Shown here: piece after piece, positions 1 to 64,000 of the stretch
Layout: each line of letters starts with the position of its first letter
How positions within the stretch are numbered: position 1 is the first letter of the stretch
Assembly (NCBI GenBank): GCA_016928955.1
Contig: JAFGJV010000037.1
Location: 1 to 64,000 of the forward strand
DNA from: Spirochaetales bacterium
Lineage (GTDB): Bacteria > Spirochaetota > Spirochaetia > Treponematales > UBA12059
DNA length: 64,000 nt
Reading direction: 5' to 3'
Notes under the pieces: generated by a model
Database searches by the model: none
Told to the model about the DNA's origin: nothing
Seen by the model: only the letters and a program-made list of their open reading frames with translations
Translations under genes and position numbers: made by a program

Positions 1-64
1 GAAACCGAGACGTTCCCTAATTTCAAAGAAGGTTGTGCTAGTCCAACGGAAGTTATCAGAATTT

Positions 65-85
65 CACATCAAAGCTTCGTCGCAC
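65..85 (+). repeat. Dispersed intergenic repeat, copy 1
   Basis: One of six intergenic copies of a 21-base motif, consensus RACATCAAAGCTTCG-N2-ACAC. This copy lies 18 bases beyond the stop of the neighbouring minus-strand gene. It differs from the consensus only at the third position of the right arm (G for A). Bases 1-64 hold nothing else I can assign. Confidence 0.7.
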
Positions 86-103
86 TACTATGGGCCAGGC
101 TTT

Positions 104-2023
104 TCACTCCAGCTTTTCTGCGTAGAGCATACCGCCTAGTTCTATTACCGAGTACCGCACTCCGTTTCTTACATATGTTCCTGAAACGGCATCAGGTCCA
201 AGGTCAAAAGGTTTGGTACCCATCCACACAACCGTTCCTCCCGAGTCAGGCACCAAGGATCGTTCAACGCCGCCAAGCATTACTCGTACCGGCCTGCCCC
301 GTTCGAGGATGACCTCTAACGGTGCGCGCTTACGCCAACTAGGTGTAAAACGGTACCGTTCCCGGGTGCTATCAAGACGCTCGTGGTACAGATCCGGCGA
401 TCCGTCGGCGTCGGCGTCCCAGGATTTTATGATTGGCTCGAGGAGGCTTTCCCGGTATTCCAGGACACCGTCGCCATCCAGGTCCAACTCGACGTAGGCG
501 GGCCTGGCGCTCCCGTCGGCGGCGCGGGTCCAGACCCTTCTGCCGTCAAAAATGCCATCTCCGTCGATATCCAGTCTCTCGTCTGCTGGAATGCCTCGAA
601 CGTAATCCGTATACCCTGAAGATCCAAAATCGTTCGTCCACCAGGCGCTTGACGGAATGCCGTCGACCAGAAACGCGGTCAGGGACACGCCATCGTTCAG
701 GGACTCGGCCTTCCACGCCTGGGCTGCCAGGGCCGTCTCGGTGGGCAGGCCCAGCCCGGCGTCTGACACCAGCCATGGGCCATCCTTCAAACCGGGAAAA
801 CGCTCAAGCTCAAGCGCTCTATAGGAAAAAGCCGCGGGACCGAATGAGTAGACACGAACGCCGCTCTGGTCGTCCACGGAAACATTGCCCGCGTAAGGCC
901 AGGTGCCAAAGGTGATGACCACGCTCGTGGTCGGCGTTATGAGCCCGAGGCTCGCGGGCGCTCCGTCCTTGAACGTCGCGTGCCGGTCCGGTATGCCGTC
1001 CTGGTTGGCGTCCAGCATCCAGGCGACCAGTTGCCCGTTCCGATACCGGGCATTTTCTTCTGCCAGGCCATCCCTGTCCGAGTCCTGGGGCAGGTCGCCT
1101 GTGAACGTGGAGAAGGCTGCAGTGAACTCCGCGCGCGCATCGTCGTCAGGCAAGAGCCGGTAGGCGTCCTCCAGGTCCGAGCGTGCCACGGGTCGCTGTG
1201 CGCTAAAGAGTTCGGCTATCATCTTGGTCGCATCTATGAGCCCATACCTGCACGCCAGGATGGATGAACGGTGACTTTCGTTGCGCAACGCCCTGAATTC
1301 GCGTATGAGCAAACGCGCCTCGTCGTCATCCGGGGCAAAGGGGGCCAAGGCCAGGAGCAGGTTCGGCTCCGCGTCCTTGAAGGCTGGAAGGAGCTTGAAG
1401 GCCAAGTCCAATATGGCGGAGTCGGCGGGGATATCCAGCCGAGGCATACCGCTTTCCAGCCACACGGTCAGGGGTCGGAGGTCGTCGGGTGAGCGTCTGA
1501 GCGCTTCGGCCACGAGTTGTCTGGCCTGGTCGCCCTGGCCCTTGGCTAGGCGGGCCAGCAATTCCGCGTATATGACATCAGCTGTCCTGGGTTTGTCTCT
1601 GAGAAAGGAGAGCGCTCCGTCCGGCTGTCGGGACCTGGCAAGAAGCGAGGCGTACAGCACTTCGGCATCCGTCCTCCGTTGGCGGGAGAAGCGCGACGCT
1701 GTCAGGCCGGACGCCAGGAGTTCCATGGCCTGGGCTCGCGGCTCCCCCAGGGACAGGGTCAGTGTGGCCCGGAGGTACGCCGCATCCGAACAGCCGGGAT
1801 CCAGGGCGAGGGCTTCGTCAAGGAGTTCCCGGGCTTCGGTGTCATAGCCCAGGCTGAGAGCCGACGCGGCTGTGTCGGCCAGGGCTTGGGCCAACAGTTC
1901 CACGCGGTCCGCCGCCGCCGGGATGTTGACGAGGACGGCAAGGACCGCGCACAGCCAACGGGTTTTACTCGCCCGTGGCCTCCGATTTGGAGACGAACCC
2001 GAACATGGTTTTGATGTCCTCAT
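104..2023 (-). CDS. Secreted TPR protein with calcium-loop-like repeats
   Basis: About 639 residues. A basic N-terminus leads into a hydrophobic signal segment (LCAVLAVLVNIPAAA). The first half has alanine/leucine-rich helical repeats of TPR type. The C-terminal half carries Asp-rich loops such as DSDRDGLAEEN, DANQDGIPD, DIDGDGIFDG, DLDGDGVLEY and DADADGSPD, like EF-hand or thrombospondin type-3 calcium loops. This points to an exported, possibly calcium-stabilised envelope protein of unknown function. No ATG, GTG or TTG lies close to the signal segment. The nearest ATG (2023) is inside the end of ftsH, giving a 59-base overlap and an unusually long basic N-region, so the true start is uncertain; 2053 is the alternative. 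It is the last gene of the ftsH run. Confidence 0.65.
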   Translation of the reverse strand: MRTSKPCSGSSPNRRPRASKTRWLCAVLAVLVNIPAAADRVELLAQALADTAASALSLGYDTEARELLDEALALDPGCSDAAYLRATLTLSLGEPRAQAMELLASGLTASRFSRQRRTDAEVLYASLLARSRQPDGALSFLRDKPRTADVIYAELLARLAKGQGDQARQLVAEALRRSPDDLRPLTVWLESGMPRLDIPADSAILDLAFKLLPAFKDAEPNLLLALAPFAPDDDEARLLIREFRALRNESHRSSILACRYGLIDATKMIAELFSAQRPVARSDLEDAYRLLPDDDARAEFTAAFSTFTGDLPQDSDRDGLAEENARYRNGQLVAWMLDANQDGIPDRHATFKDGAPASLGLITPTTSVVITFGTWPYAGNVSVDDQSGVRVYSFGPAAFSYRALELERFPGLKDGPWLVSDAGLGLPTETALAAQAWKAESLNDGVSLTAFLVDGIPSSAWWTNDFGSSGYTDYVRGIPADERLDIDGDGIFDGRRVWTRAADGSARPAYVELDLDGDGVLEYRESLLEPIIKSWDADADGSPDLYHERLDSTRERYRFTPSWRKRAPLEVILERGRPVRVMLGGVERSLVPDSGGTVVWMGTKPFDLGPDAVSGTYVRNGVRYSVIELGGMLYAEKLE

Positions 2024-3839
2024 CGAGCAAGGTCTCCTTCTGCATGAGTTCATCGGCGAGCCGCTCGAGCTGGTCTTTGTGCTTGGTCAAGATGTCAAAG
2101 GCGGCCTTTTTTGCCTCCTCCAATATATCGGCAACAGCGCGGTCTATCCTCTGCGCCGTTTCCTCGGAGTAGTCCTTGTGCCGCGCTATTTCCTTGCCCA
2201 GGAAGATGGGTTCGTCCTCCTGGCCGTAGGCTATGGGCCCGAGATCGGGGGCCATACCCCACTCGCAGGCCATTCGGCGGGCCAGCTCGGTGGCCTGTTT
2301 GAGGTCCTGGGCTGTCCCTGTTGTCGTCTCGCCGTACACTATGCTCTCGGCGGCGTACCCGCCATACATGATGACGATTCGGTCCCTGAGCCACGAGAGG
2401 CTCCAGGAGTGGGCGTCCTTCTCCGGAAGGGATACGGCCAGGCCGAGAGCCTTGCCGCGCGGCACGATGGTAACCTTGTGCAGGGGATCGGCTTTGGGCA
2501 AGTGGTAATGAAGGAGGGCATGGCCGGCCTCGTGGTAGGCGGTGGCCTTTTTTTCCTCCTCGGAAATGGCCATCGACGCACGGGCTATTCCCATGAGTAG
2601 TTTGTCCCTGGCATCCTCAAAGTCGCCCATGATCACGGATGTCCTGCCGTGCCGTATGGCAAACAGGGTCGCCTCGTTGACGAGATTGGCCAGATCGGCT
2701 CCGCTGGTGCCCGGAGTGGCCTTGGCCAGCTTTCTGGCATCCACGTCTGGGTCCACCGGTACCTTTGCCATGTGGATGCGGAGGATATCCTCCCGCTCCT
2801 TGACGTCGGGCATGGCGACCATCACCTGGCGGTCAAAGCGCCCGGGACGCAAGAGGGCCGGGTCCAGGACGTCCGGACGGTTGGTCGCGGCCAGGATGAT
2901 GACACCGTCTTTGGTATCAAAGCCATCCATCTCGACCAGCATCTGGTTGAGGGTCTGCTCCCGCTCATCGTGGCCGCCGCCGTATCCGGCTCCCCGGGTT
3001 CTGCCTACGGCGTCAAGCTCGTCTATAAAGATAATACAGGGAGCGCTGCGCCTACCTTGATCAAAAAGGTCCCGCACGCGGCTCGCGCCCACGCCCACGA
3101 ACATCTCGACAAAATCCGAACCGGACATGTGGAAGAACGGAACGTTGGCCTCTCCGGCAACGGCCTTGGCCAACAGGGTTTTGCCCGTTCCCGGCATGCC
3201 CACCAAGAGGACGCCCTTGGGTATGCGGGCGCCCATCTTGACGAATTTCTGGGGATTTTTGAGGTAGTCCACAACCTCGGCAAGCTCGTACTTTGCCTCC
3301 ACCTGGCCGGCCACGTCCTTGAATGTGCTCTTTTTCTCGTTCTGCTGGTAACGCTTGGCCTTGCTTTTGCCAAAACTGAAGGCTTTGTTGTTACCCTGGG
3401 TCTGCCGCATGATGACCCACAGGATGAAAAAGCCAAAAAGCCACGGCAGGATCGCCTGCACCACCCGCCAGAGGCTCGTCTGCGTCTCGACGCCTTCTAT
3501 CTCTATGCCCTTCTGGGACAGCTTGTCCAGCAGGCCCAGGTCGGCGTAGGGTATCAGGGTGGTAAACTTCTGCGTCTGGCCGGATTCCCCAACCAGCACG
3601 CCGCGTATTTGGGACTGGTCGACGATCTGAATGGAGGCCACCTGGTCGGCTTCCACATAGGCTATGAACTCGGAATAGAGTATACGGCGGCCATCGTTCT
3701 GCCCGCCGTCGAAGACGAGTATGGCCAGGGATGCCATGATCAGGGTCATGAACACTATCAGGGAAAAGCGGGAGCCCCGGGGAGGGACTTGATCGGGCTT
3801 GCGGCTTGGCTGCTTGTTGTCGTTATCGTCGGGTTGCAT
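1965..3839 (-). CDS. ftsH: FtsH, ATP-dependent membrane zinc protease
   Basis: 624 residues, usual family length. Membrane-anchored hexameric AAA+ protease that degrades damaged membrane proteins and short-lived regulators at the inner membrane. A transmembrane segment at about 25-43 and a second at about 128-145 flank the periplasmic FtsH_ext domain. The AAA module has Walker A GMPGTGKT (214-221), Walker [12 protein letters not shown] (269-279) and a second region of homology AATNRPD...LLRPGRFDR (about 318-337). The zinc-protease motif HEAGH is at 436-440. It overlaps the end of tilS by 17 bases, so the two are translationally coupled as in many bacteria. Confidence 0.98.
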
Positions 3840-5199
3840 CGTCTGGCGCGACTCCTTTCAAGTCCACTCGCAGATACTCGGTAGCGGGAAGGCTTTTTAT
3901 GCCGGGGTTATAACGCCAGACATACCTGCCTCCTGGCAAGGACAGGCCCACTATGCCGTCGCGGTCCTCCAGAATCACCGGATGGCCGCGCAGTGCAGGG
4001 GTCCGCCCGTCCCGGGCAAGGATTTTATCCAGGGCTGTGCGCCCCGCGGCTGTGCGCATGGCGTCGCCAGGTTTCCTGGACCTGATAACCAGCGGCCAGG
4101 AAAAAGCGTCGTTGCGCAGTCCTTCTGTTGCCCAGTATAGCCTACAGCGGCCGTCCGTGCCTATGACATAGTCGCCGGGAGCTGGGGCTACCAGACAGAA
4201 GTCCGGCGTGGCGGGCTCAGCGCCAAGCTCTCGGACGGTCACCTTTCGGCCGTCGCTCCGCATGACCAAACCCGAACCCTCGGCCAGGGTCAGCGGAACG
4301 CCGGCCTCCAGCTCGTCAATCCGGGCCGCAGCCGCGCTTACCAGGCGCCAGCTCAGCCGCTTGCCTTCCCATCCGGACGTGTCGGCCAGCGCGAACAGGG
4401 CTCGCTCCCGGAGCGCTCGAGGCGCCCGAGCAAGGATGTCGGCGTCTATTCCGTCACCGTCCAGAAGGGACAGCGCCATGCCGGTCAGCGCCTGGTCATC
4501 AGCCAAGGCTTTCTCGGCACCGGCCCTGAGGGCGGTCCGCCAACCGGGAAACACCTCTTCTATGACCGGCACCAGCTTGTGGCGCACCTTGTTGCGGAGA
4601 TACTCGTCGCCCGCGTTGGTCGAGTCGTCCCTCCACGACAGGCCCCTACGGCCAAGGTAGGCCTCAAGATCGCCTCGCTCCAAACCAAGGAAGGGCCGTC
4701 CGACGTGGCCCGAGTCCGGCCGGAGGCCAGCCAAGCCGGCGGACGATGAGCCGGAAAAAAATCGCATGACGAGGGTTTCCCGCGCGTCGCCGGCGTGATG
4801 GCCGGTCAACGTCATTGCCAGGCCCAGGCTTTCACGCATCTCGTCCAGGACACGCAGGCGGAAGGTCCTGGCCGCGGCTTCAAGGCCGCCCGCAAGCTTG
4901 GCTTCAGCTACTAGTCGTCCCGGCTCCGCAGCTCGCGTATGGAGCCGCATGCCCAGGGAAGCGCAGAAAGCGACGACAAAGTCGCGTTCGGCGGCCAATT
5001 CGTCCTTAGGCCGTATGCCGTGGTCAACCCAGCACGCCTGTACGGGGGCGCCGTCGGATAGGCTTGCCACGGCGGCAGCCAGGGCGCATGAATCCGCCCC
5101 GCCTGACAGGGCCACAAGGACGTTACCCGCATGGAGTCCCCGCTGGTCCAGGAAGGACCGGACAGCGGAAGGTACGGATGCTGGATCCACCATTGACAT
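3823..5199 (-). CDS. tilS: TilS, tRNA(Ile)-lysidine synthetase
   Basis: About 458 residues. Converts C34 of tRNA-Ile(CAU) to lysidine using ATP and lysine, switching the codon read from AUG to AUA. The N-terminal PP-loop is LVALSGGADS, followed by the N-type ATPase fold (ARTFRLRVLDE, TGHHAGDARETLVMRF). The C-terminal TilS domain includes RSRKPGDAMR. The open frame runs on upstream over rplY, but GGAGG at 5209-5213 is 9 bases from the ATG at 5199 and only 3 from the ATG at 5205, so I chose 5199. Downstream it overlaps ftsH. Confidence 0.96.
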   Translation of the reverse strand: MSMVDPASVPSAVRSFLDQRGLHAGNVLVALSGGADSCALAAAVASLSDGAPVQACWVDHGIRPKDELAAERDFVVAFCASLGMRLHTRAAEPGRLVAEAKLAGGLEAAARTFRLRVLDEMRESLGLAMTLTGHHAGDARETLVMRFFSGSSSAGLAGLRPDSGHVGRPFLGLERGDLEAYLGRRGLSWRDDSTNAGDEYLRNKVRHKLVPVIEEVFPGWRTALRAGAEKALADDQALTGMALSLLDGDGIDADILARAPRALRERALFALADTSGWEGKRLSWRLVSAAAARIDELEAGVPLTLAEGSGLVMRSDGRKVTVRELGAEPATPDFCLVAPAPGDYVIGTDGRCRLYWATEGLRNDAFSWPLVIRSRKPGDAMRTAAGRTALDKILARDGRTPALRGHPVILEDRDGIVGLSLPGGRYVWRYNPGIKSLPATEYLRVDLKGVAPDDATRR

Positions 5200-5223
5200 G
5201 GCCATGAACCTCCGAAAACAGGA

Positions 5224-5257
5224 CGCGCCCCGCCCGGTACGTCGGGAACGGGGCGCG
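5224..5257 (-). terminator. Intrinsic terminator or attenuator after rplY
   Basis: Perfect 9-bp stem (5224-5232 with 5249-5257), 16-base loop, followed on the minus strand by a short T tract. It lies between rplY and tilS, so it probably ends or partly attenuates the tRNA-Gln/rplY transcript. Confidence 0.6.
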
Positions 5258-5281
5258 CGCTGGTTCTGCGGGGCTTTCGGC

Positions 5282-5923
5282 TTATTTATCCGCGGCGGGA
5301 GCGGCAGCCGGAGCGGCGGCAGCCTCGGCCTCGGGAGCCTCGGCGGTTTCGGCGGCCACTGGCTCTGCCTCGGTGCGCGCGAACTTGACCAGGGCAACGA
5401 CCTGGTCAAGCGAGCTCAGTATCTTGACCGCGGGTGCGTGGTTGATGTCGCGCACGTGGACAGAGTGGTTGGCCTGGAGCCCGGACACGTCGATCTCGAA
5501 TTTCTCGGGCATGTCATTGGGCAGGCACTCGACCTCTATTTCGTGCACGGGGTTCTCAAGAACGCCGCCCTCCCGCACGCCGACTGGGGTGCCGATCAGG
5601 TGGATGGATACCTTGGCGCGTATGGCCACGCCGCTCTCCACCTCGAAAAAGTCCACATGTTCGATGGTGCCGCGCAGCCAATTGAGCTGGCGGTCCTTGA
5701 TCATGCACTGGTAGCTGTCGGCGCCGACCTCGAGCTTTACGATGGTGCTCTCGGACACGCCCTTGGTGGCCTTGGCGAATTCGGCCGTGTCCAGGGTCAG
5801 GTGCACAATCTTGCCGTGGCGGTTGTACATGACCGCGGGGATCTTGCCCTGGCGGCGAAGGGCCTTGACATCACCCTTAGTGGAAACGGCGCGTACGCCG
5901 GCGTTCAGCACGTGCTGGCTCAT
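5282..5923 (-). CDS. rplY: 50S ribosomal protein L25/general stress protein Ctc
   Basis: 213 residues: an N-terminal L25 domain (about 1-95, RRQGKIPAVMYNRHGK) that binds 5S rRNA, then a C-terminal Ctc (TL5-type) beta domain, then an Ala/Pro/Glu-rich tail of about 35 residues (AEAPEAEAAAAPAAAPAADK). Such low-complexity tails occur in several Ctc proteins; the role is unknown. Start is the ATG preceded by GAGGAGAG. The gene begins 37 bases after tRNA-Gln in the same direction, and the two probably share a transcript. Confidence 0.95.
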   Translation of the reverse strand: MSQHVLNAGVRAVSTKGDVKALRRQGKIPAVMYNRHGKIVHLTLDTAEFAKATKGVSESTIVKLEVGADSYQCMIKDRQLNWLRGTIEHVDFFEVESGVAIRAKVSIHLIGTPVGVREGGVLENPVHEIEVECLPNDMPEKFEIDVSGLQANHSVHVRDINHAPAVKILSSLDQVVALVKFARTEAEPVAAETAEAPEAEAAAAPAAAPAADK

Positions 5924-5960
5924 GGATATTCTCTCCTCGCTTGTGGCGTTGTTCTATGCG

Positions 5961-6032
5961 CTGGGACGGCAGGACTCGAACCTGCGAATGGCGGAACCAA
6001 AAACCGCTGACTTACCACTTGTCGACGTCCCA
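5961..6032 (-). tRNA. tRNA-Gln (anticodon TTG)
   Basis: 72 bases on the minus strand, without encoded CCA. The acceptor stem TGGGACG pairs with CGTCCCA and the discriminator is G, as expected for tRNA-Gln. The T arm is GCAGG-TTCGAGT-CCTGC. The anticodon loop reads TT-TTG-GT, with a U-U pair closing the anticodon stem. Sequence and loop match the bacterial tRNA-Gln pattern. Confidence 0.93.
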
Positions 6033-6064
6033 CTGATGCCGTCACTAGGGCACGGCGCGTCGTT

Positions 6065-6092
6065 TATATACCGAAACAGGGCATCGTGTCAC
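6065..6092 (-). promoter_or_regulatory. Promoter for tRNA-Gln/rplY
   Basis: GTGACA (6087-6092), 16-base spacer, TATATA (6065-6070) on the minus strand, about 33 bases upstream of the mature tRNA 5' end. Sigma-70 type by inspection. Confidence 0.5.
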
Positions 6093-6103
6093 GGGGGTAG
6101 CGC

Positions 6104-6150
6104 AAAAAAAACCGCGCCCGGCCGTCGGGAAGCGCCGACGGTTCCGTCGG
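6104..6150 (-). terminator. Terminator-like structure after spoVG
   Basis: Three arms of a 7-base sequence (6122-6128, 6135-6141, 6144-6150). The middle arm can pair with either neighbour. On the minus strand a run of eight T (6104-6111) follows. The stem is about 10 bases from the T run, so termination efficiency is uncertain. The mutually exclusive pairings could be incidental. Confidence 0.5.
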
Positions 6151-6257
6151 CCCCTTGAAGACAGTCCGGCCGCCCCCGACCCGCTCCTCTGGCGGTCCGA
6201 GGTGGCCGGCCATCCCGTGCGCGGGTTCCGCTGCCCGTTCCCGGTGCGTGCCGGCCG

Positions 6258-6536
6258 CTATACCGGCAGTTCGTCGTCCGAATTGTCGCCCCTGTCATAG
6301 GCCGCAACAATGGCGTCCTGCAGCTTGGCGCGGAATTCGGGGCTTATGGGGTGGGCAATGTCCTTGTATTCGCCCGTCTTGGTTTTCCTGCTCGGCATGG
6401 CGATGAAAACACCGGTTTTGCCTTCGATGATCTTCACGTTGTGTATGACAAAGCAGTTGTCAAAGGTAACGGTGACATACGCCTTTAGCTTGCCCTCGCT
6501 CGTAACCCTGCGGATGCGGATGTCGGTGATATCCAT
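6258..6536 (-). CDS. spoVG: SpoVG family nucleic-acid-binding regulator
   Basis: 92 residues, full length. SpoVG proteins are small sequence-specific DNA- and RNA-binding regulators, studied in Bacillus, Staphylococcus and Borrelia. Diagnostic stretches are [40 protein letters not shown] and [11 protein letters not shown]. The start is preceded by AAGGAG. It lies 42 bases downstream of ispE in the same direction, a neighbour pair typical of Firmicutes and spirochaetes. Confidence 0.96.
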
Positions 6537-6578
6537 GCGGAGCCTCTCCTTGCCGATCGATGTACGGGCCAGGTAATT

Positions 6579-7466
6579 CTAAACCGACTCCGGTAGGCGC
6601 GCAAGCGGAAAGGCAGTCCACGCTGACAGGCCCACAGCCCGCGCCGACATGGCCGCGCGCGCGGCCGAATCGGCGTTCTCGAACACGCCAAAGAGCACGC
6701 TTCCCGAACCACTCATGGCCGAGAACGAGGCTCCGGCCGTCCTGAGCACGCCCATGGCCCGTTCCAGGCCCGGATACGCGCCAGACAGCACGGGATAAAA
6801 ATCGTTGCGAAAGTTCCAAAGCCCGGGCTCGTCTTTATGGTAGGATCCGACGACGCCGTCCAGCTCGGCGGCCAGTTCCCTGTCTCCCGGCCCGGCCGGC
6901 CGCTGTTCGTCCAGGCGGGCGTAGGCATCGGCCGTGGCTATGGGAAAACCCGGGTGTATCAGGGCCAGGGCGTAATCCGAACGGGGTTCCACCGGCCGAA
7001 CCAGCTCTCCCCTGCCCAACACGGCGGCGCAGGGCCCGCCCAGAAAAAAGGGAACATCGGACCCGACCTCAGCGGCGAGCCCGGCAAGGGCTTCCGGCGG
7101 CACGGCCGCTGGAAACAGGGCGGCTAGGAGCCTGAGCACGGCGGCCGCGTCGGATGAGCCGCCGCCCAGCCCCGCGCCCGAGGGTATGCGCTTTGTGGCC
7201 TGTATGGCCACGCCGCTGGGCGCCCGGCTGCCGGCGGCCTCCAGCCACAAGGCGGCCGCCCTGTACATGGTGTTGCGTTCCGGAGGGCAGTCAACGCGGC
7301 AGTCCAGCCTGATACCAGGCTCCGTATCCAGGCCTACGGTGACCGTGTCTGCCAGGGATATGGCCTGGAATACGCTGGCCAGGCCATGATAGCCATCTTT
7401 TCGCCTGGGCCCTATGGCCAGGTGGATATTGATCTTGGCGGGGGCATCTGTGCTCAGGCTGGTCAT
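6579..7466 (-). CDS. ispE: IspE, 4-diphosphocytidyl-2-C-methyl-D-erythritol kinase
   Basis: 295 residues. GHMP kinase of the non-mevalonate isoprenoid pathway; it phosphorylates CDP-ME with ATP. Motif 1 is APAKINIHL near the N-terminus. The glycine-rich ATP loop is PSGAGLGGGSSDAA, and motif 3 is SAMSGSGSVLFG. The open frame extends further upstream, but family alignment supports ATG at 7466. ispG of the same pathway is also in this window (37.8 kb), so the MEP route operates here. Confidence 0.95.
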   Translation of the reverse strand: MTSLSTDAPAKINIHLAIGPRRKDGYHGLASVFQAISLADTVTVGLDTEPGIRLDCRVDCPPERNTMYRAAALWLEAAGSRAPSGVAIQATKRIPSGAGLGGGSSDAAAVLRLLAALFPAAVPPEALAGLAAEVGSDVPFFLGGPCAAVLGRGELVRPVEPRSDYALALIHPGFPIATADAYARLDEQRPAGPGDRELAAELDGVVGSYHKDEPGLWNFRNDFYPVLSGAYPGLERAMGVLRTAGASFSAMSGSGSVLFGVFENADSAARAAMSARAVGLSAWTAFPLARLPESV

Positions 7467-7560
7467 GGCGGCAGTGTAGCATGCCAAGGGCCGGCCCAGA
7501 AGGCACAAGCGACGCAAAAACGCCTCTGGGGGCAGTCTGAATTTTCCTTCACGAATATAG

Positions 7561-7589
7561 TTGACAGAGTACGAGCGTCTCTTTTAGAT
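7561..7589 (+). promoter_or_regulatory. Sigma-70 type promoter for the acidic protein
   Basis: Perfect -35 TTGACA (7561-7566), 17-base spacer, -10 TTAGAT (7584-7589). The leader is about 75 bases, with GGGAGG about 8 bases before the ATG at 7671. It is one of the better promoters in the window. Confidence 0.7.
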
Positions 7590-7670
7590 TTCAGCGTGCG
7601 CCAGCCACGCTGGCCCCACCGAGACCGGCACGGGCGTGCCCGCCGGCCATATCTTTAGGGAGGACCCGAC

Positions 7671-7979
7671 ATGGACCCGATACGGGAAACGGCTTTGCCG
7701 AACGACAATCTCGAGCTGGCGCTTCTGTGCGTCAGTCAAGGCGTCCAGGCTCCCGAGGTTCCTTTCGTGCGTTTCGACGACTACGATGACGACTACGAAG
7801 ACGACTTCGAGGAAGAGGACGACTTCGACGATTTCTCGGACGAGGACGACGACTTTGACGACGAGGACGACGACTTCGAGGACGAGGACGACGACTTCGA
7901 CGACGAAGAGGGCTTTGAGGAAGAGGAAGACGACTACGACTACGACGAGGACGGGGACTACAACGACTTCGACGAGTAG
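7671..7979 (+). CDS. Extremely acidic small protein with Phe heptads
   Basis: 102 residues, not recognised. Residues 1-34 are ordinary (MDPIRETALPNDNLELALLC...). Residues from about 35 on are almost only Asp, Glu, Phe and Tyr. Within this tail Phe recurs every seven residues in units like DDEDDDF and EDEDDDF. No signal peptide or membrane segment is seen. It is the only plus-strand gene in an otherwise minus-strand region, with its own promoter and bidirectional terminator, so it is an independent unit. Possible roles include nucleic-acid mimicry, binding of cations or basic proteins, or a disordered chaperone-like tail; none is shown. Coding is supported by the RBS, the terminator placement and the codon-regular acidic repeat. 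Confidence 0.75.
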   Translation: MDPIRETALPNDNLELALLCVSQGVQAPEVPFVRFDDYDDDYEDDFEEEDDFDDFSDEDDDFDDEDDDFEDEDDDFDDEEGFEEEEDDYDYDEDGDYNDFDE

Positions 7980-8004
7980 CCGGCACTCACCGCGCTGAAA
8001 AAAA

Positions 8005-8042
8005 CGGCCGCCTTAAGGACCAGCTGGACCTTAAGGCGGCCG
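8005..8042. terminator. Bidirectional intrinsic terminator
   Basis: Perfect 14-bp inverted repeat (8005-8018 with 8029-8042) with a 10-base loop. A run of seven A lies on its left and a T run on its right. It serves the convergent acidic-protein gene and the rsfS operon. Confidence 0.9.
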
Positions 8043-8061
8043 CGTGTTTTTGGCGTGCCCG

Positions 8062-8463
8062 CTATGCCTGCCCGACTGCCTTTGGAGGGCTTTTCTGGGG
8101 TTCAACGGCCGTAACCGACGCCTCGAACCAAAGGCTCTCCAGCTCGTAGAAGGTCCTGGCGTTCTGGCTCATGATATGCACCACGAAATCCCCAAAATCC
8201 ACCAGGCACCACTCCTCGTCGTCGGCGGGCTGGGGCCGCCTGGTCGGGGCATAGCCCTGGACGCCCAGCGCCTCGTCCACGTGGCGGAGCAAACCGCGCA
8301 TGTGGGCTGTGCTGGTGGCCGTGGCTATCACAAAAAAGTCTGTCCATGCGGCCTTGCCGCCAAGGTCCAGCACCACGGTGTTGCCCCCGTTATGGTCAGC
8401 TATCACCTGGGCGCATTCAAACGCCGCGTCTCGCGCGCTAATCGACACAGTACCTCCCGTCAA
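8062..8463 (-). CDS. rsfS: RsfS, ribosomal silencing factor
   Basis: 133 residues. Binds L14 on the 50S subunit and blocks joining with 30S when nutrients are scarce. Family motifs are KAAWTDFFVIATATSTAHMRGL and DEEWCLVDFGDFVVHIM. A C-terminal extension after ESLWFEA is of no known role. Overlaps the end of the LCP gene by 26 bases. Last gene of the obg-nadD-yqeK-LCP-rsfS run, a widely conserved order. Confidence 0.95.
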   Translation of the reverse strand: MTGGTVSISARDAAFECAQVIADHNGGNTVVLDLGGKAAWTDFFVIATATSTAHMRGLLRHVDEALGVQGYAPTRRPQPADDEEWCLVDFGDFVVHIMSQNARTFYELESLWFEASVTAVEPQKSPPKAVGQA

Positions 8464-9619
8464 AATCCTGCCCGAGCACCACGATAAAATCCACCGGCGC
8501 CCCGCTGCCCTCCTCCGCGCTCTCCGTTGCCACTTCCCGGCAGCGGATCACGTCGGCAACGCGGGCGGCGGCCTCTGGCTCGTCGTACACGTCTATTACG
8601 CTGGTTTTGGCCACGTCCGTGGTTGATGCGTTGGCCACCGACAGCACCTCGTAGCCGAAACTCTCAAAAATTTCCGCGGTTTTCTGCGCCAGCCCCCTGG
8701 ATGCCGTGCCGTTGAGGATTTCCAGGGTGAATACCTTGTCCTCCACAGCCGTGGCCTCCGCGTTCAGGAGGGCGTTCAGGGTCTGTTTGACGATATCCTT
8801 GGCCAGCTGGCCGTCCCAGGCCGGAAAGAGGAGCACCTGTTCCTCCACCCGCCTGTAGGTTCCGGTCAGCCTCTGGAGCACCACCCTGTCCGTGTCCATG
8901 CGGGCGAATTCCTGGAGGAGGCGCTTGAGGGAATCCCTGCCAAAGTCGCTGCGCACCTGGGACGACAGGGCGTCGAACACCTGGGGCTTGGACACGTAGT
9001 CGGAACGCTCACGCAGGCGCCTGAGCAGGGTCTGCACGATCAGCTGGCGTTGTTCCACGTGCTCGGCGTCCGAGCGTTCAGGGTCCCGGTACAGGGCAAA
9101 AAGCCTGGCCTTTGCCCCGTCCAGCACCACCGAGCCCGAGGGCAGGATGACGCGCTGTCCGTCCAGGTCCAGGTCTACGCGGTTCGGTATGAACACGGTC
9201 ACGCCGTCCAGCACGTCAACCATGCCCGAGTAGCCATCCAGGTCCATGATCAGGTAATGGTCTATCTTGGTGCCGGTCAGGCCGGCTATTTCGTTCAGGT
9301 AATCTCGGGGGTGTTCCGGCTTGTACACCGCGTCTATGCGGTCGACGCGGTTGACCGAGCTCAGGATCAGCCCCGTGTCGGCCGGTATGTCCAGCAAAGC
9401 TCCCCGCGCGTTGCCTGGATAGTACATCATCAGCTGGGTGATGATGGGCTTGCCCCCGTGCTCGACGATGATGGCCATGTTCAGGGGCCTGTCATCGTTC
9501 ACGGCCTCTTGGATGGGCTCCACCTTGAGCGCCTGGACCATGATCACGGCGAACGCGACCAGGGCCACAACGATGATTACGAGGTACAAAACGCTTTTGT
9601 CGATCAGCGCGCGGGCCAT
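8438..9619 (-). CDS. LytR-CpsA-Psr (LCP) family protein with LytR_C domain
   Basis: 393 residues. One N-terminal transmembrane helix (about 9-30), an extracytoplasmic LCP domain (about 45-260, including ALLDIPADTGLIL and a late YRDPERSDAEHVEQRQ) and a C-terminal LytR_C domain (EILNGTASRGLAQKTAEIFESFGYEV). LCP enzymes transfer lipid-linked glycopolymers to peptidoglycan or glycoproteins. Spirochaetes lack classical teichoic acids, so the acceptor here is unknown. Overlaps yqeK by 16 bases. Confidence 0.88.
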   Translation of the reverse strand: MARALIDKSVLYLVIIVVALVAFAVIMVQALKVEPIQEAVNDDRPLNMAIIVEHGGKPIITQLMMYYPGNARGALLDIPADTGLILSSVNRVDRIDAVYKPEHPRDYLNEIAGLTGTKIDHYLIMDLDGYSGMVDVLDGVTVFIPNRVDLDLDGQRVILPSGSVVLDGAKARLFALYRDPERSDAEHVEQRQLIVQTLLRRLRERSDYVSKPQVFDALSSQVRSDFGRDSLKRLLQEFARMDTDRVVLQRLTGTYRRVEEQVLLFPAWDGQLAKDIVKQTLNALLNAEATAVEDKVFTLEILNGTASRGLAQKTAEIFESFGYEVLSVANASTTDVAKTSVIDVYDEPEAAARVADVIRCREVATESAEEGSGAPVDFIVVLGQDFDGRYCVD

Positions 9620-10251
9620 GAGCCTAGGTCCTCCCCTGTGAGCGCATTGTATAGAACCAACGTGCCAGGCGCAATCGGCCAGCCCTGTGACGCCACATAG
9701 TCCATGGTGAGCGCCGCCACGGCCGCGGCCAGCGACCTCAGGCCAGAAGGCCCGTCGAATTCCCCGGCGTCCAGCCTGGCCCGGAGGCCGTCGCGCCAGC
9801 TCGAGCGGCCGGGTTCCAGCTTGTCCGCCGCGTAGAGAGCCAGGCCTAGGTCCCCCATATCCGGTCTCCCCGTGGTATGCCAGGTTATGGCATCCAGAAG
9901 TTCCGCGTCACGGACCGCGCCCAGCTTTGCCAGGTATACGGCAGCCGCAGGGCCGTGGAGAAAGCGTCCCTCGGTCAGCATGTACGGTGGCAGCGTTTCC
10001 CAGTGCCCGGCGGCCAAGCGCTCCTGCTCTGCCCGGGGAAATTCCTTGCACACGTCGTGGGTGATGCCTAACACCCTGCCCCGTTCCGCATCCAGGCCGT
10101 AGCGCGCGCACAGGTCCACGGCCGTATCCGCCGAGCGCAGGCTGTGGTCGTAGCGCTCATCGGAGAGGAGGGAACGGGCAAGGGCATCTAGCCGATCCGG
10201 CGGCCAGTACCCGGCTGATGAGCCGTGAGCGTCAGTTTCTATACAATCCAT
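9604..10251 (-). CDS. yqeK: YqeK-like HD-domain Ap4A hydrolase
   Basis: 215 residues. HD phosphohydrolase of the YqeK family, whose characterised members split diadenosine tetraphosphate into two ADP. Metal-binding residues are visible: DHSLRSA, GITHDVCKEF (the HD pair), HGPAAAVYL, and ITWHTTGRPDM. A late Asp occurs in LYAADKLEPGR. The N-terminus is about 20 residues longer than the core and overlaps nadD by 20 bases. The nadD-yqeK-rsfS order is widely conserved. Confidence 0.93.
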   Translation of the reverse strand: MDCIETDAHGSSAGYWPPDRLDALARSLLSDERYDHSLRSADTAVDLCARYGLDAERGRVLGITHDVCKEFPRAEQERLAAGHWETLPPYMLTEGRFLHGPAAAVYLAKLGAVRDAELLDAITWHTTGRPDMGDLGLALYAADKLEPGRSSWRDGLRARLDAGEFDGPSGLRSLAAAVAALTMDYVASQGWPIAPGTLVLYNALTGEDLGSWPAR

Positions 10252-10801
10252 GAGCGTCCATGTAGGAGGCCACGCCGGGCGGCACCAGGTTTTTCCAGGC
10301 TCCGCCGTCCCGCACCCTTTGGCGGACCAGGGTCGACGATATGGGAACGAGCAGGTTGCCGGCGCTCTCGTGGGCCAGGCCCAGCTCGTAGCTCAGGCCG
10401 GAACGTCTGGCCACAATCAGTCTGGCCATACCCAAGATGCGGCCCGGCTCCCGCCACGACGTAAAACCTTCTGCCAGATCGTCGCCTATGAGGAGGGCTG
10501 GACGCCCGTCCGGCCGCAGGCGGGCAACAAGGTCGGCCAGCGTGTCCACGGTGTAGGACGGTCCACCGCGCCTGAGCTCGCAGTCGTCCACGGAAAACAG
10601 CTCCTGCCCGACCACGGCCAGCCTGAGCATGGCCAGCCGGTGCTCAGGGCCCGGATCGTCCACCAGGTCCTTGTGTGGAGGCATGAAGGCGGGCACCAGG
10701 ATGACGCGGCCGTATCCGAACTGCGTCGCCACTTCCTCGGCCATGATCAGGTGGCCTATGTGCACGGGATTGAAGGACCCGCCAAGGACCAGGAAGCTCA
10801 T
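10232..10801 (-). CDS. nadD: NadD, nicotinate-nucleotide adenylyltransferase
   Basis: 189 residues. Makes deamido-NAD from nicotinate mononucleotide and ATP. It has the nucleotidyltransferase signature GGSFNPVHIGHL at residues 7-18, PPHKD about 25 residues later and ISSTLVRQRVRDG near the C-terminus. ATGA overlap with obg upstream and a 20-base overlap with yqeK downstream show tight coupling. Confidence 0.97.
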   Translation of the reverse strand: MSFLVLGGSFNPVHIGHLIMAEEVATQFGYGRVILVPAFMPPHKDLVDDPGPEHRLAMLRLAVVGQELFSVDDCELRRGGPSYTVDTLADLVARLRPDGRPALLIGDDLAEGFTSWREPGRILGMARLIVARRSGLSYELGLAHESAGNLLVPISSTLVRQRVRDGGAWKNLVPPGVASYMDAHGLYRN

Positions 10802-11850
10802 GCGTCCCCGCTCGCCGGCTCGTCCGGCCCGCTCCCCCAGCCCGCCGTCTGGGAAGGTCGTTCGGACGCCAGCACAAAGCCCAAAAAGGCTGTTGAAAGC
10901 TCGGTAAGGCCCTGGCCGGAAAACACGGAAATGCCCAGGACCCGCTCCCCGGGCAGGCTCCCGGCCAGCTGTTCCAGCCGCCCTTCGGTTTCCGGCAGGT
11001 CCAGCTTGGTGCCTATGACCACCCGTGGCTTGCCGGTGAGGGCTTCCGAGAACGACGCAAGCTCGCGCATCAGGGTGGGGAACGCCTCCAGATAGTTGTC
11101 GTCCGACAAATCGATGAGGAAGGCCAGGCCGGCGGTGCGGGACACGTGCTTGAGGAAACGTATGCCCAGGCCGGCGCCGCCGGCGGCGCCCTCTATGATG
11201 CCCGGGATGTCGGCCAGGATGATATCCCGCTCGCCAGCTGTCAACACGCCCAGATTGGGTATCTTGGTGGTAAAGGGATAGGGCGCTATCTTGGGCCGGG
11301 CGTTGGTAAAGCGGTCCAGCAGACTGGATTTGCCCGCGTTCGGAAAGCCCACAAAGCCTATGTCTGCCATCATCTGGAGTTCGACGCGCAGTTCGACCGC
11401 CTGCCCGGGCTTGCCCGGCAGGGCAGTCCTGGGCGCCTGGTTGGTGCTGGACTTGAAGTGGACATTGCCCCAGCCGCCGTTGCCTCCCTTGAGGTACACC
11501 CAGCGGCCTTCGTTGGCCGTGCCAAAATCCCGTATCACCTCGCCCGTGGCTGCGTCGGTGACCACGGTACCCGGAGGCACGGGTATGACCACGTCGTCGC
11601 CGTCCGCGCCGTGGCGGTTCCTGCCGGACCCGTCCTCGCCATTGCGGGCCTTGAACGTGTGCGCGTAGCGCAGGTGAGCCAGGGTCCGGAGATTGCGCCG
11701 GACCTCAAAGATCACGTCGCCGCCCCGTCCTCCATCGCCTCCCGACGGGCCGCCGAGCGGCACGTATTTCTCCCGCCTGAAGGCGACACAGCCGTTCCCG
11801 CCCTTGCCCGAGGATACGACGATGGTGGTTTCATCGGCGAATTTGATCAT
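10798..11850 (-). CDS. obg: Obg/CgtA ribosome-assembly GTPase
   Basis: 350 residues. GTPase for late 50S assembly and stress signalling. The N-terminal glycine-rich Obg fold ([26 protein letters not shown]) runs to about 158. The G domain has G1 [10 protein letters not shown]3 DIPGIIEG and G4-like TKLD. There is no C-terminal OCT domain, only a short disordered tail. The conserved start MIKFADE fixes the ATG at 11850; the open frame extends further. Downstream of rpmA, as in many bacteria. Confidence 0.96.
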
Positions 11851-11932
11851 TTGTCCAAACGGGCCTCCTTGGCCCACGCAACACCGCAAAAAACACGGTC
11901 CACGGTGTCCTCGCATCCGCCGTAAAAACGGC

Positions 11933-11966
11933 AAGACCGCCGATCGGCAAGGCCGGCGGCGGTCTT
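11933..11966 (-). terminator. Terminator between rpmA and obg
   Basis: Perfect 10-bp stem (11933-11942 with 11957-11966) followed on the minus strand by GCCGTTTTT. It ends or attenuates the rplU-prp-rpmA transcript before obg. Confidence 0.75.
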
Positions 11967-12028
11967 TCGTCGTGCGGCCGGAGCTAACCGGCCCGGGCGG
12001 CCGCTCCCAGGCGGCTCCCGCTCACGAG

Positions 12029-12271
12029 TTAGGCCTGTACGGGCTCCACGCCGGCGTACCTGCGGCCCCGGTACTCCTTGAAGAAGACCTTGCCGTCGAC
12101 CAGGGCGTAGAGCGTGTCGTCCTTGCCCTTGCCGACATTGGCGCCGGGATGGATCCTGGTGCCGCGCTGGCGGACGATGATGCTGCCGGCGCTGATGGTC
12201 TGGTTGCCGTATGCCTTGACGCCCAGGTGCTGGGGATTGGAATCGCGGCCGTTTACGCCTTTATGAGCCAT
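12029..12271 (-). CDS. rpmA: 50S ribosomal protein L27 with short N-terminal arm
   Basis: 80 residues. L27 sits near the peptidyl-transferase centre, and its N-terminal arm approaches the tRNA 3' ends. The core [13 protein letters not shown]...[30 protein letters not shown] is intact. The arm before NGRDS is only MAHKGV, against the usual MAHKKAGGSTR-type arm, so about five residues are missing. There is no Firmicutes-type cleavable leader. The gene starts one base inside the end of prp. Confidence 0.95.
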
Positions 12272-12630
12272 TACTGCCTCCGTTCATGTTCTACGCTTAC
12301 ATCGACGGCGCCCGGGAATTCGCGTTCGATTCCCGAAAGGCCCGCCAGGAGGAAATCCCGTACCCCCAGAAGCCGGCCAGCATCGGCGCCTGAATAGCGC
12401 CTCAGCCTGAAGGCCAGCTGCCCGGGCTCGGGAGCCTCGCCCGCTATGTCCACACCGTCGTACTGCGCCAGGGTCTCGTATGCCGTGCGTACCAGCACGG
12501 TCACCGCGGCGCAGGCGAGGTTGGACCCCGCGGGTTGGTCGCCCGCGTGGCCAGAAGCGCTGACTTCTTCCAGCCAGCCCCCCGGCGCCAGGACGACCCT
12601 GACCCGTACCACGTCGGGCTTACGCCCCAA
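12271..12630 (-). CDS. prp: Prp-family cysteine protease (YsxB-like)
   Basis: 119 residues. Prp removes an N-terminal leader from L27 in Firmicutes. The catalytic His and Cys are both present in [21 protein letters not shown], 12 residues apart as in the Staphylococcus enzyme. It lies between rplU and rpmA, overlapping rplU by 11 bases, the standard position. The L27 encoded next door has no leader to cleave, so the substrate here is unclear. Confidence 0.88.
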
Positions 12631-12931
12631 CGATATCCTCTACCTTGAGCAGGGTGTACTGCTGCCTGTGGCCCTGCTTGCGGCGGTAGTCCTTCTTGGA
12701 CTTGTACTTGAAGACGATGATCTTGTCGCCCTTGACCTGGTCCTGGATGATGGCCTTGACCGACGCGCCCTTGACGTAAGGAGCGCCCACGGCCACCTTG
12801 TCGCCGGACAGGAGCAGGACGGAATCAAAGGACACGGCCTTGCCGGCCTCGCCCTCCATGCTATCGACGCGAAGCACGGCGCCCTTCTCAGCGCGGTACT
12901 GCTTGCCCTGGACTTCAACCACTGCGTACAT
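12620..12931 (-). CDS. rplU: 50S ribosomal protein L21
   Basis: 103 residues. Starts MYAVVEVQGKQYRAEKG, the family N-terminus, which sets the ATG at 12931 inside a longer open frame. The C-terminal KYKSKKDYRRKQGHRQQYT stretch binds 23S rRNA. First gene of rplU-prp-rpmA. Confidence 0.97.
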   Translation of the reverse strand: MYAVVEVQGKQYRAEKGAVLRVDSMEGEAGKAVSFDSVLLLSGDKVAVGAPYVKGASVKAIIQDQVKGDKIIVFKYKSKKDYRRKQGHRQQYTLLKVEDIVGA

Positions 12932-13159
12932 GCTGTAAACCTCTTGAGTTCCGACGCGTATCCCCAAAAACCGCAAAACGTTCTGGAAAGCGTCCGAAAT
13001 TAGCACAGATATCGCGGCGCGGCCCGCCAACGCGGAACGCCCCCGGAACCTGCGACCGTATGACGTGGCTCGCAGGCGAACGGCCTCCGCGCCCTGAAAC
13101 GCACCGCGTTGCCCAACGGGCTCCTCGCACAGGCGGAGCGACGGGCGTACCGGTGCGGT

Positions 13160-13189
13160 TTTATACTATGGAAGCCGCCCCGGTGTCAA
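13160..13189 (-). promoter_or_regulatory. Promoter and long leader of the rplU operon
   Basis: TTGACA (13184-13189), 18-base spacer, TATAAA (13160-13165) on the minus strand. The start codon of rplU is at 12931, so the transcript would have a GC-rich leader of about 220 bases (12932-13153) without an ORF I can support. Ribosomal-protein operons often carry autoregulatory leaders; no known L21-leader sequence is recognised. Confidence 0.65.
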
Positions 13190-13202
13190 CATACGCGGCC
13201 GC

Positions 13203-14948
13203 TTACATCCTATCCACGGTGTCTATGCCCAGGAGCGACAGGCCCAGGGCCAGAGCGCGCCCGGCCATGCCGCAGAGGGCAAGCCTGCCCGAGCGCGTGG
13301 CCGGATCCTTAGCCGCCAGCACGGGACAGCTTTCGTAAAAGGAGTGGAACAGCGACGCCAGCCCGTACAGATAGGTGCACAGGCGGTGCGGTTCCAGGCT
13401 ACGCTCCACCTGGGCAACGGCGTCTGGGAAGCGCAAAAGCTCCACGGCCAGGGCCCGCTCCGCGGGCTCGGCCACCGGCACGGCGTCCGGGTTAGGCCGC
13501 AGGCCAGCCTCGTCGGCCTTGCGGAAAATACTTCGTATGCGCACGTACGCGTTCTGCAGATAGGGCGCCGTGTTGCCCTCAAACGCGAGCATACGGTCCC
13601 AGCTGAACACGTAGTCCTTGATGCGGTCGTTGGACAGGTCCACGTACTTGAGGGCGCCCATGCCTATGGCCCGGGCAACGGCCACCTTGTCGTCGTCCGT
13701 CATGTCGGGGGCCTTTGCGTCCACAATGTCCCTGGCGCGCTTCAAAGCCTCGTCTATGAGGTCGGTCAGCTTGATCACCTCGCCCGAGCGCGTCTTGAAC
13801 ATCTTGCCGTCCTCGCCCAGCACCGACCCAAAGGGCACGTACTCGGCCCTCACCGCGTCGGTCAGCCAGCCGGCCATCCTCGCGGCGGCGAATAGGAGGT
13901 CAAAATGCTGCTTTTGCGGCGACCCGACCACGTACACCAGGCGGGAACAGCCCAAATCCAGGATGCGGTGGCGTATGGCCGCCAGGTCAGTATTGTCGTA
14001 GCCATAGCCCCCGTCGCTTTTTTTCACGATCAGGGGAACGGGCGCGCCGTCCCTGCCCTTGAAACCGGGCGGGAACACGCACAGGGCCCCCTCGCTCTGG
14101 ACGGCCACGCCCTTGGCCACAAGCTCGCCGGCCGTGGGCTCAAGCATGTCGTTGTAGAAACTCTCGCCAAAATAATCCGCGTCGGACAGGCTTACGCCCA
14201 GGCGCTTGTATATCTCGTTGAAATGCCGCTTGGATTCCGCGATCAGGGCCGACCACAGCCTTCGCGTTTCCGGGTCGCCGGACTGGAGGGCAACCACACG
14301 CCTGCGCGCGCGCTCGGCAAAGTCCGGCTCCGCGTCAAAACGGGCCTTTGACTGCCGGTACAGGTCGTTGAGGTCACCTATGCCGTGGCCGTCCGACCCG
14401 TCCAGGCCCCGGTCCACCATGTGCTCTATCAGCTGGCCAAACTGCGTGCCCCAGTCTCCCAGGTGGTTGCGCCTGAGCACCCTGTGCCCGGCGAACTCCA
14501 GCATCCGTGAGAGGGCGTCGCCTATGATGGTTGAGCGTATGTGGCCAACATGCATTTCCTTGGCCACGTTTGGCGCGGAATAGTCCACGGCCACGGTGTC
14601 TGGATGGCTGGTCTGGGCAACGCCAAGCCGCGGGTCTCCGTCAAGGCCCGCAAGGGCGGCGACCAGGAAGGCATCCGCCAGTTTGACGTTGATGAAACCC
14701 GGCCCCGCTATGTCCACGGACGACGCCACCGTGCCCAGGTCCAGATGCTTGACCAGGGCCTCGGCCACCGCGCGGGGCGGCTTGCCGAGCTTCTTGCCCA
14801 GGCTCATGGCCACATTGGCCTGCCAGTCGCCAAAGGCCGCGTCCGCCGACGAGCGTACCAGGGGATCGGTATCCGCGTACTCGGGGCCGTACGCCCGGGT
14901 TATGGCTGACTGGAACGCCGTTTCAAGCAGGGTCTGGACATCGCTCAC
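13203..14948 (-). CDS. argS: Arginyl-tRNA synthetase
   Basis: 581 residues. Class I synthetase charging tRNA-Arg. N-terminal Add-1 domain, then SAPNVAKEMHVGHIRST containing the HIGH motif (HVGH), a KMSK-equivalent KMFKTRSG and the C-terminal DALR anticodon-binding domain. Start is GTG at 14948, preceded by GGAGG with 8-base spacing; the longer frame upstream lacks a better site. Its stop lies at the rplU promoter. Confidence 0.95.
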   Translation of the reverse strand: MSDVQTLLETAFQSAITRAYGPEYADTDPLVRSSADAAFGDWQANVAMSLGKKLGKPPRAVAEALVKHLDLGTVASSVDIAGPGFINVKLADAFLVAALAGLDGDPRLGVAQTSHPDTVAVDYSAPNVAKEMHVGHIRSTIIGDALSRMLEFAGHRVLRRNHLGDWGTQFGQLIEHMVDRGLDGSDGHGIGDLNDLYRQSKARFDAEPDFAERARRRVVALQSGDPETRRLWSALIAESKRHFNEIYKRLGVSLSDADYFGESFYNDMLEPTAGELVAKGVAVQSEGALCVFPPGFKGRDGAPVPLIVKKSDGGYGYDNTDLAAIRHRILDLGCSRLVYVVGSPQKQHFDLLFAAARMAGWLTDAVRAEYVPFGSVLGEDGKMFKTRSGEVIKLTDLIDEALKRARDIVDAKAPDMTDDDKVAVARAIGMGALKYVDLSNDRIKDYVFSWDRMLAFEGNTAPYLQNAYVRIRSIFRKADEAGLRPNPDAVPVAEPAERALAVELLRFPDAVAQVERSLEPHRLCTYLYGLASLFHSFYESCPVLAAKDPATRSGRLALCGMAGRALALGLSLLGIDTVDRM

Positions 14949-15062
14949 GTGAGAAGCCTCCGCTGGGTTGAACATACGTGTGAAAGCCCACCGGATGGTG
15001 GTCGGGCCTGGCCGGAGTGTAGCAAAATTGGACGTTTTTGGATACCGGCCCATGGCCGGCTT

Positions 15063-15968
15063 TCAGAACCGGAGACTGTCCTTGATCGACAGCCCGCCGC
15101 TCGCCTCCACCCACACGCTGAAACGGTCGCCGGAAGCCACGCGCCTATGGACGGCGTTCCCGTATACCGAGCGCACGATGCCCTCGCGCCTGGACGCCGC
15201 GTCGTCGCCCATAACGCTCACCAGCTCGGCAAGGCGCTCGCGGTACACGCCGGGGGCCAATCCATATATGTCGTTTTCAGCGCGTTCGTACATGTAGGGC
15301 ACGCCGTCGGGGCCGCTCACGGCCAGGGGCAGGCCCTGGCTCTCGGGCACACGGTCCGAGAAGATGCGGTAGGGCACGGCCAGGTTGACCTCGCGGCCAC
15401 CCGCTATCTCGGTGTAGGCAAAATTGCATACCACGGCGTCAAGGTATATGTCCGTGCCGGCAATGGACAGCGTTTCGCTGGCGGCGGGGCCGTCACGGCC
15501 ATCCGACGCGTAATACGACAGGCTGAGCGTTGTCGTTCCCCCGGTTACCGAGTCCACGCGCACGTCCATGACCTTGTAGCGACCCTCCAGGTGACGCACC
15601 ACCGCTGACAGCTCGCGGACGCGCTCGGCGTTGGCCTTCATCTCCTCCAGGCTCCTGAGCGAGTCGGCCACGGCGACCAGGGCAGCGCCCGCCGCCACGG
15701 CAGCCAGGATGGCCGGTATGGCGGCTCCCGCCCCCACGATGGCTGAACCCAGCTCCTTGACGGCCACCAGGGCCGCCTCGCCGGCGCCCAGGCGCTTACC
15801 CGCGGCAGCGCAGGCCAGGGCCCGGTCCCGCGCCGCGTTCCACACGCGGGCGAGCAGGACGACGACGACGACGGCGCCCACCAGCGCCAGGCCCCAGGGC
15901 GAGGCAAACAGGGCGCGCGCCAGGTCCGAAAAGCCGTACAGAAAGGATTTGAGAGCGCCTTCGTCCAT
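15063..15968 (-). CDS. Membrane protein, paralogue of the next gene
   Basis: 301 residues, not recognised. Two hydrophobic spans (about 24-44 and 73-102), then a short helical stretch (EEMKANAERVRELSAVV) and a C-terminal domain of about 180 residues likely outside the membrane. The C-terminal domain resembles the neighbouring protein at 15971: GTDIYLDAVVCNF versus GTSLFVDLLVVPY, NLAVPYRIF versus LAFPYRAF, and GNAVH versus GSAVH. The two genes are 2 bases apart and form an ancient tandem duplication with different membrane anchors. Confidence 0.75.
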   Translation of the reverse strand: MDEGALKSFLYGFSDLARALFASPWGLALVGAVVVVVLLARVWNAARDRALACAAAGKRLGAGEAALVAVKELGSAIVGAGAAIPAILAAVAAGAALVAVADSLRSLEEMKANAERVRELSAVVRHLEGRYKVMDVRVDSVTGGTTTLSLSYYASDGRDGPAASETLSIAGTDIYLDAVVCNFAYTEIAGGREVNLAVPYRIFSDRVPESQGLPLAVSGPDGVPYMYERAENDIYGLAPGVYRERLAELVSVMGDDAASRREGIVRSVYGNAVHRRVASGDRFSVWVEASGGLSIKDSLRF

Positions 15969-15970
15969 GC

Positions 15971-16579
15971 TCAGTCCTCCAGTATCTCTATGCCGCCGGC
16001 CTTCCTGGCCACCACGCGGTAGGGAACGCCCAGTTTGAACCTGCCCAGGGAGGCCACGTCATGGACGGCGCTGCCAAAGGCGCCCGCTGGCTGGGCCCCG
16101 GCCAGGTAGGCAGCGTACAGCCTGCCCAGCTCAGCTAGCGAGCCGTGGTCAAAGGGGCCGCCCTCATGGCTCCTCGGGAGCCCGTCCTTCATGACCAGGC
16201 CGCCGAATTCCACGCCGTCAGCCGGCGCTTCGAGCTCTCCAAAGGCCCGGTACGGGAAAGCCAGCCAGGCGTCGCCGTAGGGCACCACCAAAAGGTCGAC
16301 GAACAGACTGGTGCCGCGCACGGTGGCCGTGGTCCGGGCGTATTCCGTGCCGGCAAGGTTCAAAAAGGCAAATCTGGCCGTCAGCCGGTCGTCCGAACGC
16401 GACTCGACCATGAAGCGAATGGGTACCGTTTCCGCGGTGAGCGACGCTATCTGACGCTCAAGCTCGCCTATCCGGGCTCGCTGGACGGCAAGAATGGCTC
16501 CGGCGGCCAGCCATAACAGGGCGGCGAGCGCCGCCAGGGCCAGCGCTGTCCGGATCAGGCCCGTGCCCTTACGCTTCAT
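15971..16579 (-). CDS. Single-pass membrane protein, paralogue of 15063-15968
   Basis: 202 residues, not recognised. One N-terminal membrane anchor (about 9-32), a short coiled stretch (RARIGELERQIASL), then the same extracytoplasmic domain as its neighbour. It overlaps the end of ligA by 11 bases and so probably shares its transcript. Function unknown; the pair could form a hetero-oligomer in the envelope. Confidence 0.75.
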   Translation of the reverse strand: MKRKGTGLIRTALALAALAALLWLAAGAILAVQRARIGELERQIASLTAETVPIRFMVESRSDDRLTARFAFLNLAGTEYARTTATVRGTSLFVDLLVVPYGDAWLAFPYRAFGELEAPADGVEFGGLVMKDGLPRSHEGGPFDHGSLAELGRLYAAYLAGAQPAGAFGSAVHDVASLGRFKLGVPYRVVARKAGGIEILED

Positions 16580-18509
16580 GGGAGCCTCCAGTCAGGCGCA
16601 GGAAGGCTGCTTCGTCCAGTATGGTCACCCCGAGCTGGACGGCCTTTTTGTTCTTGGACGAACCCGACCCCGGGTCGTTGGTAACCAGGTAGCGCAGGTC
16701 CTTGGTCACCGACGATCGGGCCGTGCCGCCCAGGGAGCGGACCAGGGCTTCGGCCTGGGACCGCTTCATGGCAGCAAGCTCCCCGGTAAAGCAGAAGGAT
16801 ACGCCGGCAAGCGGGCCCGCCGCGGCCGGAGCCCGTATGGCCAGGGGACCGCCGGCAAGGGCCGCGTCCATGTCTGCCCTGAGGCGCGCAAGCCCGTCCG
16901 CAAGCGCGCCAGCCGTTATGTCCCCAAAGCCGTCTATGGCCGCCAGGTCTTCCACCGACGCCGCCCTGAGCTTGTCCAGGCTGTCAAAGCCGGCGGCAAT
17001 GGCCTTTTGCGCTATCAAGACGCCGATGTTCTCTATATCAAAGCCGGCTATGAAGTCGGCAAGGTCCAGGGTCCGCTTCGAGCGGAGGCTGTCCAAAACC
17101 TTGGCCGCTGACAGCTCGCCCATGCGCTCGTAGGATGCCAGCTCGTCGACCGAGAGCGTGTACAGGTCCGCTATGGCCCTGACCCTACCCGACTCGAACA
17201 GCCTACCGATAAGCCCTACCCCAAAGTCCCGGACGTCCAGCACGTCCAGCCACTTTTCCAGCCTGTGCAGGGCCTTCTTGGGACAGGCCGGGTTCGGGCA
17301 ATATAATCGCGTGCCCTCGTCCAGGAGGCCCGCGCCGCAGGAACACTGGCTGGGCACGGGTATGGGCTGCGCGTCAGCGGGGTTTTCTACCAGGCCCTCT
17401 ATTTTGGGGATGATCTCCCCGCGTTTGACCACCACCACGCGCGAGCCCAGGCGTAGCCCCATGCCGTTGATGGTGTTGGTATTGGCCAGGTTGGCGCGCT
17501 TAACCGTGGTTCCGGCCAGGCGCACGGGCTCTATCAGGCCTATGGGCGTGTAATTGGCTCCCGATTCGCTCCATTCCACGTCCAGAAGGGTGGATACCGC
17601 TTCCTCCAGGGGAAATTTGAAGGCGATCTGCAATTCCGGCCTGGCCCTGCGCATGTCCACGGGGTCGACGATGCGTTGCTTGACCACCAGGCCGTCTATG
17701 TCGTAGGGCAAGCTGGCGCGCGACGCTACCACCCGGGCGCGGTGGTCGATCACCTGGTAGGGTTCGGCCAGAAGCTCGGTGCGCACGGTGTTGAACCCCA
17801 ACGACGTGAGCCAGCCGATTTTTTCAAGCTCGTCGTCAAAGGGCGGCTCGGGGCGGGTCTGGAACAGGCTGCCCGTGTCCGCGCCGTACAAGTCCTTAGG
17901 GGCGGCGTCGTAGCATATGACGTCCAGATGCTCCGCGCCCTGCCCGTCCTTGCGTTTCATGATGCCGTTGGCCGCGTTTCGGCAGTTGGCCTTGTCGGGG
18001 AAATGCTCGGCGTGGACGGCCTTGGACATGACCACCTCGCCGCGTACGGCCCCGGTGAAATCCGTCGGCAATTTGCCCAAGACCCCTTTCATACGCGTGG
18101 CGTTGGCCGTGATGTCGTCGCCCACGATGCCGTCGCCCCTGGTCACGGCCCTGGTAAGCGTTCCCCGCTCGTACTGAAGCTCCACGCTGGCCCCGTCCAG
18201 CTTGTCCTGCACCACGAACTCGGCAAGGCCGGTTTTTTTTGCCCATGAAAGGAATTCGTCGGGATTGGCCGCTTTCTCCTGGCTGCCCATGGGCAGTATG
18301 TGCCTGGCCTTGCGGAACACCCCGGACGAATCCGCGCCAACGGCGGATAGCACGGGATTTTCGGGCTCCAAGCCCTTGAGTTCATCCCAGAGGGCGTCGA
18401 ATTCAGCGTCAGATATCTCGGGCTGGCCGTTGTAGTACAAATCCTGATGACGCTTGACCAGGGCTTCCAGCTCCACGGCCCGCGCTTGGCGTCTGGCAGT
18501 ATCCGGCAT
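16569..18509 (-). CDS. ligA: LigA, NAD-dependent DNA ligase (divergent)
   Basis: 646 residues. Seals nicks using NAD. Ia domain with HQDLYYNGQPEISDAEFDAL, adenylation-site lysine in VQDKLDGASVEL, OB fold, a four-Cys zinc finger (CSCG...YCPNPAC), HhH repeats and a C-terminal BRCT domain. Unusual points: the first zinc pair is C-x-C rather than C-x2-C, and the normally near-invariant NPRNAAAGSLRQ stretch reads NCRNAANGIMKRK. Start ATG at 18509 follows GGGGGAGG. Activity is likely, but the protein is well off the consensus. Confidence 0.9.
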   Translation of the reverse strand: MPDTARRQARAVELEALVKRHQDLYYNGQPEISDAEFDALWDELKGLEPENPVLSAVGADSSGVFRKARHILPMGSQEKAANPDEFLSWAKKTGLAEFVVQDKLDGASVELQYERGTLTRAVTRGDGIVGDDITANATRMKGVLGKLPTDFTGAVRGEVVMSKAVHAEHFPDKANCRNAANGIMKRKDGQGAEHLDVICYDAAPKDLYGADTGSLFQTRPEPPFDDELEKIGWLTSLGFNTVRTELLAEPYQVIDHRARVVASRASLPYDIDGLVVKQRIVDPVDMRRARPELQIAFKFPLEEAVSTLLDVEWSESGANYTPIGLIEPVRLAGTTVKRANLANTNTINGMGLRLGSRVVVVKRGEIIPKIEGLVENPADAQPIPVPSQCSCGAGLLDEGTRLYCPNPACPKKALHRLEKWLDVLDVRDFGVGLIGRLFESGRVRAIADLYTLSVDELASYERMGELSAAKVLDSLRSKRTLDLADFIAGFDIENIGVLIAQKAIAAGFDSLDKLRAASVEDLAAIDGFGDITAGALADGLARLRADMDAALAGGPLAIRAPAAAGPLAGVSFCFTGELAAMKRSQAEALVRSLGGTARSSVTKDLRYLVTNDPGSGSSKNKKAVQLGVTILDEAAFLRLTGGSHEA

Positions 18510-18686
18510 GGTCCTCCCCCTTGACTGGTCTCCCATTGTAGATGGCCTCGGCTCGGCCGGTCAACGTAGCGGCGCTTGACCCGGACGCCCGCGTCAGGCT
18601 AGCGTAGCCCGGCGCGGACGCTGACGGAGCCATACGGGCCCGTGAGGCGGAGGGATCGCCCCGGTGGCCGCGCCGAAAGAGCTTGT

Positions 18687-19853
18687 ATGCGCGCCGTATC
18701 CCACTCACCCCTCGCAAAAATGGCCGTCATTGGACCCGCGGCCTTCCTGACCAGCCTGGGCATAGGCATCATAGGCCTCGGCCTCCTGCTCGTCGTCATG
18801 GACGTATACGGAGCCAGCCCCGCCCAGATAGGCTGGTTCGGAGCGGTATGGTCCACCTGCTACTTCATAGGCTGCATGGCCCTGGCCAAACTGGTGGCCA
18901 TGCTTAGGGCCCGTACGGCCATGGCCTTCATGCTGACGGCCAGCGTGGCCATTTTCGGGCTATTCCTGATCTTTCCTGGAATGTGGCAGGCTTTTGCCGC
19001 CTACGGCCTGTACGGCTTCCTGACCGCCTTTTTCTGGCCGCCCATGATGGGCTGGCTGTCAAAGAGCCTGGAAGGCAAGGCCCTGTCCAAAGCGACCAGC
19101 TGGTTCAGCTTTTCGTGGAGCTTTGGCGGCGTACTGAGTCCCTACGTGGCCGGCCTCCTGTCCGAACGGGGCAAGTTCCTGCCCATCTGGGTGGCCATGG
19201 CCGTATTCGGGCTGAACGCCGTATTTGTGCTCACGTCCAGGCTGTGGCTGTCGGATCCCGACGAGGCCGTATCCTCGGCAGCCGCCCAGCCTACGGACGG
19301 CCAGGAAGACAGGTCCACGCCCCTGCGCTACCCCGCCTGGCTGGGCGTGGTACTCATCTATATGGTTATGGGCGTCATCCTCAACGTGTTCCCCGTGTTC
19401 GCGCGGGGCGAGCTGGGGCTGTCCGAATCCAGGGTAGGCTTTCTCCTGACCGTGCGAGCCGTGGCCACGGCCTTTGGCTTTGTGGTGCTGAGCCGCTGGC
19501 ATGGCTGGCAGTTCAAGCGCCTGGCCATACCCGGCCTATCCCTGCTGGCCGCCGCTTCACTTGCCTTTCTGGCTTTCCAGATGGAGCCGTTGGGCTTTGG
19601 GCTCGGCTTTACGGTGGCCGGCCTGGTCATGGCCATGGTGTACAACAACTCGCTTTTTTACGCCACCAGCGGCGCCCTGGACCGCGACAAACGCGCCAAT
19701 ACGCATGAAGCCCTCCTGACCGCAGGCCAGGTGCTTGGCTCGGTGGCTGGAGGGCTTATGTACCAGGACCTGTCCATGCCCCTGGTGTTCGCCGGTCTGG
19801 CCGGACTCCTTGGTATCGGCGCGGCCATGCAGTTGGGCATGCTGCGCAGGTAG
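18687..19853 (+). CDS. Major facilitator superfamily transporter
   Basis: 388 residues from ATG 18687; a GTG at 18642 would add 15 residues. About 12 hydrophobic spans with a central charged loop (DPDEAVSSAAAQPTDGQEDRS). The substrate cannot be inferred. It stands alone on the plus strand between ligA and the SPOR gene and is followed by a repeat copy and a terminator. Confidence 0.85.
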   Translation: MRAVSHSPLAKMAVIGPAAFLTSLGIGIIGLGLLLVVMDVYGASPAQIGWFGAVWSTCYFIGCMALAKLVAMLRARTAMAFMLTASVAIFGLFLIFPGMWQAFAAYGLYGFLTAFFWPPMMGWLSKSLEGKALSKATSWFSFSWSFGGVLSPYVAGLLSERGKFLPIWVAMAVFGLNAVFVLTSRLWLSDPDEAVSSAAAQPTDGQEDRSTPLRYPAWLGVVLIYMVMGVILNVFPVFARGELGLSESRVGFLLTVRAVATAFGFVVLSRWHGWQFKRLAIPGLSLLAAASLAFLAFQMEPLGFGLGFTVAGLVMAMVYNNSLFYATSGALDRDKRANTHEALLTAGQVLGSVAGGLMYQDLSMPLVFAGLAGLLGIGAAMQLGMLRR

Positions 19854-19860
19854 GTCTGCG

Positions 19861-19881
19861 GACATCAAAGCTTCGTCACAC
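19861..19881 (+). repeat. Dispersed intergenic repeat, copy 2
   Basis: Perfect match to the 21-base consensus RACATCAAAGCTTCG-N2-ACAC, beginning 8 bases after the MFS stop codon and ending 24 bases before the terminator stem. Confidence 0.8.
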
Positions 19882-19905
19882 CAGGGCGAGCCTACACAAA
19901 TTGAC

Positions 19906-19953
19906 GGGGACCCCAAAAAACCTCAGTTTTAAGGGGTCCCCTGCCGTTTTTTT
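19906..19953 (+). terminator. Intrinsic terminator of the MFS gene
   Basis: Perfect 9-bp stem GGGGACCCC/GGGGTCCCC (19906-19914 with 19933-19941), 18-base loop that can pair further (AAAAAACC with TTTTAAGG, imperfect), then TGCCG and seven T. Confidence 0.85.
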
Positions 19954-19979
19954 AAGCTTGCTTGCCTGGTCCTTCCGAA

Positions 19980-22031
19980 TCAGCCGCCCTGTTTGATAAA
20001 GGCGTCTCGGTAGCCAAGGGCGCGAACGCGCACCAGGGCCACGCCGCTTTCGTCCCGGGACAGAGGGCCCACAAACACGCGCCACACGGCTCCGTTTTTG
20101 TCGGACGACGCTTCCACCACGGTCAACAGGTCAAAGCCCTCCAGGAACACGGCCGCCTCCTTGGCGGCGTCCGCGGTCCTGAAGGCCGCTGCCTGGATGT
20201 AATACTTGCCCTTGAGCAGGAAGGCGCTGATGGCGCTTTCCGCCTTGCCGGACTGGGCCATGGCCGCCGAGGGGGGCCGAGGACTGGTTGGCTCGAAATT
20301 GAGTATCACTTCCCCTGGCGCGGCCGCGGTAGCAGCGGGCTGTGTGGCCGCTGGCTGGACAGACGGAGTCGTGGCGGCTGGCTGGACGGCTGCGCTCGCG
20401 GTCTCAACAGGCTTGGCGGCGCTCGCCGGATCTGACGGATCGGGCTGGTCGGGCTCCGTATACGGCGTGCCTTCCACCGGTTCCTGGGAAGAGGTGGCCA
20501 GAGGTTCAGGCGTCTCCTCAGCGGCCACGCCCGGCTCGCTCAGTTCGGCTGCCGTCGAACCGTCACCCGGCTCGAGTCCAGCGTCTGCCACAGCCACCGG
20601 CGTCTCGTAGTTGGGCGACGCGTCGGCCAGCTCCACGGTGGTCTCGGCGGCGGCTATGGACGGGCTCTGCAGATCGACGATGGTCGGCCCTTCGTCCTCG
20701 GTAAACACCAGCTCACCGTCGGGCAGGCTGAGGTCAGGCGCGCCCGCGCCGGGACTCGCCAGCCTGGCCAGCACCACATCGGGGAGCTGGTCGGGCTGAA
20801 GCTCTGGATCGTGGGCCGGGGCCGGCATGGCACCGAACACGGGCCTGGGGAAGGATCGTATGTATGCTTCCGCCCTCTCGGCGGCCTGTACGTCGGGATC
20901 GTTCAAGGCTATGGGCAGTTCGCTTTCCCGGGCGGCCAGCCAGCTCTTGTCCAGGGCCACGGGCCGATCGCGTTCCGATGCCTCAGGCTCCTTGAGTTCG
21001 GCGTCGGCGCCGCTGTCCTGCCTGCCCGCTGACGCGTACACATAGGAGGAAGCCGACTGCTTGGCCGGTTCAACGGGACTGGCCAGCCCGACTCCGGGCA
21101 CTACGGGCGGCTGGGCCTGGGAACTCGCCCGGGCGGTCGGCGTTGGAAGCACGGTGCTTGCCCCGAGCATGTCCGGTTTTGGCTCGGCCGCTATGCTGAC
21201 CCTGGGCTGGTCGGGCTGGGGCGGAGGCACGCGCTCGGCCACGGTTTCTGTCTGGACGGGCACCGCGGCAAGGGGCGGGGTATCCTGAACCTGGGCGGCC
21301 GGAGGCTCTTCGGCCGCGGGCGCTTCCGGGGCAGGCAATTCGGGGAGCAGCACCGTCCTGGTAGGCTTGGGTTTTGCCCCCGCCCTTGCCAAAGCGTCCG
21401 CCTTTTCCGGTTCCACAGGCTTTGTCTGAGCCGGAACCTGGCTTGCCGGTTCCGTGACCGGCGTTTCCGCCGGCTGTTGAACGGCAACGGCGGGCTGGGT
21501 ATCCACGGGCTGGGTCTGGACAGGAGCGGTCTGTACCGGCTGGGTGGCTACGGGCTGGGTAGCTACCGGCTGGGTTGGCTGGACGGCCGCCGCGGCCGAT
21601 TCGTCGGCCTCTATGTCGTAGCCCAGGCGCTTGAGCTCCTCCAGGGCCAGGAGACGGGGATTGTAATCGGGATCGGACGATGGACTTGCCGTGGACGGGG
21701 ACAGCTCCGTGGCTCCGGTCGGTTCGCTCGCGCGGACACGTATGACGCGGCTGGTCTTGAGTCCTATCGCGTTGGCCGCTTCCACGGACAGCATCATGAA
21801 TATGCCGGGTGTGTCCAGGCCGCGGGTTATCATGACGGTGACCTTCTTGCCGTTTTCCAGATTGGTTACCTCAACCGTGGAATTCCGGGTAAAGGAATTA
21901 CACGCGGCGTAATAACCGGAAGCCGGGAAGTCTCCGTATGAGCCCATCATGGCGCTACCTTCCCAGGTCGCCGCGGCCACAAAAGCGACGACGACGCAGG
22001 CCAGGAGCCCAGTTATGGTTCTCAGTCTCAT
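19980..22031 (-). CDS. RlpA-like envelope protein with long Pro/Gln/Thr linker and SPOR domain
   Basis: 683 residues. Signal peptide LLACVVVAFVAAATW, then a compact domain with ASGYYAACNSFTRNSTVEVTNLENGKKVTVMI...AANAIGL, which matches the double-psi beta-barrel layout of RlpA proteins. A linker of about 480 residues rich in Pro, Ala, Thr, Gln and Glu follows, with short repeats (TQPVATQPVQTAPVQTQPV). The final about 75 residues (YYIQAAAFRTADAAKEAAVFL...WRVFVGPL) form a SPOR domain, which binds denuded peptidoglycan at septa. It is likely a cell-wall or division-site protein. The usual RlpA catalytic residues are not obvious, so it may be non-enzymatic. Confidence 0.8.
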   Translation of the reverse strand: MRLRTITGLLACVVVAFVAAATWEGSAMMGSYGDFPASGYYAACNSFTRNSTVEVTNLENGKKVTVMITRGLDTPGIFMMLSVEAANAIGLKTSRVIRVRASEPTGATELSPSTASPSSDPDYNPRLLALEELKRLGYDIEADESAAAAVQPTQPVATQPVATQPVQTAPVQTQPVDTQPAVAVQQPAETPVTEPASQVPAQTKPVEPEKADALARAGAKPKPTRTVLLPELPAPEAPAAEEPPAAQVQDTPPLAAVPVQTETVAERVPPPQPDQPRVSIAAEPKPDMLGASTVLPTPTARASSQAQPPVVPGVGLASPVEPAKQSASSYVYASAGRQDSGADAELKEPEASERDRPVALDKSWLAARESELPIALNDPDVQAAERAEAYIRSFPRPVFGAMPAPAHDPELQPDQLPDVVLARLASPGAGAPDLSLPDGELVFTEDEGPTIVDLQSPSIAAAETTVELADASPNYETPVAVADAGLEPGDGSTAAELSEPGVAAEETPEPLATSSQEPVEGTPYTEPDQPDPSDPASAAKPVETASAAVQPAATTPSVQPAATQPAATAAAPGEVILNFEPTSPRPPSAAMAQSGKAESAISAFLLKGKYYIQAAAFRTADAAKEAAVFLEGFDLLTVVEASSDKNGAVWRVFVGPLSRDESGVALVRVRALGYRDAFIKQGG

Positions 22032-22052
22032 GATCCCCTCCAGACGGCCGGC

Positions 22053-22529
22053 TTAGCCGCGCACAGCCGCCACGCAGCGCTCGATCAGGGCCTTGCCCAG
22101 CCCGCGGCAGGCGGCTTGGACCGCATCCGCGCCCTCGTCCTCCGGTTCGGGTGCCACAAGCTCCCCGGAGGCCAACTCCGTGCCCGTTGCCACGGCCAGC
22201 ACGCGGTAGCTGAGCAGAGGCGGCCGCGCCTCATCGCCGTCTCCCGACGCGTACACCGCGAGGGCAAGCACCACATAGTCAACATAGCCCTCGGTGGCGG
22301 CCGGTTCTGGCACATAGGCCCTGAACGCCGCCTGGTCGGCCTGGCGGCCGCTTTCGTTCGTCGCTATATAACCCGCATCGAACAAGGCATCCATGGCCCC
22401 GTTCAGTATACAAGCTGAAAGGCTTTCCCGCCCCTCCCCTGTCCACCACAGCTCAACGCTTACGGTCTGGGCGGACAGCGCCTGGGCGGCGAACAGGAGT
22501 ATGGTCACGGCCAGCATGCGTCGTATCAT
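22053..22529 (-). CDS. Small secreted protein of unknown function
   Basis: 158 residues. Cleavable signal peptide (MIRRMLAVTILLFAAQALSAQ) and no further membrane segment; the mature part is acidic with VELWWTGEGRESLSACILNGAMDALFDAGYI. Preceded by AAAGGAAGG. Ends 21 bases before the RlpA/SPOR gene, so they are probably cotranscribed and act in the periplasm. No family recognised. Confidence 0.75.
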   Translation of the reverse strand: MIRRMLAVTILLFAAQALSAQTVSVELWWTGEGRESLSACILNGAMDALFDAGYIATNESGRQADQAAFRAYVPEPAATEGYVDYVVLALAVYASGDGDEARPPLLSYRVLAVATGTELASGELVAPEPEDEGADAVQAACRGLGKALIERCVAAVRG

Positions 22530-22660
22530 GAACCTTCCTTTACGCAGGGTCCCGGGGCCTGACGGAATCGCCGCCGCTTGCCCCCAAAAGCGGGCTCCTT
22601 CCCTCCAGCTATCGGCGTTTTTGCCGTGTCCATTGAGGTTTTTCTCCCAGCCGCTCAGTC

Positions 22661-22790
22661 TTGTTCCACGGCCAACTTCGTGATACAGTCCGGTCTGCCC
22701 CCCGGCTTTGGGTGTAGGCGCCGGCCTTGATGTACAAACCGATGGAAACCGCCAAGCACTGGCTTGTTGGCGGCTTCGCTACGCGAAAGG
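22661..22790 (+). promoter_or_regulatory. Promoter and two-hairpin leader before the NusG paralogue
   Basis: TTGTTC (22661-22666), 17-base spacer, TACAGT (22684-22689). The leader of about 105 bases holds two consecutive hairpins just before the start codon: outer arms CCGCC/GGCGG enclosing AAGC/GCTT (about 22749-22772) and TTCGC-TAC-GCGAA next to it. Specialised NusG paralogues such as LoaP act on leader hairpins, so this is a plausible target. Bases 22530-22660 between the divergent genes hold nothing further that I can assign. Confidence 0.5.
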
Positions 22791-22800
22791 ACACCTCCCG

Positions 22801-23349
22801 ATGGAGTATTTCGCCATCCAGGTGTGGACTGGCAAGGAAGACGACTTTGTGCGCTCTCTGGCGCTGACAATGGGAGTCGGTTCGGGCGCCTTTGTGCCCA
22901 AGCGGGCCCTGTCCATACGCAGGCGCGGGAAAATCCTCCGGGAGGAACGCCCCCTGTTCCCCGGATACGTGTTCCTTCCCTGCGACAGCGACACGTTCCC
23001 CGTGGACAAGCGCTGGGCCATACGGTCAATCAACCACTTCCTCCGTTTTCTGCCCGACTCCCTGGCTCCAAGACCCATCAAGGAGCATGACAGGGCCGTG
23101 CTGTCGCATTTCATATCCTTTGGCAAATGCGCCGATACATCGAAGGTAATCTTCGACGAGAACCAGCGCATCGTGGTGCTCGAGGGACCGCTCAAGGGGC
23201 TGGAAGGCCTGATAGTCAGGGTCGACAAGCGCAAGCACCGGGCCAAAGTGCGGCTGGACATGTGCAGGGACTCCTTCCTGGTCGATCTTGGCTTTGAGGT
23301 CATGGAGCGTCCCGTGAAAGGATCCGTGGACAGCGATGGGAAGGCCTGA
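22801..23349 (+). CDS. NusG paralogue (RfaH/UpxY/LoaP-type antiterminator)
   Basis: 182 residues. N-terminal NGN domain (MEYFAIQVWTGKEDDFV, RERPLFPGYVFLP-type core REERPLFPGYVFL) and a C-terminal KOW motif (IVVLEGPLKGLEGLIVRV). Core NusG normally sits beside secE and rplK. This one heads a polysaccharide-type operon, the position of UpxY, RfaH and LoaP antiterminators that let RNA polymerase read long operons. It overlaps the CapD-like gene by 14 bases. Its target is inferred to be the operon it heads (to about 30 kb). Confidence 0.87.
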   Translation: MEYFAIQVWTGKEDDFVRSLALTMGVGSGAFVPKRALSIRRRGKILREERPLFPGYVFLPCDSDTFPVDKRWAIRSINHFLRFLPDSLAPRPIKEHDRAVLSHFISFGKCADTSKVIFDENQRIVVLEGPLKGLEGLIVRVDKRKHRAKVRLDMCRDSFLVDLGFEVMERPVKGSVDSDGKA

Positions 23350-24829
23350 ACGTAACCGAATCTACGTGGTCGGAGCCGGTTTTGCCGGCAGGTCGATAGC
23401 AGCCGAACTGGCCAGCAAGGGCGTTTTCGGTTGCGTGGTCGCTTTTCTGGACGACGATCCCGGCAAGATCGGCGCCAGGGTAGACGGCATACCGGTCCTT
23501 GGCCCCATAAGCGACCTTGCCGCCCTGCTCCGAACGACCCCGGCCGACGAGGCCATCATAGCCATACCGAGCGCATCCCGGGAACGCCTACGCGAACTGT
23601 ACTACACGCTCAAGGCGGCCGGTTTTGTCCGCATACGCATACTCCCAGACGTGGCGCAGATCGTGGAAGGCGACGCCCACCTGGTGCAAACCCGGGAGAT
23701 TGACCCCCAGGACCTCCTGGGACGCTCCCCCGTGGCCGTGGGCCTCAAGGAAAGCCTGGCCTGGCTGGCGGGCAAGCGCGTCATGATCACCGGCGCGGGC
23801 GGTTCCATTGGTTCGGAACTGGCCCGCCAGCTTCTGTCGGCGGGCGTGGAGCGGCTGTACCTGTTTGGCCACGGGGAAAATTCCATCTACCAGATAGACC
23901 ACGAACTGAGGGACCTGCAGTCCGGCGGCGTGGGCGTGAGCACGGCCATTGTGCCCGTGATCGGCGACCTCAAAGACGGACCCTACCTGTCCTTCCTTCT
24001 CAAGCGGCTCCGCACCGACGTGGTCTTCCACGCTGCCGCCTACAAGCACGTGCCCATGATGGAAGCCAATACCGTGGCCGCGATCCAAAACAACGTGTTC
24101 GGCACCCTCAACCTGGTCAACGCGGCCCTGGATGCGGACACCCGGCGTTTCGTGCTGATCAGCACCGACAAGGCGGTGGATCCGCTGTGCGTGTACGGGG
24201 CGTCCAAACAGCTGTCCGAGCGCGTGGTGCTGGACGCTCAGGATCGGGCAACGCGGGACGGACTGAACGGGAACTTCATGGTGGTGCGCTTCGGGAACGT
24301 GCTCGGCTCCCGGGGATCCATCCTGCCCCTGTTCATGCGCCAGATTTCCCAGGGCGGACCGGTAACCGTCACCCATCCGGACGCCACCCGGTATTTCATG
24401 ACCATTCCGGAGGCTTGTTCCCTGGTCATCAAGGCGGGCGGCGCGGGCTCAGGCGGCCAATCGTACATTCTGGACATGGGCGACCCCGTGCCCATCAGGG
24501 AGCTTGCCGAACAGGTCATACGGTTTTCTGGCTACGAACCCGGCGTGGACATCGGTATCAGCTACATAGGCCTCAGGCCGGGAGAGCGCGTCCACGAGCG
24601 CCTGCATTCCGCGCTTGAGGACCTACAGCCCACCGAACACGGCAGCATCAACCGCCTGGTGCGGCGCGATGGCCCCTTTGACCTTGCCGGCATACTGTCG
24701 GAACTGGCTCCCGTTTGCGTGGAGGATCCCGAGCGGCCGCGGCTGTATCGCAACAGAGTGGCGCTCAGGCGTATACTGAGGGCCTATCTGCCCAGCGTCG
24801 AGGAGCTGCCCGATGAACCCGAGTACTGA
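23336..24829 (+). CDS. CapD/FlaA1-type nucleoside-diphosphate-sugar 4,6-dehydratase
   Basis: 497 residues. N-terminal nucleotide-binding domain (VVGAGFAGRSIAAEL, about 10-130) without the membrane helices found in long WbpM-type proteins, then an extended SDR domain with ITGAGGSIGSEL (151-162), STDKAVDP and YGASK, which supplies a YxxxK pair. Such enzymes make UDP-4-keto-6-deoxy sugars for surface glycans or flagellin glycosylation. The next gene is a sugar aminotransferase, so the pair would produce an aminodeoxy sugar. 17-base overlap with it. Confidence 0.93.
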   Translation: MGRPERNRIYVVGAGFAGRSIAAELASKGVFGCVVAFLDDDPGKIGARVDGIPVLGPISDLAALLRTTPADEAIIAIPSASRERLRELYYTLKAAGFVRIRILPDVAQIVEGDAHLVQTREIDPQDLLGRSPVAVGLKESLAWLAGKRVMITGAGGSIGSELARQLLSAGVERLYLFGHGENSIYQIDHELRDLQSGGVGVSTAIVPVIGDLKDGPYLSFLLKRLRTDVVFHAAAYKHVPMMEANTVAAIQNNVFGTLNLVNAALDADTRRFVLISTDKAVDPLCVYGASKQLSERVVLDAQDRATRDGLNGNFMVVRFGNVLGSRGSILPLFMRQISQGGPVTVTHPDATRYFMTIPEACSLVIKAGGAGSGGQSYILDMGDPVPIRELAEQVIRFSGYEPGVDIGISYIGLRPGERVHERLHSALEDLQPTEHGSINRLVRRDGPFDLAGILSELAPVCVEDPERPRLYRNRVALRRILRAYLPSVEELPDEPEY

Positions 24830-25982
24830 ATTCATACCCTTTGCAAAACCCTCGCTCGGACCCGAGGAGGAAGAAGCCGTCCTCAGGATCATGCGCTCGG
24901 GCTGGCTGACCACCGGTTCCGAAACCCTGGCGTTTGAGCGCGAATTCGCCGATTTTGTGGGCGTTCCGCGAGCCATGGCCGTGAATTCGGCCACCAGCGG
25001 CCTCCATCTGGCCCTGGAGGCCCTGGGCATAGGCCCCGGAGACGTGGTTGTCGCTCCCACGTATACCTTTGCCAGCACGGCCGCCGTGGTCAGGCACCTG
25101 GGAGCCGAGGTGGCCTTCTGCGACACGGCTCCCGGTTCGTACAACATGGACCCCGGGGCTTTGGAGTCCGTCCTGAAGACAACGCGGAACGTGCGCGCCG
25201 TGGTACCCGTGCACGTGGGCGGCCTGCCCTGCGACATGGACGCCATAGTGCCGCTGGCCAGGCGCTACGGCTGCGCCGTGGTAGAGGACGCCGCCCACGC
25301 CTTCCCGTCACGGACCGCGGCGGGCATGGCCGGCACCCTGGGCGACATAGGCGTGTATTCCTTCTACGCCACCAAGACCATCACCACCGGCGAGGGCGGC
25401 ATGGTGGTCAGCGGCAACGAGGCTCTATGCGCCAGGATGTCGCGCATGCGGATGCACGGCATAGACCGCGAGGTGTGGGACCGCTATACGTCCAAAAAGG
25501 CGTCCTGGGTGTACGAGGTGTCGGAGGCTGGCTTCAAGTACAACCTGCCGGACATCCTGTCCGCCATGGGAAGGGTCCAGCTGACCAAGGCGGACCGCTT
25601 CCTGGCCGAGCGGCAGGCCATAGCCGGCATCTATAACCAGGCGTTCGGGAGCCACAGCGGCCTCGTCCTGCCTCCCTCCGGCACCGGCCATGCCTGGCAC
25701 CTGTACTCGCTCAGAGTCAATCCCCGGGAAGCGGGCGCTGACAGGGACGGCCTCATAGCCGCCCTGGCCGACGCTGGCATAGGCTGCTCGGTCCACTTCA
25801 TTCCCCTGCATACCATGCCCTATTGGGCCGGGCGCTACGCCCTTGAGCCGGATTCCTATCCCAACGCCCTGGCCATGTACCAGTCCACCCTCAGCCTACC
25901 CATCTGGCAGGGCATGGGTCCCGAACGGGCCACACGGGTGGCGGAAGCCGTGCTCTCGGCCCTGGCCGGCGGACGCTCGTGA
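24813..25982 (+). CDS. DegT/DnrJ/EryC1/StrS family PLP sugar aminotransferase
   Basis: 389 residues. Fold-type I aminotransferase acting on keto sugars. N-terminal FAKPSLGPEEEEAVL and SGWLTTG, NSATSGLHLAL, aspartate in VVEDAAHAF, and PLP lysine K188 in YATKTITTGEGGM. Probably transaminates the product of the CapD-like enzyme just upstream. The last codons overlap the GTG start of the molybdo-hydroxylase gene (GTGA). Confidence 0.94.
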   Translation: MNPSTEFIPFAKPSLGPEEEEAVLRIMRSGWLTTGSETLAFEREFADFVGVPRAMAVNSATSGLHLALEALGIGPGDVVVAPTYTFASTAAVVRHLGAEVAFCDTAPGSYNMDPGALESVLKTTRNVRAVVPVHVGGLPCDMDAIVPLARRYGCAVVEDAAHAFPSRTAAGMAGTLGDIGVYSFYATKTITTGEGGMVVSGNEALCARMSRMRMHGIDREVWDRYTSKKASWVYEVSEAGFKYNLPDILSAMGRVQLTKADRFLAERQAIAGIYNQAFGSHSGLVLPPSGTGHAWHLYSLRVNPREAGADRDGLIAALADAGIGCSVHFIPLHTMPYWAGRYALEPDSYPNALAMYQSTLSLPIWQGMGPERATRVAEAVLSALAGGRS

Positions 25983-28003
25983 AGGCACGGTCCAGGGGCT
26001 TTGGGCTTGAGGACGGCCGCTTGTCGTCCTTCAGGCCGCCTGATTTGGTCTATGTCGCCACCGTTCGCGCGCCCTCCGGCCCAGGAGCCATCCAGTCCAT
26101 CCACTCGCCGCATCTGCCCCGCGATTACCGGTTCATCACAGCCGAGGATATACCCGGACAGGCGGCCATGGAGTTTCCGGGCGATAAGGTACCCATCCTG
26201 GCCAAGGGACGCGTGGACTACCCCGGTCAGCCGGTGGGACTCATAGCCGGTCCTGACCGCGGCCGCGTGGACGAAGCAGTACGCCTGACCAAAGTGCTGG
26301 TGGACGCCGCTCCTGAAGACGGCGGCCTGGATTGTTTTGGGTCCGGGCGGCTGAAAGCCCGAGCCCAGCGCTCAACGGGCGACGTGGACCGGGCCCTGGC
26401 AGAAGCGGCCACCGTGGTCAAGGCCAGCTACCGCCTTGGAGCCGTGGACCACTACTATCCCGAGCCCCAGGGCGCCGCCGCCTATTACGACTACGATCGC
26501 CTGGTCATCCTGTCGTCCACCCAGTGGCCGTCCCAGGTCCGGCGGGCCATAGCCTCCGCCCTGGCCGTGGACCAGTCTGCCGTCACGGTTTTGTCCGGTT
26601 TCCTGGGCCCCCACCTGGACGGCAAGCTGTGGTACCCGTCCCTTCTGGCCTGTCATGCCGCCCTGGTCGCCTTCATCCTGGGCAAACCGGCCATGCTTCA
26701 GCTGAGCCGAGACGAGGACTTTCTCTACACGCCCAAACGGGCTCCCCTGCTCGCATCGTACCGAGCGGGGATGGACGAAGATGGCCGCCTGTGCGCCTTG
26801 GACGCCAGCCTGGCGGTCAACATTGGCGCCCACGGACCCCTGGCGGCAGCCATTGTGGACACGCTAGCTGCTTCGTTCACGGGCCCGTACTCCTGCCCGG
26901 CCGTCCGCGCCGACGTATGGGCCGTCGCCAGCGACAGGCCGCCCATGGGAGCCTGGGCTGGCCTGGGCCTCTCATCGGCGACCTACGGCCTGGAGCGCCT
27001 GGCGGACGCCTGCTCCCGGGCATCGGGCGCGGATCCCCTGGCTTTCAGGCTGCTCAACGTATCTCAAAAAGGCGACACCACCAGCGGCGTCGCCCTGAAG
27101 CAGGTCCCTAGGCTTAAGGGAGTGTCCGAACGTCTGCTTGAGCTCTCGGATTACCGGCGCAAACGGTCCGCCTACGAACTGATAAGAAAGCGCAGGCCCG
27201 ACCCGTCCCTGCCCCCGGGCTTTGGCGTTGGTCTGGCTTTTGCCTACCAAAGCAACGATCTGCTCCCCGCCTTTGGGAACCTCAAGGCGCTGGCGGTGGA
27301 GGCAGAACTAGACAAGGACGGTTTCCTGACCATCCGGGCGCCCATACTGCCCACTGACTCCAGCGCCCTGGGTGTATGGCGCAACGAGGCTGCCGCCATC
27401 ATCGGCATAGATCCCAAGGCGGTGCGTGTCGAGCGCGACGCCGGGGCTGACAGCCCTGACGCGGGTCCGGCGGCCTTCTCCAATGCCATGAACACGGTGG
27501 CGCGACTCGTGGGTGACGCGTGCTCGGACATACGGGACAGGCGTTTCCGCGAGGCCCTGCCCCTGGTGGCCCGCAAGGTCAACCGGAAATCAGGCCGGAA
27601 ATCCTCCCCGCTTGACGGGGCAAGCTGGGCCGGAGCCGTGGTGGAACTGACCCTGGATCCCCTGGATGGCCGCCCCAGGGTCAAGGGAGTTTGGCTGAGC
27701 CTGGACGCCGGCCGCGTGCTGTCGCCGGTCAAGGCACGGCTTTCCCTGGAGCGGGACGCGGCACGCGCGCTTTCCACCTGCCTGGGAGAGCGCTTTGATC
27801 CGGATCACGCGGGCCCGGCCAGCATCCGCGCGTACCGCATATCGCGGCTGGACGACACGCCGCCCATCGTCGTCGACTTTCTGGACACGGGCGACGCCCG
27901 GCCCGGCGGCTTGGGAGAGCTCGCGTTCTCCTGCGTGCCGGCGGCTTTTGCCAACGCCCTGTCCCAGGCCAGCGATTCAGCCGATTCCGAGGAGACCGCA
28001 TGA
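25979..28003 (+). CDS. Molybdo-hydroxylase large subunit, eroded cofactor motifs
   Basis: 674 residues, aldehyde oxidase/xanthine dehydrogenase superfamily, but without the 2Fe-2S and FAD parts, which are separate genes downstream. The N-terminal a/b domain (about 20-110) and Mo-binding halves are recognisable, e.g. HYYPEPQGAAAYYDY, TQWPSQVRRAIA and the terminal GGLGELAFSCVPAAFANAL with the catalytic-type Glu. The usual GGGFGGK loop reads SGFLGPHLDGK, the Mo-pocket RG(F/A)G region reads MGAWAGLGL, and no GQG motif is seen in the second half. Either a divergent enzyme or one no longer binding Moco. Starts with GTG. Confidence 0.82.
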   Translation: MKARSRGFGLEDGRLSSFRPPDLVYVATVRAPSGPGAIQSIHSPHLPRDYRFITAEDIPGQAAMEFPGDKVPILAKGRVDYPGQPVGLIAGPDRGRVDEAVRLTKVLVDAAPEDGGLDCFGSGRLKARAQRSTGDVDRALAEAATVVKASYRLGAVDHYYPEPQGAAAYYDYDRLVILSSTQWPSQVRRAIASALAVDQSAVTVLSGFLGPHLDGKLWYPSLLACHAALVAFILGKPAMLQLSRDEDFLYTPKRAPLLASYRAGMDEDGRLCALDASLAVNIGAHGPLAAAIVDTLAASFTGPYSCPAVRADVWAVASDRPPMGAWAGLGLSSATYGLERLADACSRASGADPLAFRLLNVSQKGDTTSGVALKQVPRLKGVSERLLELSDYRRKRSAYELIRKRRPDPSLPPGFGVGLAFAYQSNDLLPAFGNLKALAVEAELDKDGFLTIRAPILPTDSSALGVWRNEAAAIIGIDPKAVRVERDAGADSPDAGPAAFSNAMNTVARLVGDACSDIRDRRFREALPLVARKVNRKSGRKSSPLDGASWAGAVVELTLDPLDGRPRVKGVWLSLDAGRVLSPVKARLSLERDAARALSTCLGERFDPDHAGPASIRAYRISRLDDTPPIVVDFLDTGDARPGGLGELAFSCVPAAFANALSQASDSADSEETA

Positions 28004-28485
28004 ACGTTACGTTCATCCTGAACGGAGAGGATGTGGCCTGCACGGCAGGGGCCCTGGACAGGCTGTCAGAATTGCTGCGCGACACGTTCGGCATGGCATC
28101 CGTGAACACCGACTGCGGCTCGGGCAGGTGCGGTACCTGCCTGGTGCTCATGGACGGCCGCCCGGTCAACTCCTGCCTGGTACCAGCGTTCAGGGCACGC
28201 GACTGCGAGATCATCACCTACGAAGGCTTTTCCAGAACCGACGACTACGGCCGCGTGCAGGCTGCCTTTGACAGGCACGGCGTGGACCTCTGCCCCTTCT
28301 GCCGGCCGGCTCGGTATCTGGCCATCGGCTCGGCCATGGACGCCCGCTCGGATTCCAGGGGAGCGGATCTGCCCTCGGTGCTGTCGTCGGTGCTGTGCAC
28401 CTGCTCGTCTCCGGCGGCTGTCCTTGCGGCGGCCATGGACGCCCTTGCCGGCCGTCAGGGCCCGAGGTACAGCCGTGACCATTGA
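28000..28485 (+). CDS. Molybdo-hydroxylase small subunit, two 2Fe-2S clusters
   Basis: 161 residues. Plant-ferredoxin-type cluster CGSGRCGTC with a further Cys in NSC, then the second cluster domain with CPFC and CTC. The classical surroundings of cluster two (QCGFCTPG, CRCTGY) are altered to LCPFCRPAR and LCTCSS, but all four Cys remain. It passes electrons from the Mo subunit to the FAD subunit. ATGA overlap with the large subunit. Confidence 0.9.
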   Translation: MNVTFILNGEDVACTAGALDRLSELLRDTFGMASVNTDCGSGRCGTCLVLMDGRPVNSCLVPAFRARDCEIITYEGFSRTDDYGRVQAAFDRHGVDLCPFCRPARYLAIGSAMDARSDSRGADLPSVLSSVLCTCSSPAAVLAAAMDALAGRQGPRYSRDH

Positions 28486-29317
28486 CGACGTAGCGCGCCC
28501 GGCCACCGTACAGGAGGCCGTGGCTTCCCTCAAGCGCAGGCCTGACGCCATCCTGTGGGCCGGCGGCACCCTGCTCATGTCCGATCCTTCCTGTATCCCG
28601 GCGGACCGGCTGGTATCCATCGTGGACATAGGCCGGCTGCCGGAACTGGCAGGCATACACCGTACCGAGCGCTACGTTGAGGTGGGTGCTGCCGTTACCC
28701 TGGCGTCGCTCCTTGCCCTGCCCAAGCCAGCGCTTCTGGGCCCCCTTGCCATGGCCGCAGCGGCCGTTGGCACAGCGTCGGTCAGAAACCTGGCCACGCT
28801 GGGCGGAACCATAGCCTGCCGCAACCGTTTCATGTCCTGCTTTGCCGCCCTATCGTGCATGGATGCCGCCGTGGAGCTGCGCGACCCCCGGGGCGTTCGC
28901 TGGCACGGTATACACAAACTGGTTGGCCCGGGTAACCGCCCAGCCTTCCCGGAGGCCAGCATGCTTACCCGCGTCCGCCTTCCCCATCTGAGCTGGGATG
29001 CCGTGGTAGTGCGAGCCCTGGGCGACCCGCCCTACCCCCATCCCGACGCGTCCACCTTTGCCGCGTGCGCACGCATAGAGCAGGGCGTGCTGGCCGACCT
29101 GCGCGTGGCAGTGTCCGGGCGGATACTGGTCAGGGACCGTTCCTTGGAAATGACCCTGGCAGGCCGGCGCCTTCCGCTATCTCGCAGGGAGATAGGCTCG
29201 TTCTCATCGGATATGGCGGCGTCTGCCCTGGCCCTGTCCATCCCGCCGGACATCAGCTCCCGGCTGGAGGCCTACGTGTCGGCTTTCCTGGACCATCCGG
29301 AGGAATACGCCCTATGA
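28475..29317 (+). CDS. Molybdo-hydroxylase FAD-binding subunit
   Basis: 280 residues. CO-dehydrogenase flavoprotein type: ARPATVQEAVASL at the N-terminus, ILWAGGTLLMSD for the first FAD loop, and SVRNLATLGGTIACRNRF for the second. Start is GTG at 28475, 8 bases after GAGG, overlapping the 2Fe-2S gene by 11 bases. Completes a three-gene hydroxylase set in the order large, small, FAD. Confidence 0.9.
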   Translation: MTIDDVARPATVQEAVASLKRRPDAILWAGGTLLMSDPSCIPADRLVSIVDIGRLPELAGIHRTERYVEVGAAVTLASLLALPKPALLGPLAMAAAAVGTASVRNLATLGGTIACRNRFMSCFAALSCMDAAVELRDPRGVRWHGIHKLVGPGNRPAFPEASMLTRVRLPHLSWDAVVVRALGDPPYPHPDASTFAACARIEQGVLADLRVAVSGRILVRDRSLEMTLAGRRLPLSRREIGSFSSDMAASALALSIPPDISSRLEAYVSAFLDHPEEYAL

Positions 29318-30102
29318 CCGGGACGCTGTTCTTGGTGCCCGTACCCATAGGCCCGGGTCAGCCCGTGGACGAGCTTTCTCCCAGAACCTTGGGCGCTGTC
29401 CGGGATGTCAGGGACTTTGTGGTGGAAAATGTACGGAGCGCCCGGCGCTTCCTGTCCACGGTCATGGACCAGGCCGACGTGGACGCGTCCCGTTTCTGGG
29501 TGATCGACAAGGACAGTACGGCCGCCGACGCGGACGCCGCGATAACGGCCCTGAAAGACGGTAGGGACACGGCCTATCTGTCCGAAGCCGGAAGCCCCTG
29601 CGTGGCGGATCCTGGAGCTCTGGTGGTGGCCGCAGCCCATGCGGCCGGTGCCCGCGTCGTGCCCCTGGCCGGCCCCAGCGCCATACTCCTTGCCCTGATG
29701 GCGTCCGGCCTGGGCGGCCAGCGTTTCAGCTTTGAGGGATACCTGCCCGCGGACGAGACCGGCCGCTCGCGCGCCCTGCTGGCCCTGGAAACGGCCAGCT
29801 CCAGGGACGGCGGCACGCGGCTGTGCATAGAGACCCCGTACCGGACCGGCGCCTTTGCTGCGAGCGCCGTGCGCGTCCTGCGACACGATACCTGGCTGTG
29901 CGCGGCCTGCGCCCTGTCCAGTCCCGCTGAACTGGTAGTGTCCAGACGCGTGGAGGACTGGAAAGCCAGGCCTGTGGACCTGCCCAGGGAACCCTGCGTG
30001 TTTGTCCTGCAGGCGGCGCGGAGCCCTGACCAGACAGTACAGGGCCGCTCCAGGCGGGGATCCGGAAACGGCCCGGCAAAATCCGGCCGCAGAAGTTCTT
30101 GA
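29314..30102 (+). CDS. RsmI-related SAM-dependent methyltransferase
   Basis: 262 residues. Tetrapyrrole-methylase fold as in the 16S rRNA 2'-O-methyltransferase RsmI. Shows LFLVPVPIG, FVVENVRSARRFLS, LSEAGSPCVADPG and VPLAGPSAILLALMASGLGG. This matches the shorter Bacteroidetes/spirochaete branch whose target is not established. Basic tail (SRRGSGNGPAKSGRRSS). ATGA overlap with the FAD subunit. Confidence 0.87.
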   Translation: MTGTLFLVPVPIGPGQPVDELSPRTLGAVRDVRDFVVENVRSARRFLSTVMDQADVDASRFWVIDKDSTAADADAAITALKDGRDTAYLSEAGSPCVADPGALVVAAAHAAGARVVPLAGPSAILLALMASGLGGQRFSFEGYLPADETGRSRALLALETASSRDGGTRLCIETPYRTGAFAASAVRVLRHDTWLCAACALSSPAELVVSRRVEDWKARPVDLPREPCVFVLQAARSPDQTVQGRSRRGSGNGPAKSGRRSS

Positions 30103-30135
30103 CGCGGCGCTGCTTCCGTTCGAAACTCAAGTCCG

Positions 30136-30957
30136 ATGGCAGTACAGAACCAGCGCAACCTCTACGAGCAGTACGAGAACGACACGATAGCGGTCAGCCC
30201 CTTTGCCCAGTCCCACATGGGCCTCTTAACCGGGCAGACGGCCATGAAAATAGAAACCTACATGATAGCCTGCGTGCCCTTCCGCCTGTCCATGAAGGGC
30301 GCCATGCTCCTGGGCGCTTTCTCGCGGGAAGAACTGGTGTTCTTCCAGCGCTACGCCGGTTCCCTGGCGGGCCTGTCCCTGGTATTCCAGCCGGGCAATT
30401 CGCCCCAGCCCCTGAAAATTTTTGCCCGCTGCGTCCTTAAATCGGTGGCGCCCATGCAGGGCAAGGAGTCCATAGGCCTCATCACGGTGGAATGGAAACC
30501 CTGCCCCCCCGACCTCTTGGGCATCATAGGCGACTATTTCCTGCTTCTGGACAGGCTCAAGGCCGAGTACCAGGACTTCAAGGCCCACCGCATTTCCATC
30601 AACGCCGCAAGCGCCCATACCATGGGCTACAACAACTACGCCGTGCTCCAGTATGGCGGAGGCCAGCACAAGGCGGCCCTCTTTGCGCTGGCCAGCGACC
30701 GCCTGGAATTCCTCCTGCCCATGAACACGCCGCCCCTGGAACAGGGTGGCAAACTATCCGTCAAGTTGTATTTCAGGGTGGCCCAGTTCTCGGTGGCGGC
30801 CCAGGTGGCCGAGCTGACCCGCCTGCCCAACGGTGCGCAGAAGGCCACCCTGGCCATAGGCTTCTCGCCCGAGCTGGTGGACATCATAGAGCGCTACCGT
30901 TTTGCCGAGCGCTTCTCCGCCGCCAAGGGACCGGACCAGACAGAGCCGGGCGCCTAG
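30136..30957 (+). CDS. PilZ-like domain protein, YcgR layout
   Basis: 273 residues. Two beta-rich domains: the first (about 15-130) resembles the N-terminal domain of YcgR-type PilZ proteins, the second (about 150-260) a PilZ-like barrel. The c-di-GMP-binding RxxxR and (D/N)xSxxG motifs are not clearly present, so ligand binding is doubtful. No membrane segment. Possibly links surface or motility functions to the operon, as treponemal PilZ proteins do. Convergent with mfd. Confidence 0.6.
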   Translation: MAVQNQRNLYEQYENDTIAVSPFAQSHMGLLTGQTAMKIETYMIACVPFRLSMKGAMLLGAFSREELVFFQRYAGSLAGLSLVFQPGNSPQPLKIFARCVLKSVAPMQGKESIGLITVEWKPCPPDLLGIIGDYFLLLDRLKAEYQDFKAHRISINAASAHTMGYNNYAVLQYGGGQHKAALFALASDRLEFLLPMNTPPLEQGGKLSVKLYFRVAQFSVAAQVAELTRLPNGAQKATLAIGFSPELVDIIERYRFAERFSAAKGPDQTEPGA

Positions 30958-30982
30958 ACGCGGCGTCCGGAACGCAGGTTCA

Positions 30983-33900
30983 TCAGCCTGCCAGGGCGGC
31001 CAGCTTCTCCCGTATGAACTCGCTCTTTTCCCTGAGGCCTATGGGGCCGGTGGCTATCATGAGCACGTTCGGCCGCGACGGATCCAGCTTCATCTTCTGG
31101 CCGCTTTCCTTCATCAGCCGCAGCAGCCGGTCCACCGACACCTTGGCCACCTTCATGAATTCCAGCGTTACAAAACCCTTTCGCTCCCGGAGGCTGGCTA
31201 TGGCCAGTCGTTTGCAGAGTATCCGGATTTCTGCCAGGGCAAGCAGGCTGGACACCTCACCGGGCACCGGGCCAAAGCGGTCCTCCAGCTCCCGGTACAG
31301 GGCGTCAAGGTCGTCCTGGCTCAAGATAGACGCGATTTTCTTGTACACTTCCATCTTGACCGCCGGCTGGCCTATATAGTCGTCAGGAATGAACCCGGCG
31401 TACTCAAGCTCCAGGTAGGGCTCCTCCTCGCCCTGGTAGCCCTCCTCGGACAAGCGCGCAACGGCCTCGTCCAGGAGCTTGAGGTACAGGTCAAAGCCGA
31501 CCGCGTATATGTCGCCGGACTGCTCGCGCCCGAGCAGGTTGCCCGCCCCGCGCACCTCAAGGTCCTTCATGGCTATCTTGAAGCCAGAGCCCAGCTCCGT
31601 GAAATCGGATATGATCTGCAGCCGCTTCATGGCCAGCTCGGACAGGGCCCTGCCGTTGGGGTAGAACAGGTATGCGTGCGCCAGCCGGTCTGAGCGGCCC
31701 ACCCGCCCGCGCAGCTGGTACAGCTGGCTGATGCCGTATATGTCCGCCCGGTCTATGATGATGGTGTTGACGTTCGGTATGTCTATGCCGTTTTCTATGA
31801 TGGTGGTGGACACAAGGACGTGGAAGCCGCGGTGCACAAAGCGGTGCATGATGTCCTCGAGCTCGTGCGAATCCATGCGGCCGTGTGCGGCTTCCACCAT
31901 CACCTCGGGCACCAGGCGCTGTATGAAGGTGCGCGTGTCCTCAAGGCTTTCCACGCGGTTGTGCAGGTAGAACACCTGGCCGTCCCGCTCGACCTCCCTG
32001 CGTATGGCCTGGGCCACCAGGTCGCTTTGGAACTCGTCCACCACGGTGCGTATGGGGTGGCGGTTTGACGGCGGCGTGGTAAGCACGGACAGGTCCCTGA
32101 TCTTCAGCATGGACATGTGCAGCGTGCGCGGTATGGGCGTGGCCGTGAGGGTCAGGCAGTCCACGTTGGACCTGAGCTCCTTGAGCCGCTCCTTGTCCTT
32201 GACGCCGAAACGCTGCTCCTCGTCCACGATCAACAGTCCGAGGTCCTTGAAGGACACGTCCTTCTGGAGGATGCGGTGCGTGCCCACAAGCACGTCCACC
32301 TTGCCCTCCGCCACGGCGGCCAGGGTCTTTTTCTGATCTGACCTGTCCACAAAGCGCGACAGCATGCCAAAGGTCACCGGCAGGCCCCGGAAGCGGTCCT
32401 GGCAGTTCTCGTAATGCTGCTCAGCCAGGATGGTGGTAGGCGCAAGGAAGGCTACCTGCTTGCCGCCCATCACCGCCTTGAAGGCGGCGCGCATGGCTAT
32501 TTCAGTCTTGCCGTAGCCCACGTCCCCGCACACCAACCGGTCCATGGGCCGCTCGCTCTCCATGTCGCGCTTGACGTCGTCTATGCAGGTCAGCTGGTCG
32601 GGCGTCTCCTCGTAGGGGAAGGCGGCCTCAAAGGCCGTCTGCCATTCCCCGTCAGGCGGAAAGGCAAATCCCCTGGCCATTTTGCGCCGCGAATAAATGC
32701 GTATCAGGCGCTCGGCCAGGTCCTCCACGGATTTCTTGACGCGGTTCTTCCGGTTCTCCCAGGTTTTGGAGCCCAGTCGGTCGAGGCGCGGCTCGTCACC
32801 CTCGTTGCCTATGTAGCGCTGGACCAGATTGGCCTGCTCGATGGGCACGAACACGGATTCCGAGTCGGCGTACTCAATCTTTACGTAGTCCCGGTCGTTG
32901 CCCAGCACCCTGACCCGCTCAATGCCGGTGAAGCGGCCTATGCCGTAGTTGACGTGGACGACGAAATCGCCGGGGTTGAGCTCGACAAAGGAGTCTATGA
33001 CGCGCGAGCGCGCGCTCTTGAGGCTCTTGGGAGCGCGCTTGCGGCGGCCAAAAATCTCGGACTCGTGGATGCATGCCAGCTTGGCCTCGGGCACCGAGAA
33101 TCCCGCCGACAGGCCTCGATCGCTGACGTCCAGGCCATCCACGCGTATCATGGTGGCTATGCGCTCCGCTTGAAGGCCGTTCTCGGCGAACACGCGGACC
33201 TCGTAGCCGGCGCGCACGAGGGAGGCTAGTTCGTCCCTCATGTAGTTGACGTTGCCAAAGAACGAGCGCGGAGGCTCGGATCCGAAGCGCAGGCGGCCCT
33301 CGGCATCGGCGTCCTTGAGGCCCCACACGGTCAGGGTGCGCGGCGTGTTTTCCATGGCCGACTCAAAATCGACCAGTATGAGCTCGGGGGGCGGAACGGG
33401 CCCGTCCATCAGCGCCTTGCGGTACAGGCCGGCATACTCACGGCGCACCGCCTCCACCTGCCCAAGAAGTCGCTCCCGCTCAAAGAACACCGACACCGAA
33501 GCGTCGCCTAAGTATTCAAAGAGGCTCGCCGCGCGTCCGTAGGCCAGTGGGTACAGAAGCTCCTCGCCCTTGGCCTCGCCGTGCCCCGACAGGCGCTCGA
33601 CCATGGCCGCTACCTGGGCCTCATGGTCGGCCGCGCCGGAGCGCTGGCAGGCGAGCAAGGCCGCTCCGGCAGCCTCCGCCAGGGCGGGTGTCCAGACCAG
33701 CTCCCGCGCCGGCCTGAGGAGGACGCTGTCAGGGCGTTCCGGTTCGGACGCCTGCGACACGGGCTCAAAGCGCCTGAGTTCCTCTACTTCGTCGTAGGCG
33801 AACACCACGCGTATGGCGTCGTCGTCGCCTGGCATGAACACGTCCAACACCTCGCCGCGCAGGGCAAATTCCCCGGGCAGGCTGACGCGGGGCACCCTGA

Positions 33901-34402
33901 TGTAGCCCCAGGCCGCCAGACGGTCGGCCAAAGCCTCCACGTCTATTGCGTCGCCCTTCCTGACCCGCGCCAGCCCCGCTTTGAAGGCGTCGACAGGCGG
34001 CACGGGCGTCATGACGGCGCGCTGGCTGGCAACCACCACCCGCGGGCCCTCGTCGTCCAGGAGAGCCGCCAGGGCGGCCGCCCGTTCGCCAAAAGCCTGG
34101 GACCGCGGCTCGACCGGCCGGTACGCGGCGGTCTTCCACCAGGGGAACACCTCCGCGCTCGCGCCGGCCGCCTGGCAGTCGGACGCAAAGGCGTCGGCTT
34201 CCGCGTCGGTCGGCACCACGACCAGGAAACGAGGCGAACCGGGCCGCCTGGCGGCCTCGGCTACCAGCACGGCCGCGTAGGGAGCCTCGAGCTCGGCGCA
34301 GTCGATGGGAAAGTCTCCGCGCGCGAGGGAGGCCAGCGCCATTTTGGCCGGGGGGTGGGACAGTAATCGTTGAGCGGAGAAGACCGCTGGTACAGAGTTC
34401 AT
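30983..34402 (-). CDS. mfd: Mfd, transcription-repair coupling factor
   Basis: 1139 residues, normal size. Removes RNA polymerase stalled at DNA damage and recruits UvrA. UvrB-homology domains 1-3, RNA-polymerase interaction domain FVVHVNYGIGRFTGIERV, then the RecG-like motor with Walker A CGDVGYGKTEIAMRAAFKAV, DEEQRFGV, TLTATPIPRTL, GRVGRSDR and a C-terminal D7 regulatory domain. The ATG at 34402 gives the usual N-terminus. Divergent from the gene at 34486 across about 80 bases. Confidence 0.97.
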   Translation of the reverse strand: MNSVPAVFSAQRLLSHPPAKMALASLARGDFPIDCAELEAPYAAVLVAEAARRPGSPRFLVVVPTDAEADAFASDCQAAGASAEVFPWWKTAAYRPVEPRSQAFGERAAALAALLDDEGPRVVVASQRAVMTPVPPVDAFKAGLARVRKGDAIDVEALADRLAAWGYIRVPRVSLPGEFALRGEVLDVFMPGDDDAIRVVFAYDEVEELRRFEPVSQASEPERPDSVLLRPARELVWTPALAEAAGAALLACQRSGAADHEAQVAAMVERLSGHGEAKGEELLYPLAYGRAASLFEYLGDASVSVFFERERLLGQVEAVRREYAGLYRKALMDGPVPPPELILVDFESAMENTPRTLTVWGLKDADAEGRLRFGSEPPRSFFGNVNYMRDELASLVRAGYEVRVFAENGLQAERIATMIRVDGLDVSDRGLSAGFSVPEAKLACIHESEIFGRRKRAPKSLKSARSRVIDSFVELNPGDFVVHVNYGIGRFTGIERVRVLGNDRDYVKIEYADSESVFVPIEQANLVQRYIGNEGDEPRLDRLGSKTWENRKNRVKKSVEDLAERLIRIYSRRKMARGFAFPPDGEWQTAFEAAFPYEETPDQLTCIDDVKRDMESERPMDRLVCGDVGYGKTEIAMRAAFKAVMGGKQVAFLAPTTILAEQHYENCQDRFRGLPVTFGMLSRFVDRSDQKKTLAAVAEGKVDVLVGTHRILQKDVSFKDLGLLIVDEEQRFGVKDKERLKELRSNVDCLTLTATPIPRTLHMSMLKIRDLSVLTTPPSNRHPIRTVVDEFQSDLVAQAIRREVERDGQVFYLHNRVESLEDTRTFIQRLVPEVMVEAAHGRMDSHELEDIMHRFVHRGFHVLVSTTIIENGIDIPNVNTIIIDRADIYGISQLYQLRGRVGRSDRLAHAYLFYPNGRALSELAMKRLQIISDFTELGSGFKIAMKDLEVRGAGNLLGREQSGDIYAVGFDLYLKLLDEAVARLSEEGYQGEEEPYLELEYAGFIPDDYIGQPAVKMEVYKKIASILSQDDLDALYRELEDRFGPVPGEVSSLLALAEIRILCKRLAIASLRERKGFVTLEFMKVAKVSVDRLLRLMKESGQKMKLDPSRPNVLMIATGPIGLREKSEFIREKLAALAG

Positions 34403-34418
34403 GCTATTCGTCCGACAA

Positions 34419-34447
34419 TTGAAGAAGGTTAACGCCCGGCCTATACT
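34419..34447 (+). promoter_or_regulatory. Promoter of the 34486 gene
   Basis: TTGAAG (34419-34424), 17-base spacer, TATACT (34442-34447). Transcription would begin near 34454, which supports translation from GTG 34486 (AAGGAG at 34471-34476) over the ATG at 34456. Confidence 0.65.
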
Positions 34448-34485
34448 ACCTCGAGATGGCAAGGCGCAACAAGGAGACGACGACG

Positions 34486-35418
34486 GTGAACGTCCGAAGG
34501 ATACTAACGGCGGCCATACTGGCGACCATAGCCCACGCCGCCTTTGCCCAGGCTACCCTGAGCGTCAGCCTTTACGACAAGCGCATATACACGCCCGGCT
34601 CTGAGATACCCGTCAAGGTGACCATCCGCAACGACGGCGCGGCGTCTTTCCGCTTCAAGCTGGCCGAACAGCGGGTCAGATCGCTGGGTTTTGACGTGCG
34701 TAGCGTTTCCAACCGCGCCCTGGACGCGTCCGACGCATGGAAGCGCGCCATGGCGTCGAACACCCCGGTGTACTACCGCGAAATAGCCCTGAATCCCGGC
34801 GAGGAATACTCGTTCGTTGAGGATCTGGCCGACTACGTGAGCATCCAGGAGCCCGGCGCCTACGTTGTGCGCTGCAGTTTCTGGCCCGAGCTGTACGGCG
34901 TGCCCGCCCAGACCCTGAACTCGAACTCCCTGTCCATATCCGTGCGGCCCGGCGTTCCGTCCCCATCGGCCGCCGAGCTGTTCCGCGCGGAGGCGTCCGC
35001 TGCCCTCAAGCCAGAGCGCGTCCCCCCGGACGTGGTTGTCACGCGCACCATCGTGGCACGTCAGAAAAGCCAGTGGAACGAGTTTTTCTTGTACCTGGAC
35101 CTTGAGCGCCTCCTTAAAACCAACCCGAACGAGAAACGGGCCTATGACCGCGAGTCCGACGACGGACGCAGGCGGATGCTGGAAAACTACCGGGCCAAGC
35201 TGATGGAAGGCACCATAGACGGCGCCATTGTGGTCATACCCAGCTCCTTCGAGATCATCGAGACCCGCTACCGGGCGTCTACAGGCACGGTGACGGCCAT
35301 ACTGAAGTTCGAGTACAGCAATTTCCACGAGGTCAAGGAGTACACCTACGAGTTGGAGAAGCGCGACGACGTGTGGTATATCGTCGCCTATACCGTCCAG
35401 AACAAGGGGACCGAATGA
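34486..35418 (+). CDS. Secreted protein of unknown function
   Basis: 310 residues. Signal peptide (VRRILTAAILATIAHAAFAQ) then an immunoglobulin-like beta domain (VSLYDKRIYTPGSEIPVKVTIRNDG) like those found in exported spirochaete proteins, a middle segment with many charged residues, and an all-beta C-terminus (TVTAILKFEYSNFHEVKEYTYELEK). Start GTG chosen for its AAGGAG and the promoter. The next gene starts within its stop codon (ATGA). Confidence 0.75.
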   Translation: MNVRRILTAAILATIAHAAFAQATLSVSLYDKRIYTPGSEIPVKVTIRNDGAASFRFKLAEQRVRSLGFDVRSVSNRALDASDAWKRAMASNTPVYYREIALNPGEEYSFVEDLADYVSIQEPGAYVVRCSFWPELYGVPAQTLNSNSLSISVRPGVPSPSAAELFRAEASAALKPERVPPDVVVTRTIVARQKSQWNEFFLYLDLERLLKTNPNEKRAYDRESDDGRRRMLENYRAKLMEGTIDGAIVVIPSSFEIIETRYRASTGTVTAILKFEYSNFHEVKEYTYELEKRDDVWYIVAYTVQNKGTE

Positions 35419-36149
35419 AGGCCCTCCTGGTCGTCGACAACGATGTAGTGGCCAGGCTGGCGTCGTTCTACCTGCGCCCCCTGGGGCTGGACAGTATACG
35501 CTACCGCGATCCCCTGAAGGCCTTGGACAACCTGGAGGAGATTGACCCTGACGCCGTGGTCATGAGCGCCCGGGATTTCCCGCGTCACTGGAAGTCCATA
35601 GTGGTGAACGTGCGCACCGTCCGGCCAAAGACCGAGTGCGCGATCATACTCCTCAAGGGCGAATTCTTCCCCTTTGAGGAGGCGGCCAAGGCCGCGTATC
35701 TGGGCGTCAACGGCGTGGTGAGGGAAGATTTCTCCGACCGCGCCGAGCTGTCGCGTTTCCAGCAGATCCTCAAACGCTACGTCGAGGTGGACGAGGCCAG
35801 GGTGTCCGACAGGCACCAGCCAAGCGAGTGGGACCGCCTGGATTTTGCCTTTTCACATCCCCTGAGCCTGGCCCCCATAGCCGGACGGATAGAAACCATA
35901 TCGACCACCGGCTTGTCGTTCATAGCCGACTACCCCGCCCTGGTGGCCGACCTGGAAACCGGAGCGGCTATAGAGGACGGTTCCCTGAGGGTAGACGCCG
36001 ACATCCTGCCCTGCCCCTGCCGCCTGGTCAGGAACGGCGCGGTCATGGCCTTCAAGTTCGAAGGCTGGGACGCGCCGTCCAGCGCCAAGCTGGAAAACTA
36101 TCTGAAGGCGCGGACCGAGCGGGAGATTACGGGCCTGTTGAAAAAATAG
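35415..36149 (+). CDS. Receiver-like plus PilZ-like domain protein
   Basis: 244 residues. Residues 1-120 have the alternating fold of a response-regulator receiver (MKALLVVDNDVVARLASFYLRPLG...VVMSARDFP), with D8 and N9 where acidic residues are expected but no clear phospho-acceptor Asp at the usual strand-3 position (VVMSAR). Residues about 145-244 resemble a PilZ barrel (GRIETISTTGLSF...GAVMAFKFEG) with an incomplete binding motif. Cytoplasmic; probably a pseudo-receiver adaptor. Coupled to the secreted protein upstream. Confidence 0.6.
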   Translation: MKALLVVDNDVVARLASFYLRPLGLDSIRYRDPLKALDNLEEIDPDAVVMSARDFPRHWKSIVVNVRTVRPKTECAIILLKGEFFPFEEAAKAAYLGVNGVVREDFSDRAELSRFQQILKRYVEVDEARVSDRHQPSEWDRLDFAFSHPLSLAPIAGRIETISTTGLSFIADYPALVADLETGAAIEDGSLRVDADILPCPCRLVRNGAVMAFKFEGWDAPSSAKLENYLKARTEREITGLLKK

Positions 36150-36166
36150 TCTCTTTTGTATAGTAT
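36138..36166 (+). promoter_or_regulatory. Promoter of the ArsR gene, possibly leaderless
   Basis: TTGAAA (36138-36143), 17-base spacer, TAGTAT (36161-36166). The expected start of transcription falls on or within a base of the ATG at 36174, and no Shine-Dalgarno is present. Confidence 0.55.
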
Positions 36167-36173
36167 CCCACGC

Positions 36174-36485
36174 ATGAACGACCAAGTTCCCTGTGCCGAC
36201 GAGCGCCTGGCCGAGTATGCCAAAAAGCTCAAGGCTGTCGGGCATCCCATACGCCTCCGTCTGCTCTGCCTGATCGCGCGCGAGGAGGACCCCTGCGTGT
36301 CCGATTTGTGGAAATGCCTCAAACAGCCCCAGCCGGTCATATCCCAGCACCTGGCCATACTGAAGCAGAACGGCATAGTCAGCGCCGAGGTCCAGAGAAC
36401 GCGCCGCGTGTATTCCATAGCGGACGACTTCATCCGCGACCTTGTTGCGGGCATTGTGAGCGATACGGATAAAAAGCCCAGCTGA
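36174..36485 (+). CDS. ArsR/SmtB family transcriptional regulator
   Basis: 103 residues. Winged-helix repressor with KKLKAVGHPIRLRLLCLI and recognition helix QPVISQHLAILKQNGIV. The loop PCVSDLWKC recalls the metal-sensing ELCVCDL of ArsR with two of its thiols plus a third Cys nearby, so thiol-based sensing of metal or oxidant is possible. No obvious efflux gene is adjacent. Weak or absent Shine-Dalgarno. Confidence 0.9.
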   Translation: MNDQVPCADERLAEYAKKLKAVGHPIRLRLLCLIAREEDPCVSDLWKCLKQPQPVISQHLAILKQNGIVSAEVQRTRRVYSIADDFIRDLVAGIVSDTDKKPS

Positions 36486-36494
36486 TACGATCGA

Positions 36495-36524
36495 TGACGG
36501 TTTTCTGACCACAAGAAACCGTCA
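36495..36524. terminator. Hairpin between convergent genes
   Basis: Perfect 9-bp stem TGACGGTTT/AAACCGTCA (36495-36503 with 36516-36524), 12-base loop. No T run on either strand, so termination is only likely. Confidence 0.4.
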
Positions 36525-36551
36525 CAGATACACGAATTTGAGAAGGTTCGC

Positions 36552-37790
36552 TTAAGGTCTGGCCGAAACCGTGGGCAGGGCGCTCTCGGGGTTCGACAGG
36601 CGACGCGACGCGACCGCCCGCTCGGGTCCGCTGGCCCGTTCGGCGAGCGACAGCCACAAGGCGCGCGCCTGGCCGCGTCCCCCGGCCACATAGAGGGCAT
36701 CCGCCAGGATGAGCAGCTTCCGGTACAGCTTTTGGCCGTCCAGGAATTCGGCTATGTCCCTGCGGCCGTACGCGCGGTCCAGAAAATCGTCAAGGCCGGC
36801 CCACGAGTAATCGGTGTCCCAGGCGGATACCAGAGCTATGCCCGCGGTAACAACCATGTTGGCCGCTATGGCCGCCCGTATGTACGCCTGCTGCCTGCCC
36901 CGTTCCAGATAGAATTCCGACAGCGCCGAGTTTGCCTCAAGGGAAAACGCCGCCTTGAGGCGGTACAGGGTCATAAAGTGGTCAAAGTCGTTCCCCAGGA
37001 TGGACGAACTCATGGCCTGTATCAAGGCTGGATCTATACTCGGTTCGGAATACAGCTCTTCGTCCTTGATGATGTAATCCATCGTGCTTTCCCAGGATGC
37101 CAGCTCGCCCCGCGCACCGTACAGGTCAGCCTTGGCGTACAGAATGGCGTACCGCTCCTCGGGCACCTCCAGCGACTCCCGCTGATCCCAGGCACGGTCG
37201 TACTGGATCAAGGCCAGGGAATACTCCCCTTCCAGGGCAAAAATCTTTCCTTTCCAGAACTCCGCCTCAGGGTACGCGGACAGCAACGCTATGGCCTGGC
37301 CCAGGGCCTTGAGCGAGTCGTTGAGCTCAGACACAGGCCTGTATTCCATCACCTGGGTAAGACAGTCCAGGAAGGCGCGGTGCGCGTCAGCGAGCCGTGA
37401 AGCCTTGAGCGCGCGGATTCGAGCCTTGAGGTTGTCTCCGGCGTCGGCCACGATGCGCAGGTAGTCCTTGGCCAGGAAATCCTCCGCCGCGAAGGCGTCC
37501 ATGAGGGCTCCGATCGAGTCACCGGCGGTTTTTGCAGGCTGGGACGACAAGGCCGTCTGCAGGCGGCTTCTGGCCTGGGCAAAGCCGCCGCGGCGTGTGG
37601 CTATGGCACGGTCAAAGGACACCAGGGCCTTGCCAAAGTCCTTGTCCTCGTAGGCCCGTTTGCCCTGCTCAAAGTGGAGCCACGCTGGTTCGGTTTCCCA
37701 GGTTTGCTCCGGGGCCTCTTGCGACCAGGCCGAGCCAGCAGACATGAAGAGGGTCGACGCTATCAAAATGCCGATGGGCGCTCGCTTCAT
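36552..37790 (-). CDS. Secreted TPR-type protein
   Basis: 412 residues. Signal peptide (MKRAPIGILIASTLFMSAGSAWSQ), then helical repeats (HFEQGKRAYEDKDFGKALVSFDRAIATR; EYSLALIQYDRAWDQ). A hydrophobic helix at about 315-332 (AAIAANMVVTAGIALVSAW) may anchor it. Likely a periplasmic scaffold. ATGA overlap with ispG upstream, hence cotranscribed. Confidence 0.75.
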   Translation of the reverse strand: MKRAPIGILIASTLFMSAGSAWSQEAPEQTWETEPAWLHFEQGKRAYEDKDFGKALVSFDRAIATRRGGFAQARSRLQTALSSQPAKTAGDSIGALMDAFAAEDFLAKDYLRIVADAGDNLKARIRALKASRLADAHRAFLDCLTQVMEYRPVSELNDSLKALGQAIALLSAYPEAEFWKGKIFALEGEYSLALIQYDRAWDQRESLEVPEERYAILYAKADLYGARGELASWESTMDYIIKDEELYSEPSIDPALIQAMSSSILGNDFDHFMTLYRLKAAFSLEANSALSEFYLERGRQQAYIRAAIAANMVVTAGIALVSAWDTDYSWAGLDDFLDRAYGRRDIAEFLDGQKLYRKLLILADALYVAGGRGQARALWLSLAERASGPERAVASRRLSNPESALPTVSARP

Positions 37791-38833
37791 ACGCGGGACA
37801 ATTCCTCCCCGAATACAGTATCGGCATCCTTGGCCTCGCAGGTGCGGATAATCTGCCCGTGCTTGAAGATGAGAACCTTGTCGCCAGCGCCGCATATGCC
37901 CAGGTCGGCGTGCTTGCCCTCTCCCGGGCCGTTTACCACACAACCCATCACAGCCACGGTAAGCGGTTTGCGTATTCCATATATACGCTCGCGCCATCGC
38001 TCGGTAAACGCGTGCGTGTCGAACGTGGCCCTGCCGCAGCGCGGGCATGACACGATGTCCGCGCCGTCGCGTCGGCCCGAGGCCAGGGCGACTATTTCCC
38101 GCCCGGCCAGCACCTCGTCCTCCATGGCCGCCGACAGCGACACGCGGATGGTGTCGCCTATGCCCTCCGAAAGGAGCGCGTGCATGGCCACGCCCGAACG
38201 CACGCAGCCCTGCACCAGGGGACCGGCCTCCGTTACGCCTATGTGCAGGGGGATGTCGTGCTTGGCCGCAAAGGCGCGGTTGCACCTGAGCGTGTCGTCC
38301 ACGCCCGAAGCCTTCATGGACACGATGACTTGGGTAAAGCCAAGCTCGTCCAGGGCGGCAAGCTCGCGCTCAGCCGCCTGAACCAGGGCTTCCGCCCGGT
38401 CAGGCAGGCCTTCCAGGTCTTTTGGCATGGATCCGGAATTGACGCCTATGCGTATGGGCACGCCCTTGTCGGCCGCTTTGGTTGCCACTTCCTTGAGCTT
38501 CCACGTGGCGCCCAGGTTCCCCGGGTTCACGCGTATCTTGGCTATGGGGTAGTCCAGGCACCGTAAAGCCAGGCGCCAGTCAAAGTGGATATCGGCCACT
38601 AGGGGCATACCGCAGGCCTTGGACAGGGCGCCAAGGGCGTCCGCGCTGTGCATGTCTGGCACGGAGAAGCGCAGGATCCCGCAGCCCAGGGCCGACAGGC
38701 GGCGGATGGTGTCCAGGGCCCGCTCGATGTCCAGTCCATGCAGAGGTTCCTTCCACATGGTCTGAACGGGCTGTCGGTGTCCCCCGCCCACGGGGATGCT
38801 TCCTACCATGACGACACGGGTATTCTTGGCCAT
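37787..38833 (-). CDS. ispG: IspG (GcpE), HMBPP synthase
   Basis: 348 residues. 4Fe-4S enzyme reducing MEcPP to HMBPP in the MEP isoprenoid pathway. N-terminal TIM barrel (TRVVMVGSIPVGGGHRQPVQTMW, RINPGN-type RVNPGNLG) and C-terminal cluster ligands CPRCGR and GCVVNGPGEG with a conserved Glu. Two-domain bacterial form. The start at 38833 coincides with the expected transcription start. Confidence 0.96.
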   Translation of the reverse strand: MAKNTRVVMVGSIPVGGGHRQPVQTMWKEPLHGLDIERALDTIRRLSALGCGILRFSVPDMHSADALGALSKACGMPLVADIHFDWRLALRCLDYPIAKIRVNPGNLGATWKLKEVATKAADKGVPIRIGVNSGSMPKDLEGLPDRAEALVQAAERELAALDELGFTQVIVSMKASGVDDTLRCNRAFAAKHDIPLHIGVTEAGPLVQGCVRSGVAMHALLSEGIGDTIRVSLSAAMEDEVLAGREIVALASGRRDGADIVSCPRCGRATFDTHAFTERWRERIYGIRKPLTVAVMGCVVNGPGEGKHADLGICGAGDKVLIFKHGQIIRTCEAKDADTVFGEELSRV

Positions 38834-38839
38834 GAGGAG

Positions 38840-38868
38840 AGTATAGCCGCACATGGAGGCTGTGTGAA
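38840..38868 (-). promoter_or_regulatory. Promoter of ispG, possibly leaderless
   Basis: TTCACA (38863-38868), 17-base spacer, TATACT (38840-38845) on the minus strand. Transcription would start at about 38833, the A of the ispG ATG. No Shine-Dalgarno is visible between. Confidence 0.6.
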
Positions 38869-38962
38869 CGGGGGCATACAAAGTCGATCACGGAACAAGG
38901 CAGGCGGGGAGAAAGACGAGAAGAAGAATACGTCCTCAGATTACTCAGTTTGGTGCAGATAC

Positions 38963-38993
38963 ATGAGCCGCCGGCACCAGGCCGGCGGCTCAT
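38963..38993. terminator. Strong hairpin after the lipoprotein gene
   Basis: Perfect 13-bp stem (38963-38975 with 38981-38993), 5-base loop, 20 bases beyond the minus-strand stop. No T run follows, so it may act as a transcript-end or stability element rather than an intrinsic terminator. Confidence 0.5.
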
Positions 38994-39012
38994 CGATCAC
39001 GCTAGTAACGTA

Positions 39013-40041
39013 CTACTCGTTGGCAGCGTAGAAAATATTGTCCGCATCAACGAGAAAATACCCGCCGGTTGAAGCGTCATTCCAAATACCATACCATGAT
39101 CCATTTTCAGGCACTGTCAAAGAGCCGTCGGCGTTTGTATCGCCGCCATGAGTGTCGTCGCGGTATTCGGTGAATATGGCCTGATCTCCATAGATCAGGC
39201 TCGCGCCGTCTTCTATCCAGATCCCGGATTGGCTGGTTTGGTAGAATTTCACGATAACGCCGTCAGCGACGTTTAAGGACTGATTAATATATAGGATATC
39301 TTCCGTGACATGGTAGGGCACCTTCGTAATGTTCCAGCTAACAGAGTCGGTCATTTCGAGGTTACAGAAAAGCAGGTAGATGCCCTGGTGTACATTCTTG
39401 AGCGCAGTGCCGTCGAGATCGAATTCGAAGATATTGGAATCATCCATGGTCAGCCCCATATGCACTGACAAAGGCCATAGATTACTATGGAACGTGTTGT
39501 TCCGAATGGATATATCCACTTCGACATCGCTTTCAACCTGCAAGGCGGCGAATGGAACCGGGCCTTCGTAACCGCCTCCATAAGAAAACTCGCAGTACTG
39601 TATATCAGCGTCGGCTCCGTCCGCTATTACTACCTTGCCCCAATCCTGGGCGGCCGGAGCTACCGTTGCGTCGTCAAGAATCGAATCGCCTCCGCGTATG
39701 TCTCGGATTGACGTAAAGCAAATTTTAGCGTCTGCTTCTCCGATAGCAACAAGGGCTGCGCCTACATCTATCCGCAATTCGCCATAAGGACCAAATTTTA
39801 CTATTGTCCCCGCTGGTATAGAAAGAGTGCCTGTTGTCACCCTTACGGACTCAGGGATGTAGTATACCTTTGTCATATCCCAACTTGTACTTTCATTGAT
39901 ATCACCATTCACTACAACGACATTGTCGGCATAGAGGGGACCATCCGTATCGCTTGGATCCAAACCCAGCATGTCGCAGCCGACGGCCACAATGGCCATC
40001 AGGCCAACCAGCACGATGCCTGACGCGCGTATTACTCTCAT
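39013..40041 (-). CDS. Beta-helix lipoprotein, low GC
   Basis: 342 residues. Lipoprotein signal (IVLVGLMAIVAVGC) with the lipobox Cys at about 22. The mature protein has two similar halves: each begins with ...SWDMTKVYYIPESV / SWNITKVPYHVTEDI, then a right-handed beta-helix pattern (GTIVKFGPYGELRIDVGAALVAIGE / GVIVKFYQTSQSGIWIEDGASLIYGD). Likely surface-exposed. Base composition is clearly lower in GC than neighbouring genes, suggesting recent gain or a surface antigen under different selection. GGAGAG precedes the ATG; a TATAGT at 40080-40085 could be its -10. Confidence 0.82.
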   Translation of the reverse strand: MRVIRASGIVLVGLMAIVAVGCDMLGLDPSDTDGPLYADNVVVVNGDINESTSWDMTKVYYIPESVRVTTGTLSIPAGTIVKFGPYGELRIDVGAALVAIGEADAKICFTSIRDIRGGDSILDDATVAPAAQDWGKVVIADGADADIQYCEFSYGGGYEGPVPFAALQVESDVEVDISIRNNTFHSNLWPLSVHMGLTMDDSNIFEFDLDGTALKNVHQGIYLLFCNLEMTDSVSWNITKVPYHVTEDILYINQSLNVADGVIVKFYQTSQSGIWIEDGASLIYGDQAIFTEYRDDTHGGDTNADGSLTVPENGSWYGIWNDASTGGYFLVDADNIFYAANE

Positions 40042-40252
40042 ACACTCTCCTTCGATATGCCCAGTGGGCTGTGCGCGATACTATAGTGTCGTATGGATAA
40101 AAAACTATGATTTTCACAATATGGTGTGTATCCCTGGGACATGGACACCCTATACGCCGGGGGATAAGCCTGTGTCGAGATACCGACTCGCGAATGGAAC
40201 CACAGCGCCGCTACCTGGCGCGGAGGGAGAGCGGATGGGCGTGAATACAAAA

Positions 40253-40276
40253 ACCGCCGGCACTACGGCCGGCGGT
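40253..40276 (-). terminator. Terminator of the V-ATPase operon
   Basis: Stem ACCGCCGG/CCGGCGGT (40253-40260 with 40269-40276) followed on the minus strand by TTTTTG. It lies 23 bases beyond the atpK stop. The rest of 40042-40252 is the upstream region of the lipoprotein gene. Confidence 0.8.
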
Positions 40277-40298
40277 CATCAAGGCTCGAGCTTTTATC

Positions 40299-40721
40299 TT
40301 ACAGGGCGCCAAACATGAAGGCCATGACAAAGAGCGCCACGGTTTCACAGATGCCCACCACGGTGATGTACTGGGCAAAACCTTTGCCGGTTTCACCGTA
40401 GGCGTCACAACCGGACGCGGCTGCCTTTCCCTGGGCTATGGCGGACAACGCGATGGCCAGGCCGCCTATGATACCTGAGGCAAACAGCAGAGAACCGTCT
40501 TTTGTGGAGTTCATCATGGTGCCCATAAGGATATTGCCGTAGATGGTCTGTGTCAGCGGCGCGCCGGCAAACGCGACCAGGAGGAAGGGCGCCGGCTTGT
40601 TGGCCATGTACGCGCGCTTCCACGCGCCAATGGCTGCCTGCCCCGCAATGCCCGCGCCAATGGCCGAGCCGATTGCGGAAATGCCCAGAATGGCGGCTAC
40701 GCCAATCATTCCGATATTCAT
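40299..40721 (-). CDS. atpK: V-type ATPase subunit K (rotor ring)
   Basis: 140 residues, four membrane helices as two hairpins. Forms the ion-carrying c-ring. Residues matching the Na+ site of Enterococcus hirae NtpK are present: T57 and Q58 (PLTQTIYG), Q97 (AIAQGKAAASG) and the ion-binding glutamate E126 (GICETVALF). The first hairpin carries no carboxylate, so one site per four helices. Start ATG after AAGGAAGGAG. Last gene of the operon. Confidence 0.97.
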   Translation of the reverse strand: MNIGMIGVAAILGISAIGSAIGAGIAGQAAIGAWKRAYMANKPAPFLLVAFAGAPLTQTIYGNILMGTMMNSTKDGSLLFASGIIGGLAIALSAIAQGKAAASGCDAYGETGKGFAQYITVVGICETVALFVMAFMFGAL

Positions 40722-40735
40722 AGTAGCTCCTTCCT

Positions 40736-42562
40736 TTACGCCGAAGTCTTTTCTCCGGCCGTATCCTTGAACGGTTGGTATTGATAGCCGGACCACTCCA
40801 TCCCCATGTGGCCGGAGAATTCCAGTAGGTTGAGGCGCATGCCGTGCACCACCACCGATAGGGCTCCCATGACAAGATTAAGGCCGTGGCCTATGAACAA
40901 GATCAACACGCCAAACACCAAAGCCAAGGGTATGCGCATCAAAGGGGACGCCATGCCGTTCACTGTCTGGGATATTGCCACGCCGGCAAGGCCTACCGCC
41001 CAGAGCCGTATGTAAGACACAATGTCGGCAAAGAAACTCACGGTTCCCAAGAATATGGAGATGATGTTCTTGAGGCTGTCTAGGATGGACTGGATTGGCC
41101 CCGTCTCCCAGCTGCCGAAGATGAACGACAAGCTGAAGCCTATGCCGATCATGTAGAGGCTCCAGGCGGGTATGGGGAACTTGGCGGCGCTTACAACCAA
41201 ATTCAGCACAAGGTAATACATGCCCACAACCAGCATGAGCGAGCCCACCTGCCCAATGAACTTTGGCTTGGGGAAATCGCGCAGGATGTTCTTGATGTGC
41301 GCGATAGCCAGATGAACGCCGCCTAGGATGAAGCAGAGGACTTTTATGTTGTCCGTTGAGTCCGGGTTCCACATGGCGATGGGCTCAAGCGCCAAATCAG
41401 CCAGGAAAGACGGCAACGCGTCTTTGGTCAAGCCGAACCAGCTTCCAGAAGCGCCGCCCCATAGCACGGTAAGCGACGACAGGAAGAGGAACAACTTAAG
41501 GCCATCTGGCACCCTGCCCTTTTTCAGCTTGGAACGAAGGGCGAAAACCCCAACGAGCCCGAGCATGAGTGACCCGTAGCCAGCGTCGCCGAAAATCATG
41601 GCAAAGAACAGGCCAAAAAACAGCAGGAACCACGCCGAGATGTCGTACTCGCGGTAGTTAGGCACGGTGCCCATGAAGTCGAATATTGGCTGAACGATGC
41701 GCACCAAGGCGTTGTTTTCTATCTTTGTTGGAGGCTGTTCCTCCTCCTTGGGCTCGTCAAGGATTATCGCCCAGCCGAATCTGGCGGCGTCCTTCTCCAG
41801 AGCGGGCGCTTCCTTGGCGGGGACCCAGCCTGAGTACCACAGCACACCACTCTCCGCGGGCGCGCCAGACCGATACGTCTCAAGCTGCAGGTCTCTGGAC
41901 AAGTCGTCCATCACTGCGCGCATGGCCGCTTGGTTCGGGGCGTACAAGGCTATGGCCTCTTTGTCAGCCTTTATGCCGCTTTTAATTGTGGCCAGCCGCT
42001 CCGAGAGCGTTGAGAGCGATGCTTCTGGCGGGCGGAATTCCAGGGCGTCCTGCGGCAGTTCCGCCTGAGGCTCTGCAAGGAGGGCTACGCGGGCCAGGCT
42101 TTTCACCCGTGAAAGGGTGATTACATCATGGGTCTCGCACAAGGCGGCCAGGTGCTTTATAGGTATGGTCGCAAGACGGAGAGACAGCCCGCCGGCCGCG
42201 AGCGAACGCAACGCGTCGGGGTCAAAATCGCCCCATGGCCGCACGCGCTCTATCTCTTGGCTCAAGGCGGCGGCTTTCTCGTAGCCCTGCTTGATATCTT
42301 CCTGCAGCTTCAGGATATGCTCCGCCAGGTCCAGCGCATCGCGCTGTCCCAGTTTTTCCTCGCCGGGTTGGGGGCCGTAGTCTGACAGTATGGCCAGGGC
42401 GGACTCCAGCTTGGAACACTCCTCCGCAAGGGCTTGCCAGGTCTCGCCGGTGCCGGACAAGGGTTCAAGGTGAACAAGGCCCAGGGAGCGCAGTTTCCTG
42501 GCGGCGTTACGACGTTCCTTCTCAGACATGAGAAGGAAAACCCGTTTCATTGGCGCGATCAT
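40736..42562 (-). CDS. atpI: V-type ATPase subunit I (stator, a-subunit-like)
   Basis: 608 residues. Cytoplasmic N-terminal half with coiled coil (about 1-310), then a membrane domain of about 7-8 helices (YDISAWFLLFFGLFFAMIFGDAGYG onward). The essential membrane arginine is in DIVSYIRLWAVGLAG, which faces the K ring. ATGA overlap with atpD fixes the start; the open frame upstream is antisense-like noise. Confidence 0.96.
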   Translation of the reverse strand: MIAPMKRVFLLMSEKERRNAARKLRSLGLVHLEPLSGTGETWQALAEECSKLESALAILSDYGPQPGEEKLGQRDALDLAEHILKLQEDIKQGYEKAAALSQEIERVRPWGDFDPDALRSLAAGGLSLRLATIPIKHLAALCETHDVITLSRVKSLARVALLAEPQAELPQDALEFRPPEASLSTLSERLATIKSGIKADKEAIALYAPNQAAMRAVMDDLSRDLQLETYRSGAPAESGVLWYSGWVPAKEAPALEKDAARFGWAIILDEPKEEEQPPTKIENNALVRIVQPIFDFMGTVPNYREYDISAWFLLFFGLFFAMIFGDAGYGSLMLGLVGVFALRSKLKKGRVPDGLKLFLFLSSLTVLWGGASGSWFGLTKDALPSFLADLALEPIAMWNPDSTDNIKVLCFILGGVHLAIAHIKNILRDFPKPKFIGQVGSLMLVVGMYYLVLNLVVSAAKFPIPAWSLYMIGIGFSLSFIFGSWETGPIQSILDSLKNIISIFLGTVSFFADIVSYIRLWAVGLAGVAISQTVNGMASPLMRIPLALVFGVLILFIGHGLNLVMGALSVVVHGMRLNLLEFSGHMGMEWSGYQYQPFKDTAGEKTSA

Positions 42563-43176
42563 GAGGCAGCCCTTTCCGTCACCTTGCGCTTGGCTATCTT
42601 GCCGCGTACTACCTGGGCAGTCTGCTGGTCGCCCAGGTAAATGCGTATCTTGCGGATGTTCTCCGAGGTCTCGGGTATCTTGACCTTCTCGAACAGGTTG
42701 ACGCGCTGGGTTGTGATGCGCAGTTCCTCGGCCAGGCGCTTCACCTGCTCGTCCAGGACCTTGATCTCCAGGTCCAGCGAAAGCATCGCGCGCAGGCGAT
42801 CCAGCGCCCGGTCCACCCACAGGGGCTTTGTGAACAGGTCGTAGTCGTCAAGCGTGAACTCCGCGCCCACGAACACGGGTATGTCCACCCCCGCAATGTT
42901 GCCTGTGGACGTGCGGATGAGGCCATCCGATATGATCCAGCCGCCGTCGGCTCGCTTGATTGCTTCTTCCTCGCCGAACACGGCGATCCATGCCCGGAAC
43001 TCGTCCATGAGCCGGTCGCGCTCGGCCGCTATATCCCGCGCCCTGGCCTCAATGCCGCGAATTTCCATCTGGAGTTGCTGCTTCTTGAGCTGAAGCGTAG
43101 GGAGGTAGCGCTTGTACATCTTGAGCGCGTCCTTCTGCTTCTTAAGCTCGTTTTTGGTCAGCTTTATCTTGGCCAC
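42559..43176 (-). CDS. atpD: V-type ATPase subunit D (central stalk)
   Basis: 205 residues. Two long terminal helices forming the rotor coiled coil: KIKLTKNELKKQKDALKMYKRYLPTL and, at the C-terminus, INITTQRVNLFEKVKIPE-type EELRITTQRVNLFEKVKIPETSENIRKIRIYLGDQQ. The family NtpD signature is clear. Followed downstream by atpI and separated from atpB by a palindromic element. Confidence 0.95.
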   Translation of the reverse strand: MAKIKLTKNELKKQKDALKMYKRYLPTLQLKKQQLQMEIRGIEARARDIAAERDRLMDEFRAWIAVFGEEEAIKRADGGWIISDGLIRTSTGNIAGVDIPVFVGAEFTLDDYDLFTKPLWVDRALDRLRAMLSLDLEIKVLDEQVKRLAEELRITTQRVNLFEKVKIPETSENIRKIRIYLGDQQTAQVVRGKIAKRKVTERAAS

Positions 43177-43200
43177 TTATCTCACCTTCCAGGAAATCAG

Positions 43201-43323
43201 ACCACTGAGGCGCGGAGCCGCGGAGAAACTCGAGCAAAACGTTAGTATGAAGAAACGACATGCCATCGCCTTCTTCTGTGCTCTTGCCTTCATTATGCCT
43301 CCGTGTCTCCGTACCTCCGTGGT
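43201..43323. repeat. 123-bp palindromic element inside the V-ATPase operon
   Basis: Ends are imperfect inverted repeats of 25 bases (43201-43225 and 43299-43323; 20 of 25 match), built from ACCAC-GAGG and CGGAG repeats. The interior is AT-richer and carries no ORF. It resembles the widespread intergenic elements with CTCCGTGTCTCCGT ends seen in many unrelated genomes (recollection, not checked). It fills most of the 159-base gap between atpB and atpD. Confidence 0.7.
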
Positions 43324-43335
43324 AGTCTTCGGCTC

Positions 43336-44634
43336 TCAGGCCTTCTTGGGCCAGAACTGATCCAGGAGCTTGGTCTGTAGGCCCGTTTCCTCGGGTTCAA
43401 AGCACTCGGCCAGGATTTCCCAGCCCTTGTCCAGGGCTTTTTCCAAGGGGATGTTGACCGACAGGTCCATCATCTGGCTCTCGAACAGCTCGCCGTACTT
43501 GAGGAGCTTCTTGTCCCACGCGCTCATCTGGAAGCCCATGGATTTCTTTTCCAGGGTGTCGCGGTACGCGGCGAACAGCTTGATCATGCCGTCCATGATG
43601 GCGCGGTGGTCGGCCCGGGTCTTGCCGTTGACCATCTGCTTGAGGCGGGACAGGGAGCCGAAGGGCTCTATGCGCCCGCCCTTGAGGTAGAACTGGCCTT
43701 CCGTTATGTAGCCCGTGTTGTCCGGCACCGGATGGGTCACGTCGTCGCCGGGCATAGTGGTCACGGCCAGGATGGTGATGGATCCGGAGTCGGAGAAGTC
43801 CACCGCCTTCTCGTAGCGGGATGCCAGCTGGCTGTACAGGTCGCCGGGGTAGCCGCGGTTGGACGGCACCTGCTCCTGCGTTATGGCGATTTCCTTGAGG
43901 GCGTCTGAGAAGTTGGTCATGTCCGTGAGGAGCACGAGCACGTTGAGGCCCTTGAGGGCAAAGCGCTCTGCCACGGCCAGCGATATGTCCGGCACCATGA
44001 GGCATTCCACCACGGGGTCTGCTGCCGTGTGCACGAACATGATGGTCTTGGCCAGCGACCCGCCCTCCTCCAAGGTGTCCTTGAAGTACAGGTAGTCGTC
44101 GTGCTTGAGGCCCATGCCGCCCAGGATGATGAGATCCACCTCGGCCTGCATGGCAATGCGCGCCAAAAGCTGGTTATACGGCTCGCCGGATACGGAGAAG
44201 ATGGGCAGCTTCTGGCTTTTCACCAAGGTGTTGAAGAGGTCGATCATCGGGATGCCCGTGCGTATCATCTCCCGCGGGATGATGCGGTTGACCGGATTGA
44301 CCGAGGGGCCGCCGATGGGTATGAGGTTCTCGCTCAAGACGGGGCCCCGGTCGCGCGGTTCGCCTGCGCCGTTGAATATGCGTCCCTTGAGCGCGTCCGA
44401 GAAGGACACGCGCATGGGATTGCCTAGGAAGCGGACCTCGTCGCCCGTGGATATGCCGCGGCCTCCGGCGAACACCTGCAGGGACACCAGGTCGCCGTCC
44501 AGGCGTATGACCTCTGCCAGGGATACCCCAAAGCGCGTGCTCACCTCGGCCAACTCGCCGTAGCTCACCCCATCCGCGCGCACGGCGATGACGTTGCCGG
44601 TGATCGATTCTATACGCGAATATACCTTCTTCAT
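43336..44634 (-). CDS. atpB: V-type ATPase subunit B
   Basis: 432 residues. Non-catalytic nucleotide-binding subunit of the V1 head: beta barrel, then a nucleotide-like fold without a classical Walker A ([12 protein letters not shown]). Diagnostic stretches are [23 protein letters not shown]-type [17 protein letters not shown], and [24 protein letters not shown]. Starts [15 protein letters not shown], 4 bases after atpA. Confidence 0.97.
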
Positions 44635-44638
44635 GGCG

Positions 44639-46408
44639 TCACTCCAGGCTCTCGAGGATGCGGACGGCCTTGGGATCCAGGCCGGTGGCCCGCGAGGCCA
44701 CAAAATCGGTCAGGCCTGAGTCGGCCTTCTTGTACGCGTCGCTGTCCCATTCGACGCTGTTCATGTCCAGGAAGGTCTGCCGCAGGCCGTTGAACCACGT
44801 GCGCGCGCTTTCCTTGTCCTTGAAGTCGAAGGACGAACCCAGCACCTTGATGGTCTTGGCGAACACGGCTTTCTGCCGCTGCGGCGACACGGACGCGTCC
44901 ACGGGGTCAAAGCTGTTCTGCTGGAGGTACACGGCGTCCAGGAACTCGCCCTTGAGGTACACCAGGAAGTCGTCCAGGCTGGTGCCTTCCTCGCCCACCA
45001 CCTTCATCATCTGGCCGACCTCGGAGCCGCGCTCCAGGAACCAGTGGGCCCAGGCCACGGAATCCTGCGACATGATGCCGCCGTACTTGGACCAGGAATC
45101 CAGCGGGTGTATGGCGGGGTACTTGCGGGCGTCAGAGCGCTCGCGCGACAGACCGTGGAAGGCACCCACCACCTTGAGCGTGGCCTGGGTGACCGGTTCC
45201 TCAAAGTTGCCGCCGGCGGGGCTCACGGTGCCGCCTATGGTCACCGAACCCTTGCCGCCGTCCCGCAGGCGCACGATGCCCGCGCGCTCGTAGAAGCTGG
45301 CGATGACTGACTCCAGGTAGGCAGGGAAGGCTTCCTCGCCGGGAATTTCCTCCAGGCGGCCGGACATCTCGCGCATGGCCTGGGCCCAGCGGCTGGTGGA
45401 GTCGGCCAGGAGGAGCACGTCCAGGCCCATCTGCCTATAATACTCAGCCATGGTCACGGCCGTGTACACCGACGCTTCGCGCGCGGCGACCGGCATGGAC
45501 GACGTGTTGCACACGATGATGGTACGTTCCATCAGCGACTTGCCCGTGCGCGGGTCCATCAGCTCGGGGAACTCCTTGAGCGTCTCCACAACCTCGCCGG
45601 CGCGCTCGCCGCAGGCCGCTATGATCACGATATCCACGTCCGCGTTGCGGCTGGTTACCTGCTGGAGCACGGTCTTGCCGGCGCCAAAGGGACCGGGGAT
45701 GCAGTATGTGCCGCCCTTGGCCACGGGAAAGAAGGTGTCTATGATGCGCGTCTTGGTGACCATGGGTTCCACGGGCTTCAGGCGCTCGGCGTAGCAGTCC
45801 ACGGCGCGCTTGACAGGCCACTCGAACATCATGGTTACCGCCGACTCGTGGCCATCCTCGTCGACCAAAATAGCCACCGTATCCGTTATCTTATAGGATC
45901 CTGCTGGCGCCAGGGACTTGACCGTATAGGAACCGAACAGGTTGAACGGCACCATGATACGGTGCGTGAACGAGCCTTCCGGCACCGTGCCCAGCTGGTC
46001 GCCTCGTTCCGCCGCGTCGCCGGGCTTGGCCGTCGGCGTCCACGCCCAGACGGCCCCGCGCGGGAGGGCGTCCAAGTACACGCCGGCTTCCAGGAAATTG
46101 CCCGTTTTGATGGCCACCTCCGGCAGGGGATTCTGGAGGCCGTCATATATCTTGCCCAGAAGTCCCGGCCCCAGCTCCACGGCGAGCATTTCGCCGGAGA
46201 ATTCCACCTGTGTGCCCACCTTGATGCCCTTGGTGATCTCGAACACCTGGGTCTGAACCGAGTCGCCGCGAACGCGGATCACCTCGGCCTTGAGGCGTTT
46301 GTCGCCAAGCACTATGAAAGCAACCTCGTTCATGGACACGGCGCCGTCCACTTTGACGGTGACCATGTTGCCGTTTACGCCCGTGACCGAGCCTTTTGTA
46401 GTCGTCAT
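44639..46408 (-). CDS. atpA: V-type ATPase catalytic subunit A
   Basis: 589 residues. Walker [12 protein letters not shown], catalytic Glu region [18 protein letters not shown], the long A-specific insertion ([19 protein letters not shown]) and [33 protein letters not shown] hydrolysis or synthesis site with subunit B. ATGA overlap with the DUF2764 gene. Confidence 0.98.
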
Positions 46409-46986
46409 CGCTGTTCTCCGGATTCGTCGCGGTAGTCCGCGGAATCGAGCACGGACCGGTACACGGTCCCGTATCCAGCCTCGCCCGCCTGGGCCGTGAA
46501 ACGCGCGCGGCGTTCCTGGACCTGGAGGAGCAAGGCGTATGCCATGAGGTGATCCATGTCAAAATGGTGGTTAACGGCCAAGCTTTCGACGAAGGCCCAG
46601 CGTTCCCGCTCGATGGTGAGTTCGCCCTGGAGGGGATCGTCGGCCTGGAAGGCGGCCTGGGCGACCTTGGCGCCGTCCCACTCGGGTTCGCCCGGCCGCA
46701 CGTGCTTGTCCGCCGCCTTCTGCAAACGGTGGGCGCGCAGGCGGGCCAGCTCGTTCCTCATGGCCAGCTCCCAACGGTAGTAGCGTCCGAGCAGGCTGGT
46801 CGGCCCGGAGCTTACCGGAGCGGAGCCGTCCTCCGGGATGAAAAGCCTCGCGCCCTGGAGCTGGGCGTAATCCCCGGCTGACAGGAAACGCGACGCCCGG
46901 TCCAGGAATTCCTCCAGGCTGAAGGGCGGCGCGGAGTCATGCCTGAGCGATGGTAGCGTCGCGCAAAAATAATAGTAGCTTGACAT
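46405..46986 (-). CDS. DUF2764 family V-ATPase-associated protein
   Basis: 193 residues. N-terminal MSSYYYFCATLPSLRHDSAPPFSLEEFL and helical remainder. DUF2764 genes stand between atpE and atpA in spirochaete, chlamydial and Bacteroidetes V-ATPase operons, where other organisms have subunit C (the stalk cap). It is probably its functional replacement; this is inference from position and helical content. Confidence 0.82.
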   Translation of the reverse strand: MSSYYYFCATLPSLRHDSAPPFSLEEFLDRASRFLSAGDYAQLQGARLFIPEDGSAPVSSGPTSLLGRYYRWELAMRNELARLRAHRLQKAADKHVRPGEPEWDGAKVAQAAFQADDPLQGELTIERERWAFVESLAVNHHFDMDHLMAYALLLQVQERRARFTAQAGEAGYGTVYRSVLDSADYRDESGEQR

Positions 46987-46993
46987 ACGGGCC

Positions 46994-47602
46994 TTATTTC
47001 AGCGCCGAGGACATGATGGCGGCCAAGCGCGTATTGAGGTAGGCCGACAGCATGTCCGCCACCGCGTCGGCGGAAAAATCGTAATACGCCGCCCCGTTTT
47101 TCTCCCCGATCCGGAAACCGGCCTTGGCGCCCTTGACGGGCTTGAGCTCCACGCCCGAGCGCAGTTTGTCTGACAGGCGGGAACGCAGCTGGGCTTCCAC
47201 CGGCGCCAGGTCGCTCTCCGGCAACAGGACGGACAGGTCGTCGCGGCCATCCTTGGCCCACTGCTCCACGATGGTCGGGATGATCCTGGCCAGGGCATCC
47301 GCCCCCATGGCCTTTTCCGTATCCGTCCTCACGATGGATGACAGGAGCTTGTCTATGTCGGCCCTGAAGGCCAGCACCAGGTCCCTTGACGCCTGCGCCA
47401 AGGCCGCCCGTCCGGCTTCCTCGGCGCGGGCCGCGTCAGCCTTGGCTGCGTCGACCAAGGCCTTGGCCTCGGCTTTGGCCGCGTCGACGATACCCTTGGC
47501 CTGGGCCTGGGCTTCAGCGCGGATCTTGCCTGCTTCGGCCTCGGCGCTCTCAAGGCCATCATGCTTGATCCTGTCCAAAAGTTCCTGCACTCGGATATCC
47601 AT
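46994..47602 (-). CDS. atpE: V-type ATPase subunit E (peripheral stalk)
   Basis: 202 residues. N-terminal long Ala/Lys/Glu helix (SAEAEAGKIRAEAQAQAKGIVDAAKAEAKALVDAAKADAARA), then a compact C-terminal domain (LSVLLPESDLAPVEAQL, GVELKPVKGAKAGFRIG). Typical of subunit E, which links the head to subunit I. Second gene of the operon. Confidence 0.92.
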   Translation of the reverse strand: MDIRVQELLDRIKHDGLESAEAEAGKIRAEAQAQAKGIVDAAKAEAKALVDAAKADAARAEEAGRAALAQASRDLVLAFRADIDKLLSSIVRTDTEKAMGADALARIIPTIVEQWAKDGRDDLSVLLPESDLAPVEAQLRSRLSDKLRSGVELKPVKGAKAGFRIGEKNGAAYYDFSADAVADMLSAYLNTRLAAIMSSALK

Positions 47603-47623
47603 GGCTTCCTTCTTTCGAACGCG

Positions 47624-48001
47624 TTATGGGTTGCCGGACGTACCCTCGCCCGACGAGAGATAGCTGCGGATCTTGTCAATCTTCCTCTTGAGAAACAGAA
47701 CCACCGCTTCGGGCTCGCCAAGGCTTTGAACCACGTGCTGTTCCAGCCTCAGGAGCTCGGCCTCCAGCTCTGCGCTATCCTTATATATGGAAGTATCGAT
47801 TCCGTCAACGACCTTCATCATATTAGTAATAGAATCTCGTTCCCTGCGCAACAGAGCGTCGTTTTCCCGATACACATAGGCCGTTATTTCCCCCGCCTCA
47901 AAACGCTGGCGGAGGACATCGTCGATGAGCGTCAGGTCCTCAGACAGGTCCTGCAGTTCAGCTATGAGCAGGCGTATGAAATGACGAAGGTTTTCCGGCA
48001 T
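47624..48001 (-). CDS. Helical protein heading the V-ATPase operon
   Basis: 125 residues, not assigned to a family. Almost all helix, heptad-rich (LAELQDLSEDLTLIDDVLRQRF; SAELEAELLRLEQHVVQ), acidic. GGAGGATTAAC precedes the ATG. First gene of the operon, directly behind its promoter. By place and coiled-coil nature it could be the missing partner of subunit E (a G/H-like stalk subunit), but sequence similarity was not established. Confidence 0.75.
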   Translation of the reverse strand: MPENLRHFIRLLIAELQDLSEDLTLIDDVLRQRFEAGEITAYVYRENDALLRRERDSITNMMKVVDGIDTSIYKDSAELEAELLRLEQHVVQSLGEPEAVVLFLKRKIDKIRSYLSSGEGTSGNP

Positions 48002-48018
48002 GTTAATCCTCCGTCAAA

Positions 48019-48046
48019 GTATTACGCCTTGACGCGGGCATGGCAA
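48019..48046 (-). promoter_or_regulatory. Promoter of the V-ATPase operon
   Basis: TTGCCA (48041-48046), 16-base spacer, TAATAC (48019-48024) on the minus strand. The leader would be about 11 bases, just holding the GGAGG. Confidence 0.6.
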
Positions 48047-48103
48047 GCGGACGGGTGTTTTTGAATGGGCAGGGCGGCGGCAAGACAGGCTCAGCCGCAA
48101 TTC

Positions 48104-48133
48104 TTGACGCGGGAAGGCGTCCTGGTGTATGGT
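48104..48133 (+). promoter_or_regulatory. Promoter of tRNA-Gly
   Basis: TTGACG (48104-48109), 18-base spacer, TATGGT (48128-48133), ending 13 bases before the mature tRNA. Confidence 0.6.
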
Positions 48134-48146
48134 GCGGTCGTTGCGC

Positions 48147-48218
48147 GCGCCAGTCGTATAACGGCTATTACCCTAGCCTTCCAAGCTAGAGACGAGGGTT
48201 CGACTCCCTTCTGGCGCT
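48147..48218 (+). tRNA. tRNA-Gly (anticodon TCC)
   Basis: 72 bases, CCA not encoded. Acceptor GCGCCAG/CTGGCGC with discriminator T; anticodon stem CTAGC/GCTAG with loop CTTCCAA; T arm GAGGG-TTCGACT-CCCTT with a closing G-T. Reads GGA and, by wobble, GGG. Confidence 0.95.
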
Positions 48219-48273
48219 TATCCCACCTAGCCGTGACACCGCAGACCAAACCACACGCTGGCGTTCCCGGAAG

Positions 48274-48306
48274 AAAAAAACGGGGGGAAGCGTCCGCCTC
48301 CCCCCG
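48274..48306 (-). terminator. Strong terminator directly after an 11-codon ORF
   Basis: Stem CGGGGGG/CCCCCCG (48281-48287 with 48300-48306), about 12-base loop, followed on the minus strand by seven T and CTT. It lies 7 bases past the stop codon of the small ORF at 48313-48348, implying a genuine minus-strand transcript ends here, not the V-ATPase operon, whose promoter is further on. Confidence 0.85.
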
Positions 48307-48312
48307 AGCCTT

Positions 48313-48348
48313 TTAAAGGGCGCTAGCCCTCCGTATGGCAATCTTCAT
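48313..48348 (-). CDS. Candidate 11-residue peptide gene
   Basis: Encodes MKIAIRRASAL. Preceded by AAAGGAGGTGAC, complementary to the 16S 3' end over about nine bases, with ATG four bases after GGAGG. Immediately followed by the terminator at 48274-48306. Leader peptide or small protein; the very short length means translation needs proof. Upstream on the same strand is a hairpin (48434-48470) and then the left repeat of the 315-bp element. Confidence 0.5.
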   Translation of the reverse strand: MKIAIRRASAL

Positions 48349-48433
48349 GTCACCTCCTTTCCGCCGCTTGCCACCGTTCGGGGAAACGGTTTTAGGCGAC
48401 GCGTTGGTATACGCCGGCACCTTATGTATCTCA

Positions 48434-48470
48434 CGAACCGTCCCCTGATGGAAGGCTACTAGACGGTTCG
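48434..48470 (-). promoter_or_regulatory. Long hairpin upstream of the 11-residue ORF
   Basis: Perfect 9-bp stem CGAACCGTC/GACGGTTCG (48434-48442 with 48462-48470) with a 19-base loop. A second, smaller hairpin ACCGTT/AACGGT lies nearer the ORF (about 48374-48391). Together they suggest a structured RNA leader. Confidence 0.45.
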
Positions 48471-48486
48471 ATTCAAGCTTTCCTCA

Positions 48487-48801
48487 GTGTGCCGAAGCTT
48501 TGATGTCAGCGTATCGATGTCGACAAAGGGCGTGCTCGTTCAACAGCTCCGTATCCAGCCTTCTTTTCGTACCGCTCGGCCTTTCTGGTACCTTCAGGCT
48601 GTAGCAGATTTTTGAAAAGCATCGAGTTTTTTAAATATCCTGCTAGAGTCGCCTCACAATTCCTTAAATATCTCCAATATCCCACAGCCAACACTCAGTC
48701 CGCTACGCTATGGCCAGGAAATCGGACCACGAACCTTGTGAAGTACATAGAGGCTACTCCGAAAGGCCTAATGGACACGGCACATCAAAGCTTCGATACA
48801 C
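48487..48801. mobile_element. 315-bp inverted-repeat element (MITE-like)
   Basis: Bounded by two copies of the 21-base repeat in inverted orientation (48487-48507 and 48781-48801; 18 of 21 match). The interior is AT-richer than its surroundings and has no credible gene; a 62-codon minus-strand frame lacks an RBS. No clear target-site duplication was seen. It separates the minus-strand peptide unit from the plus-strand HTH unit. The sequence between tRNA-Gly (48218) and the HTH gene (49139) is otherwise covered by the neighbouring entries. Confidence 0.55.
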
Positions 48802-48834
48802 CGGGGAAAAGTCGAGTATACAGGCTCTTTCCGG

Positions 48835-48863
48835 TTTACACTCCGCGACCCGTACGCTATAGT
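48835..48863 (+). promoter_or_regulatory. Promoter of the uORF/HTH unit
   Basis: TTTACA (48835-48840), 17-base spacer, TATAGT (48858-48863). The transcript would carry a leader of about 270 bases before the HTH gene at 49139. Confidence 0.65.
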
Positions 48864-48959
48864 GGTCGATTATCCGGGCAGAGGGCCTGGTATGTATCCC
48901 GAGGAAGGGCGGATCCAGTGGTTCCGCGCCGTCCCAATCAACGCTCAAGGAGGCGTGCA

Positions 48960-49016
48960 ATGATAAACTACATCGATACCCGATTCGCCGTCCGATCCGC
49001 CATCGGAGCCGCTTGA
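48960..49016 (+). CDS. Candidate 18-residue upstream ORF
   Basis: Encodes MINYIDTRFAVRSAIGAA. AAGGAGG (48947-48953) is 6 bases from the ATG, a better site than most real genes here. Its last codons form a perfect hairpin (48991-48996 with 49002-49007), so ribosomes reading it would melt local structure. It fits a leader peptide controlling the HTH gene 122 bases downstream. Confidence 0.55.
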   Translation: MINYIDTRFAVRSAIGAA

Positions 49017-49021
49017 GCCGC

Positions 49022-49130
49022 GAAGGAACGATACGTAGCCGGTAGGGACCGGCGCGCAGGCGTCAGAGGACGCCATCCCTATCCTTCCTTTCCGCTCGGC
49101 CAGGCGGCTATCGCCCTGTCAACCGAGAGG
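49022..49130 (+). promoter_or_regulatory. Nested leader structure with sequestered Shine-Dalgarno
   Basis: Nested helices GAAGGA/TCCTTC (49022-49027 with 49082-49087), TAGGGA/TCCCTA (49043-49048 with 49076-49081) and GGCGTC/GACGCC (49059-49064 with 49069-49074, loop AGAG). A second stem-loop CTCGG/CCGAG (49095-49099 with 49123-49127), with an inner CAGGCG/CGCCCTG helix, covers part of the GAGAGG ribosome site (49125-49130). An alternative CCGG...CCGG pairing in the left arm could switch the fold. Confidence 0.5.
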
Positions 49131-49138
49131 ATGCTTGT

Positions 49139-49489
49139 ATGTCATACATAAAGGGAGATGAGACGCTCCCGCCCGAACTACTCGCCGAGATCCAGAAATA
49201 CGTGCAGGGGGCGTTGGTGTATATCCCGAGGCCTCCCCAGGAACGTATGGCTTGGGGTCACAAGAACGGCGCCAGGATGCTTCTGGACCAGCGTGACGAC
49301 GCGATACGCCAGGCCAAATCTGCCGGCGTGTCCATCAACGACCTGGCCGACCAGTATGCCCTGTCAACGGACGCCATTCGCAAGATTCTGTACCGCCGCA
49401 GGTCCGGTGCCTGCCCGGCCCAGCTTGCTCAGGCATCCGAGGCTCACGACCTGGGAGCTTCCCTTGAAGCCCAGCCGGGCGCCGCGTGA
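49139..49489 (+). CDS. CD3324-family helix-turn-helix protein
   Basis: 116 residues. Matches the small CD3324/YyaB-like family: MSYIKGDETLPPELLAEIQKYVQG, VYIPRPPQERMAWG, and a C-terminal HTH (VSINDLADQYALSTDAIRKILYRRR). Function of the family is not established; a DNA-binding regulator is likely. Ala/Gly-rich tail beyond the family core. Start ATG 8 bases after GAGAGG; the ribosome site lies in a predicted hairpin. Ends before a good terminator. Confidence 0.8.
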   Translation: MSYIKGDETLPPELLAEIQKYVQGALVYIPRPPQERMAWGHKNGARMLLDQRDDAIRQAKSAGVSINDLADQYALSTDAIRKILYRRRSGACPAQLAQASEAHDLGASLEAQPGAA

Positions 49490-49511
49490 GCCGCGCCAAC
49501 GCGGGTATCGT

Positions 49512-49550
49512 AACCGCCCCAGGGCAGCAGCCCCGGGGCGGTTTTTATTT
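49512..49550 (+). terminator. Terminator of the HTH gene
   Basis: Stem AACCGCCCC/GGGGCGGTT (49512-49520 with 49535-49543), then TTTATTT. The loop can close partly (CAGGG-type). Confidence 0.88.
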
Positions 49551-49566
49551 CCCCGGGCCGGGCCGT

Positions 49567-50652
49567 TCAGGTCCTCCCGTAGGAAATCCTCGGATCCATA
49601 ACCGATAGAAACACGTCAAGGAACAGGTAGCTGAGGCAGTAGATGGCCAGGATCATGGCCAGGATGCCGGTAATCAGGGGCACGTCGTTCCAGCCCAAGG
49701 CCATGAACAGGGCGCTACCGAGGCCGGGCCTGGCCACGACCTTCTCCACCAGAATATCGCCCATCAGCGACGACGCGAAAGCCTGCACACCCAGCGTTGC
49801 TATTCCGGGTGCCGCCACCCTGAGGCCGTGGCTCCGGAGGACGCGGCGCTCCGGCAGGCCCCTCGCCCTGGCCGCCATGACAAAATCCTCCTGCAGGTGC
49901 GGTATGACCATGGCGCGCGTAAAGTAGGCAAAGCCCCAGGCTTTAACCAACACAAGCGTCAAGAGAGGAAGCAGGATATAGGAAAGGTAGTCCAGTGCCT
50001 GAAGGAACCAGCCATCAGGCTGTACCAGCGAGCGCAATTGTCCCATCCTGAAAACGGGCAGGACGTACACAAAGAACAGCACCATGAACGACGCCACCCA
50101 CCAGGTTGGCGTGCCGTACAACAGCATGGTCAGGTGGGTGCCGGTATGGTCCAGTAGGCTGCCCGGCTTTTTGGCCATGCGCATGCCCATGCCTATACCC
50201 ACAAGGGCGCTGACCAGGGTGCTGGACGTAAACAGCAAAAGCGTGTGCGGCAGGTAGTCGGCTATGATATCTTTCACCTGGTACGAGCGCTCGCCGTCCT
50301 TCATAACGTAAAAGCTGGATTTGCCCAGGTCCAGGCTAACGACCTGCGCGGTGCGTCTGGCTATCCTGACCAGGCTGGGCAGATGGAGACCATAGGCTCT
50401 CTTCATGGACTCTATGACTTCCTGCTTGTACGCCGCCACATCCTCGGGCGCGTCAAAGTCGCCGCGGGCCATCACGGCGCCCTGGGCGGCTTCCACAATC
50501 TGGCTCATGACGGTTTTTTCAAGCGACGCGTTTACAACGGCGGTCATGCACACAACGGCGGCGACGTAGCTGAGTACGGCCCGGAGCATGCGCCGTCCGA
50601 TGAAGGCCAGACGCCTCAACCAGGCAGGCGTCTGGTCATGATGGTGGTGCAT
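49567..50652 (-). CDS. ABC transporter permease, OppB/DppB-like
   Basis: 361 residues. Six hydrophobic spans; N-terminal helix AVLSYVAAVVCMTAVVNA, a long periplasmic loop, then the binding-protein-dependent permease core with the EAA loop (EDFVMAARARGLPERRVLRSHGLR). Normally paired with OppC-type permease, ATPases and a solute-binding protein, none of which is here, so it is an orphan within the window. The chosen ATG starts MHHHHDQ, a natural His run, with a weak Shine-Dalgarno. Confidence 0.85.
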   Translation of the reverse strand: MHHHHDQTPAWLRRLAFIGRRMLRAVLSYVAAVVCMTAVVNASLEKTVMSQIVEAAQGAVMARGDFDAPEDVAAYKQEVIESMKRAYGLHLPSLVRIARRTAQVVSLDLGKSSFYVMKDGERSYQVKDIIADYLPHTLLLFTSSTLVSALVGIGMGMRMAKKPGSLLDHTGTHLTMLLYGTPTWWVASFMVLFFVYVLPVFRMGQLRSLVQPDGWFLQALDYLSYILLPLLTLVLVKAWGFAYFTRAMVIPHLQEDFVMAARARGLPERRVLRSHGLRVAAPGIATLGVQAFASSLMGDILVEKVVARPGLGSALFMALGWNDVPLITGILAMILAIYCLSYLFLDVFLSVMDPRISYGRT

Positions 50653-50710
50653 GTCGCATTCTACCCGGCTGCCGTTGCGTGAGGCAAGCCGGGCTGATTC
50701 GCAGAAACGG

Positions 50711-51943
50711 TTACCGGACCCTGGCCCAGCGCAGCACTTCCCCAAAGCTCGGGCGCTTGCCGCTCATCAGGATGCCCACGCGGAAGATTTTGGCGGCGAG
50801 CACAGCCATGCCGTACACGGTGATGGCAAGCAGGCCCAGGCACAAAGCCAGCTCCCACCACGCCGGCGTTGACACCAGAAGCCGCACCAGCATGACGATG
50901 GGGCTTGTCATGGGGAAATAGGACAACGCCACCACGATGGGACTGCCTGGATTCATCACCATGGGACTGATCAGCACCAGCGGCACGATAAGGAAAACCA
51001 GGAGGGGCCAGGCAAGTTGGCCCAGATGGTGCTCGTCCTCGGCCGCCGCCCCGAGGGCGGCATAGCCGCCAGCGTACAGGAAGAAGGCCAGGACAAAGAA
51101 CAGAACCAGCCACCCGAAATTCGCCATCGATATGGACGCGGGCAGGCTGACGTTCATGGCCGGTCCTATCAGATGGATCAGGGCCGTGGCCATGCCCATC
51201 CACACCGCGTACTGCAGGAGCCCAGCCAGGCCAAGGCCAAGGATCTTACCGAACATAAGCTGGCGCGACGACACGCTGGACAGCATGACCTCTACGGTCT
51301 TGTTGGTTTTTTCCTGGACCACGGAGCGGCCTATCATCTGGCCGTACAGGAGCACGGTCATGTATATGAGCATCACAAAACCCAGGGCCGTGAAGAGTAT
51401 GCCCATGAAATCCTCGGCGCCCTTCTGTTCTTCCTCCCCGCCCGCTCCCAACTTGACCACGCTGAATTCCGGCCGCAGGTTGAGGAGAGCTGCCTGCTCC
51501 TGGGTAAGTCCGGCCTGCCCCACCCTGACACTGGTGGCCAGGCCCCCAAGGATGGCTTCCAGGCCGCTGAAAAAGGAGATCTCCGTTGCGCTGACCGAAT
51601 AGTAGCGAGCTTCTTCATCAGGCCAAGCAGCCGGCACTTCTATGAAGCCGGCGTAGTCGCCGGCCAGCACGCCTTCCTTGGCGGCGGCGGCGTCATCAAA
51701 CGACACGCTCGCGTAACCCTGGGCTTCCAGTGCCGGCGCGAGGGTCTGGGCGACCATGGGGTTCGGCGCCATCATGGCCATGGGCTTGCCGCTGTTCAGC
51801 GCGCCGGGGGTATTGGACAGGAGACCGGGCAGCACGGACACGGCCAGAATAAGGAAGGGCCCGAGCAGCGTCATGATGACAAAGGTTTTGTTGGCCGCGG
51901 TGGCGCGGAATTCGCGCCTGGCTATGGCAAGGAGTTTACGCAT
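50711..51943 (-). CDS. ABC-2 type permease, NatB-like exporter subunit
   Basis: 410 residues. N-terminal helix after a short basic stretch (RKLLAIARREFRATAANKTFVIMTLLGPFLIL), a periplasmic domain of about 150 residues, then five or six helices with EKTNKTVEVMLSSVSSRQLMFGKILG, the ABC-2/NatB signature. Partner of the ATPase gene upstream, 8-base overlap. NatAB exports Na+ in Bacillus; the substrate here is not known. Confidence 0.88.
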   Translation of the reverse strand: MRKLLAIARREFRATAANKTFVIMTLLGPFLILAVSVLPGLLSNTPGALNSGKPMAMMAPNPMVAQTLAPALEAQGYASVSFDDAAAAKEGVLAGDYAGFIEVPAAWPDEEARYYSVSATEISFFSGLEAILGGLATSVRVGQAGLTQEQAALLNLRPEFSVVKLGAGGEEEQKGAEDFMGILFTALGFVMLIYMTVLLYGQMIGRSVVQEKTNKTVEVMLSSVSSRQLMFGKILGLGLAGLLQYAVWMGMATALIHLIGPAMNVSLPASISMANFGWLVLFFVLAFFLYAGGYAALGAAAEDEHHLGQLAWPLLVFLIVPLVLISPMVMNPGSPIVVALSYFPMTSPIVMLVRLLVSTPAWWELALCLGLLAITVYGMAVLAAKIFRVGILMSGKRPSFGEVLRWARVR

Positions 51944-52865
51944 TGAGGGCCTCCCGGTCGGCGTTGTTTCCTGATCGCTCGGCTCCGACCAGGCGTATGA
52001 AGATGGAATGCAGGCTGGGCTCCAAGAGCTCGAAGCGCCTGACCTTGAGCCTCCCTGCCATATCCGTATACAACCGGTCCGCCGCGTCCTCGCCCTGGAG
52101 CTCCACTTCAACCCAACGCGGGAAGCGCCGTGTTGAACGCACATAGGGCAGGCTGTCTATGAACGACCCGTCCCCATCAAACTCAATCCGTGCGGCGTCC
52201 GTCCCAAAACGCGCCTTGACCTCAGACAAAGCCCCGGCGGCAACCTCCCTGCCGTGATCGATGAGCAGTATTCGCTCGCATATCTTTTCGGCGTGATCCA
52301 TGATATGGGTCGAGAAGAGGACCGTTTTGCCCGCCGCCTTGAGCTCGAGCATGGCTGTCAGAAGCTGGTCCTGGGACACCGGATCCAGGCCGGAAAACGG
52401 CTCGTCGAACAGGAGCACGTCCGGGTCATGCGCCACCGTGCCTATGAACTGCACCTTCTGCGCCATGCCCTTGGACAGCTCGTCTACCTTGCGTTCCCGC
52501 CAGTCCGATAGATCAAAACGCTCAAGCCATTCACCGGCCCGTTTTCTGGCGGCATGCCTGTCAGCGGCCTTGACCTCGGCCATGAAGGACAGCACATCGG
52601 CAACCTTCATTTTCTTATACAGGCCGCGTTCCTCCGGTAGGTAGCCGATACGGTTCTTGTCGTCTTCCCTCAGAGGGTGGCCGTCCAGAAGGACCGAGCC
52701 CGAATCCGGGGAGAGAATGTTCATGATCATGCGTATGGTGGTGGATTTTCCAGCGCCATTCGGGCCGATGAGGCCGAAAATTTCGCCCGGCTTGGCCTTG
52801 AAGCTGACACCATCAACGGCCTTGACCGTGTCAAAAGCCTTAACGATGCTTTGTACATCAATCAT
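51936..52865 (-). CDS. ABC transporter ATPase, NatA-like
   Basis: 309 residues. Walker A GPNGAGKST, Q-loop region YLPEERGLY, signature ELSKGMAQKVQF (an LSGGQ variant), Walker B VLLFDEPFSGLD, H-loop STH. C-terminal extension of about 80 residues typical of DUF4162-bearing exporters. ATG at 52865 follows GGGAG; the frame upstream is spurious. Confidence 0.93.
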   Translation of the reverse strand: MIDVQSIVKAFDTVKAVDGVSFKAKPGEIFGLIGPNGAGKSTTIRMIMNILSPDSGSVLLDGHPLREDDKNRIGYLPEERGLYKKMKVADVLSFMAEVKAADRHAARKRAGEWLERFDLSDWRERKVDELSKGMAQKVQFIGTVAHDPDVLLFDEPFSGLDPVSQDQLLTAMLELKAAGKTVLFSTHIMDHAEKICERILLIDHGREVAAGALSEVKARFGTDAARIEFDGDGSFIDSLPYVRSTRRFPRWVEVELQGEDAADRLYTDMAGRLKVRRFELLEPSLHSIFIRLVGAERSGNNADREALNA

Positions 52866-52979
52866 CAAGCACTCCCATGCGGGGAGGTCCGGCAGGTCCT
52901 TAGGCATGCTGCCTGGGGCCCCCCATGATGGCCGATCCCTCTGGTCGGCGGCCGGCCCGTATAGGCGCCAGCTTTCCTT

Positions 52980-53009
52980 AATATATGGAGCCTGGAAGAA
53001 GGGGGTCAA
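52980..53009 (-). promoter_or_regulatory. Promoter of the NatAB-like operon
   Basis: TTGACC (53004-53009), 18-base spacer, TATATT (52980-52985) on the minus strand; leader of about 108 bases to 52865. Confidence 0.65.
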
Positions 53010-53044
53010 TACGATAGACGACTTTATTCCACATTCAGTCCTTT

Positions 53045-53163
53045 GTGTCACGAAGCTTTGATGCGTTCAGGCATGGATGCGTCGCCGTTTCCGGGACTAA
53101 AAGCCCGGACGGCTTTCCGGTACCCCGGATGGCTCCGGACTGGACATCAAAGCTTCGACACAC
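53045..53163. mobile_element. 119-bp inverted-repeat element (MITE-like)
   Basis: Two 21-base repeat copies in inverted orientation at the ends (53045-53065 and 53143-53163; 17 of 21 match), with internal CCGGG/CCCGG and CCGG palindromes. No ORF, no obvious target-site duplication. It sits between the divergent promoters at 52980 and 53348, just as the 315-bp element sits between divergent units at 48.5 kb. Bases 52866-53404 otherwise hold these promoters and the hairpin row. Confidence 0.55.
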
Positions 53164-53187
53164 TGGTGAAAAAGCCAATAATCCGGG

Positions 53188-53322
53188 GCTCATTCAAAAG
53201 CAGGACGGCGTTTGAATGAGCTTCATATTGGGAAGCGATTTGAGGAGCGCTTGCTCACTAGGCAAGCAACCGGGAGCAAGCGCAAAGCCAATCTCAAAAG
53301 TAACAGACTTTTAAGATTGGCT
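53188..53322. repeat. Row of three long hairpins
   Basis: Three consecutive inverted repeats: 11-bp perfect (53188-53198 with 53211-53221), 10-bp perfect (53247-53256 with 53274-53283), and 16-bp with one mismatch (53286-53301 with 53307-53322). The arms differ in sequence, so it is not a simple repeat. Located immediately upstream of the AT-rich promoter of the FAD-oxidoreductase gene. Confidence 0.7.
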
Positions 53323-53347
53323 CGCTCTCTATCGATATATTTAGATA

Positions 53348-53376
53348 TTGACTATATAGTGTTTTTTATATATTTT
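53348..53376 (+). promoter_or_regulatory. Promoter of the CoA-disulfide-reductase-like gene
   Basis: TTGACT (53348-53353), 17-base spacer, TATTTT (53371-53376), in a strongly AT-rich tract. GGAGG at 53391-53395 precedes the ATG at 53405 by 9 bases. Confidence 0.65.
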
Positions 53377-53404
53377 ATCCCCAAGCTGATGGAGGAACGC
53401 AGAC

Positions 53405-55063
53405 ATGGAACAGAACGGAAAACGGATTCTGGTCATTGGGGGCGTGGCGGCAGGCGCCACGGCCGCGGCCCGGGCCCGCAGGCTGGACGCCTCGGCCCAG
53501 ATCACCATCGTGGAAGCCGGGCGCTACGTGTCCTTTGCCAACTGCGGTCTTCCCTATTTCGTGTCCCGTGACATAGAAAAACGCAGCGCGCTGATCCTGC
53601 AGACGCCGGAAGGCTTCAAGGCTCGTTACAACGTGGACGTTCTCCTGGATACCAGGGCCGTGTCCGTGGACCGCGCAGGCATGACCGTGCGCGTGAAGGA
53701 TGCATCCGGTGAGCGCGACCTTCCCTACGACGAGCTGATTCTGGCCCAGGGCGGTACGCCCTTCATGCCGCCCATCCAGGGTTCCGACTCCCCGCATGTG
53801 TTCCGCCTCTGGACCATCCCAGACATGGACGCCGTTCACAAATACATCAACGAGAACCAGCCAAAGAGCGCCGTCGTTGTGGGCGGCGGGTTCATCGGCC
53901 TGGAAGCCGCAGAGGCTTTCATGGCGCGTGGCCTGGCCACGACCATCGTCGAGCTGACACCCCATGTCATGCCGCCGGCCGACGCCGAGTTCGGCAGGCA
54001 GATAGCCATGAGCTTTGAGCGGGCCGGAGCCCGCGTTGTGACCGGACGCTCGGTCAAGGACGTGAAGGCCGGCGTGGCCGTCCTGGACGACGGTACCGAA
54101 GTGCCTGCCGACATCGTGCTCGTGTCCGCCGGGGTCAAACCCAACGTGGACCTGGCCAAGGCCGCCGGGCTGGAGCTTGGGGCGGCGGGAGGCGTGGTGG
54201 TCGACGAGCGCATGCGCACCTCGGATCCGCATATATGGGCAGCGGGCGACATGGTCGAGATCAAGAACCGTGTGTCCGGAAAGTCCACGCGCGTTCCGCT
54301 GGCAGGCCCGGCCAACCGCCAGGGCCGCATAGCCGCGACCAACGCCCTGGGCGGGAACCTGAGCTACGCCGGAGCCGAAGGCACCAGCGTGTTCAAGGCC
54401 GTTGAGGAGACCTTTGCCATGACGGGCCTGTCCGAAAAGGCCGCACGGTCCCTGGGCTACAAGGTCGGGACAGCCACCGTCCACCGCTACCACCACGTGA
54501 GCTACTACCCGGGCGCGGAGGAAGTGTCGCTCAAACTGGTGTACGACAAGGCCACCCGCACGGTGCTGGGTGCCCAGGCGTACGGCAAGGCAGGGGTGGA
54601 CAAGCGCATCGACGTGATAGCCACGGCCCTGGCGTCGTCCATGACCATAGACGATCTTGCCGAACTGGACCTGGCCTACGCGCCTCCCTACGGCGCGGCC
54701 AATGATCCTGTCAACATGGCTGCCTTCGCGGCCCAGAATGACCTGTCGGGCTATTCGCCGCTGGTGGAAGCGTCCGAGGCGTGGAAGCTGTTCAAGGACG
54801 GCAAGGCTGGCATCCTGGACCTGCGCACCAATGGCGACCGGCGCAAGAAGCCCGTTGACTGCACGGCGCACATCCCCTTGGACGAGCTGGACTGGCGCAT
54901 GGACGAGGTCCCCGCCGGCCCCCTCCTCCTTTTGTCGCACGCCGGCTATGAAAGCCATATAGCCCTGCGCAAATTGTCCCAGGCAGGAAGGACGGACCTG
55001 CGCAACATATCCGGCGGCGCCTTGAGTCTTGAGTTGGTTCCCGGCTTTACGCCAGGGGCATAA
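53405..55063 (+). CDS. CoA-disulfide-reductase-like FAD enzyme with inactive rhodanese domain
   Basis: 552 residues. FAD-binding GGVAAGATAAARARR, redox Cys C47 in SFANCGLPYF, NAD(P)H-binding GGGFIGLEAAEAF, FAD loop WAAGDM, and a dimerisation domain with YYPGAEEVSLKLVYD. The C-terminal rhodanese fold (about 460-552) has LSHAGYES where the active-site loop should hold Cys, so Ser replaces it. Probably reduces CoA disulfide or a persulfide with NAD(P)H. The adjacent small rhodanese supplies an intact Cys. Confidence 0.9.
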   Translation: MEQNGKRILVIGGVAAGATAAARARRLDASAQITIVEAGRYVSFANCGLPYFVSRDIEKRSALILQTPEGFKARYNVDVLLDTRAVSVDRAGMTVRVKDASGERDLPYDELILAQGGTPFMPPIQGSDSPHVFRLWTIPDMDAVHKYINENQPKSAVVVGGGFIGLEAAEAFMARGLATTIVELTPHVMPPADAEFGRQIAMSFERAGARVVTGRSVKDVKAGVAVLDDGTEVPADIVLVSAGVKPNVDLAKAAGLELGAAGGVVVDERMRTSDPHIWAAGDMVEIKNRVSGKSTRVPLAGPANRQGRIAATNALGGNLSYAGAEGTSVFKAVEETFAMTGLSEKAARSLGYKVGTATVHRYHHVSYYPGAEEVSLKLVYDKATRTVLGAQAYGKAGVDKRIDVIATALASSMTIDDLAELDLAYAPPYGAANDPVNMAAFAAQNDLSGYSPLVEASEAWKLFKDGKAGILDLRTNGDRRKKPVDCTAHIPLDELDWRMDEVPAGPLLLLSHAGYESHIALRKLSQAGRTDLRNISGGALSLELVPGFTPGA

Positions 55064-55146
55064 TACACGGGGACTCAGGCATACGGCGCCTGCGTCCTGC
55101 GACCACGTGGCCCGCCTAAGGTGGCGGCTATTTATGGAGGATACCT

Positions 55147-55422
55147 ATGACCGATCCCATTGAGGACCTGATCAAGGCGGGAGCCAAGATCGTGGACGTG
55201 CGCAGCCCTGAGGAATTCGAGGACGAGCACTACGAGGGCGCCATCAACATTCCGGTGAACGAGATCCAGGCCCGGACCGGCGAGCTGGGCGGCCCGAATA
55301 CGCCCTTGGTGCTGTACTGCGCCACCGGCTCGCGCTCTGCTTTTGCAGCCAGGCTCCTGTCCATGGCCGGCTACAAGACCGTGGTCAACGCAGGCGGCCT
55401 GTACGACATGCCCGGCTACTGA
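55147..55422 (+). CDS. Single-domain rhodanese
   Basis: 91 residues. IVDVRSPEEFEDEHYEGAINIPV and active-site loop YCATGSRSAF with Cys 58. Sulfurtransferase of the PspE/GlpE type, cytoplasmic, no signal peptide. Follows the FAD enzyme by 83 bases with GGAGG before the ATG; possibly its sulfur-transfer partner. Confidence 0.93.
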   Translation: MTDPIEDLIKAGAKIVDVRSPEEFEDEHYEGAINIPVNEIQARTGELGGPNTPLVLYCATGSRSAFAARLLSMAGYKTVVNAGGLYDMPGY

Positions 55423-55440
55423 ACCGCGTCGCAAGCTAGC

Positions 55441-55471
55441 AAGAACGCCCCGCGCATAGCGGGGCGTTCTT
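55441..55471 (+). terminator. Terminator after the rhodanese gene
   Basis: Perfect 13-bp stem (55441-55453 with 55459-55471), 5-base loop, then GTTTTG. Also lies between convergent genes. Confidence 0.85.
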
Positions 55472-55480
55472 GTTTTGTCG

Positions 55481-57154
55481 TTACCCGAAGGTAGCTTCCA
55501 CCAGGGCAAGGGTATCCGCGCACAGGGCGTCGGCCTTGGCGCGGAGCTCGGCGGCCTCGGCCTTCATCGAACGCACGTAGTCCGCATCCTTGACCGACCC
55601 CAGGTTGATAAGCACGTTGAGGACGGCGCCGTGGGCCCCTGCCCGGGCCATGAGGGCGGCCACCCCTGCGTCGCTGGCGGAGTTCCGGTTGCCCGCCACG
55701 GCGTCCTTGGCCAGGGCCAGGGCATCAAGGCAGGCCCGTGCCGTATCGAGCGGCACCTGGATGGCCGTCTTGTAGCCGTCCAGCAGGGCGGCGTCGCGGG
55801 CGGCTTTGTCGGCGTCCGTTGCCTTGGGCAATTTCATGGCGTCCATCACGGCGTTGAAGGCGCTGGTGTCGTCGTCCACGGCGCGTGCCAAGGCTGCCTT
55901 GACGGCCTGGGCCTTGACGGCCAGGGCTGACATGGCCGTCCAGCTTGTCTCATAACCCTTTTTTCCCACGGTCAGGTTGGCAACCATGGCCGCCAGGGCA
56001 GCCGCCAGGGAACCGGCCAGGGCGGACACGGAACCGCCTCCGGGCGCCGGCGAGTCGCTGGACACCTCGTCGACAAAAGCGGCGCACGAAAGGTCCATGA
56101 GCGGTGACGGGCGAGAGGCCGTGTACTCGATGATCTTTTTGTCCGGTTCGAAGGCGGCCACGGAATCAAGGCCCATGGACCGTATGGCCATTTCCACCAG
56201 CTCCGGTTCCGGGGCTCCCTCCCCCTTGCCCGTTTTCTGCATGAAGTGGCGACCAGCCTGGATGATGGGCTCCAGGGGCACCAGTCCGACCACTTCCGAC
56301 CCGGTAACCAGGAGGCCGAGCTTCTCGGCTTCTTCCTTGACCGTCTCATATACCGTGTGGAGGGGAGTCTGCCGGTAATTGGTCAGGTTGATGGACACCT
56401 GGGCGCAGCGGTACGTGTCGATATACCAGCCTATGGCGCGTACATGCTTGAGGCGGCCGGGCACCATCACGTTCTTGCCGTCGGGGCCTTTGACAATGGT
56501 ACCGGATGCGTCCCTGGCAGCCTTGCCGCCCTCGCGCACGGACAGGGCCACGTCGTTGGCCAGCTTCTTGTCCCTGGTGTTCAGGTTGACATTGTACGCT
56601 ATGAGGAATTCGCGGGCGCCGACCACAGTGGCTCCCCAGGACGGGACAAAGGCCGCCGGGCCAAAATCCGGTTTCCACTCGGGCTTCTTGAGTTTCTCTG
56701 GCAGAGCCTCGTATTCGCCGGAGCGTATGTCCGCCAGGCTGCGGCGTTCCGGCCTGGACGCCGAATGCTCGTACAGGTACACGGGAGCGCCCACGGCCGC
56801 GGCTATGCGCTCGGCGGCACGCTTGGACAGGGCCACGCACTCGTCCATGCTGACGCCCGCCACCGGCACGAAGGGGCACACGTCCATGGCGCCCATGCGC
56901 GGATGGGCCCCCGAGTGCTTGGCCATGTCTAGTAGGCCCTTGGCGCAGAGCGCCGCCTTGACAGCAGCGTCAACCACGGCGGCCGGCTCGCCCACAAAGG
57001 TGTACACGGTACGGTTGGTGTCGGAACCCGGATCCACGTCCAGGAGCGTCACGCCGGGCACGGACGCTATGTCCCGGGCTATGGCGTCTATCACCGCCTT
57101 GTCCCGGCCCTCGCTGAAATTCGGCACGCATTCCACAAGTTTTCGAACAGCCAT
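55481..57154 (-). CDS. ftcD: FtcD, glutamate formiminotransferase/cyclodeaminase
   Basis: 557 residues. Bifunctional folate enzyme of histidine degradation: formiminotransferase domain (VECVPNFSEGRD, HSGAHPRMGAMDVCPFVP, about 1-330) and C-terminal cyclodeaminase (SPAPGGGSVSALAGSLAAAL, about 350-557). Feeds one-carbon units to tetrahydrofolate. No hutH, hutU or hutI is in the window. The ATG at 57154 gives MAVRKLVECVPNFSEG, the family N-terminus. Confidence 0.95.
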   Translation of the reverse strand: MAVRKLVECVPNFSEGRDKAVIDAIARDIASVPGVTLLDVDPGSDTNRTVYTFVGEPAAVVDAAVKAALCAKGLLDMAKHSGAHPRMGAMDVCPFVPVAGVSMDECVALSKRAAERIAAAVGAPVYLYEHSASRPERRSLADIRSGEYEALPEKLKKPEWKPDFGPAAFVPSWGATVVGAREFLIAYNVNLNTRDKKLANDVALSVREGGKAARDASGTIVKGPDGKNVMVPGRLKHVRAIGWYIDTYRCAQVSINLTNYRQTPLHTVYETVKEEAEKLGLLVTGSEVVGLVPLEPIIQAGRHFMQKTGKGEGAPEPELVEMAIRSMGLDSVAAFEPDKKIIEYTASRPSPLMDLSCAAFVDEVSSDSPAPGGGSVSALAGSLAAALAAMVANLTVGKKGYETSWTAMSALAVKAQAVKAALARAVDDDTSAFNAVMDAMKLPKATDADKAARDAALLDGYKTAIQVPLDTARACLDALALAKDAVAGNRNSASDAGVAALMARAGAHGAVLNVLINLGSVKDADYVRSMKAEAAELRAKADALCADTLALVEATFG

Positions 57155-57342
57155 GGCTTCCTGCCTCTCTCCTTTTATGCGGCCGATGCCCCGGACGGGC
57201 CGGACGGCCGCGGCCGGAGTATAGCACGGGGGCCTTTGCCTGGTGAACGGGAGCCACACGGTGCATGGTTGGACTTTTCCCCCGCGGTCCGCTGTGGTAA
57301 GCTGGGTTCCATGGCCGGCGCGGCGCCGGAGAAGGGACGGGC

Positions 57343-59292
57343 ATGGAAGCGCCTGGCATGGCGACGGAATTCGGACAGAGGCATAGGACGGCGCTTACCT
57401 ATATGCTGAGCGCGCTCACCGGACTGGCGGCCGGCGCCATTATCGTCGCCTACCGATCGAGTATAGCGTTCGTGGAACGGATCCGCGCGGACCTGATGCC
57501 GGAGCTCCTGGCGTCGGCTCCCGCCCTTGGGCTGTGGCTGACCCTGATCGCAGCCGCCTCCTACCTCACCTACCGCCTGGTCAGAGCACGGCCGCTCATC
57601 AAGGGCTCGGGCATACCCCAGGTCAAGGCCATGCTGACCCACCGGGTCAAAGCGTTCTGGGGCACCGAGATACCAGCCAAATTCGCCGGCGGAGTCCTGG
57701 CCCTGGGCACGGGGCTGTCCCTGGGACGGGAAGGACCGTCCATCCATCTGGGCGCCCTCCTGGGGCAAGGGGTTGCCGAACTCAGCCGGCGCCGCGACCT
57801 GGCCCGCTTCCTCATCACCGCGGGCGGGGCGGCCGGCATATCGGCGGCCTTCAACGCCCCCCTGGCCGGCGTCCTTTTTTGCGTGGAGGAACTCCACCGC
57901 TCGGTGTCGCCCACCATGCTGACGGCCAGCCTGATCGCGTCCTTTGCGGCCAACGCGGTCATGTGGCTGGCCTTTGGCAACGCGCCGGTGTTCGCCATCA
58001 CGCTGGACTCGGTCCTTCCCCTGAACAGCTATTTCAGCGTCATCCTCCTCATAGGCGTGGGAACTGGTCTCCTCGGCTGGGTGTTCAACCATGGCATCCT
58101 GGTCTTTCAGTCGCTATCCGCCCGGTGCTTACCCCGGCCGGCGCTCAGGATGCTCTTCATCTTCCTGGCCGGCGCCTGCGTCGCCCTGGCGCTCCCCCTG
58201 GTCAGCGGCGGCGGCGAGCACCTGATAGACCACGTGGTAGAAACCCGGCCGTCTTGGGGGCCCATAGCAGTCCTCCTTGCGGCCAAGCTGGCCTTTACCC
58301 TGTTCAGTTACGCGTCAGGCGCCCCGGGCGGCATCTTCCTGCCCATGCTCGCCATCGGCGCCTTGGCAGGGGCCATGTCACACAGCTGGCTCGCTGGCAT
58401 GGGCGTGGCCGGAGCCTACCTGCATAACTGCGTGCTCCTGGGCATGGCCGGCTTCTTCACGGCCGTGGTCCGCGCGCCCATCACCGGAGCCGTGCTGATC
58501 ACGGAAATGGCCGGTAGCTTTGCCCACTTCCCTGCCTTCATTTTCGTGTCCGTGACCGCTGCACTGACGGCTGGCGCCCTCCGCACCAAGCCCATATACG
58601 ACAGCCTGCTCGCGCGGCTGGAAGGCGGACAGCCCGGGCATGAGTCCCGGCCGGTGGTCATCCACGTGCCCGTGATGGAAGGATCCGTCTTTGACACCTG
58701 CGGCAACGCTGCTGGCATCATGCCGGAAGGCTGTGTATTGGCCGCCATAGAGCGGGGTGACGACGAATTGTTCCCGGCCGCCGACCTGGACATCCAGCCC
58801 GGCGACACGCTCCGGGTGGTGGCCGAATCGAGCCGTGCGTCCAGGCTCAAGGAACAGCTTTTGGACCTGGCCAGCACCTTTGAGGACGCGGAAGCCCTTG
58901 CCGGCCTGGATCTTGCGTCCCTGGTGCGGCCCGCCACGGCGCGCTTGCTCCCGGAGGACGGCCTGGACGCCATGCGGGGGGCACTCGCAGCGTCCGGAGA
59001 CCCTGTGCTGCCGGTTTTCGGAACGGACGGCGGCCTGTTGGGCATCCTGTCCGCTAACGACGTGAAGAACGCCCTCTTTGACCGCCATGTCGAGGGGGCC
59101 GTCATCGTGCTGGACGTCATGCGCTCGCCCGAGCCGGCCAGGATACCGGGCGTCACGCCCGCCGAGCTCTTTGGCCTGTACGAGCGGGCTGGCCTTAACG
59201 CCCTGCCTGCCGTCGACGGCAAGGGCGTTTTTTCCGGCTTTATTTTCAGGGCGGACGTGGTCAACGCGTACCGCGCGGCTATCGTATCCTGA
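57343..59292 (+). CDS. ClC-family chloride/proton exchanger with TrkA-C and CBS domains
   Basis: 649 residues. ClC core with KGSGIPQVKAML, GREGPSIHLG (gating Glu), proton-path Glu in FCVEELHR and GAPGGIFLPML. After the core (about 420) comes a TrkA-C-like domain (CVLAAIERGDDELFPAADLDIQPGDTLRVVA) and a C-terminal CBS pair (about 525-649) for nucleotide sensing. Both the gating and proton Glu indicate an exchanger rather than a channel. ATG at 57343 after GGAGAAGGGA; MAPG start alternatives exist 5 codons on. Confidence 0.93.
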   Translation: MEAPGMATEFGQRHRTALTYMLSALTGLAAGAIIVAYRSSIAFVERIRADLMPELLASAPALGLWLTLIAAASYLTYRLVRARPLIKGSGIPQVKAMLTHRVKAFWGTEIPAKFAGGVLALGTGLSLGREGPSIHLGALLGQGVAELSRRRDLARFLITAGGAAGISAAFNAPLAGVLFCVEELHRSVSPTMLTASLIASFAANAVMWLAFGNAPVFAITLDSVLPLNSYFSVILLIGVGTGLLGWVFNHGILVFQSLSARCLPRPALRMLFIFLAGACVALALPLVSGGGEHLIDHVVETRPSWGPIAVLLAAKLAFTLFSYASGAPGGIFLPMLAIGALAGAMSHSWLAGMGVAGAYLHNCVLLGMAGFFTAVVRAPITGAVLITEMAGSFAHFPAFIFVSVTAALTAGALRTKPIYDSLLARLEGGQPGHESRPVVIHVPVMEGSVFDTCGNAAGIMPEGCVLAAIERGDDELFPAADLDIQPGDTLRVVAESSRASRLKEQLLDLASTFEDAEALAGLDLASLVRPATARLLPEDGLDAMRGALAASGDPVLPVFGTDGGLLGILSANDVKNALFDRHVEGAVIVLDVMRSPEPARIPGVTPAELFGLYERAGLNALPAVDGKGVFSGFIFRADVVNAYRAAIVS

Positions 59293-59348
59293 TAGGGGAA
59301 CCCCGGAAGCAACCGTGGGCCCCCGGGTACGGGCCAGTAGGAGGAACC

Positions 59349-59852
59349 ATGGACCTTCATGAAGCATTGGAGACAGCGGCCTTGTATGAAACCCGCATGA
59401 GGACCCTGTATGAAAACGCGGCCGCTGGCGCGCGCTCGGCGGAGGCTGCCGCCCTGTTCAGGGCCCTGGCCCGCGACGAGGCATCCCACCAGGCGTATAT
59501 AGCCGAGTTGGAGCGCCACCTGGAAGGCGGAACCGTGCCGGAGCTTCCGGCCACCACCTTCCGCGCCCGGGAGGCCGCGGACAAGGCCCGCCTGGCAGCC
59601 GGCATGCCCGCTTCGCTTACGGAGCCTGACGGCGGTGAGTTGAGCGCTCTAGAGGAGGCGTCGCGCGCGGAAAAGGAATCCGCGGAATTCTACCGGCGCC
59701 TGGCGTCGGAACTCCCGCCAGGACCGGCCACCGCCTTTGCCCGCCTTTTGGCCATAGAGGAAGGTCACGGAGCCATTGTGGACGCCGAGCTGGACCTCAG
59801 GAGGGCAAGCGGTTACTGGTTCGACGTCCGCGAATTCGACATGGAGGACTGA
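59349..59852 (+). CDS. Ferritin-like (rubrerythrin/YciF-type) protein
   Basis: 167 residues, four-helix bundle. Carboxylate and His ligands visible: E in ALYETRMRTLYE, DEASH, EKESAEFY and EEGH, the ExxH-pair pattern of di-iron proteins. No rubredoxin domain. Probable role in peroxide or iron handling. Preceded by GGAGG at about 59340. Confidence 0.85.
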   Translation: MDLHEALETAALYETRMRTLYENAAAGARSAEAAALFRALARDEASHQAYIAELERHLEGGTVPELPATTFRAREAADKARLAAGMPASLTEPDGGELSALEEASRAEKESAEFYRRLASELPPGPATAFARLLAIEEGHGAIVDAELDLRRASGYWFDVREFDMED

Positions 59853-59863
59853 GCCTGGGGCCT

Positions 59864-60051
59864 TTGACCCGCCCGCCCCTTCCGGGGTACCATGCGCGCG
59901 CAAGGCAGGCGCAGCCTGCCCTCTACCACACACCCGAACCGGGCTTCCTGCACGCTTACGCGATGGAACCCCGGTCGATGGGCCGGCGCGGAAACGCGCC
60001 TACCTCCCGCCCGGTCGCCAAAGGCGTCCACAGGGCATAGGAAAGGGAACC
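59864..60051 (+). promoter_or_regulatory. Promoter and structured leader of the tungstate operon
   Basis: TTGACC (59864-59869), 18-base spacer, weak TACCAT (59888-59893). The leader of about 150 bases has GGCAGG/CCTGCC (59904-59909 with 59915-59920), a 6-bp stem closed by a GAAA tetraloop (59985-59990 with 59995-60000), then CCTCCC and CGCC-AAA-GGCG (60016-60026). A GNRA-capped hairpin before a Mo/W operon is what a Moco/Tuco riboswitch would show, but I cannot confirm the consensus. Confidence 0.4.
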
Positions 60052-60888
60052 ATGAACCGCACAGCACGCACCGTCATTGTCGTCGCCCTTATGGCCTTGA
60101 TCGCGGCCCTGCCCGCGTTCGCCATGGGGGGCAAGGAAGCACCGGCCAACCCCAAGGTCAGGCTCGCCACCACCACCAGCACGGAAAATTCGGGCCTCCT
60201 TGCGTACATCCTGCCCTACTTCACCGCCGACACGGGGTATACCGTGGACGTGGTGGCCGTGGGCACGGGCGCAGCCCTCAAGCTCGGGGAAAACGCCGAC
60301 GCGGACATCGTCCTGGTGCACGCCCGGGCCCTGGAGGACGCCTTCATGGCGGCCGGCCACGGCACGGAGCGCCGGGACGTCATGTACAACGACTTTATCG
60401 TCCTGGGGCCAGCAGCCGACCCCGCGGGCCTTGCCTCCGCCACCGGCGCCGTGGACGCCTTCAAGCGCATAGCCGCCTCAGGGGCAGGCTTCGTGTCGCG
60501 CGGGGATAATTCTGGCACGGATGTCAAAGAGAAGGACGTTTGGAAGGCAGCTGGCGTGAGCCCCGCTGGCTCCTGGTACAAGGAAGCGGGCCAGGGCATG
60601 GAACAAGTCATCATCATGGCCGACGGCCTGCAAGCATACACCCTGGCCGACCGGGGTACCTGGCTGGCCATCAAGGACAAATCGTCCCTGGTCATCGCCT
60701 ATGAAGGCGACCCAACGCTGTTCAATCCCTACGGCATCATCACCGTGAACCCCGGGAAAAATCCCGCCATCAACGCCGAGGGCGCCCGGGCCCTGCTCCT
60801 GTGGATCACGTCCAAACGCGGGCAGGAGCTCATAGCGTCGTTCAAAGTGGGCGGAGAAATCCTCTTCTTCCCGGACTACCGGCCGTAA
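60052..60888 (+). CDS. tupA: TupA, tungstate-binding protein
   Basis: 278 residues. Signal peptide ending ALPAFA, then VRLATTTSTENSGLLAYILPYF, the TupA ligand loop, and NDFIVLGPAAD, SRGDNSGTDVKE, the oxyanion-binding loops. High-affinity periplasmic receptor for WO4 (perhaps MoO4). ATG follows AAAGGGAACC. First gene of tupABC-moeA-moaA. Confidence 0.94.
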   Translation: MNRTARTVIVVALMALIAALPAFAMGGKEAPANPKVRLATTTSTENSGLLAYILPYFTADTGYTVDVVAVGTGAALKLGENADADIVLVHARALEDAFMAAGHGTERRDVMYNDFIVLGPAADPAGLASATGAVDAFKRIAASGAGFVSRGDNSGTDVKEKDVWKAAGVSPAGSWYKEAGQGMEQVIIMADGLQAYTLADRGTWLAIKDKSSLVIAYEGDPTLFNPYGIITVNPGKNPAINAEGARALLLWITSKRGQELIASFKVGGEILFFPDYRP

Positions 60889-60892
60889 ATCC

Positions 60893-61562
60893 GTGGACGC
60901 TCTGGGCCAGGCCCTGTCCCTGCTCGCTACCGGCGACACGGAAACATGGTGGACCGTGGGCACGACCATCCGTTTTGCCCTCTGGTCCACCCTGTTCTCA
61001 GCCCTGCCGGGCGTGCCCCTGGGAGCGGTCCTCTACCTGGGACGCTTCCGGGGCAAGCGGGCCCTGGCCGCCGCCATCAATGCCAGCATGGCCGTGCCCA
61101 CGGTGGTCATCGGCCTTTTCGTGTATTCCTTCATATCCCGTTCGGGACCCTTGGGCTTCCTCAACATCATGTACGAGCCCGCCGGGGTCATCCTGGGGCA
61201 GTCGCTCCTGGCCCTGCCCCTGGCGGCTGCTATGACGCATACGGGCCTCCAGAAGATGGATCCGCGCTACGCGGAGACCCTCCTCACGCTCGGGGCCGGC
61301 TTCTGGCGACGCCTTTTGGCCATACTGCGGGAGGGGCGCTTTGTGGTCGTGCAGGCCGTGCTGGCCTCTTTCGGGCGGGTAACCGGAGAAGTGGGCGTAT
61401 CCATGATGCTGGGAGGCAACATACGCTGGCACACCCGCACCATGACCACGACCATAGCCCTGGACGCAAGCAAGGGCGAGTTCGAGCGGGCCCTTTCTCT
61501 GGGCGTTGTGCTTTTGGCCGTGGCCCTGACGGTCAACGCTCTTTCCCACCTGGCGGCCCGCG

Positions 61563-61570
<8 letters not shown>
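60893..61570 (+). CDS. tupB: TupB, tungstate ABC permease
   Basis: 225 residues, about five membrane helices, EAA-type loop YAETLLTLGAGFWRRLLAILRE. Begins with GTG 4 bases after the tupA stop. Sequence and place match TupB. Confidence 0.94.
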
Positions 61571-62241
<671 letters not shown>

Positions 62242-62258
<17 letters not shown>

Positions 62259-63417
62259 AGCCCTGAAGATCGTGCTGTCGTGCAGGCAACGGCCGCAGGT
62301 AGAAACCGTGCCCCTGGATCAGGCCCTGGGCCGCGTGCTCGCGGCTCCCGTGGCGTCATCCATGGACCAGCCGCCCTTTTCCAAGGCGGCCGTGGACGGT
62401 TGGGCCTGGAACTCGGAAGCCAGCGGCCTGGCGCCTGAGTCGCTGGCCGTCCGCAACGTCATTGCCGCGGGCGAGTCCGACCAGCGGCCTCTGGGAGCCG
62501 GCGAGACGGTCAAGGTCATGACCGGCGCTCCCCTGCCACCCGGAGCCGACCGCATCCAGAAGGTAGAGTGCGCCCAGGAATCTGACGGCGCGGTGCGCTT
62601 TACCAAGCCGGAGCGCATAGACAACGTCATACAGCGCGGCGAGAACGCCCGCACAGGAGACACCATCGTGTCGCCGCGGCAGCTCGATGCCCAGGATCTG
62701 GCCATACTAGCCGCGGACGGGCGTAACAGAGTGGATGTGGCCGTCCGGCCCGTGGTCGGCGTCCTGTCCACCGGCGCGGAGCTTGCCCAGCCCGGAGAAA
62801 ACCTCAAGCCCGGCTGGATATACGACTCCAACCGTACCCAGCTCGCGGCCCACCTGTCCGGAATAGCTGTCATCAGGGACTTTGGAACTCTCCCCGACGA
62901 CTACGACGCCACCCTGGCGGCGGTCGGCTCGGCCCTCAGCCAGTGCGATGTGCTGGTACTGTCCGGAGGGGTATCCATGGGCGACTATGACTACGTGCCC
63001 AAAGCCTTGGTCGCAGCGGGCGTCCGCACCCTGTTCCACGGCGTGGCGGTCAAGCCCGGCAAGCCGACCTTCTTTGGCACGTCAGCAAAGAGCTACGTGT
63101 TCGGGCTCCCGGGCAACCCGGTGTCTGTCTTTGTCAACACCGAGTTCTTGGTCAAACCCCTGCTGTATGGCCTCCAGGGCGTGGAATACCGCGGCCTGTC
63201 CGCGCCCGTAACCCTCTCGGAAGGCATACGCCGTGGCAGTACCGAGCGGGTGGAGTTCCTTCCTGTCAGCATAGACGCGGACGGCGCCAAACCGGTACCC
63301 TACGGCGGCTCGTCGGCCCTACAGGCTCTGGCCCACGCCTGTGGCTTTGTCAGGCTTGAACAGGGACAGAAAGAAATCAGCGCGGGGAGCGTCGTGCATG
63401 TTCGACTCGTTCGGTAG
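62242..63417 (+). CDS. moeA: MoeA, molybdopterin molybdenumtransferase
   Basis: 391 residues. Inserts Mo or W into adenylated molybdopterin. Four-domain protein: PPFSKAAVDGWA, MTGAPLPPGAD, VGVLSTGAELAQPGE, SGGVSMGDYDYV and the terminal beta-barrel. GGAGG lies 6 bases before the ATG at 62242. Sits between the transporter and moaA, so metal supply and cofactor assembly are made together. 20-base overlap with moaA. Confidence 0.96.
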
Positions 63418-64000
63418 GAAAATACATTACCTGCGGATATCGCTGACCGACCGCTGCAACCTGCGCTGCCGCTACTGCATGCCGGCCGAAGGCGTGGCCT
63501 GGCTTCCGCACGAGCGCATCATGAGCCTTGAGAACATGGCCAAGGTGGCAGGGGCAGCCGCCGCCCTGGGCTTTGACAAAATCCGACTCACCGGAGGAGA
63601 ACCGCTGGTGCGTAAAGGCGTCCCCCAGTTCGTGACCATGCTCAGGGACATACCCGGCCTGGACATCATAGCCATGACGACCAACGGGACCCTCCTTGCC
63701 CCCCTGGCCGCCGACCTGGCCCGCCGAGGGCTGTCGTCGGTCAACATATCGCTGGACACCGTGGATCCCGAGCGTTACGCATACGTCACCCGGGGCGGCA
63801 GGCTGGACGACGCCCTCTGTGGCATACGCGCTGCGCGCGACGCCGGCCTGCCTGTCAAGCTGAACGTGGTGGTCGACCCGTCCCGTGACAGCCGTGACCT
63901 GGACGGCGTGCGGGCCTTTTCCGACGAGTTGGGCTGCGCCGTGCAGACCATACGCCAGTACCGCCTGGACCAGGGCAAGCTGGACGACTTCCATTACGAC
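63398..64000 (+). CDS. moaA: MoaA, GTP 3',8-cyclase (partial)
   Basis: First 201 codons; runs off the window. Radical SAM motif with three Cys in DRCNLRCRYCMPA, then IRLTGGEPLVRKG and MTTNGTLL. First step of molybdopterin synthesis from GTP. ATG follows GGGGAG by 7 bases. Confidence 0.95.
   Translation, partial: MFDSFGRKIHYLRISLTDRCNLRCRYCMPAEGVAWLPHERIMSLENMAKVAGAAAALGFDKIRLTGGEPLVRKGVPQFVTMLRDIPGLDIIAMTTNGTLLAPLAADLARRGLSSVNISLDTVDPERYAYVTRGGRLDDALCGIRAARDAGLPVKLNVVVDPSRDSRDLDGVRAFSDELGCAVQTIRQYRLDQGKLDDFHYD

Follow-up and report, generated by a model that had tools for sequence, protein, structure and literature searches.

A xanthine dehydrogenase-type complex of the Spirochaetia whose large subunit lacks the Moco-binding motifs

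The operon and its iron–sulphur and FAD subunits

At the head of an operon on the forward strand of the window, the 64,000-nucleotide stretch of Spirochaetales DNA analysed here, is a LoaP-type NusG paralogue (22801–23349; NCBIfam NF033641 antiterm_LoaP, 141.9 bits against a cut-off of 125), which would keep RNA polymerase running through the long operon by antitermination. Following it are a PseB/FnlA-like UDP-sugar 4,6-dehydratase (Polysacc_synt_2; 23336–24829; PF02719, 352 bits) and a DegT/PseC-like aminotransferase with its PLP lysine (24813–25982; PF01041, 374 bits). Below these lie three genes of molybdo-hydroxylase type, here called XdL (large subunit, 25979–28003), XdS (small subunit, 28000–28485) and XdM (FAD-binding medium subunit, 28475–29317). 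The GTG start of XdL overlaps the DegT stop codon (GTGA at 25979–25982), the XdL/XdS junction is an ATGA overlap, and a further ATGA overlap joins the XdM stop to an RsmI-like methylase identified by profile matches (29314–30102), a neighbour outside the complex. All of these genes are on the forward strand.

XdS (PF01799, PF00111) has ligands for two [2Fe–2S] clusters, and both four-cysteine sets (C-x4-C-x2-C..C and C-x2-C..C-x-C) are complete in 104 of 111 XdS sequences, that of the window included. XdM (PF00941, 87 bits) keeps AGGT in the window and has LGGT where LGGN is expected; counted as exact motifs, AGGT is present in 78 and [LI]GGN in 93 of 108 sequences. The initial annotation called these two subunits near-intact, which holds for the window and most relatives but not for several lineages. 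The plant-type cluster ligands are lost from the Treponema pallidum-like XdS L063, the second cysteine set from L083, half of that set from L073, and both sets from L076, which is encoded in a complete genome (G027); the FAD motif AGGT is lost outright from the XdM of L098 and L099. Owing to these losses of cluster ligands or AGGT, a working chain from FAD to XdL is not needed everywhere. One second-set cysteine is out of register in L080, L081 and L089, and no XdS or XdM match to accompany XdL was found in the fetched DNA of L149, L154, L164 and L172.

XdL retains the fold and has lost the Moco-binding motifs

The XdL model is a complete fold (pLDDT 90.1, pTM 0.90) to which xanthine dehydrogenase (XDH) and XO structures match with Z-scores of 35–40 across about 655 residues (for XDH 1jro_B, Z of 39.9, TM of 0.85 and r.m.s.d. 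of 2.8 over 656 aligned residues). Quinoline 2-oxidoreductase (1t3q) has the same fold (TM of 0.83) but differs in its molybdenum cofactor (Moco) site, which is absent from XdL, and annotation under that name reflects family resemblance alone. The structural comparison covered the fold, and the pocket was judged from the alignment.

At the place of the XDH GGxFGGKE loop the window XdL has GPHLDGKLWYP (residues 210–220, codons at 26606–26638), so that GPHLDGK occupies the GGxFGGK site; AWAGLG stands at the AFRGFG site and DSS at the GQG site. Its Pfam scores are 173.8 bits for MoCoBD_1 and just 28.8 for MoCoBD_2. The description of a degenerate large subunit that has lost the GGGFGGK loop, the Mo-pocket Arg and GQG is thus confirmed, and the same losses extend through the class. 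Among 136 Spirochaetia XdLs (131 distinct sequences), GGxFGGK is found in none, GQG in one, the loop Glu in one and the pocket Arg in two; an earlier motif reading of 76 XdLs gave no GGxFGGK, RGFG or GQG. Because identical losses recur across the Spirochaetia, they are not due to chance. Kept out of this alignment were misframed reads (L038, L049, L050), cut ORFs, L143 and one L195 fragment, and L091, L194 and L202 were reassigned to the ordinary XDHs, 16 of which form the contrast set.

The positions around the former cofactor site have changed in character. The loop-Glu position is aliphatic in 133 of the 136 XdLs (L217 in the window), and the old Moco-contact columns are among the least conserved of 666 (ranks of 0.01, 0.09, 0.05 and 0.06 for columns 211, 327, 461 and 592). 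Near-invariant in their turn are W183 (128 of 136), W218 (118), P528 (133) and Q663 (130), residues that are rare or absent in the 16 ordinary XDHs, none of which has Trp at 218, the family-specific Trp of the window sequence.

The catalytic Glu of GxGE, E647 in the window, is Glu in 92 of the XdLs, Asp in 21 and another residue in 23, while 111 of 136 keep the Gln whose XDH counterpart faces molybdenum. Such kept residues could be read as a remnant molybdenum site, and as such they count against Moco independence.

In a quick tree with long branches, 44 XdLs fall on one side of a branch and 17 ordinary XDHs on the other (SH-aLRT of 100). Median pairwise identity is 28% among XdLs and 52% among ordinary XDHs, the latter drawn from a wider group. 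The nearest ordinary relatives read are the L091-type XDH paralogues of the Spirochaetota (L091, L194, L202–L207, L213, L214 and L220), which have the PDSGP..SR and GxGE stretches in common with XdL but, unlike it, keep GGxFGGK, RGFG and GQG and have no PseB or DegT in the fetched neighbourhood. With three-subunit bacterial XDH the complex shares the large-subunit fold, the FAD and twin [2Fe–2S] subunits and the gene trio; it differs in the missing Moco-binding loops and pocket Arg, the aliphatic residue for the loop Glu, and the many hosts without Moco genes.

The A1 profile score alone fails to separate XdLs from ordinary XDHs. A cut-off of more than 585 bits for orthologues, giving 103 genomes, was dropped: it admitted an ordinary XDH at 593 bits (G116) and missed true XdLs at 574 (G142), 572 (G095) and 444–453 bits (G007, G033, G052). 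The count was rebuilt on 71 genomes with motifs read, leaving out the remaining genomes above 585 bits; ten further XdLs are in this count and outside the 136 sequences.

Host genomes, selection and neighbouring genes

Pairwise dN/dS of XdL is 0.085–0.355 (14 pairs), all well below 1, which indicates purifying selection. MoaC, MoeA and MoaE are all absent from 49 of the 71 motif-checked genomes (36 of the 50 with a completeness of 95% or more), an absence spread over 15 families. The proposal that the enzyme is degenerate yet functional and does not use Moco is supported by these absences, which affect most of the checked genomes that keep XdL, together with the purifying selection. At least one of the three genes is carried by 22 of the 71 genomes, and the window's own genome has all three.

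A genome of 1,139,633 bp (G077), taken to be that of T. pallidum, encodes PseB, DegT, XdL, XdS and XdM in the same order as the window, and no MoaC, MoeA or MoaE was found in it. It fits the initial suggestion that small-genome treponemes keep an annotated enzyme at this place; TP0080 carries the label ‘quinoline 2-oxidoreductase’. Judged by sequence, the three T. pallidum genes labelled as parts of a xanthine dehydrogenase or quinoline oxidoreductase cannot encode ordinary molybdoenzymes, because MoaC, MoeA and MoaE are missing and the pocket motifs are gone. In one published table, TPASS_0079 and TPASS_0081 of T. pallidum are entered as components of xanthine dehydrogenase (PMC4403809; correction PMC5951579), and the collection of papers searched yielded nothing on the locus past annotation tables. 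The complex is selectively kept across the class Spirochaetia, probably including the syphilis bacterium; kept by selection without a Moco pocket, it must therefore have a role that differs from its annotation.

PseB is present by tblastn at 35 of 39 XdL loci and DegT at 36 of 39. Among the loci read, no complete normal XDH motif set was found next to PseB or DegT (L188 has GQG alone), so that an ordinary XDH in the same neighbourhood, which would have spoken against a special enzyme here, was not encountered. In 3,6-dideoxyhexose synthesis, the E1/E3 pair combines a DegT-family dehydrase, whose PLP Lys is replaced by His, with a flavin/2Fe–2S reductase. Here too a DegT-family gene is encoded with an FAD/2Fe–2S protein, but the aminotransferase retains its PLP lysine (a Lys precedes GEGG in 88 of the 96 orthologues), on which ground E1/E3-type deoxygenation with DegT was rejected, and XdS and XdM are of XDH type.

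Possible roles of the complex

On balance we favour, with moderate confidence, the reading that XdL, XdS and XdM form an XDH paralogue that arose once in the Spirochaetia, lost its Moco site and is kept as a Moco-independent flavo-iron–sulphur complex. FAD in XdM would exchange electrons with a soluble carrier, for example NAD(P)H, and electrons would pass through the two XdS clusters to be taken up, by a partner or small molecule, at the rebuilt XdL pocket, where W183, W218 and an aliphatic residue would take the place of Moco-facing residues; cofactor occupancy, electron flow and the partner are the parts of this scheme that we infer. The redox step would not be universal, because the chain cannot run as drawn in cluster-losing lineages. 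From its sequence signatures the complex is probably a flavin/iron–sulphur redox system, and in some lineages perhaps a scaffold only. Of the three options first put forward (another cofactor, a sugar intermediate, or Fe–S/FAD redox without Moco), the last is thus preferred, and it suits most lineages (104 of 111 XdS) but not all.

The fold may have been re-used for a Moco-free enzyme whose new pocket (W183, W218 and Leu or Ile for the loop Glu) binds another cofactor or substrate, a treponeme housekeeping function that survives in the 1.14 Mb T. pallidum-like genome and does not depend on the sugar pathway that usually accompanies it; we hold this only tentatively. About as tentative is a pseudoenzyme scaffold, kept to bind partners (proteins or membrane or glycan enzymes), with clusters and FAD as structural leftovers dropped singly in some lineages. 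The loss of differing cofactor sites with all three subunits kept (plant-type ligands in L063, the second set in L083, both in L076, AGGT in L098 and L099) speaks for such a scaffold, as does the fast change of XdL relative to ordinary XDHs of a wider group, but a pure scaffold would not require the full eight ligands that 104 of 111 XdS retain. That the locus is a decaying relic is barely credible: fast divergence and progressive loss of cofactor sites could be so read, but the frames are open class-wide, the reduced 1.14 Mb genome included, dN/dS is far below 1 in 14 of 14 pairs, and new near-invariant residues have appeared.

Action on a sugar intermediate of the neighbouring PseB–DegT (nonulosonic acid) pathway is unlikely, though it would account for the overlapping genes, the frequency of PseB and DegT at XdL loci and the strong NeuB of every genome (22 of 22) whose locus includes PseB and/or DegT. 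Also in its favour, T. denticola flagellins bear a 450.2 Da glycan required for filament assembly (PMC9481697). Weakening this option is the persistence of the trio without adjoining PseB or DegT in families f20, f5, f28 (G064, G187) and f6 (G030) and in genus g18 of family f14. No PseB orthologue was found in g18 (best E of 4e-11), strong NeuB occurs in only 1 of 10 such genomes, and their DegT matches are absent or 31–35% identical; g18 and f20 keep the trio without PseB or DegT orthologues or strong NeuB. Still less probable is that Moco or another pterin is bound in an altered way in Moco-making species and was lost later elsewhere. The 22 genomes with at least one Moco gene, the window's among them, and the often retained catalytic Glu and Gln are in its favour, but the 21 sequences from Moco-gene-positive genomes have lost the loops just as completely as those from negative genomes, and only 11 of these 21 have Glu at the catalytic position.

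The favoured Moco-independent complex would mark a function common to most Spirochaetia, though not to family f22, taken to be Borreliaceae. Across its lineages a single enzyme family can be followed through the loss of Moco and then of single clusters or FAD, all under continuing selection, a natural series that makes testable what a molybdenum hydroxylase can do without molybdenum.

Operon and fold

On the forward strand of the window lie genes for LoaP, a PseB-like dehydratase and a DegT aminotransferase, with three genes of molybdenum-hydroxylase type encoding the large (XdL, 25979–28003), small Fe–S (XdS, 28000–28485) and medium FAD (XdM, 28475–29317) subunits, together referred to here as the trio. 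The GTGA and ATGA gene junctions and the XdS–XdM overlap are confirmed in the window sequence. An RsmI-like methylase gene overlapping the XdM stop, and then a PilZN3-domain gene, occupy 29314–30957; similar proteins form clusters that are seen at 17 and 16 loci. More distant neighbours, as named from their sequences, would be dnaE, yggT, mfd and a SPOR-domain gene.

XdL matches MoCoBD_1 strongly (173.8 bits) and MoCoBD_2 scarcely (28.8 bits). The top Foldseek matches of its AlphaFold2 model (76 sequences; pLDDT 90.1, pTM 0.90) are 4-hydroxybenzoyl-CoA reductase and xanthine dehydrogenase/oxidase, with a TM of 0.83 for quinoline 2-oxidoreductase. As modelled, the whole fold is kept: it is common to xanthine dehydrogenases (XDHs; Z ~40 across ~656 residues, VIA-align), but their motifs for binding the molybdenum cofactor (Moco) are gone.

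The former molybdenum pocket

The initial annotation described a large subunit lacking the GGGFGGK loop, the Arg region and GQG, and this loss is real and class-wide in the Spirochaetia. Relative to R. capsulatus and other XDH sequences, all three motifs are missing from the window XdL, and GGxFGGK, RGFG and GQG each occur in 0 of 76 complete XdLs (the window's and those of 75 named loci), 66 of which have the Glu of GxGE. Among 136 XdLs, GGxFGGK is found in none and GQG in L188 alone, with the loop Glu (R. capsulatus E232, see 2w55; E802 in bovine numbering) in one and the pocket Arg (R880) in two; the catalytic Glu position holds E in 92, D in 21 and other residues in 23, and the Gln facing Mo is present in 111. 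Positions that once contacted the cofactor today rank with the least conserved (ranks, as fractions of 666 columns: 211, 0.01; 327, 0.09; 461, 0.05; 592, 0.06), while new residues, rare or absent in 16 ordinary XDHs, are near-invariant (W183 in 128 of the 136, W218 in 118, W467 in 113, P528 in 133 and Q663 in 130). This alignment pattern resembles rebuilding of the protein more than random decay.

XdL dN/dS is 0.085–0.355 in 14 independent close pairs; where measured in close pairs, it is 0.060–0.510 for XdS and 0.078–0.385 for XdM. Divergence is faster in XdL than in its ordinary relatives: median pairwise identity is 28% among 31 XdLs versus 52% among 11 ordinary XDHs, the latter spanning more than a single class; between genomes G010 and G025, identity is 33% for XdL and 53% for the ordinary XDH. 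A quick tree with long end branches places 44 of 44 XdLs on one side of a single branch (SH-aLRT 100) and 17 ordinary XDHs on the other, and seven of the best matches from outside the class, those that were read, are all ordinary XDHs. Within the tree, L095, L096, L102 and L188 separate from the other 40 XdLs at a weak fork, nearest the ordinary XDHs. L188 (6687–8729, genome G054), which keeps GQG and has lost GGxFGGK and RGFG, is possibly an intermediate.

Distribution, Moco genes and the sugar pathway

Relatives, ordinary XDHs included, occur in 173 of the 198 genomes of the class searched. Of 40 loci taken with wide flanks, some cut by contig ends, 39 encode XdL, each together with XdS and XdM, and one (L091) encodes an ordinary XDH. 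Scanning genome contigs added 80 loci, namely the top 80 among 148 relatives; 79 of them are labelled spirochete, Treponema or Breznakiella and one 'bacterium'. At L149, L154, L164 and L172, XdS and XdM have no match in the DNA taken around XdL, and some lineages may have the large subunit by itself.

Searches of the 198 genomes located MoaE in 29 of them, MoaC in 72 and MoeA in 65. A check of these genes in trio-keeping genomes had been proposed; all three are absent from 49 of the 71 genomes with XdL motifs read (G054, keeping GQG alone at L188, is among the 71), including all 16 of families f2 and f3, and from 36 of the 50 with a completeness of 95% or more, these 36 coming from 15 families. 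The window's genome has all three, with MoeA and MoaC at the window end and just beyond (62248–62718; G000:C50:64248–64646), and three more MoCoBD_1 copies. Genome G024, with no MoaC, MoeA or MoaE match, carries a second XDH-type gene (L055, C1:2145099–2147285) with GGSFGGK kept and the Arg motif altered to ACRAYG. From gene order and a published gene list, we take G077, whose 1,139,633 bases lie on one contig, to be T. pallidum; TPASS_0079 and TPASS_0081 are named as xanthine dehydrogenase parts in that list (PMC4403809; correction, PMC5951579).

Beside the 39 XdL loci are PseB in 35, DegT in 36 and LoaP in 24. This adjacency favours the suggested action on a sugar intermediate, but the trio persists without the pathway. 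PseB/DegT are not beside it at L098, L099 and L185 (family f14, genus g18), L189, L190, L192 and L193 (f20), L191 (f5; short contig), L215 and L217 (f28) or L219 (f6). Genome-wide, the best PseB match in six g18 genomes has an E of 4e-11, three f20 genomes have only a longer protein (37–38% identical), and PseB is absent from G041 and G067; DegT is absent from three of the eight genomes searched among those lacking PseB/DegT at the locus, with best matches 31–35% identical in the other five. A strong NeuB match occurs in 22 of the 22 genomes that have PseB and/or DegT at the locus versus 1 of 10 without. Given these distributions, a nonulosonic acid is the most likely product of PseB and DegT, and their pathway is not needed by the trio; as the genomes without it were chosen for keeping the trio, they show independence, not a rate. 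T. denticola flagellins bear a 450.2 Da glycan, according to PMC9481697.

Redox sites and the nature of the trio

The Fe–S and FAD subunits had been judged near-intact, which holds for the window (eight of eight cluster cysteines in XdS, AGGT in XdM) and for the 104 of 111 XdS with all eight cysteines, but not in every lineage. XdS has lost the plant-type cysteine set at L063 (T. pallidum-like), both sets at L076 (a complete genome), the second set at L083 and two cysteines of that set at L073; at L080, L081 and L089 a single cysteine is out of register. Exact AGGT occurs in 78 and exact [LI]GGN in 93 of 108 XdM; many of the others have near forms, and L098/L099 read FDD. Judged from these motifs, a redox role is therefore likely for most members and, as a chain from FAD over the clusters to XdL, excluded for the few whose Fe–S or FAD sites are lost. 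The main rival, that the trio is a scaffold, has perhaps a quarter of the weight; against it, most XdS keep all eight cysteines, beyond the needs of a pure scaffold. As to function, neither xanthine dehydrogenase nor quinoline oxidoreductase is a valid annotation, and we somewhat favour reading the trio as a Moco-free flavo-iron–sulphur complex.

Follow-up and report, generated by a model that had tools for sequence, protein, structure and literature searches.

The locus examined here raises the question of how a small HTH gene is controlled by the structured leader that precedes it, and in particular whether ribosomes translating a short upstream ORF (uORF) within that leader decide if the gene is expressed. 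The gene belongs to the CD3324 family and lies in a 64-kb stretch of DNA from an uncultured spirochaete, and the whole of this stretch is referred to below as the window. We consider it probable that the leader is a ribosome-read translational attenuator, which would turn on synthesis of a transcription factor if translation of the uORF is not finished. The encoded protein scored 93.3 bits (7.3e-27) against NF040785, the CD3324 family model, for which the curated cut-off is 65 bits, and is thus a member of that family. Against Pfam Mor (PF08765), it reached 23.6 bits (E 5e-5; gathering cut-off 24.9), and the top PDB match of its predicted structure (pLDDT 75) was phage Mu C, with a probability of 0.96 but a non-significant E of 0.06. 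Judging from its sequence and modeled structure, the protein appears to resemble the phage Mu Mor/C activators and is a putative transcription factor. CD3324 genes occur in 63 of the 394 genomes of the order. Our literature search found no relevant paper on the family, and a small HTH family for which we found no published function would gain a testable role from these results, its genes carrying a predicted ribosome-reading switch in two phyla.

Parts of the leader and their alternative pairings

The initial annotation of this DNA described a promoter, an 18-codon ORF with an excellent Shine-Dalgarno (SD) sequence, a hairpin built into the last codons of that ORF, a nested fold, and a hairpin covering the ribosome site of the HTH gene. 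The promoter and the SD-led uORF were found as described (Table 1) and are kept in relatives. A TTTACA-16/18-TATAAT-like pair, the -35 word of which was picked post hoc, lies upstream of the uORF in 20/25 orthologous leaders versus 7% of shuffles. The nested fold is also present where it was placed (49006-49102), with an energy of -41.8 kcal/mol and a z of -2.2, and an equally good fold was found in 3/200 shuffles. Both of the hairpins needed revision. The one inside the last uORF codons is located as claimed (48985-49016), but it is unexceptional as a single sequence (z -0.70) and only a minor part of the leader, the key partner of the last codons being the linker at 49080-49109. The hairpin over the HTH ribosome site is present and its pairing is conserved in relatives, but folded alone (49094-49145) it is likewise unexceptional (z +0.67), and we rejected the idea that it is significant by itself. 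For the entire 261-nt leader, z was -1.25. The single-sequence evidence from the window is therefore modest, and our claim is carried by comparative evidence.

Overall, the leader consists of a promoter, a uORF with a strong SD, and a pair of alternative structures that use the same linker strand and so exclude each other. In the antisequestor, a strand comprising the end of the uORF and its stop codon pairs with the linker; in the sequestor, part of the same linker pairs instead with the strand containing the HTH SD, forming an 8 bp duplex with one G.A mismatch. By sequence and folding, one of two exclusive pairings occludes the downstream SD, as is expected of a ribosome-mediated translational attenuator. 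The decoy strand is thus built from the stop region of the uORF itself. Although the uORF frame is open further upstream to a TTG at 48612, both the SD and all of the relatives point to the ATG at 48960 as its start. The uORF stop is separated from the HTH start by 122 nt, and no terminator-like site was found on the + strand between 48200 and 49139, where a transcription attenuator would have an intrinsic terminator between uORF and gene. A search of the window and 20 of the leaders at Rfam gathering thresholds returned tRNAs only, with no riboswitch or leader family.

Table 1. Leader features and the HTH gene, in window coordinates
Feature	Position	Strand	Remarks
Sigma-70-type promoter, TTTACA-17-TATAGT	48835..48863	+	2 promoter-like sites vs 0.6 expected
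uORF SD, AAGGAGG	48947..48953	+	6 nt before ATG
uORF, 18 codons + TGA, peptide MINYIDTRFAVRSAIGAA	48960..49016 (codons to 49013)	+	C-terminal G-A-A common to most relatives
Antisequestor 5' strand AGCCGCTTGAGCCGCGAAGGAACGATA: last uORF codons, stop codon, post-stop	49007..49033	+	MFE pairing with 49080-49109
Local hairpin GCCGGT-AGGG-ACCGGC within antisequestor	49038..49053	+	Also in closest relative L024, not general
Local hairpin GGCGTC-AGAG-GACGCC within antisequestor	49059..49074	+	Also in closest relative L024, not general
Linker, serving as 3' strand of the antisequestor	49080..49109	+	Part 49091-49099 (TCCGCTCGG) doubles as sequestor 5' strand
Sequestor 3' strand CCGAGAGGA, contains HTH SD AGAGGA (49126-49131)	49123..49131	+	Pairs with 49091-49099
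CD3324-family HTH gene, 116 aa, Mor/C-like putative transcription factor	49139..49489	+	
Hairpin (14 bp arms), then T-rich tract TTTTTATTT; probable terminator of HTH gene	49512..49543	+	Inverted repeat, from sequence

Several other features of the locus are worth recording. A ~28-nt interspersed repeat (ACATCAAAGCTTCGATACACCGGGGAAA-like) is found at 48479-48506 and 48782-48809 as an inverted pair flanking 275 nt immediately upstream of the leader promoter, again at 53143-53172, and in additional copies spread over several contigs of this genome. The leader itself is not a repeated element, as the genome holds no second copy. The end of the uORF (GGAGCCGCTTGAGCCGCG, 49005-49022) is nearly repeated at the end of the HTH gene (GGCGCCGCGTGAGCCGCG, 49478-49495), and the uORF peptide and the HTH protein consequently both end in G-A-A. 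The HTH protein of the closest relative, L024, similarly ends in PGAA.

Conservation of the uORF and of both pairings among spirochaetes

Conservation of the uORF and stems upstream of orthologues had been fixed in advance as the test of this leader. We examined 25 loci from four families outside the Treponema type, and the uORF, its SD, its frame, and both pairings proved to be kept in Spirochaetota, while parallel designs were found in Bacillota. A uORF precedes the HTH gene in all 25 of these loci, and a strict SD-uORF detector recovered 22/25 leaders, its hit rate being 2.1% on dinucleotide shuffles and 2/23 on control genes. These leaders accordingly have the short, translatable, SD-led uORF that is expected upstream of a gene under ribosome-mediated translational attenuation. 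The uORFs range from 14 to 41 codons and their bodies vary freely in sequence, yet despite the changes in length, the frame runs through to the stop codon of the switch strand (25/25 are open in frame 0, compared to 6 and 16 in the other frames). Nearly all of the peptides end in G-A-A, in some cases slightly extended, and do so at one common RNA element. It should be noted that in one relative (L060), the stop codon has been lost from its customary position. The uORF of another (L015) contains a 15-nt tandem repeat encoding (A-A-G-N-S)n, which is in frame, so its expansion preserved the reading frame.

With only the ending recurring and the peptide body not conserved, no conserved arrest peptide sequence of the ermC-like kind was seen in the uORFs, and the recurrence of G-A-A is attributable to base pairing of its codons with GGCGG, or an equivalent sequence, in the linker. 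No run of codons for a single amino acid, as in the attenuators of amino-acid operons, was present in the uORFs listed. Frame controls for peptide selection were uninformative because the changes are saturated. The main role of the uORF peptide seems to be that of a translated spacer with a fixed end.

Both pairings were examined with a partner-swap test, in which the duplex energy with a leader's own linker is compared to that with linkers from other genera. For the antisequestor, the own partner was better in 25/25 leaders (p = 8e-6 over 17 groups, the grouping being our own judgement), and for the sequestor in 22/25 (p = 4e-4). The linker and stop-region sequences diverge widely between genera, and the arrangement is kept with other letters in other lineages (CGTTCCTC/GAGGAACG, TCCGCTCGG/CCGAGAGGA, and CCTCATAAC/GTTATGAGG), the partner strand of the sequestor changing jointly with the SD. 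In L055/L057, for example, a 10 bp duplex joins the uORF end CCGACCTCGG to CCGAGGTYGG. At the level of sequence comparison, both alternative pairings are shown to be conserved and to co-vary across genera. An inner GCGGATGT...ACATCC hairpin is also common to many of the leaders.

In the Treponema relatives, the leader is either of another kind or absent. In L009, L010, L029-L031, L049, L053, and L064, an AGGAG is followed by an apparent uORF with a TTG, or possibly AUA/AUC, start, and several leaders of this type have the stop codon inside a GCAGTAAAGGC...GCCTTTACTGC hairpin. Such non-canonical starts would confer sensitivity to initiation-factor discrimination. Several Treponema loci (among L032-L048) encode a fusion of the CD3324 HTH domain with a C-terminal domain judged ParB/sulfiredoxin-like by visual inspection, and no uORF is visible upstream of these fusion genes.

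Predicted effect of ribosome position on the HTH start region

Since the decoy strand is the end and stop region of the uORF, closure of the HTH gene is predicted when a ribosome occupies the end of the uORF. For the HTH start region, we estimated how costly opening is when a terminating ribosome masks the uORF stop and when it does not, using shuffled linkers as the control. Masking raised the cost by 2.69 kcal/mol on average, with 22/24 spirochaete leaders positive and the remaining 2/24 of opposite sign, compared to a mean of 0.03 for the linker shuffles, in which the highest replicate mean among 30 was 0.71. For the window leader, the increase was 3.6 kcal/mol, a value reached by 0/30 shuffles. 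Occupancy of the uORF end is thereby shown to be coupled to SD accessibility in silico. When the ribosome was moved codon by codon, the effect (+1.5 to +2.8) was confined to the last 5 codons and was about 0 to -1 at earlier positions, and the SD was predicted to be at least as accessible with early-held ribosomes as without a ribosome, if anything slightly more so. Closure limited to the last five codons implies that the leader would register the completion of uORF translation: a completed uORF is predicted to close the HTH gene, and early holding or absence of ribosomes to open it. As the cost of opening in the free state is still 7-9 kcal/mol, and 8-9 kcal/mol for the window leader, "open" is a relative term, and these values describe equilibrium folding, which takes no account of co-transcriptional folding or ribosome kinetics.

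In the mechanism that we propose, pairing of the last uORF codons, stop codon, and post-stop sequence with the linker would leave the HTH SD freer, and the linker would otherwise pair with that SD and close it. A ribosome within the last ~5 codons or at the uORF stop would cover the antisequestor strand and close the HTH gene, and with ribosomes held early or absent the gene would stay open. Under unstressed conditions, the uORF would be completed steadily, which would keep HTH expression low, and incomplete translation of the uORF, due to an antibiotic, starvation, or a shortage of ribosomes, would allow the HTH protein to be made and to activate its targets. Translation of the uORF, the sign of control in vivo, the inducer, DNA binding, and the regulon are what we infer here.

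A uORF is also found upstream of the CD3324 genes of Bacillota in many, but not all, loci. The leaders that we folded were selected for a visible uORF, and hence they show that the logic recurs rather than how often. In 15 Lachnospiraceae leaders with uORFs of 7-14 codons (MRRYIIFA*, MKRYVIAQ*, ...RVLRAA*), the uORF stop region pairs with a strand otherwise paired to the HTH start, and placing a ribosome on the uORF stop changed the opening cost by +2.46 versus 0.42 in the control (maximum 0.86), with 12/15 positive and 3/15 of opposite sign. In 12 Bacillaceae leaders (..SHAKPxxxKAILCMG..), the same logic is placed inside the uORF; closure was predicted with the ribosome on the HAKP codons (+4.1) and not at the uORF stop, and the architecture is therefore related but not identical. 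For the part of these Bacillaceae uORFs preceding HAKP, pN/pS was 0.92, with no detectable purifying selection on the peptide, which argues against a specific arrest peptide there and leaves peptide-level selection unsupported. In four termite-gut Clostridiales loci (L103, L104, L105, and L112), the uORF overlaps the HTH start, and a second short ORF (..RWALS*, ..RVVLS*, ..GWFLF*) lies ~150-230 nt ahead of the HTH gene, with a GC-rich hairpin resembling a terminator after it; this ORF and hairpin possibly constitute a second, transcriptional attenuator.

Three other explanations need to be weighed against this mechanism. The sign could be the opposite in vivo, with the ribosome site closed by default and opened once a ribosome stalls on one particular codon of the uORF, G-A-A serving as the arrest motif. 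Antibiotic-inducible leaders of this ermC or toiL type are well known (PMC12121999; PMC11264731), the endings G-A-A, F-A, I-A-A, and A-Q do recur before the stop, and in the Bacillaceae type the start region is predicted to stay open while a ribosome occupies the end of the uORF. We nevertheless consider this explanation unlikely, given that the great majority of the spirochaete leaders (22/24) are predicted to be closed rather than opened by a ribosome at the uORF end, that linker pairing accounts for the G-A-A codons, and that the rest of the peptide is not conserved. The resemblance to antibiotic-inducible leaders proposed in the initial annotation thus holds for the parts, in that uORF, SD, and alternative pairings are all conserved, but the logic is nearer to the trp type and to rtpLP-rtpA than to a stall that opens the ribosome site.

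A structured RNA acting independently of translation, such as a riboswitch, a thermosensor, or a protein-binding site, with an accidental or marginal uORF, would agree with the strong conserved alternative pairings and with the inner hairpin of many leaders. It would fit poorly with a uORF whose SD, start, and frame are kept while its body and length change, with linker and stop-region sequences that differ between genera in a way that a ligand-binding core does not, and with the lack of an Rfam match in the window or the 20 leaders searched; it strikes us as distinctly improbable. Least probable of all, to a degree that we would call very slight, is that simple translational coupling, leaky reinitiation, or transcription attenuation operates instead of an RNA switch. 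The overlapping uORFs and upstream terminator-like hairpins of the termite-gut Clostridiales are of the kind expected for such control, but in the window the 122-nt gap contains no + strand terminator-like site, and the alternative pairings co-vary.

Neighboring genes and known systems

The genes adjoining CD3324 homologues are suggestive of what the putative activator might control. In 21/32 Bacillales loci, the gene directly downstream belongs to a single family, a representative of which matches EF-G-binding_N and FBP_C and scores best with FusB-type profiles, although under the curated cut-offs for named resistance alleles. This neighborhood is found in L094, L126, L130, L138, and 17 other Bacillales loci, with the gene order conserved across genera. 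APH-fold proteins are also among the Bacillales neighbors, while the downstream genes in Lachnospiraceae include Vat-like hexapeptide acetyltransferases (under the curated cut-off), a SpoU methylase, GNAT enzymes, and DUF1062. These neighbors suggest that the targets in Bacillota include ribosome-protection and drug-modifying functions. The spirochaete neighbors are unremarkable, and no resistance-type gene adjoins the HTH gene in the window, so any regulon there must act in trans. A 2025 review describes FusB of pUB101 as being itself under translational attenuation and calls the regulation of FusB homologues unknown (PMC12493156), and it is FusB-like genes of this kind that the Bacillales CD3324 gene adjoins. 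We found no paper joining EF-G-binding, HTH, and uORF. Taken together, the leader and the neighboring genes suggest a translation-stress regulator with a logic comparable to that of WhiB7.

The leader can be compared with several known systems, and relative to these we regard it as a new variant of ribosome-mediated attenuation, which would act on a putative transcription-factor family for which we found no published function. In trp/his attenuation, a ribosome that has reached the stop codon of the leader peptide hides a strand without which the permissive hairpin cannot form, the repressive hairpin forms instead, and early stalling permits expression. The CD3324 leader is predicted to be alike in that a ribosome at the leader stop blocks the permissive pairing, but it would act on an SD sequestor rather than a terminator, has no regulatory codon run, and would control the gene of a putative transcription factor. 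For rtpLP-rtpA, completion of the leader is reportedly repressive, with the terminating ribosome itself occupying the rtpA SD. Here too, a short upstream leader peptide is predicted to govern initiation of the next gene, with completion repressive, but the stop is 122 nt away, control would work via alternative RNA pairing, and there are no Trp codons. In the Bacillus subtilis case (anti-TRAP), translation of the short leader peptide controls initiation of the next gene, according to Chen and Yanofsky 2003/2004 as cited in PMC11255114. With the erm-type and fusB attenuators (PMC11264731; PMC12493156), the leader shares a uORF, alternative hairpins, SD sequestration, and ribosome position as the signal, as well as the proximity of FusB-like genes to its Bacillota homologues; it differs in that the gene under its predicted control encodes an HTH protein rather than being the resistance gene, and in being predicted closed with a ribosome at the uORF end. 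As in toiL-topAI, the uORF would be a general sensor of translation stress that masks or unmasks the ribosome site of the next gene, but the toiL uORF pairs directly with the topAI SD (PMC12121999), whereas the CD3324 uORF end pairs with the anti-SD strand. The logic is consequently inverted relative to toiL. The whiB7 gene of Actinobacteria is controlled by transcription attenuation. Its leader resembles that of CD3324 in that a uORF controls, or in CD3324 is predicted to control, a small (here putative) transcription factor, but the CD3324 system is predicted to be translational, is unrelated in sequence, and is found in Spirochaetota and Bacillota. The whiB7 leader is induced by several ribosome inhibitors and by amino-acid starvation (PMC12121999). 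It is a tentative proposal, to which we give somewhat less than an even chance, that CD3324 is a WhiB7-like translation-stress regulator of Spirochaetota and Bacillota, a Mor/C-like activator released when the uORF is not completed and driving genes for FusB-like EF-G-binding proteins, Vat-like acetyltransferases, and rRNA methylases. If confirmed, it would be a spirochaete and firmicute translation-stress regulator comparable in logic to WhiB7 and discovered from sequence alone.
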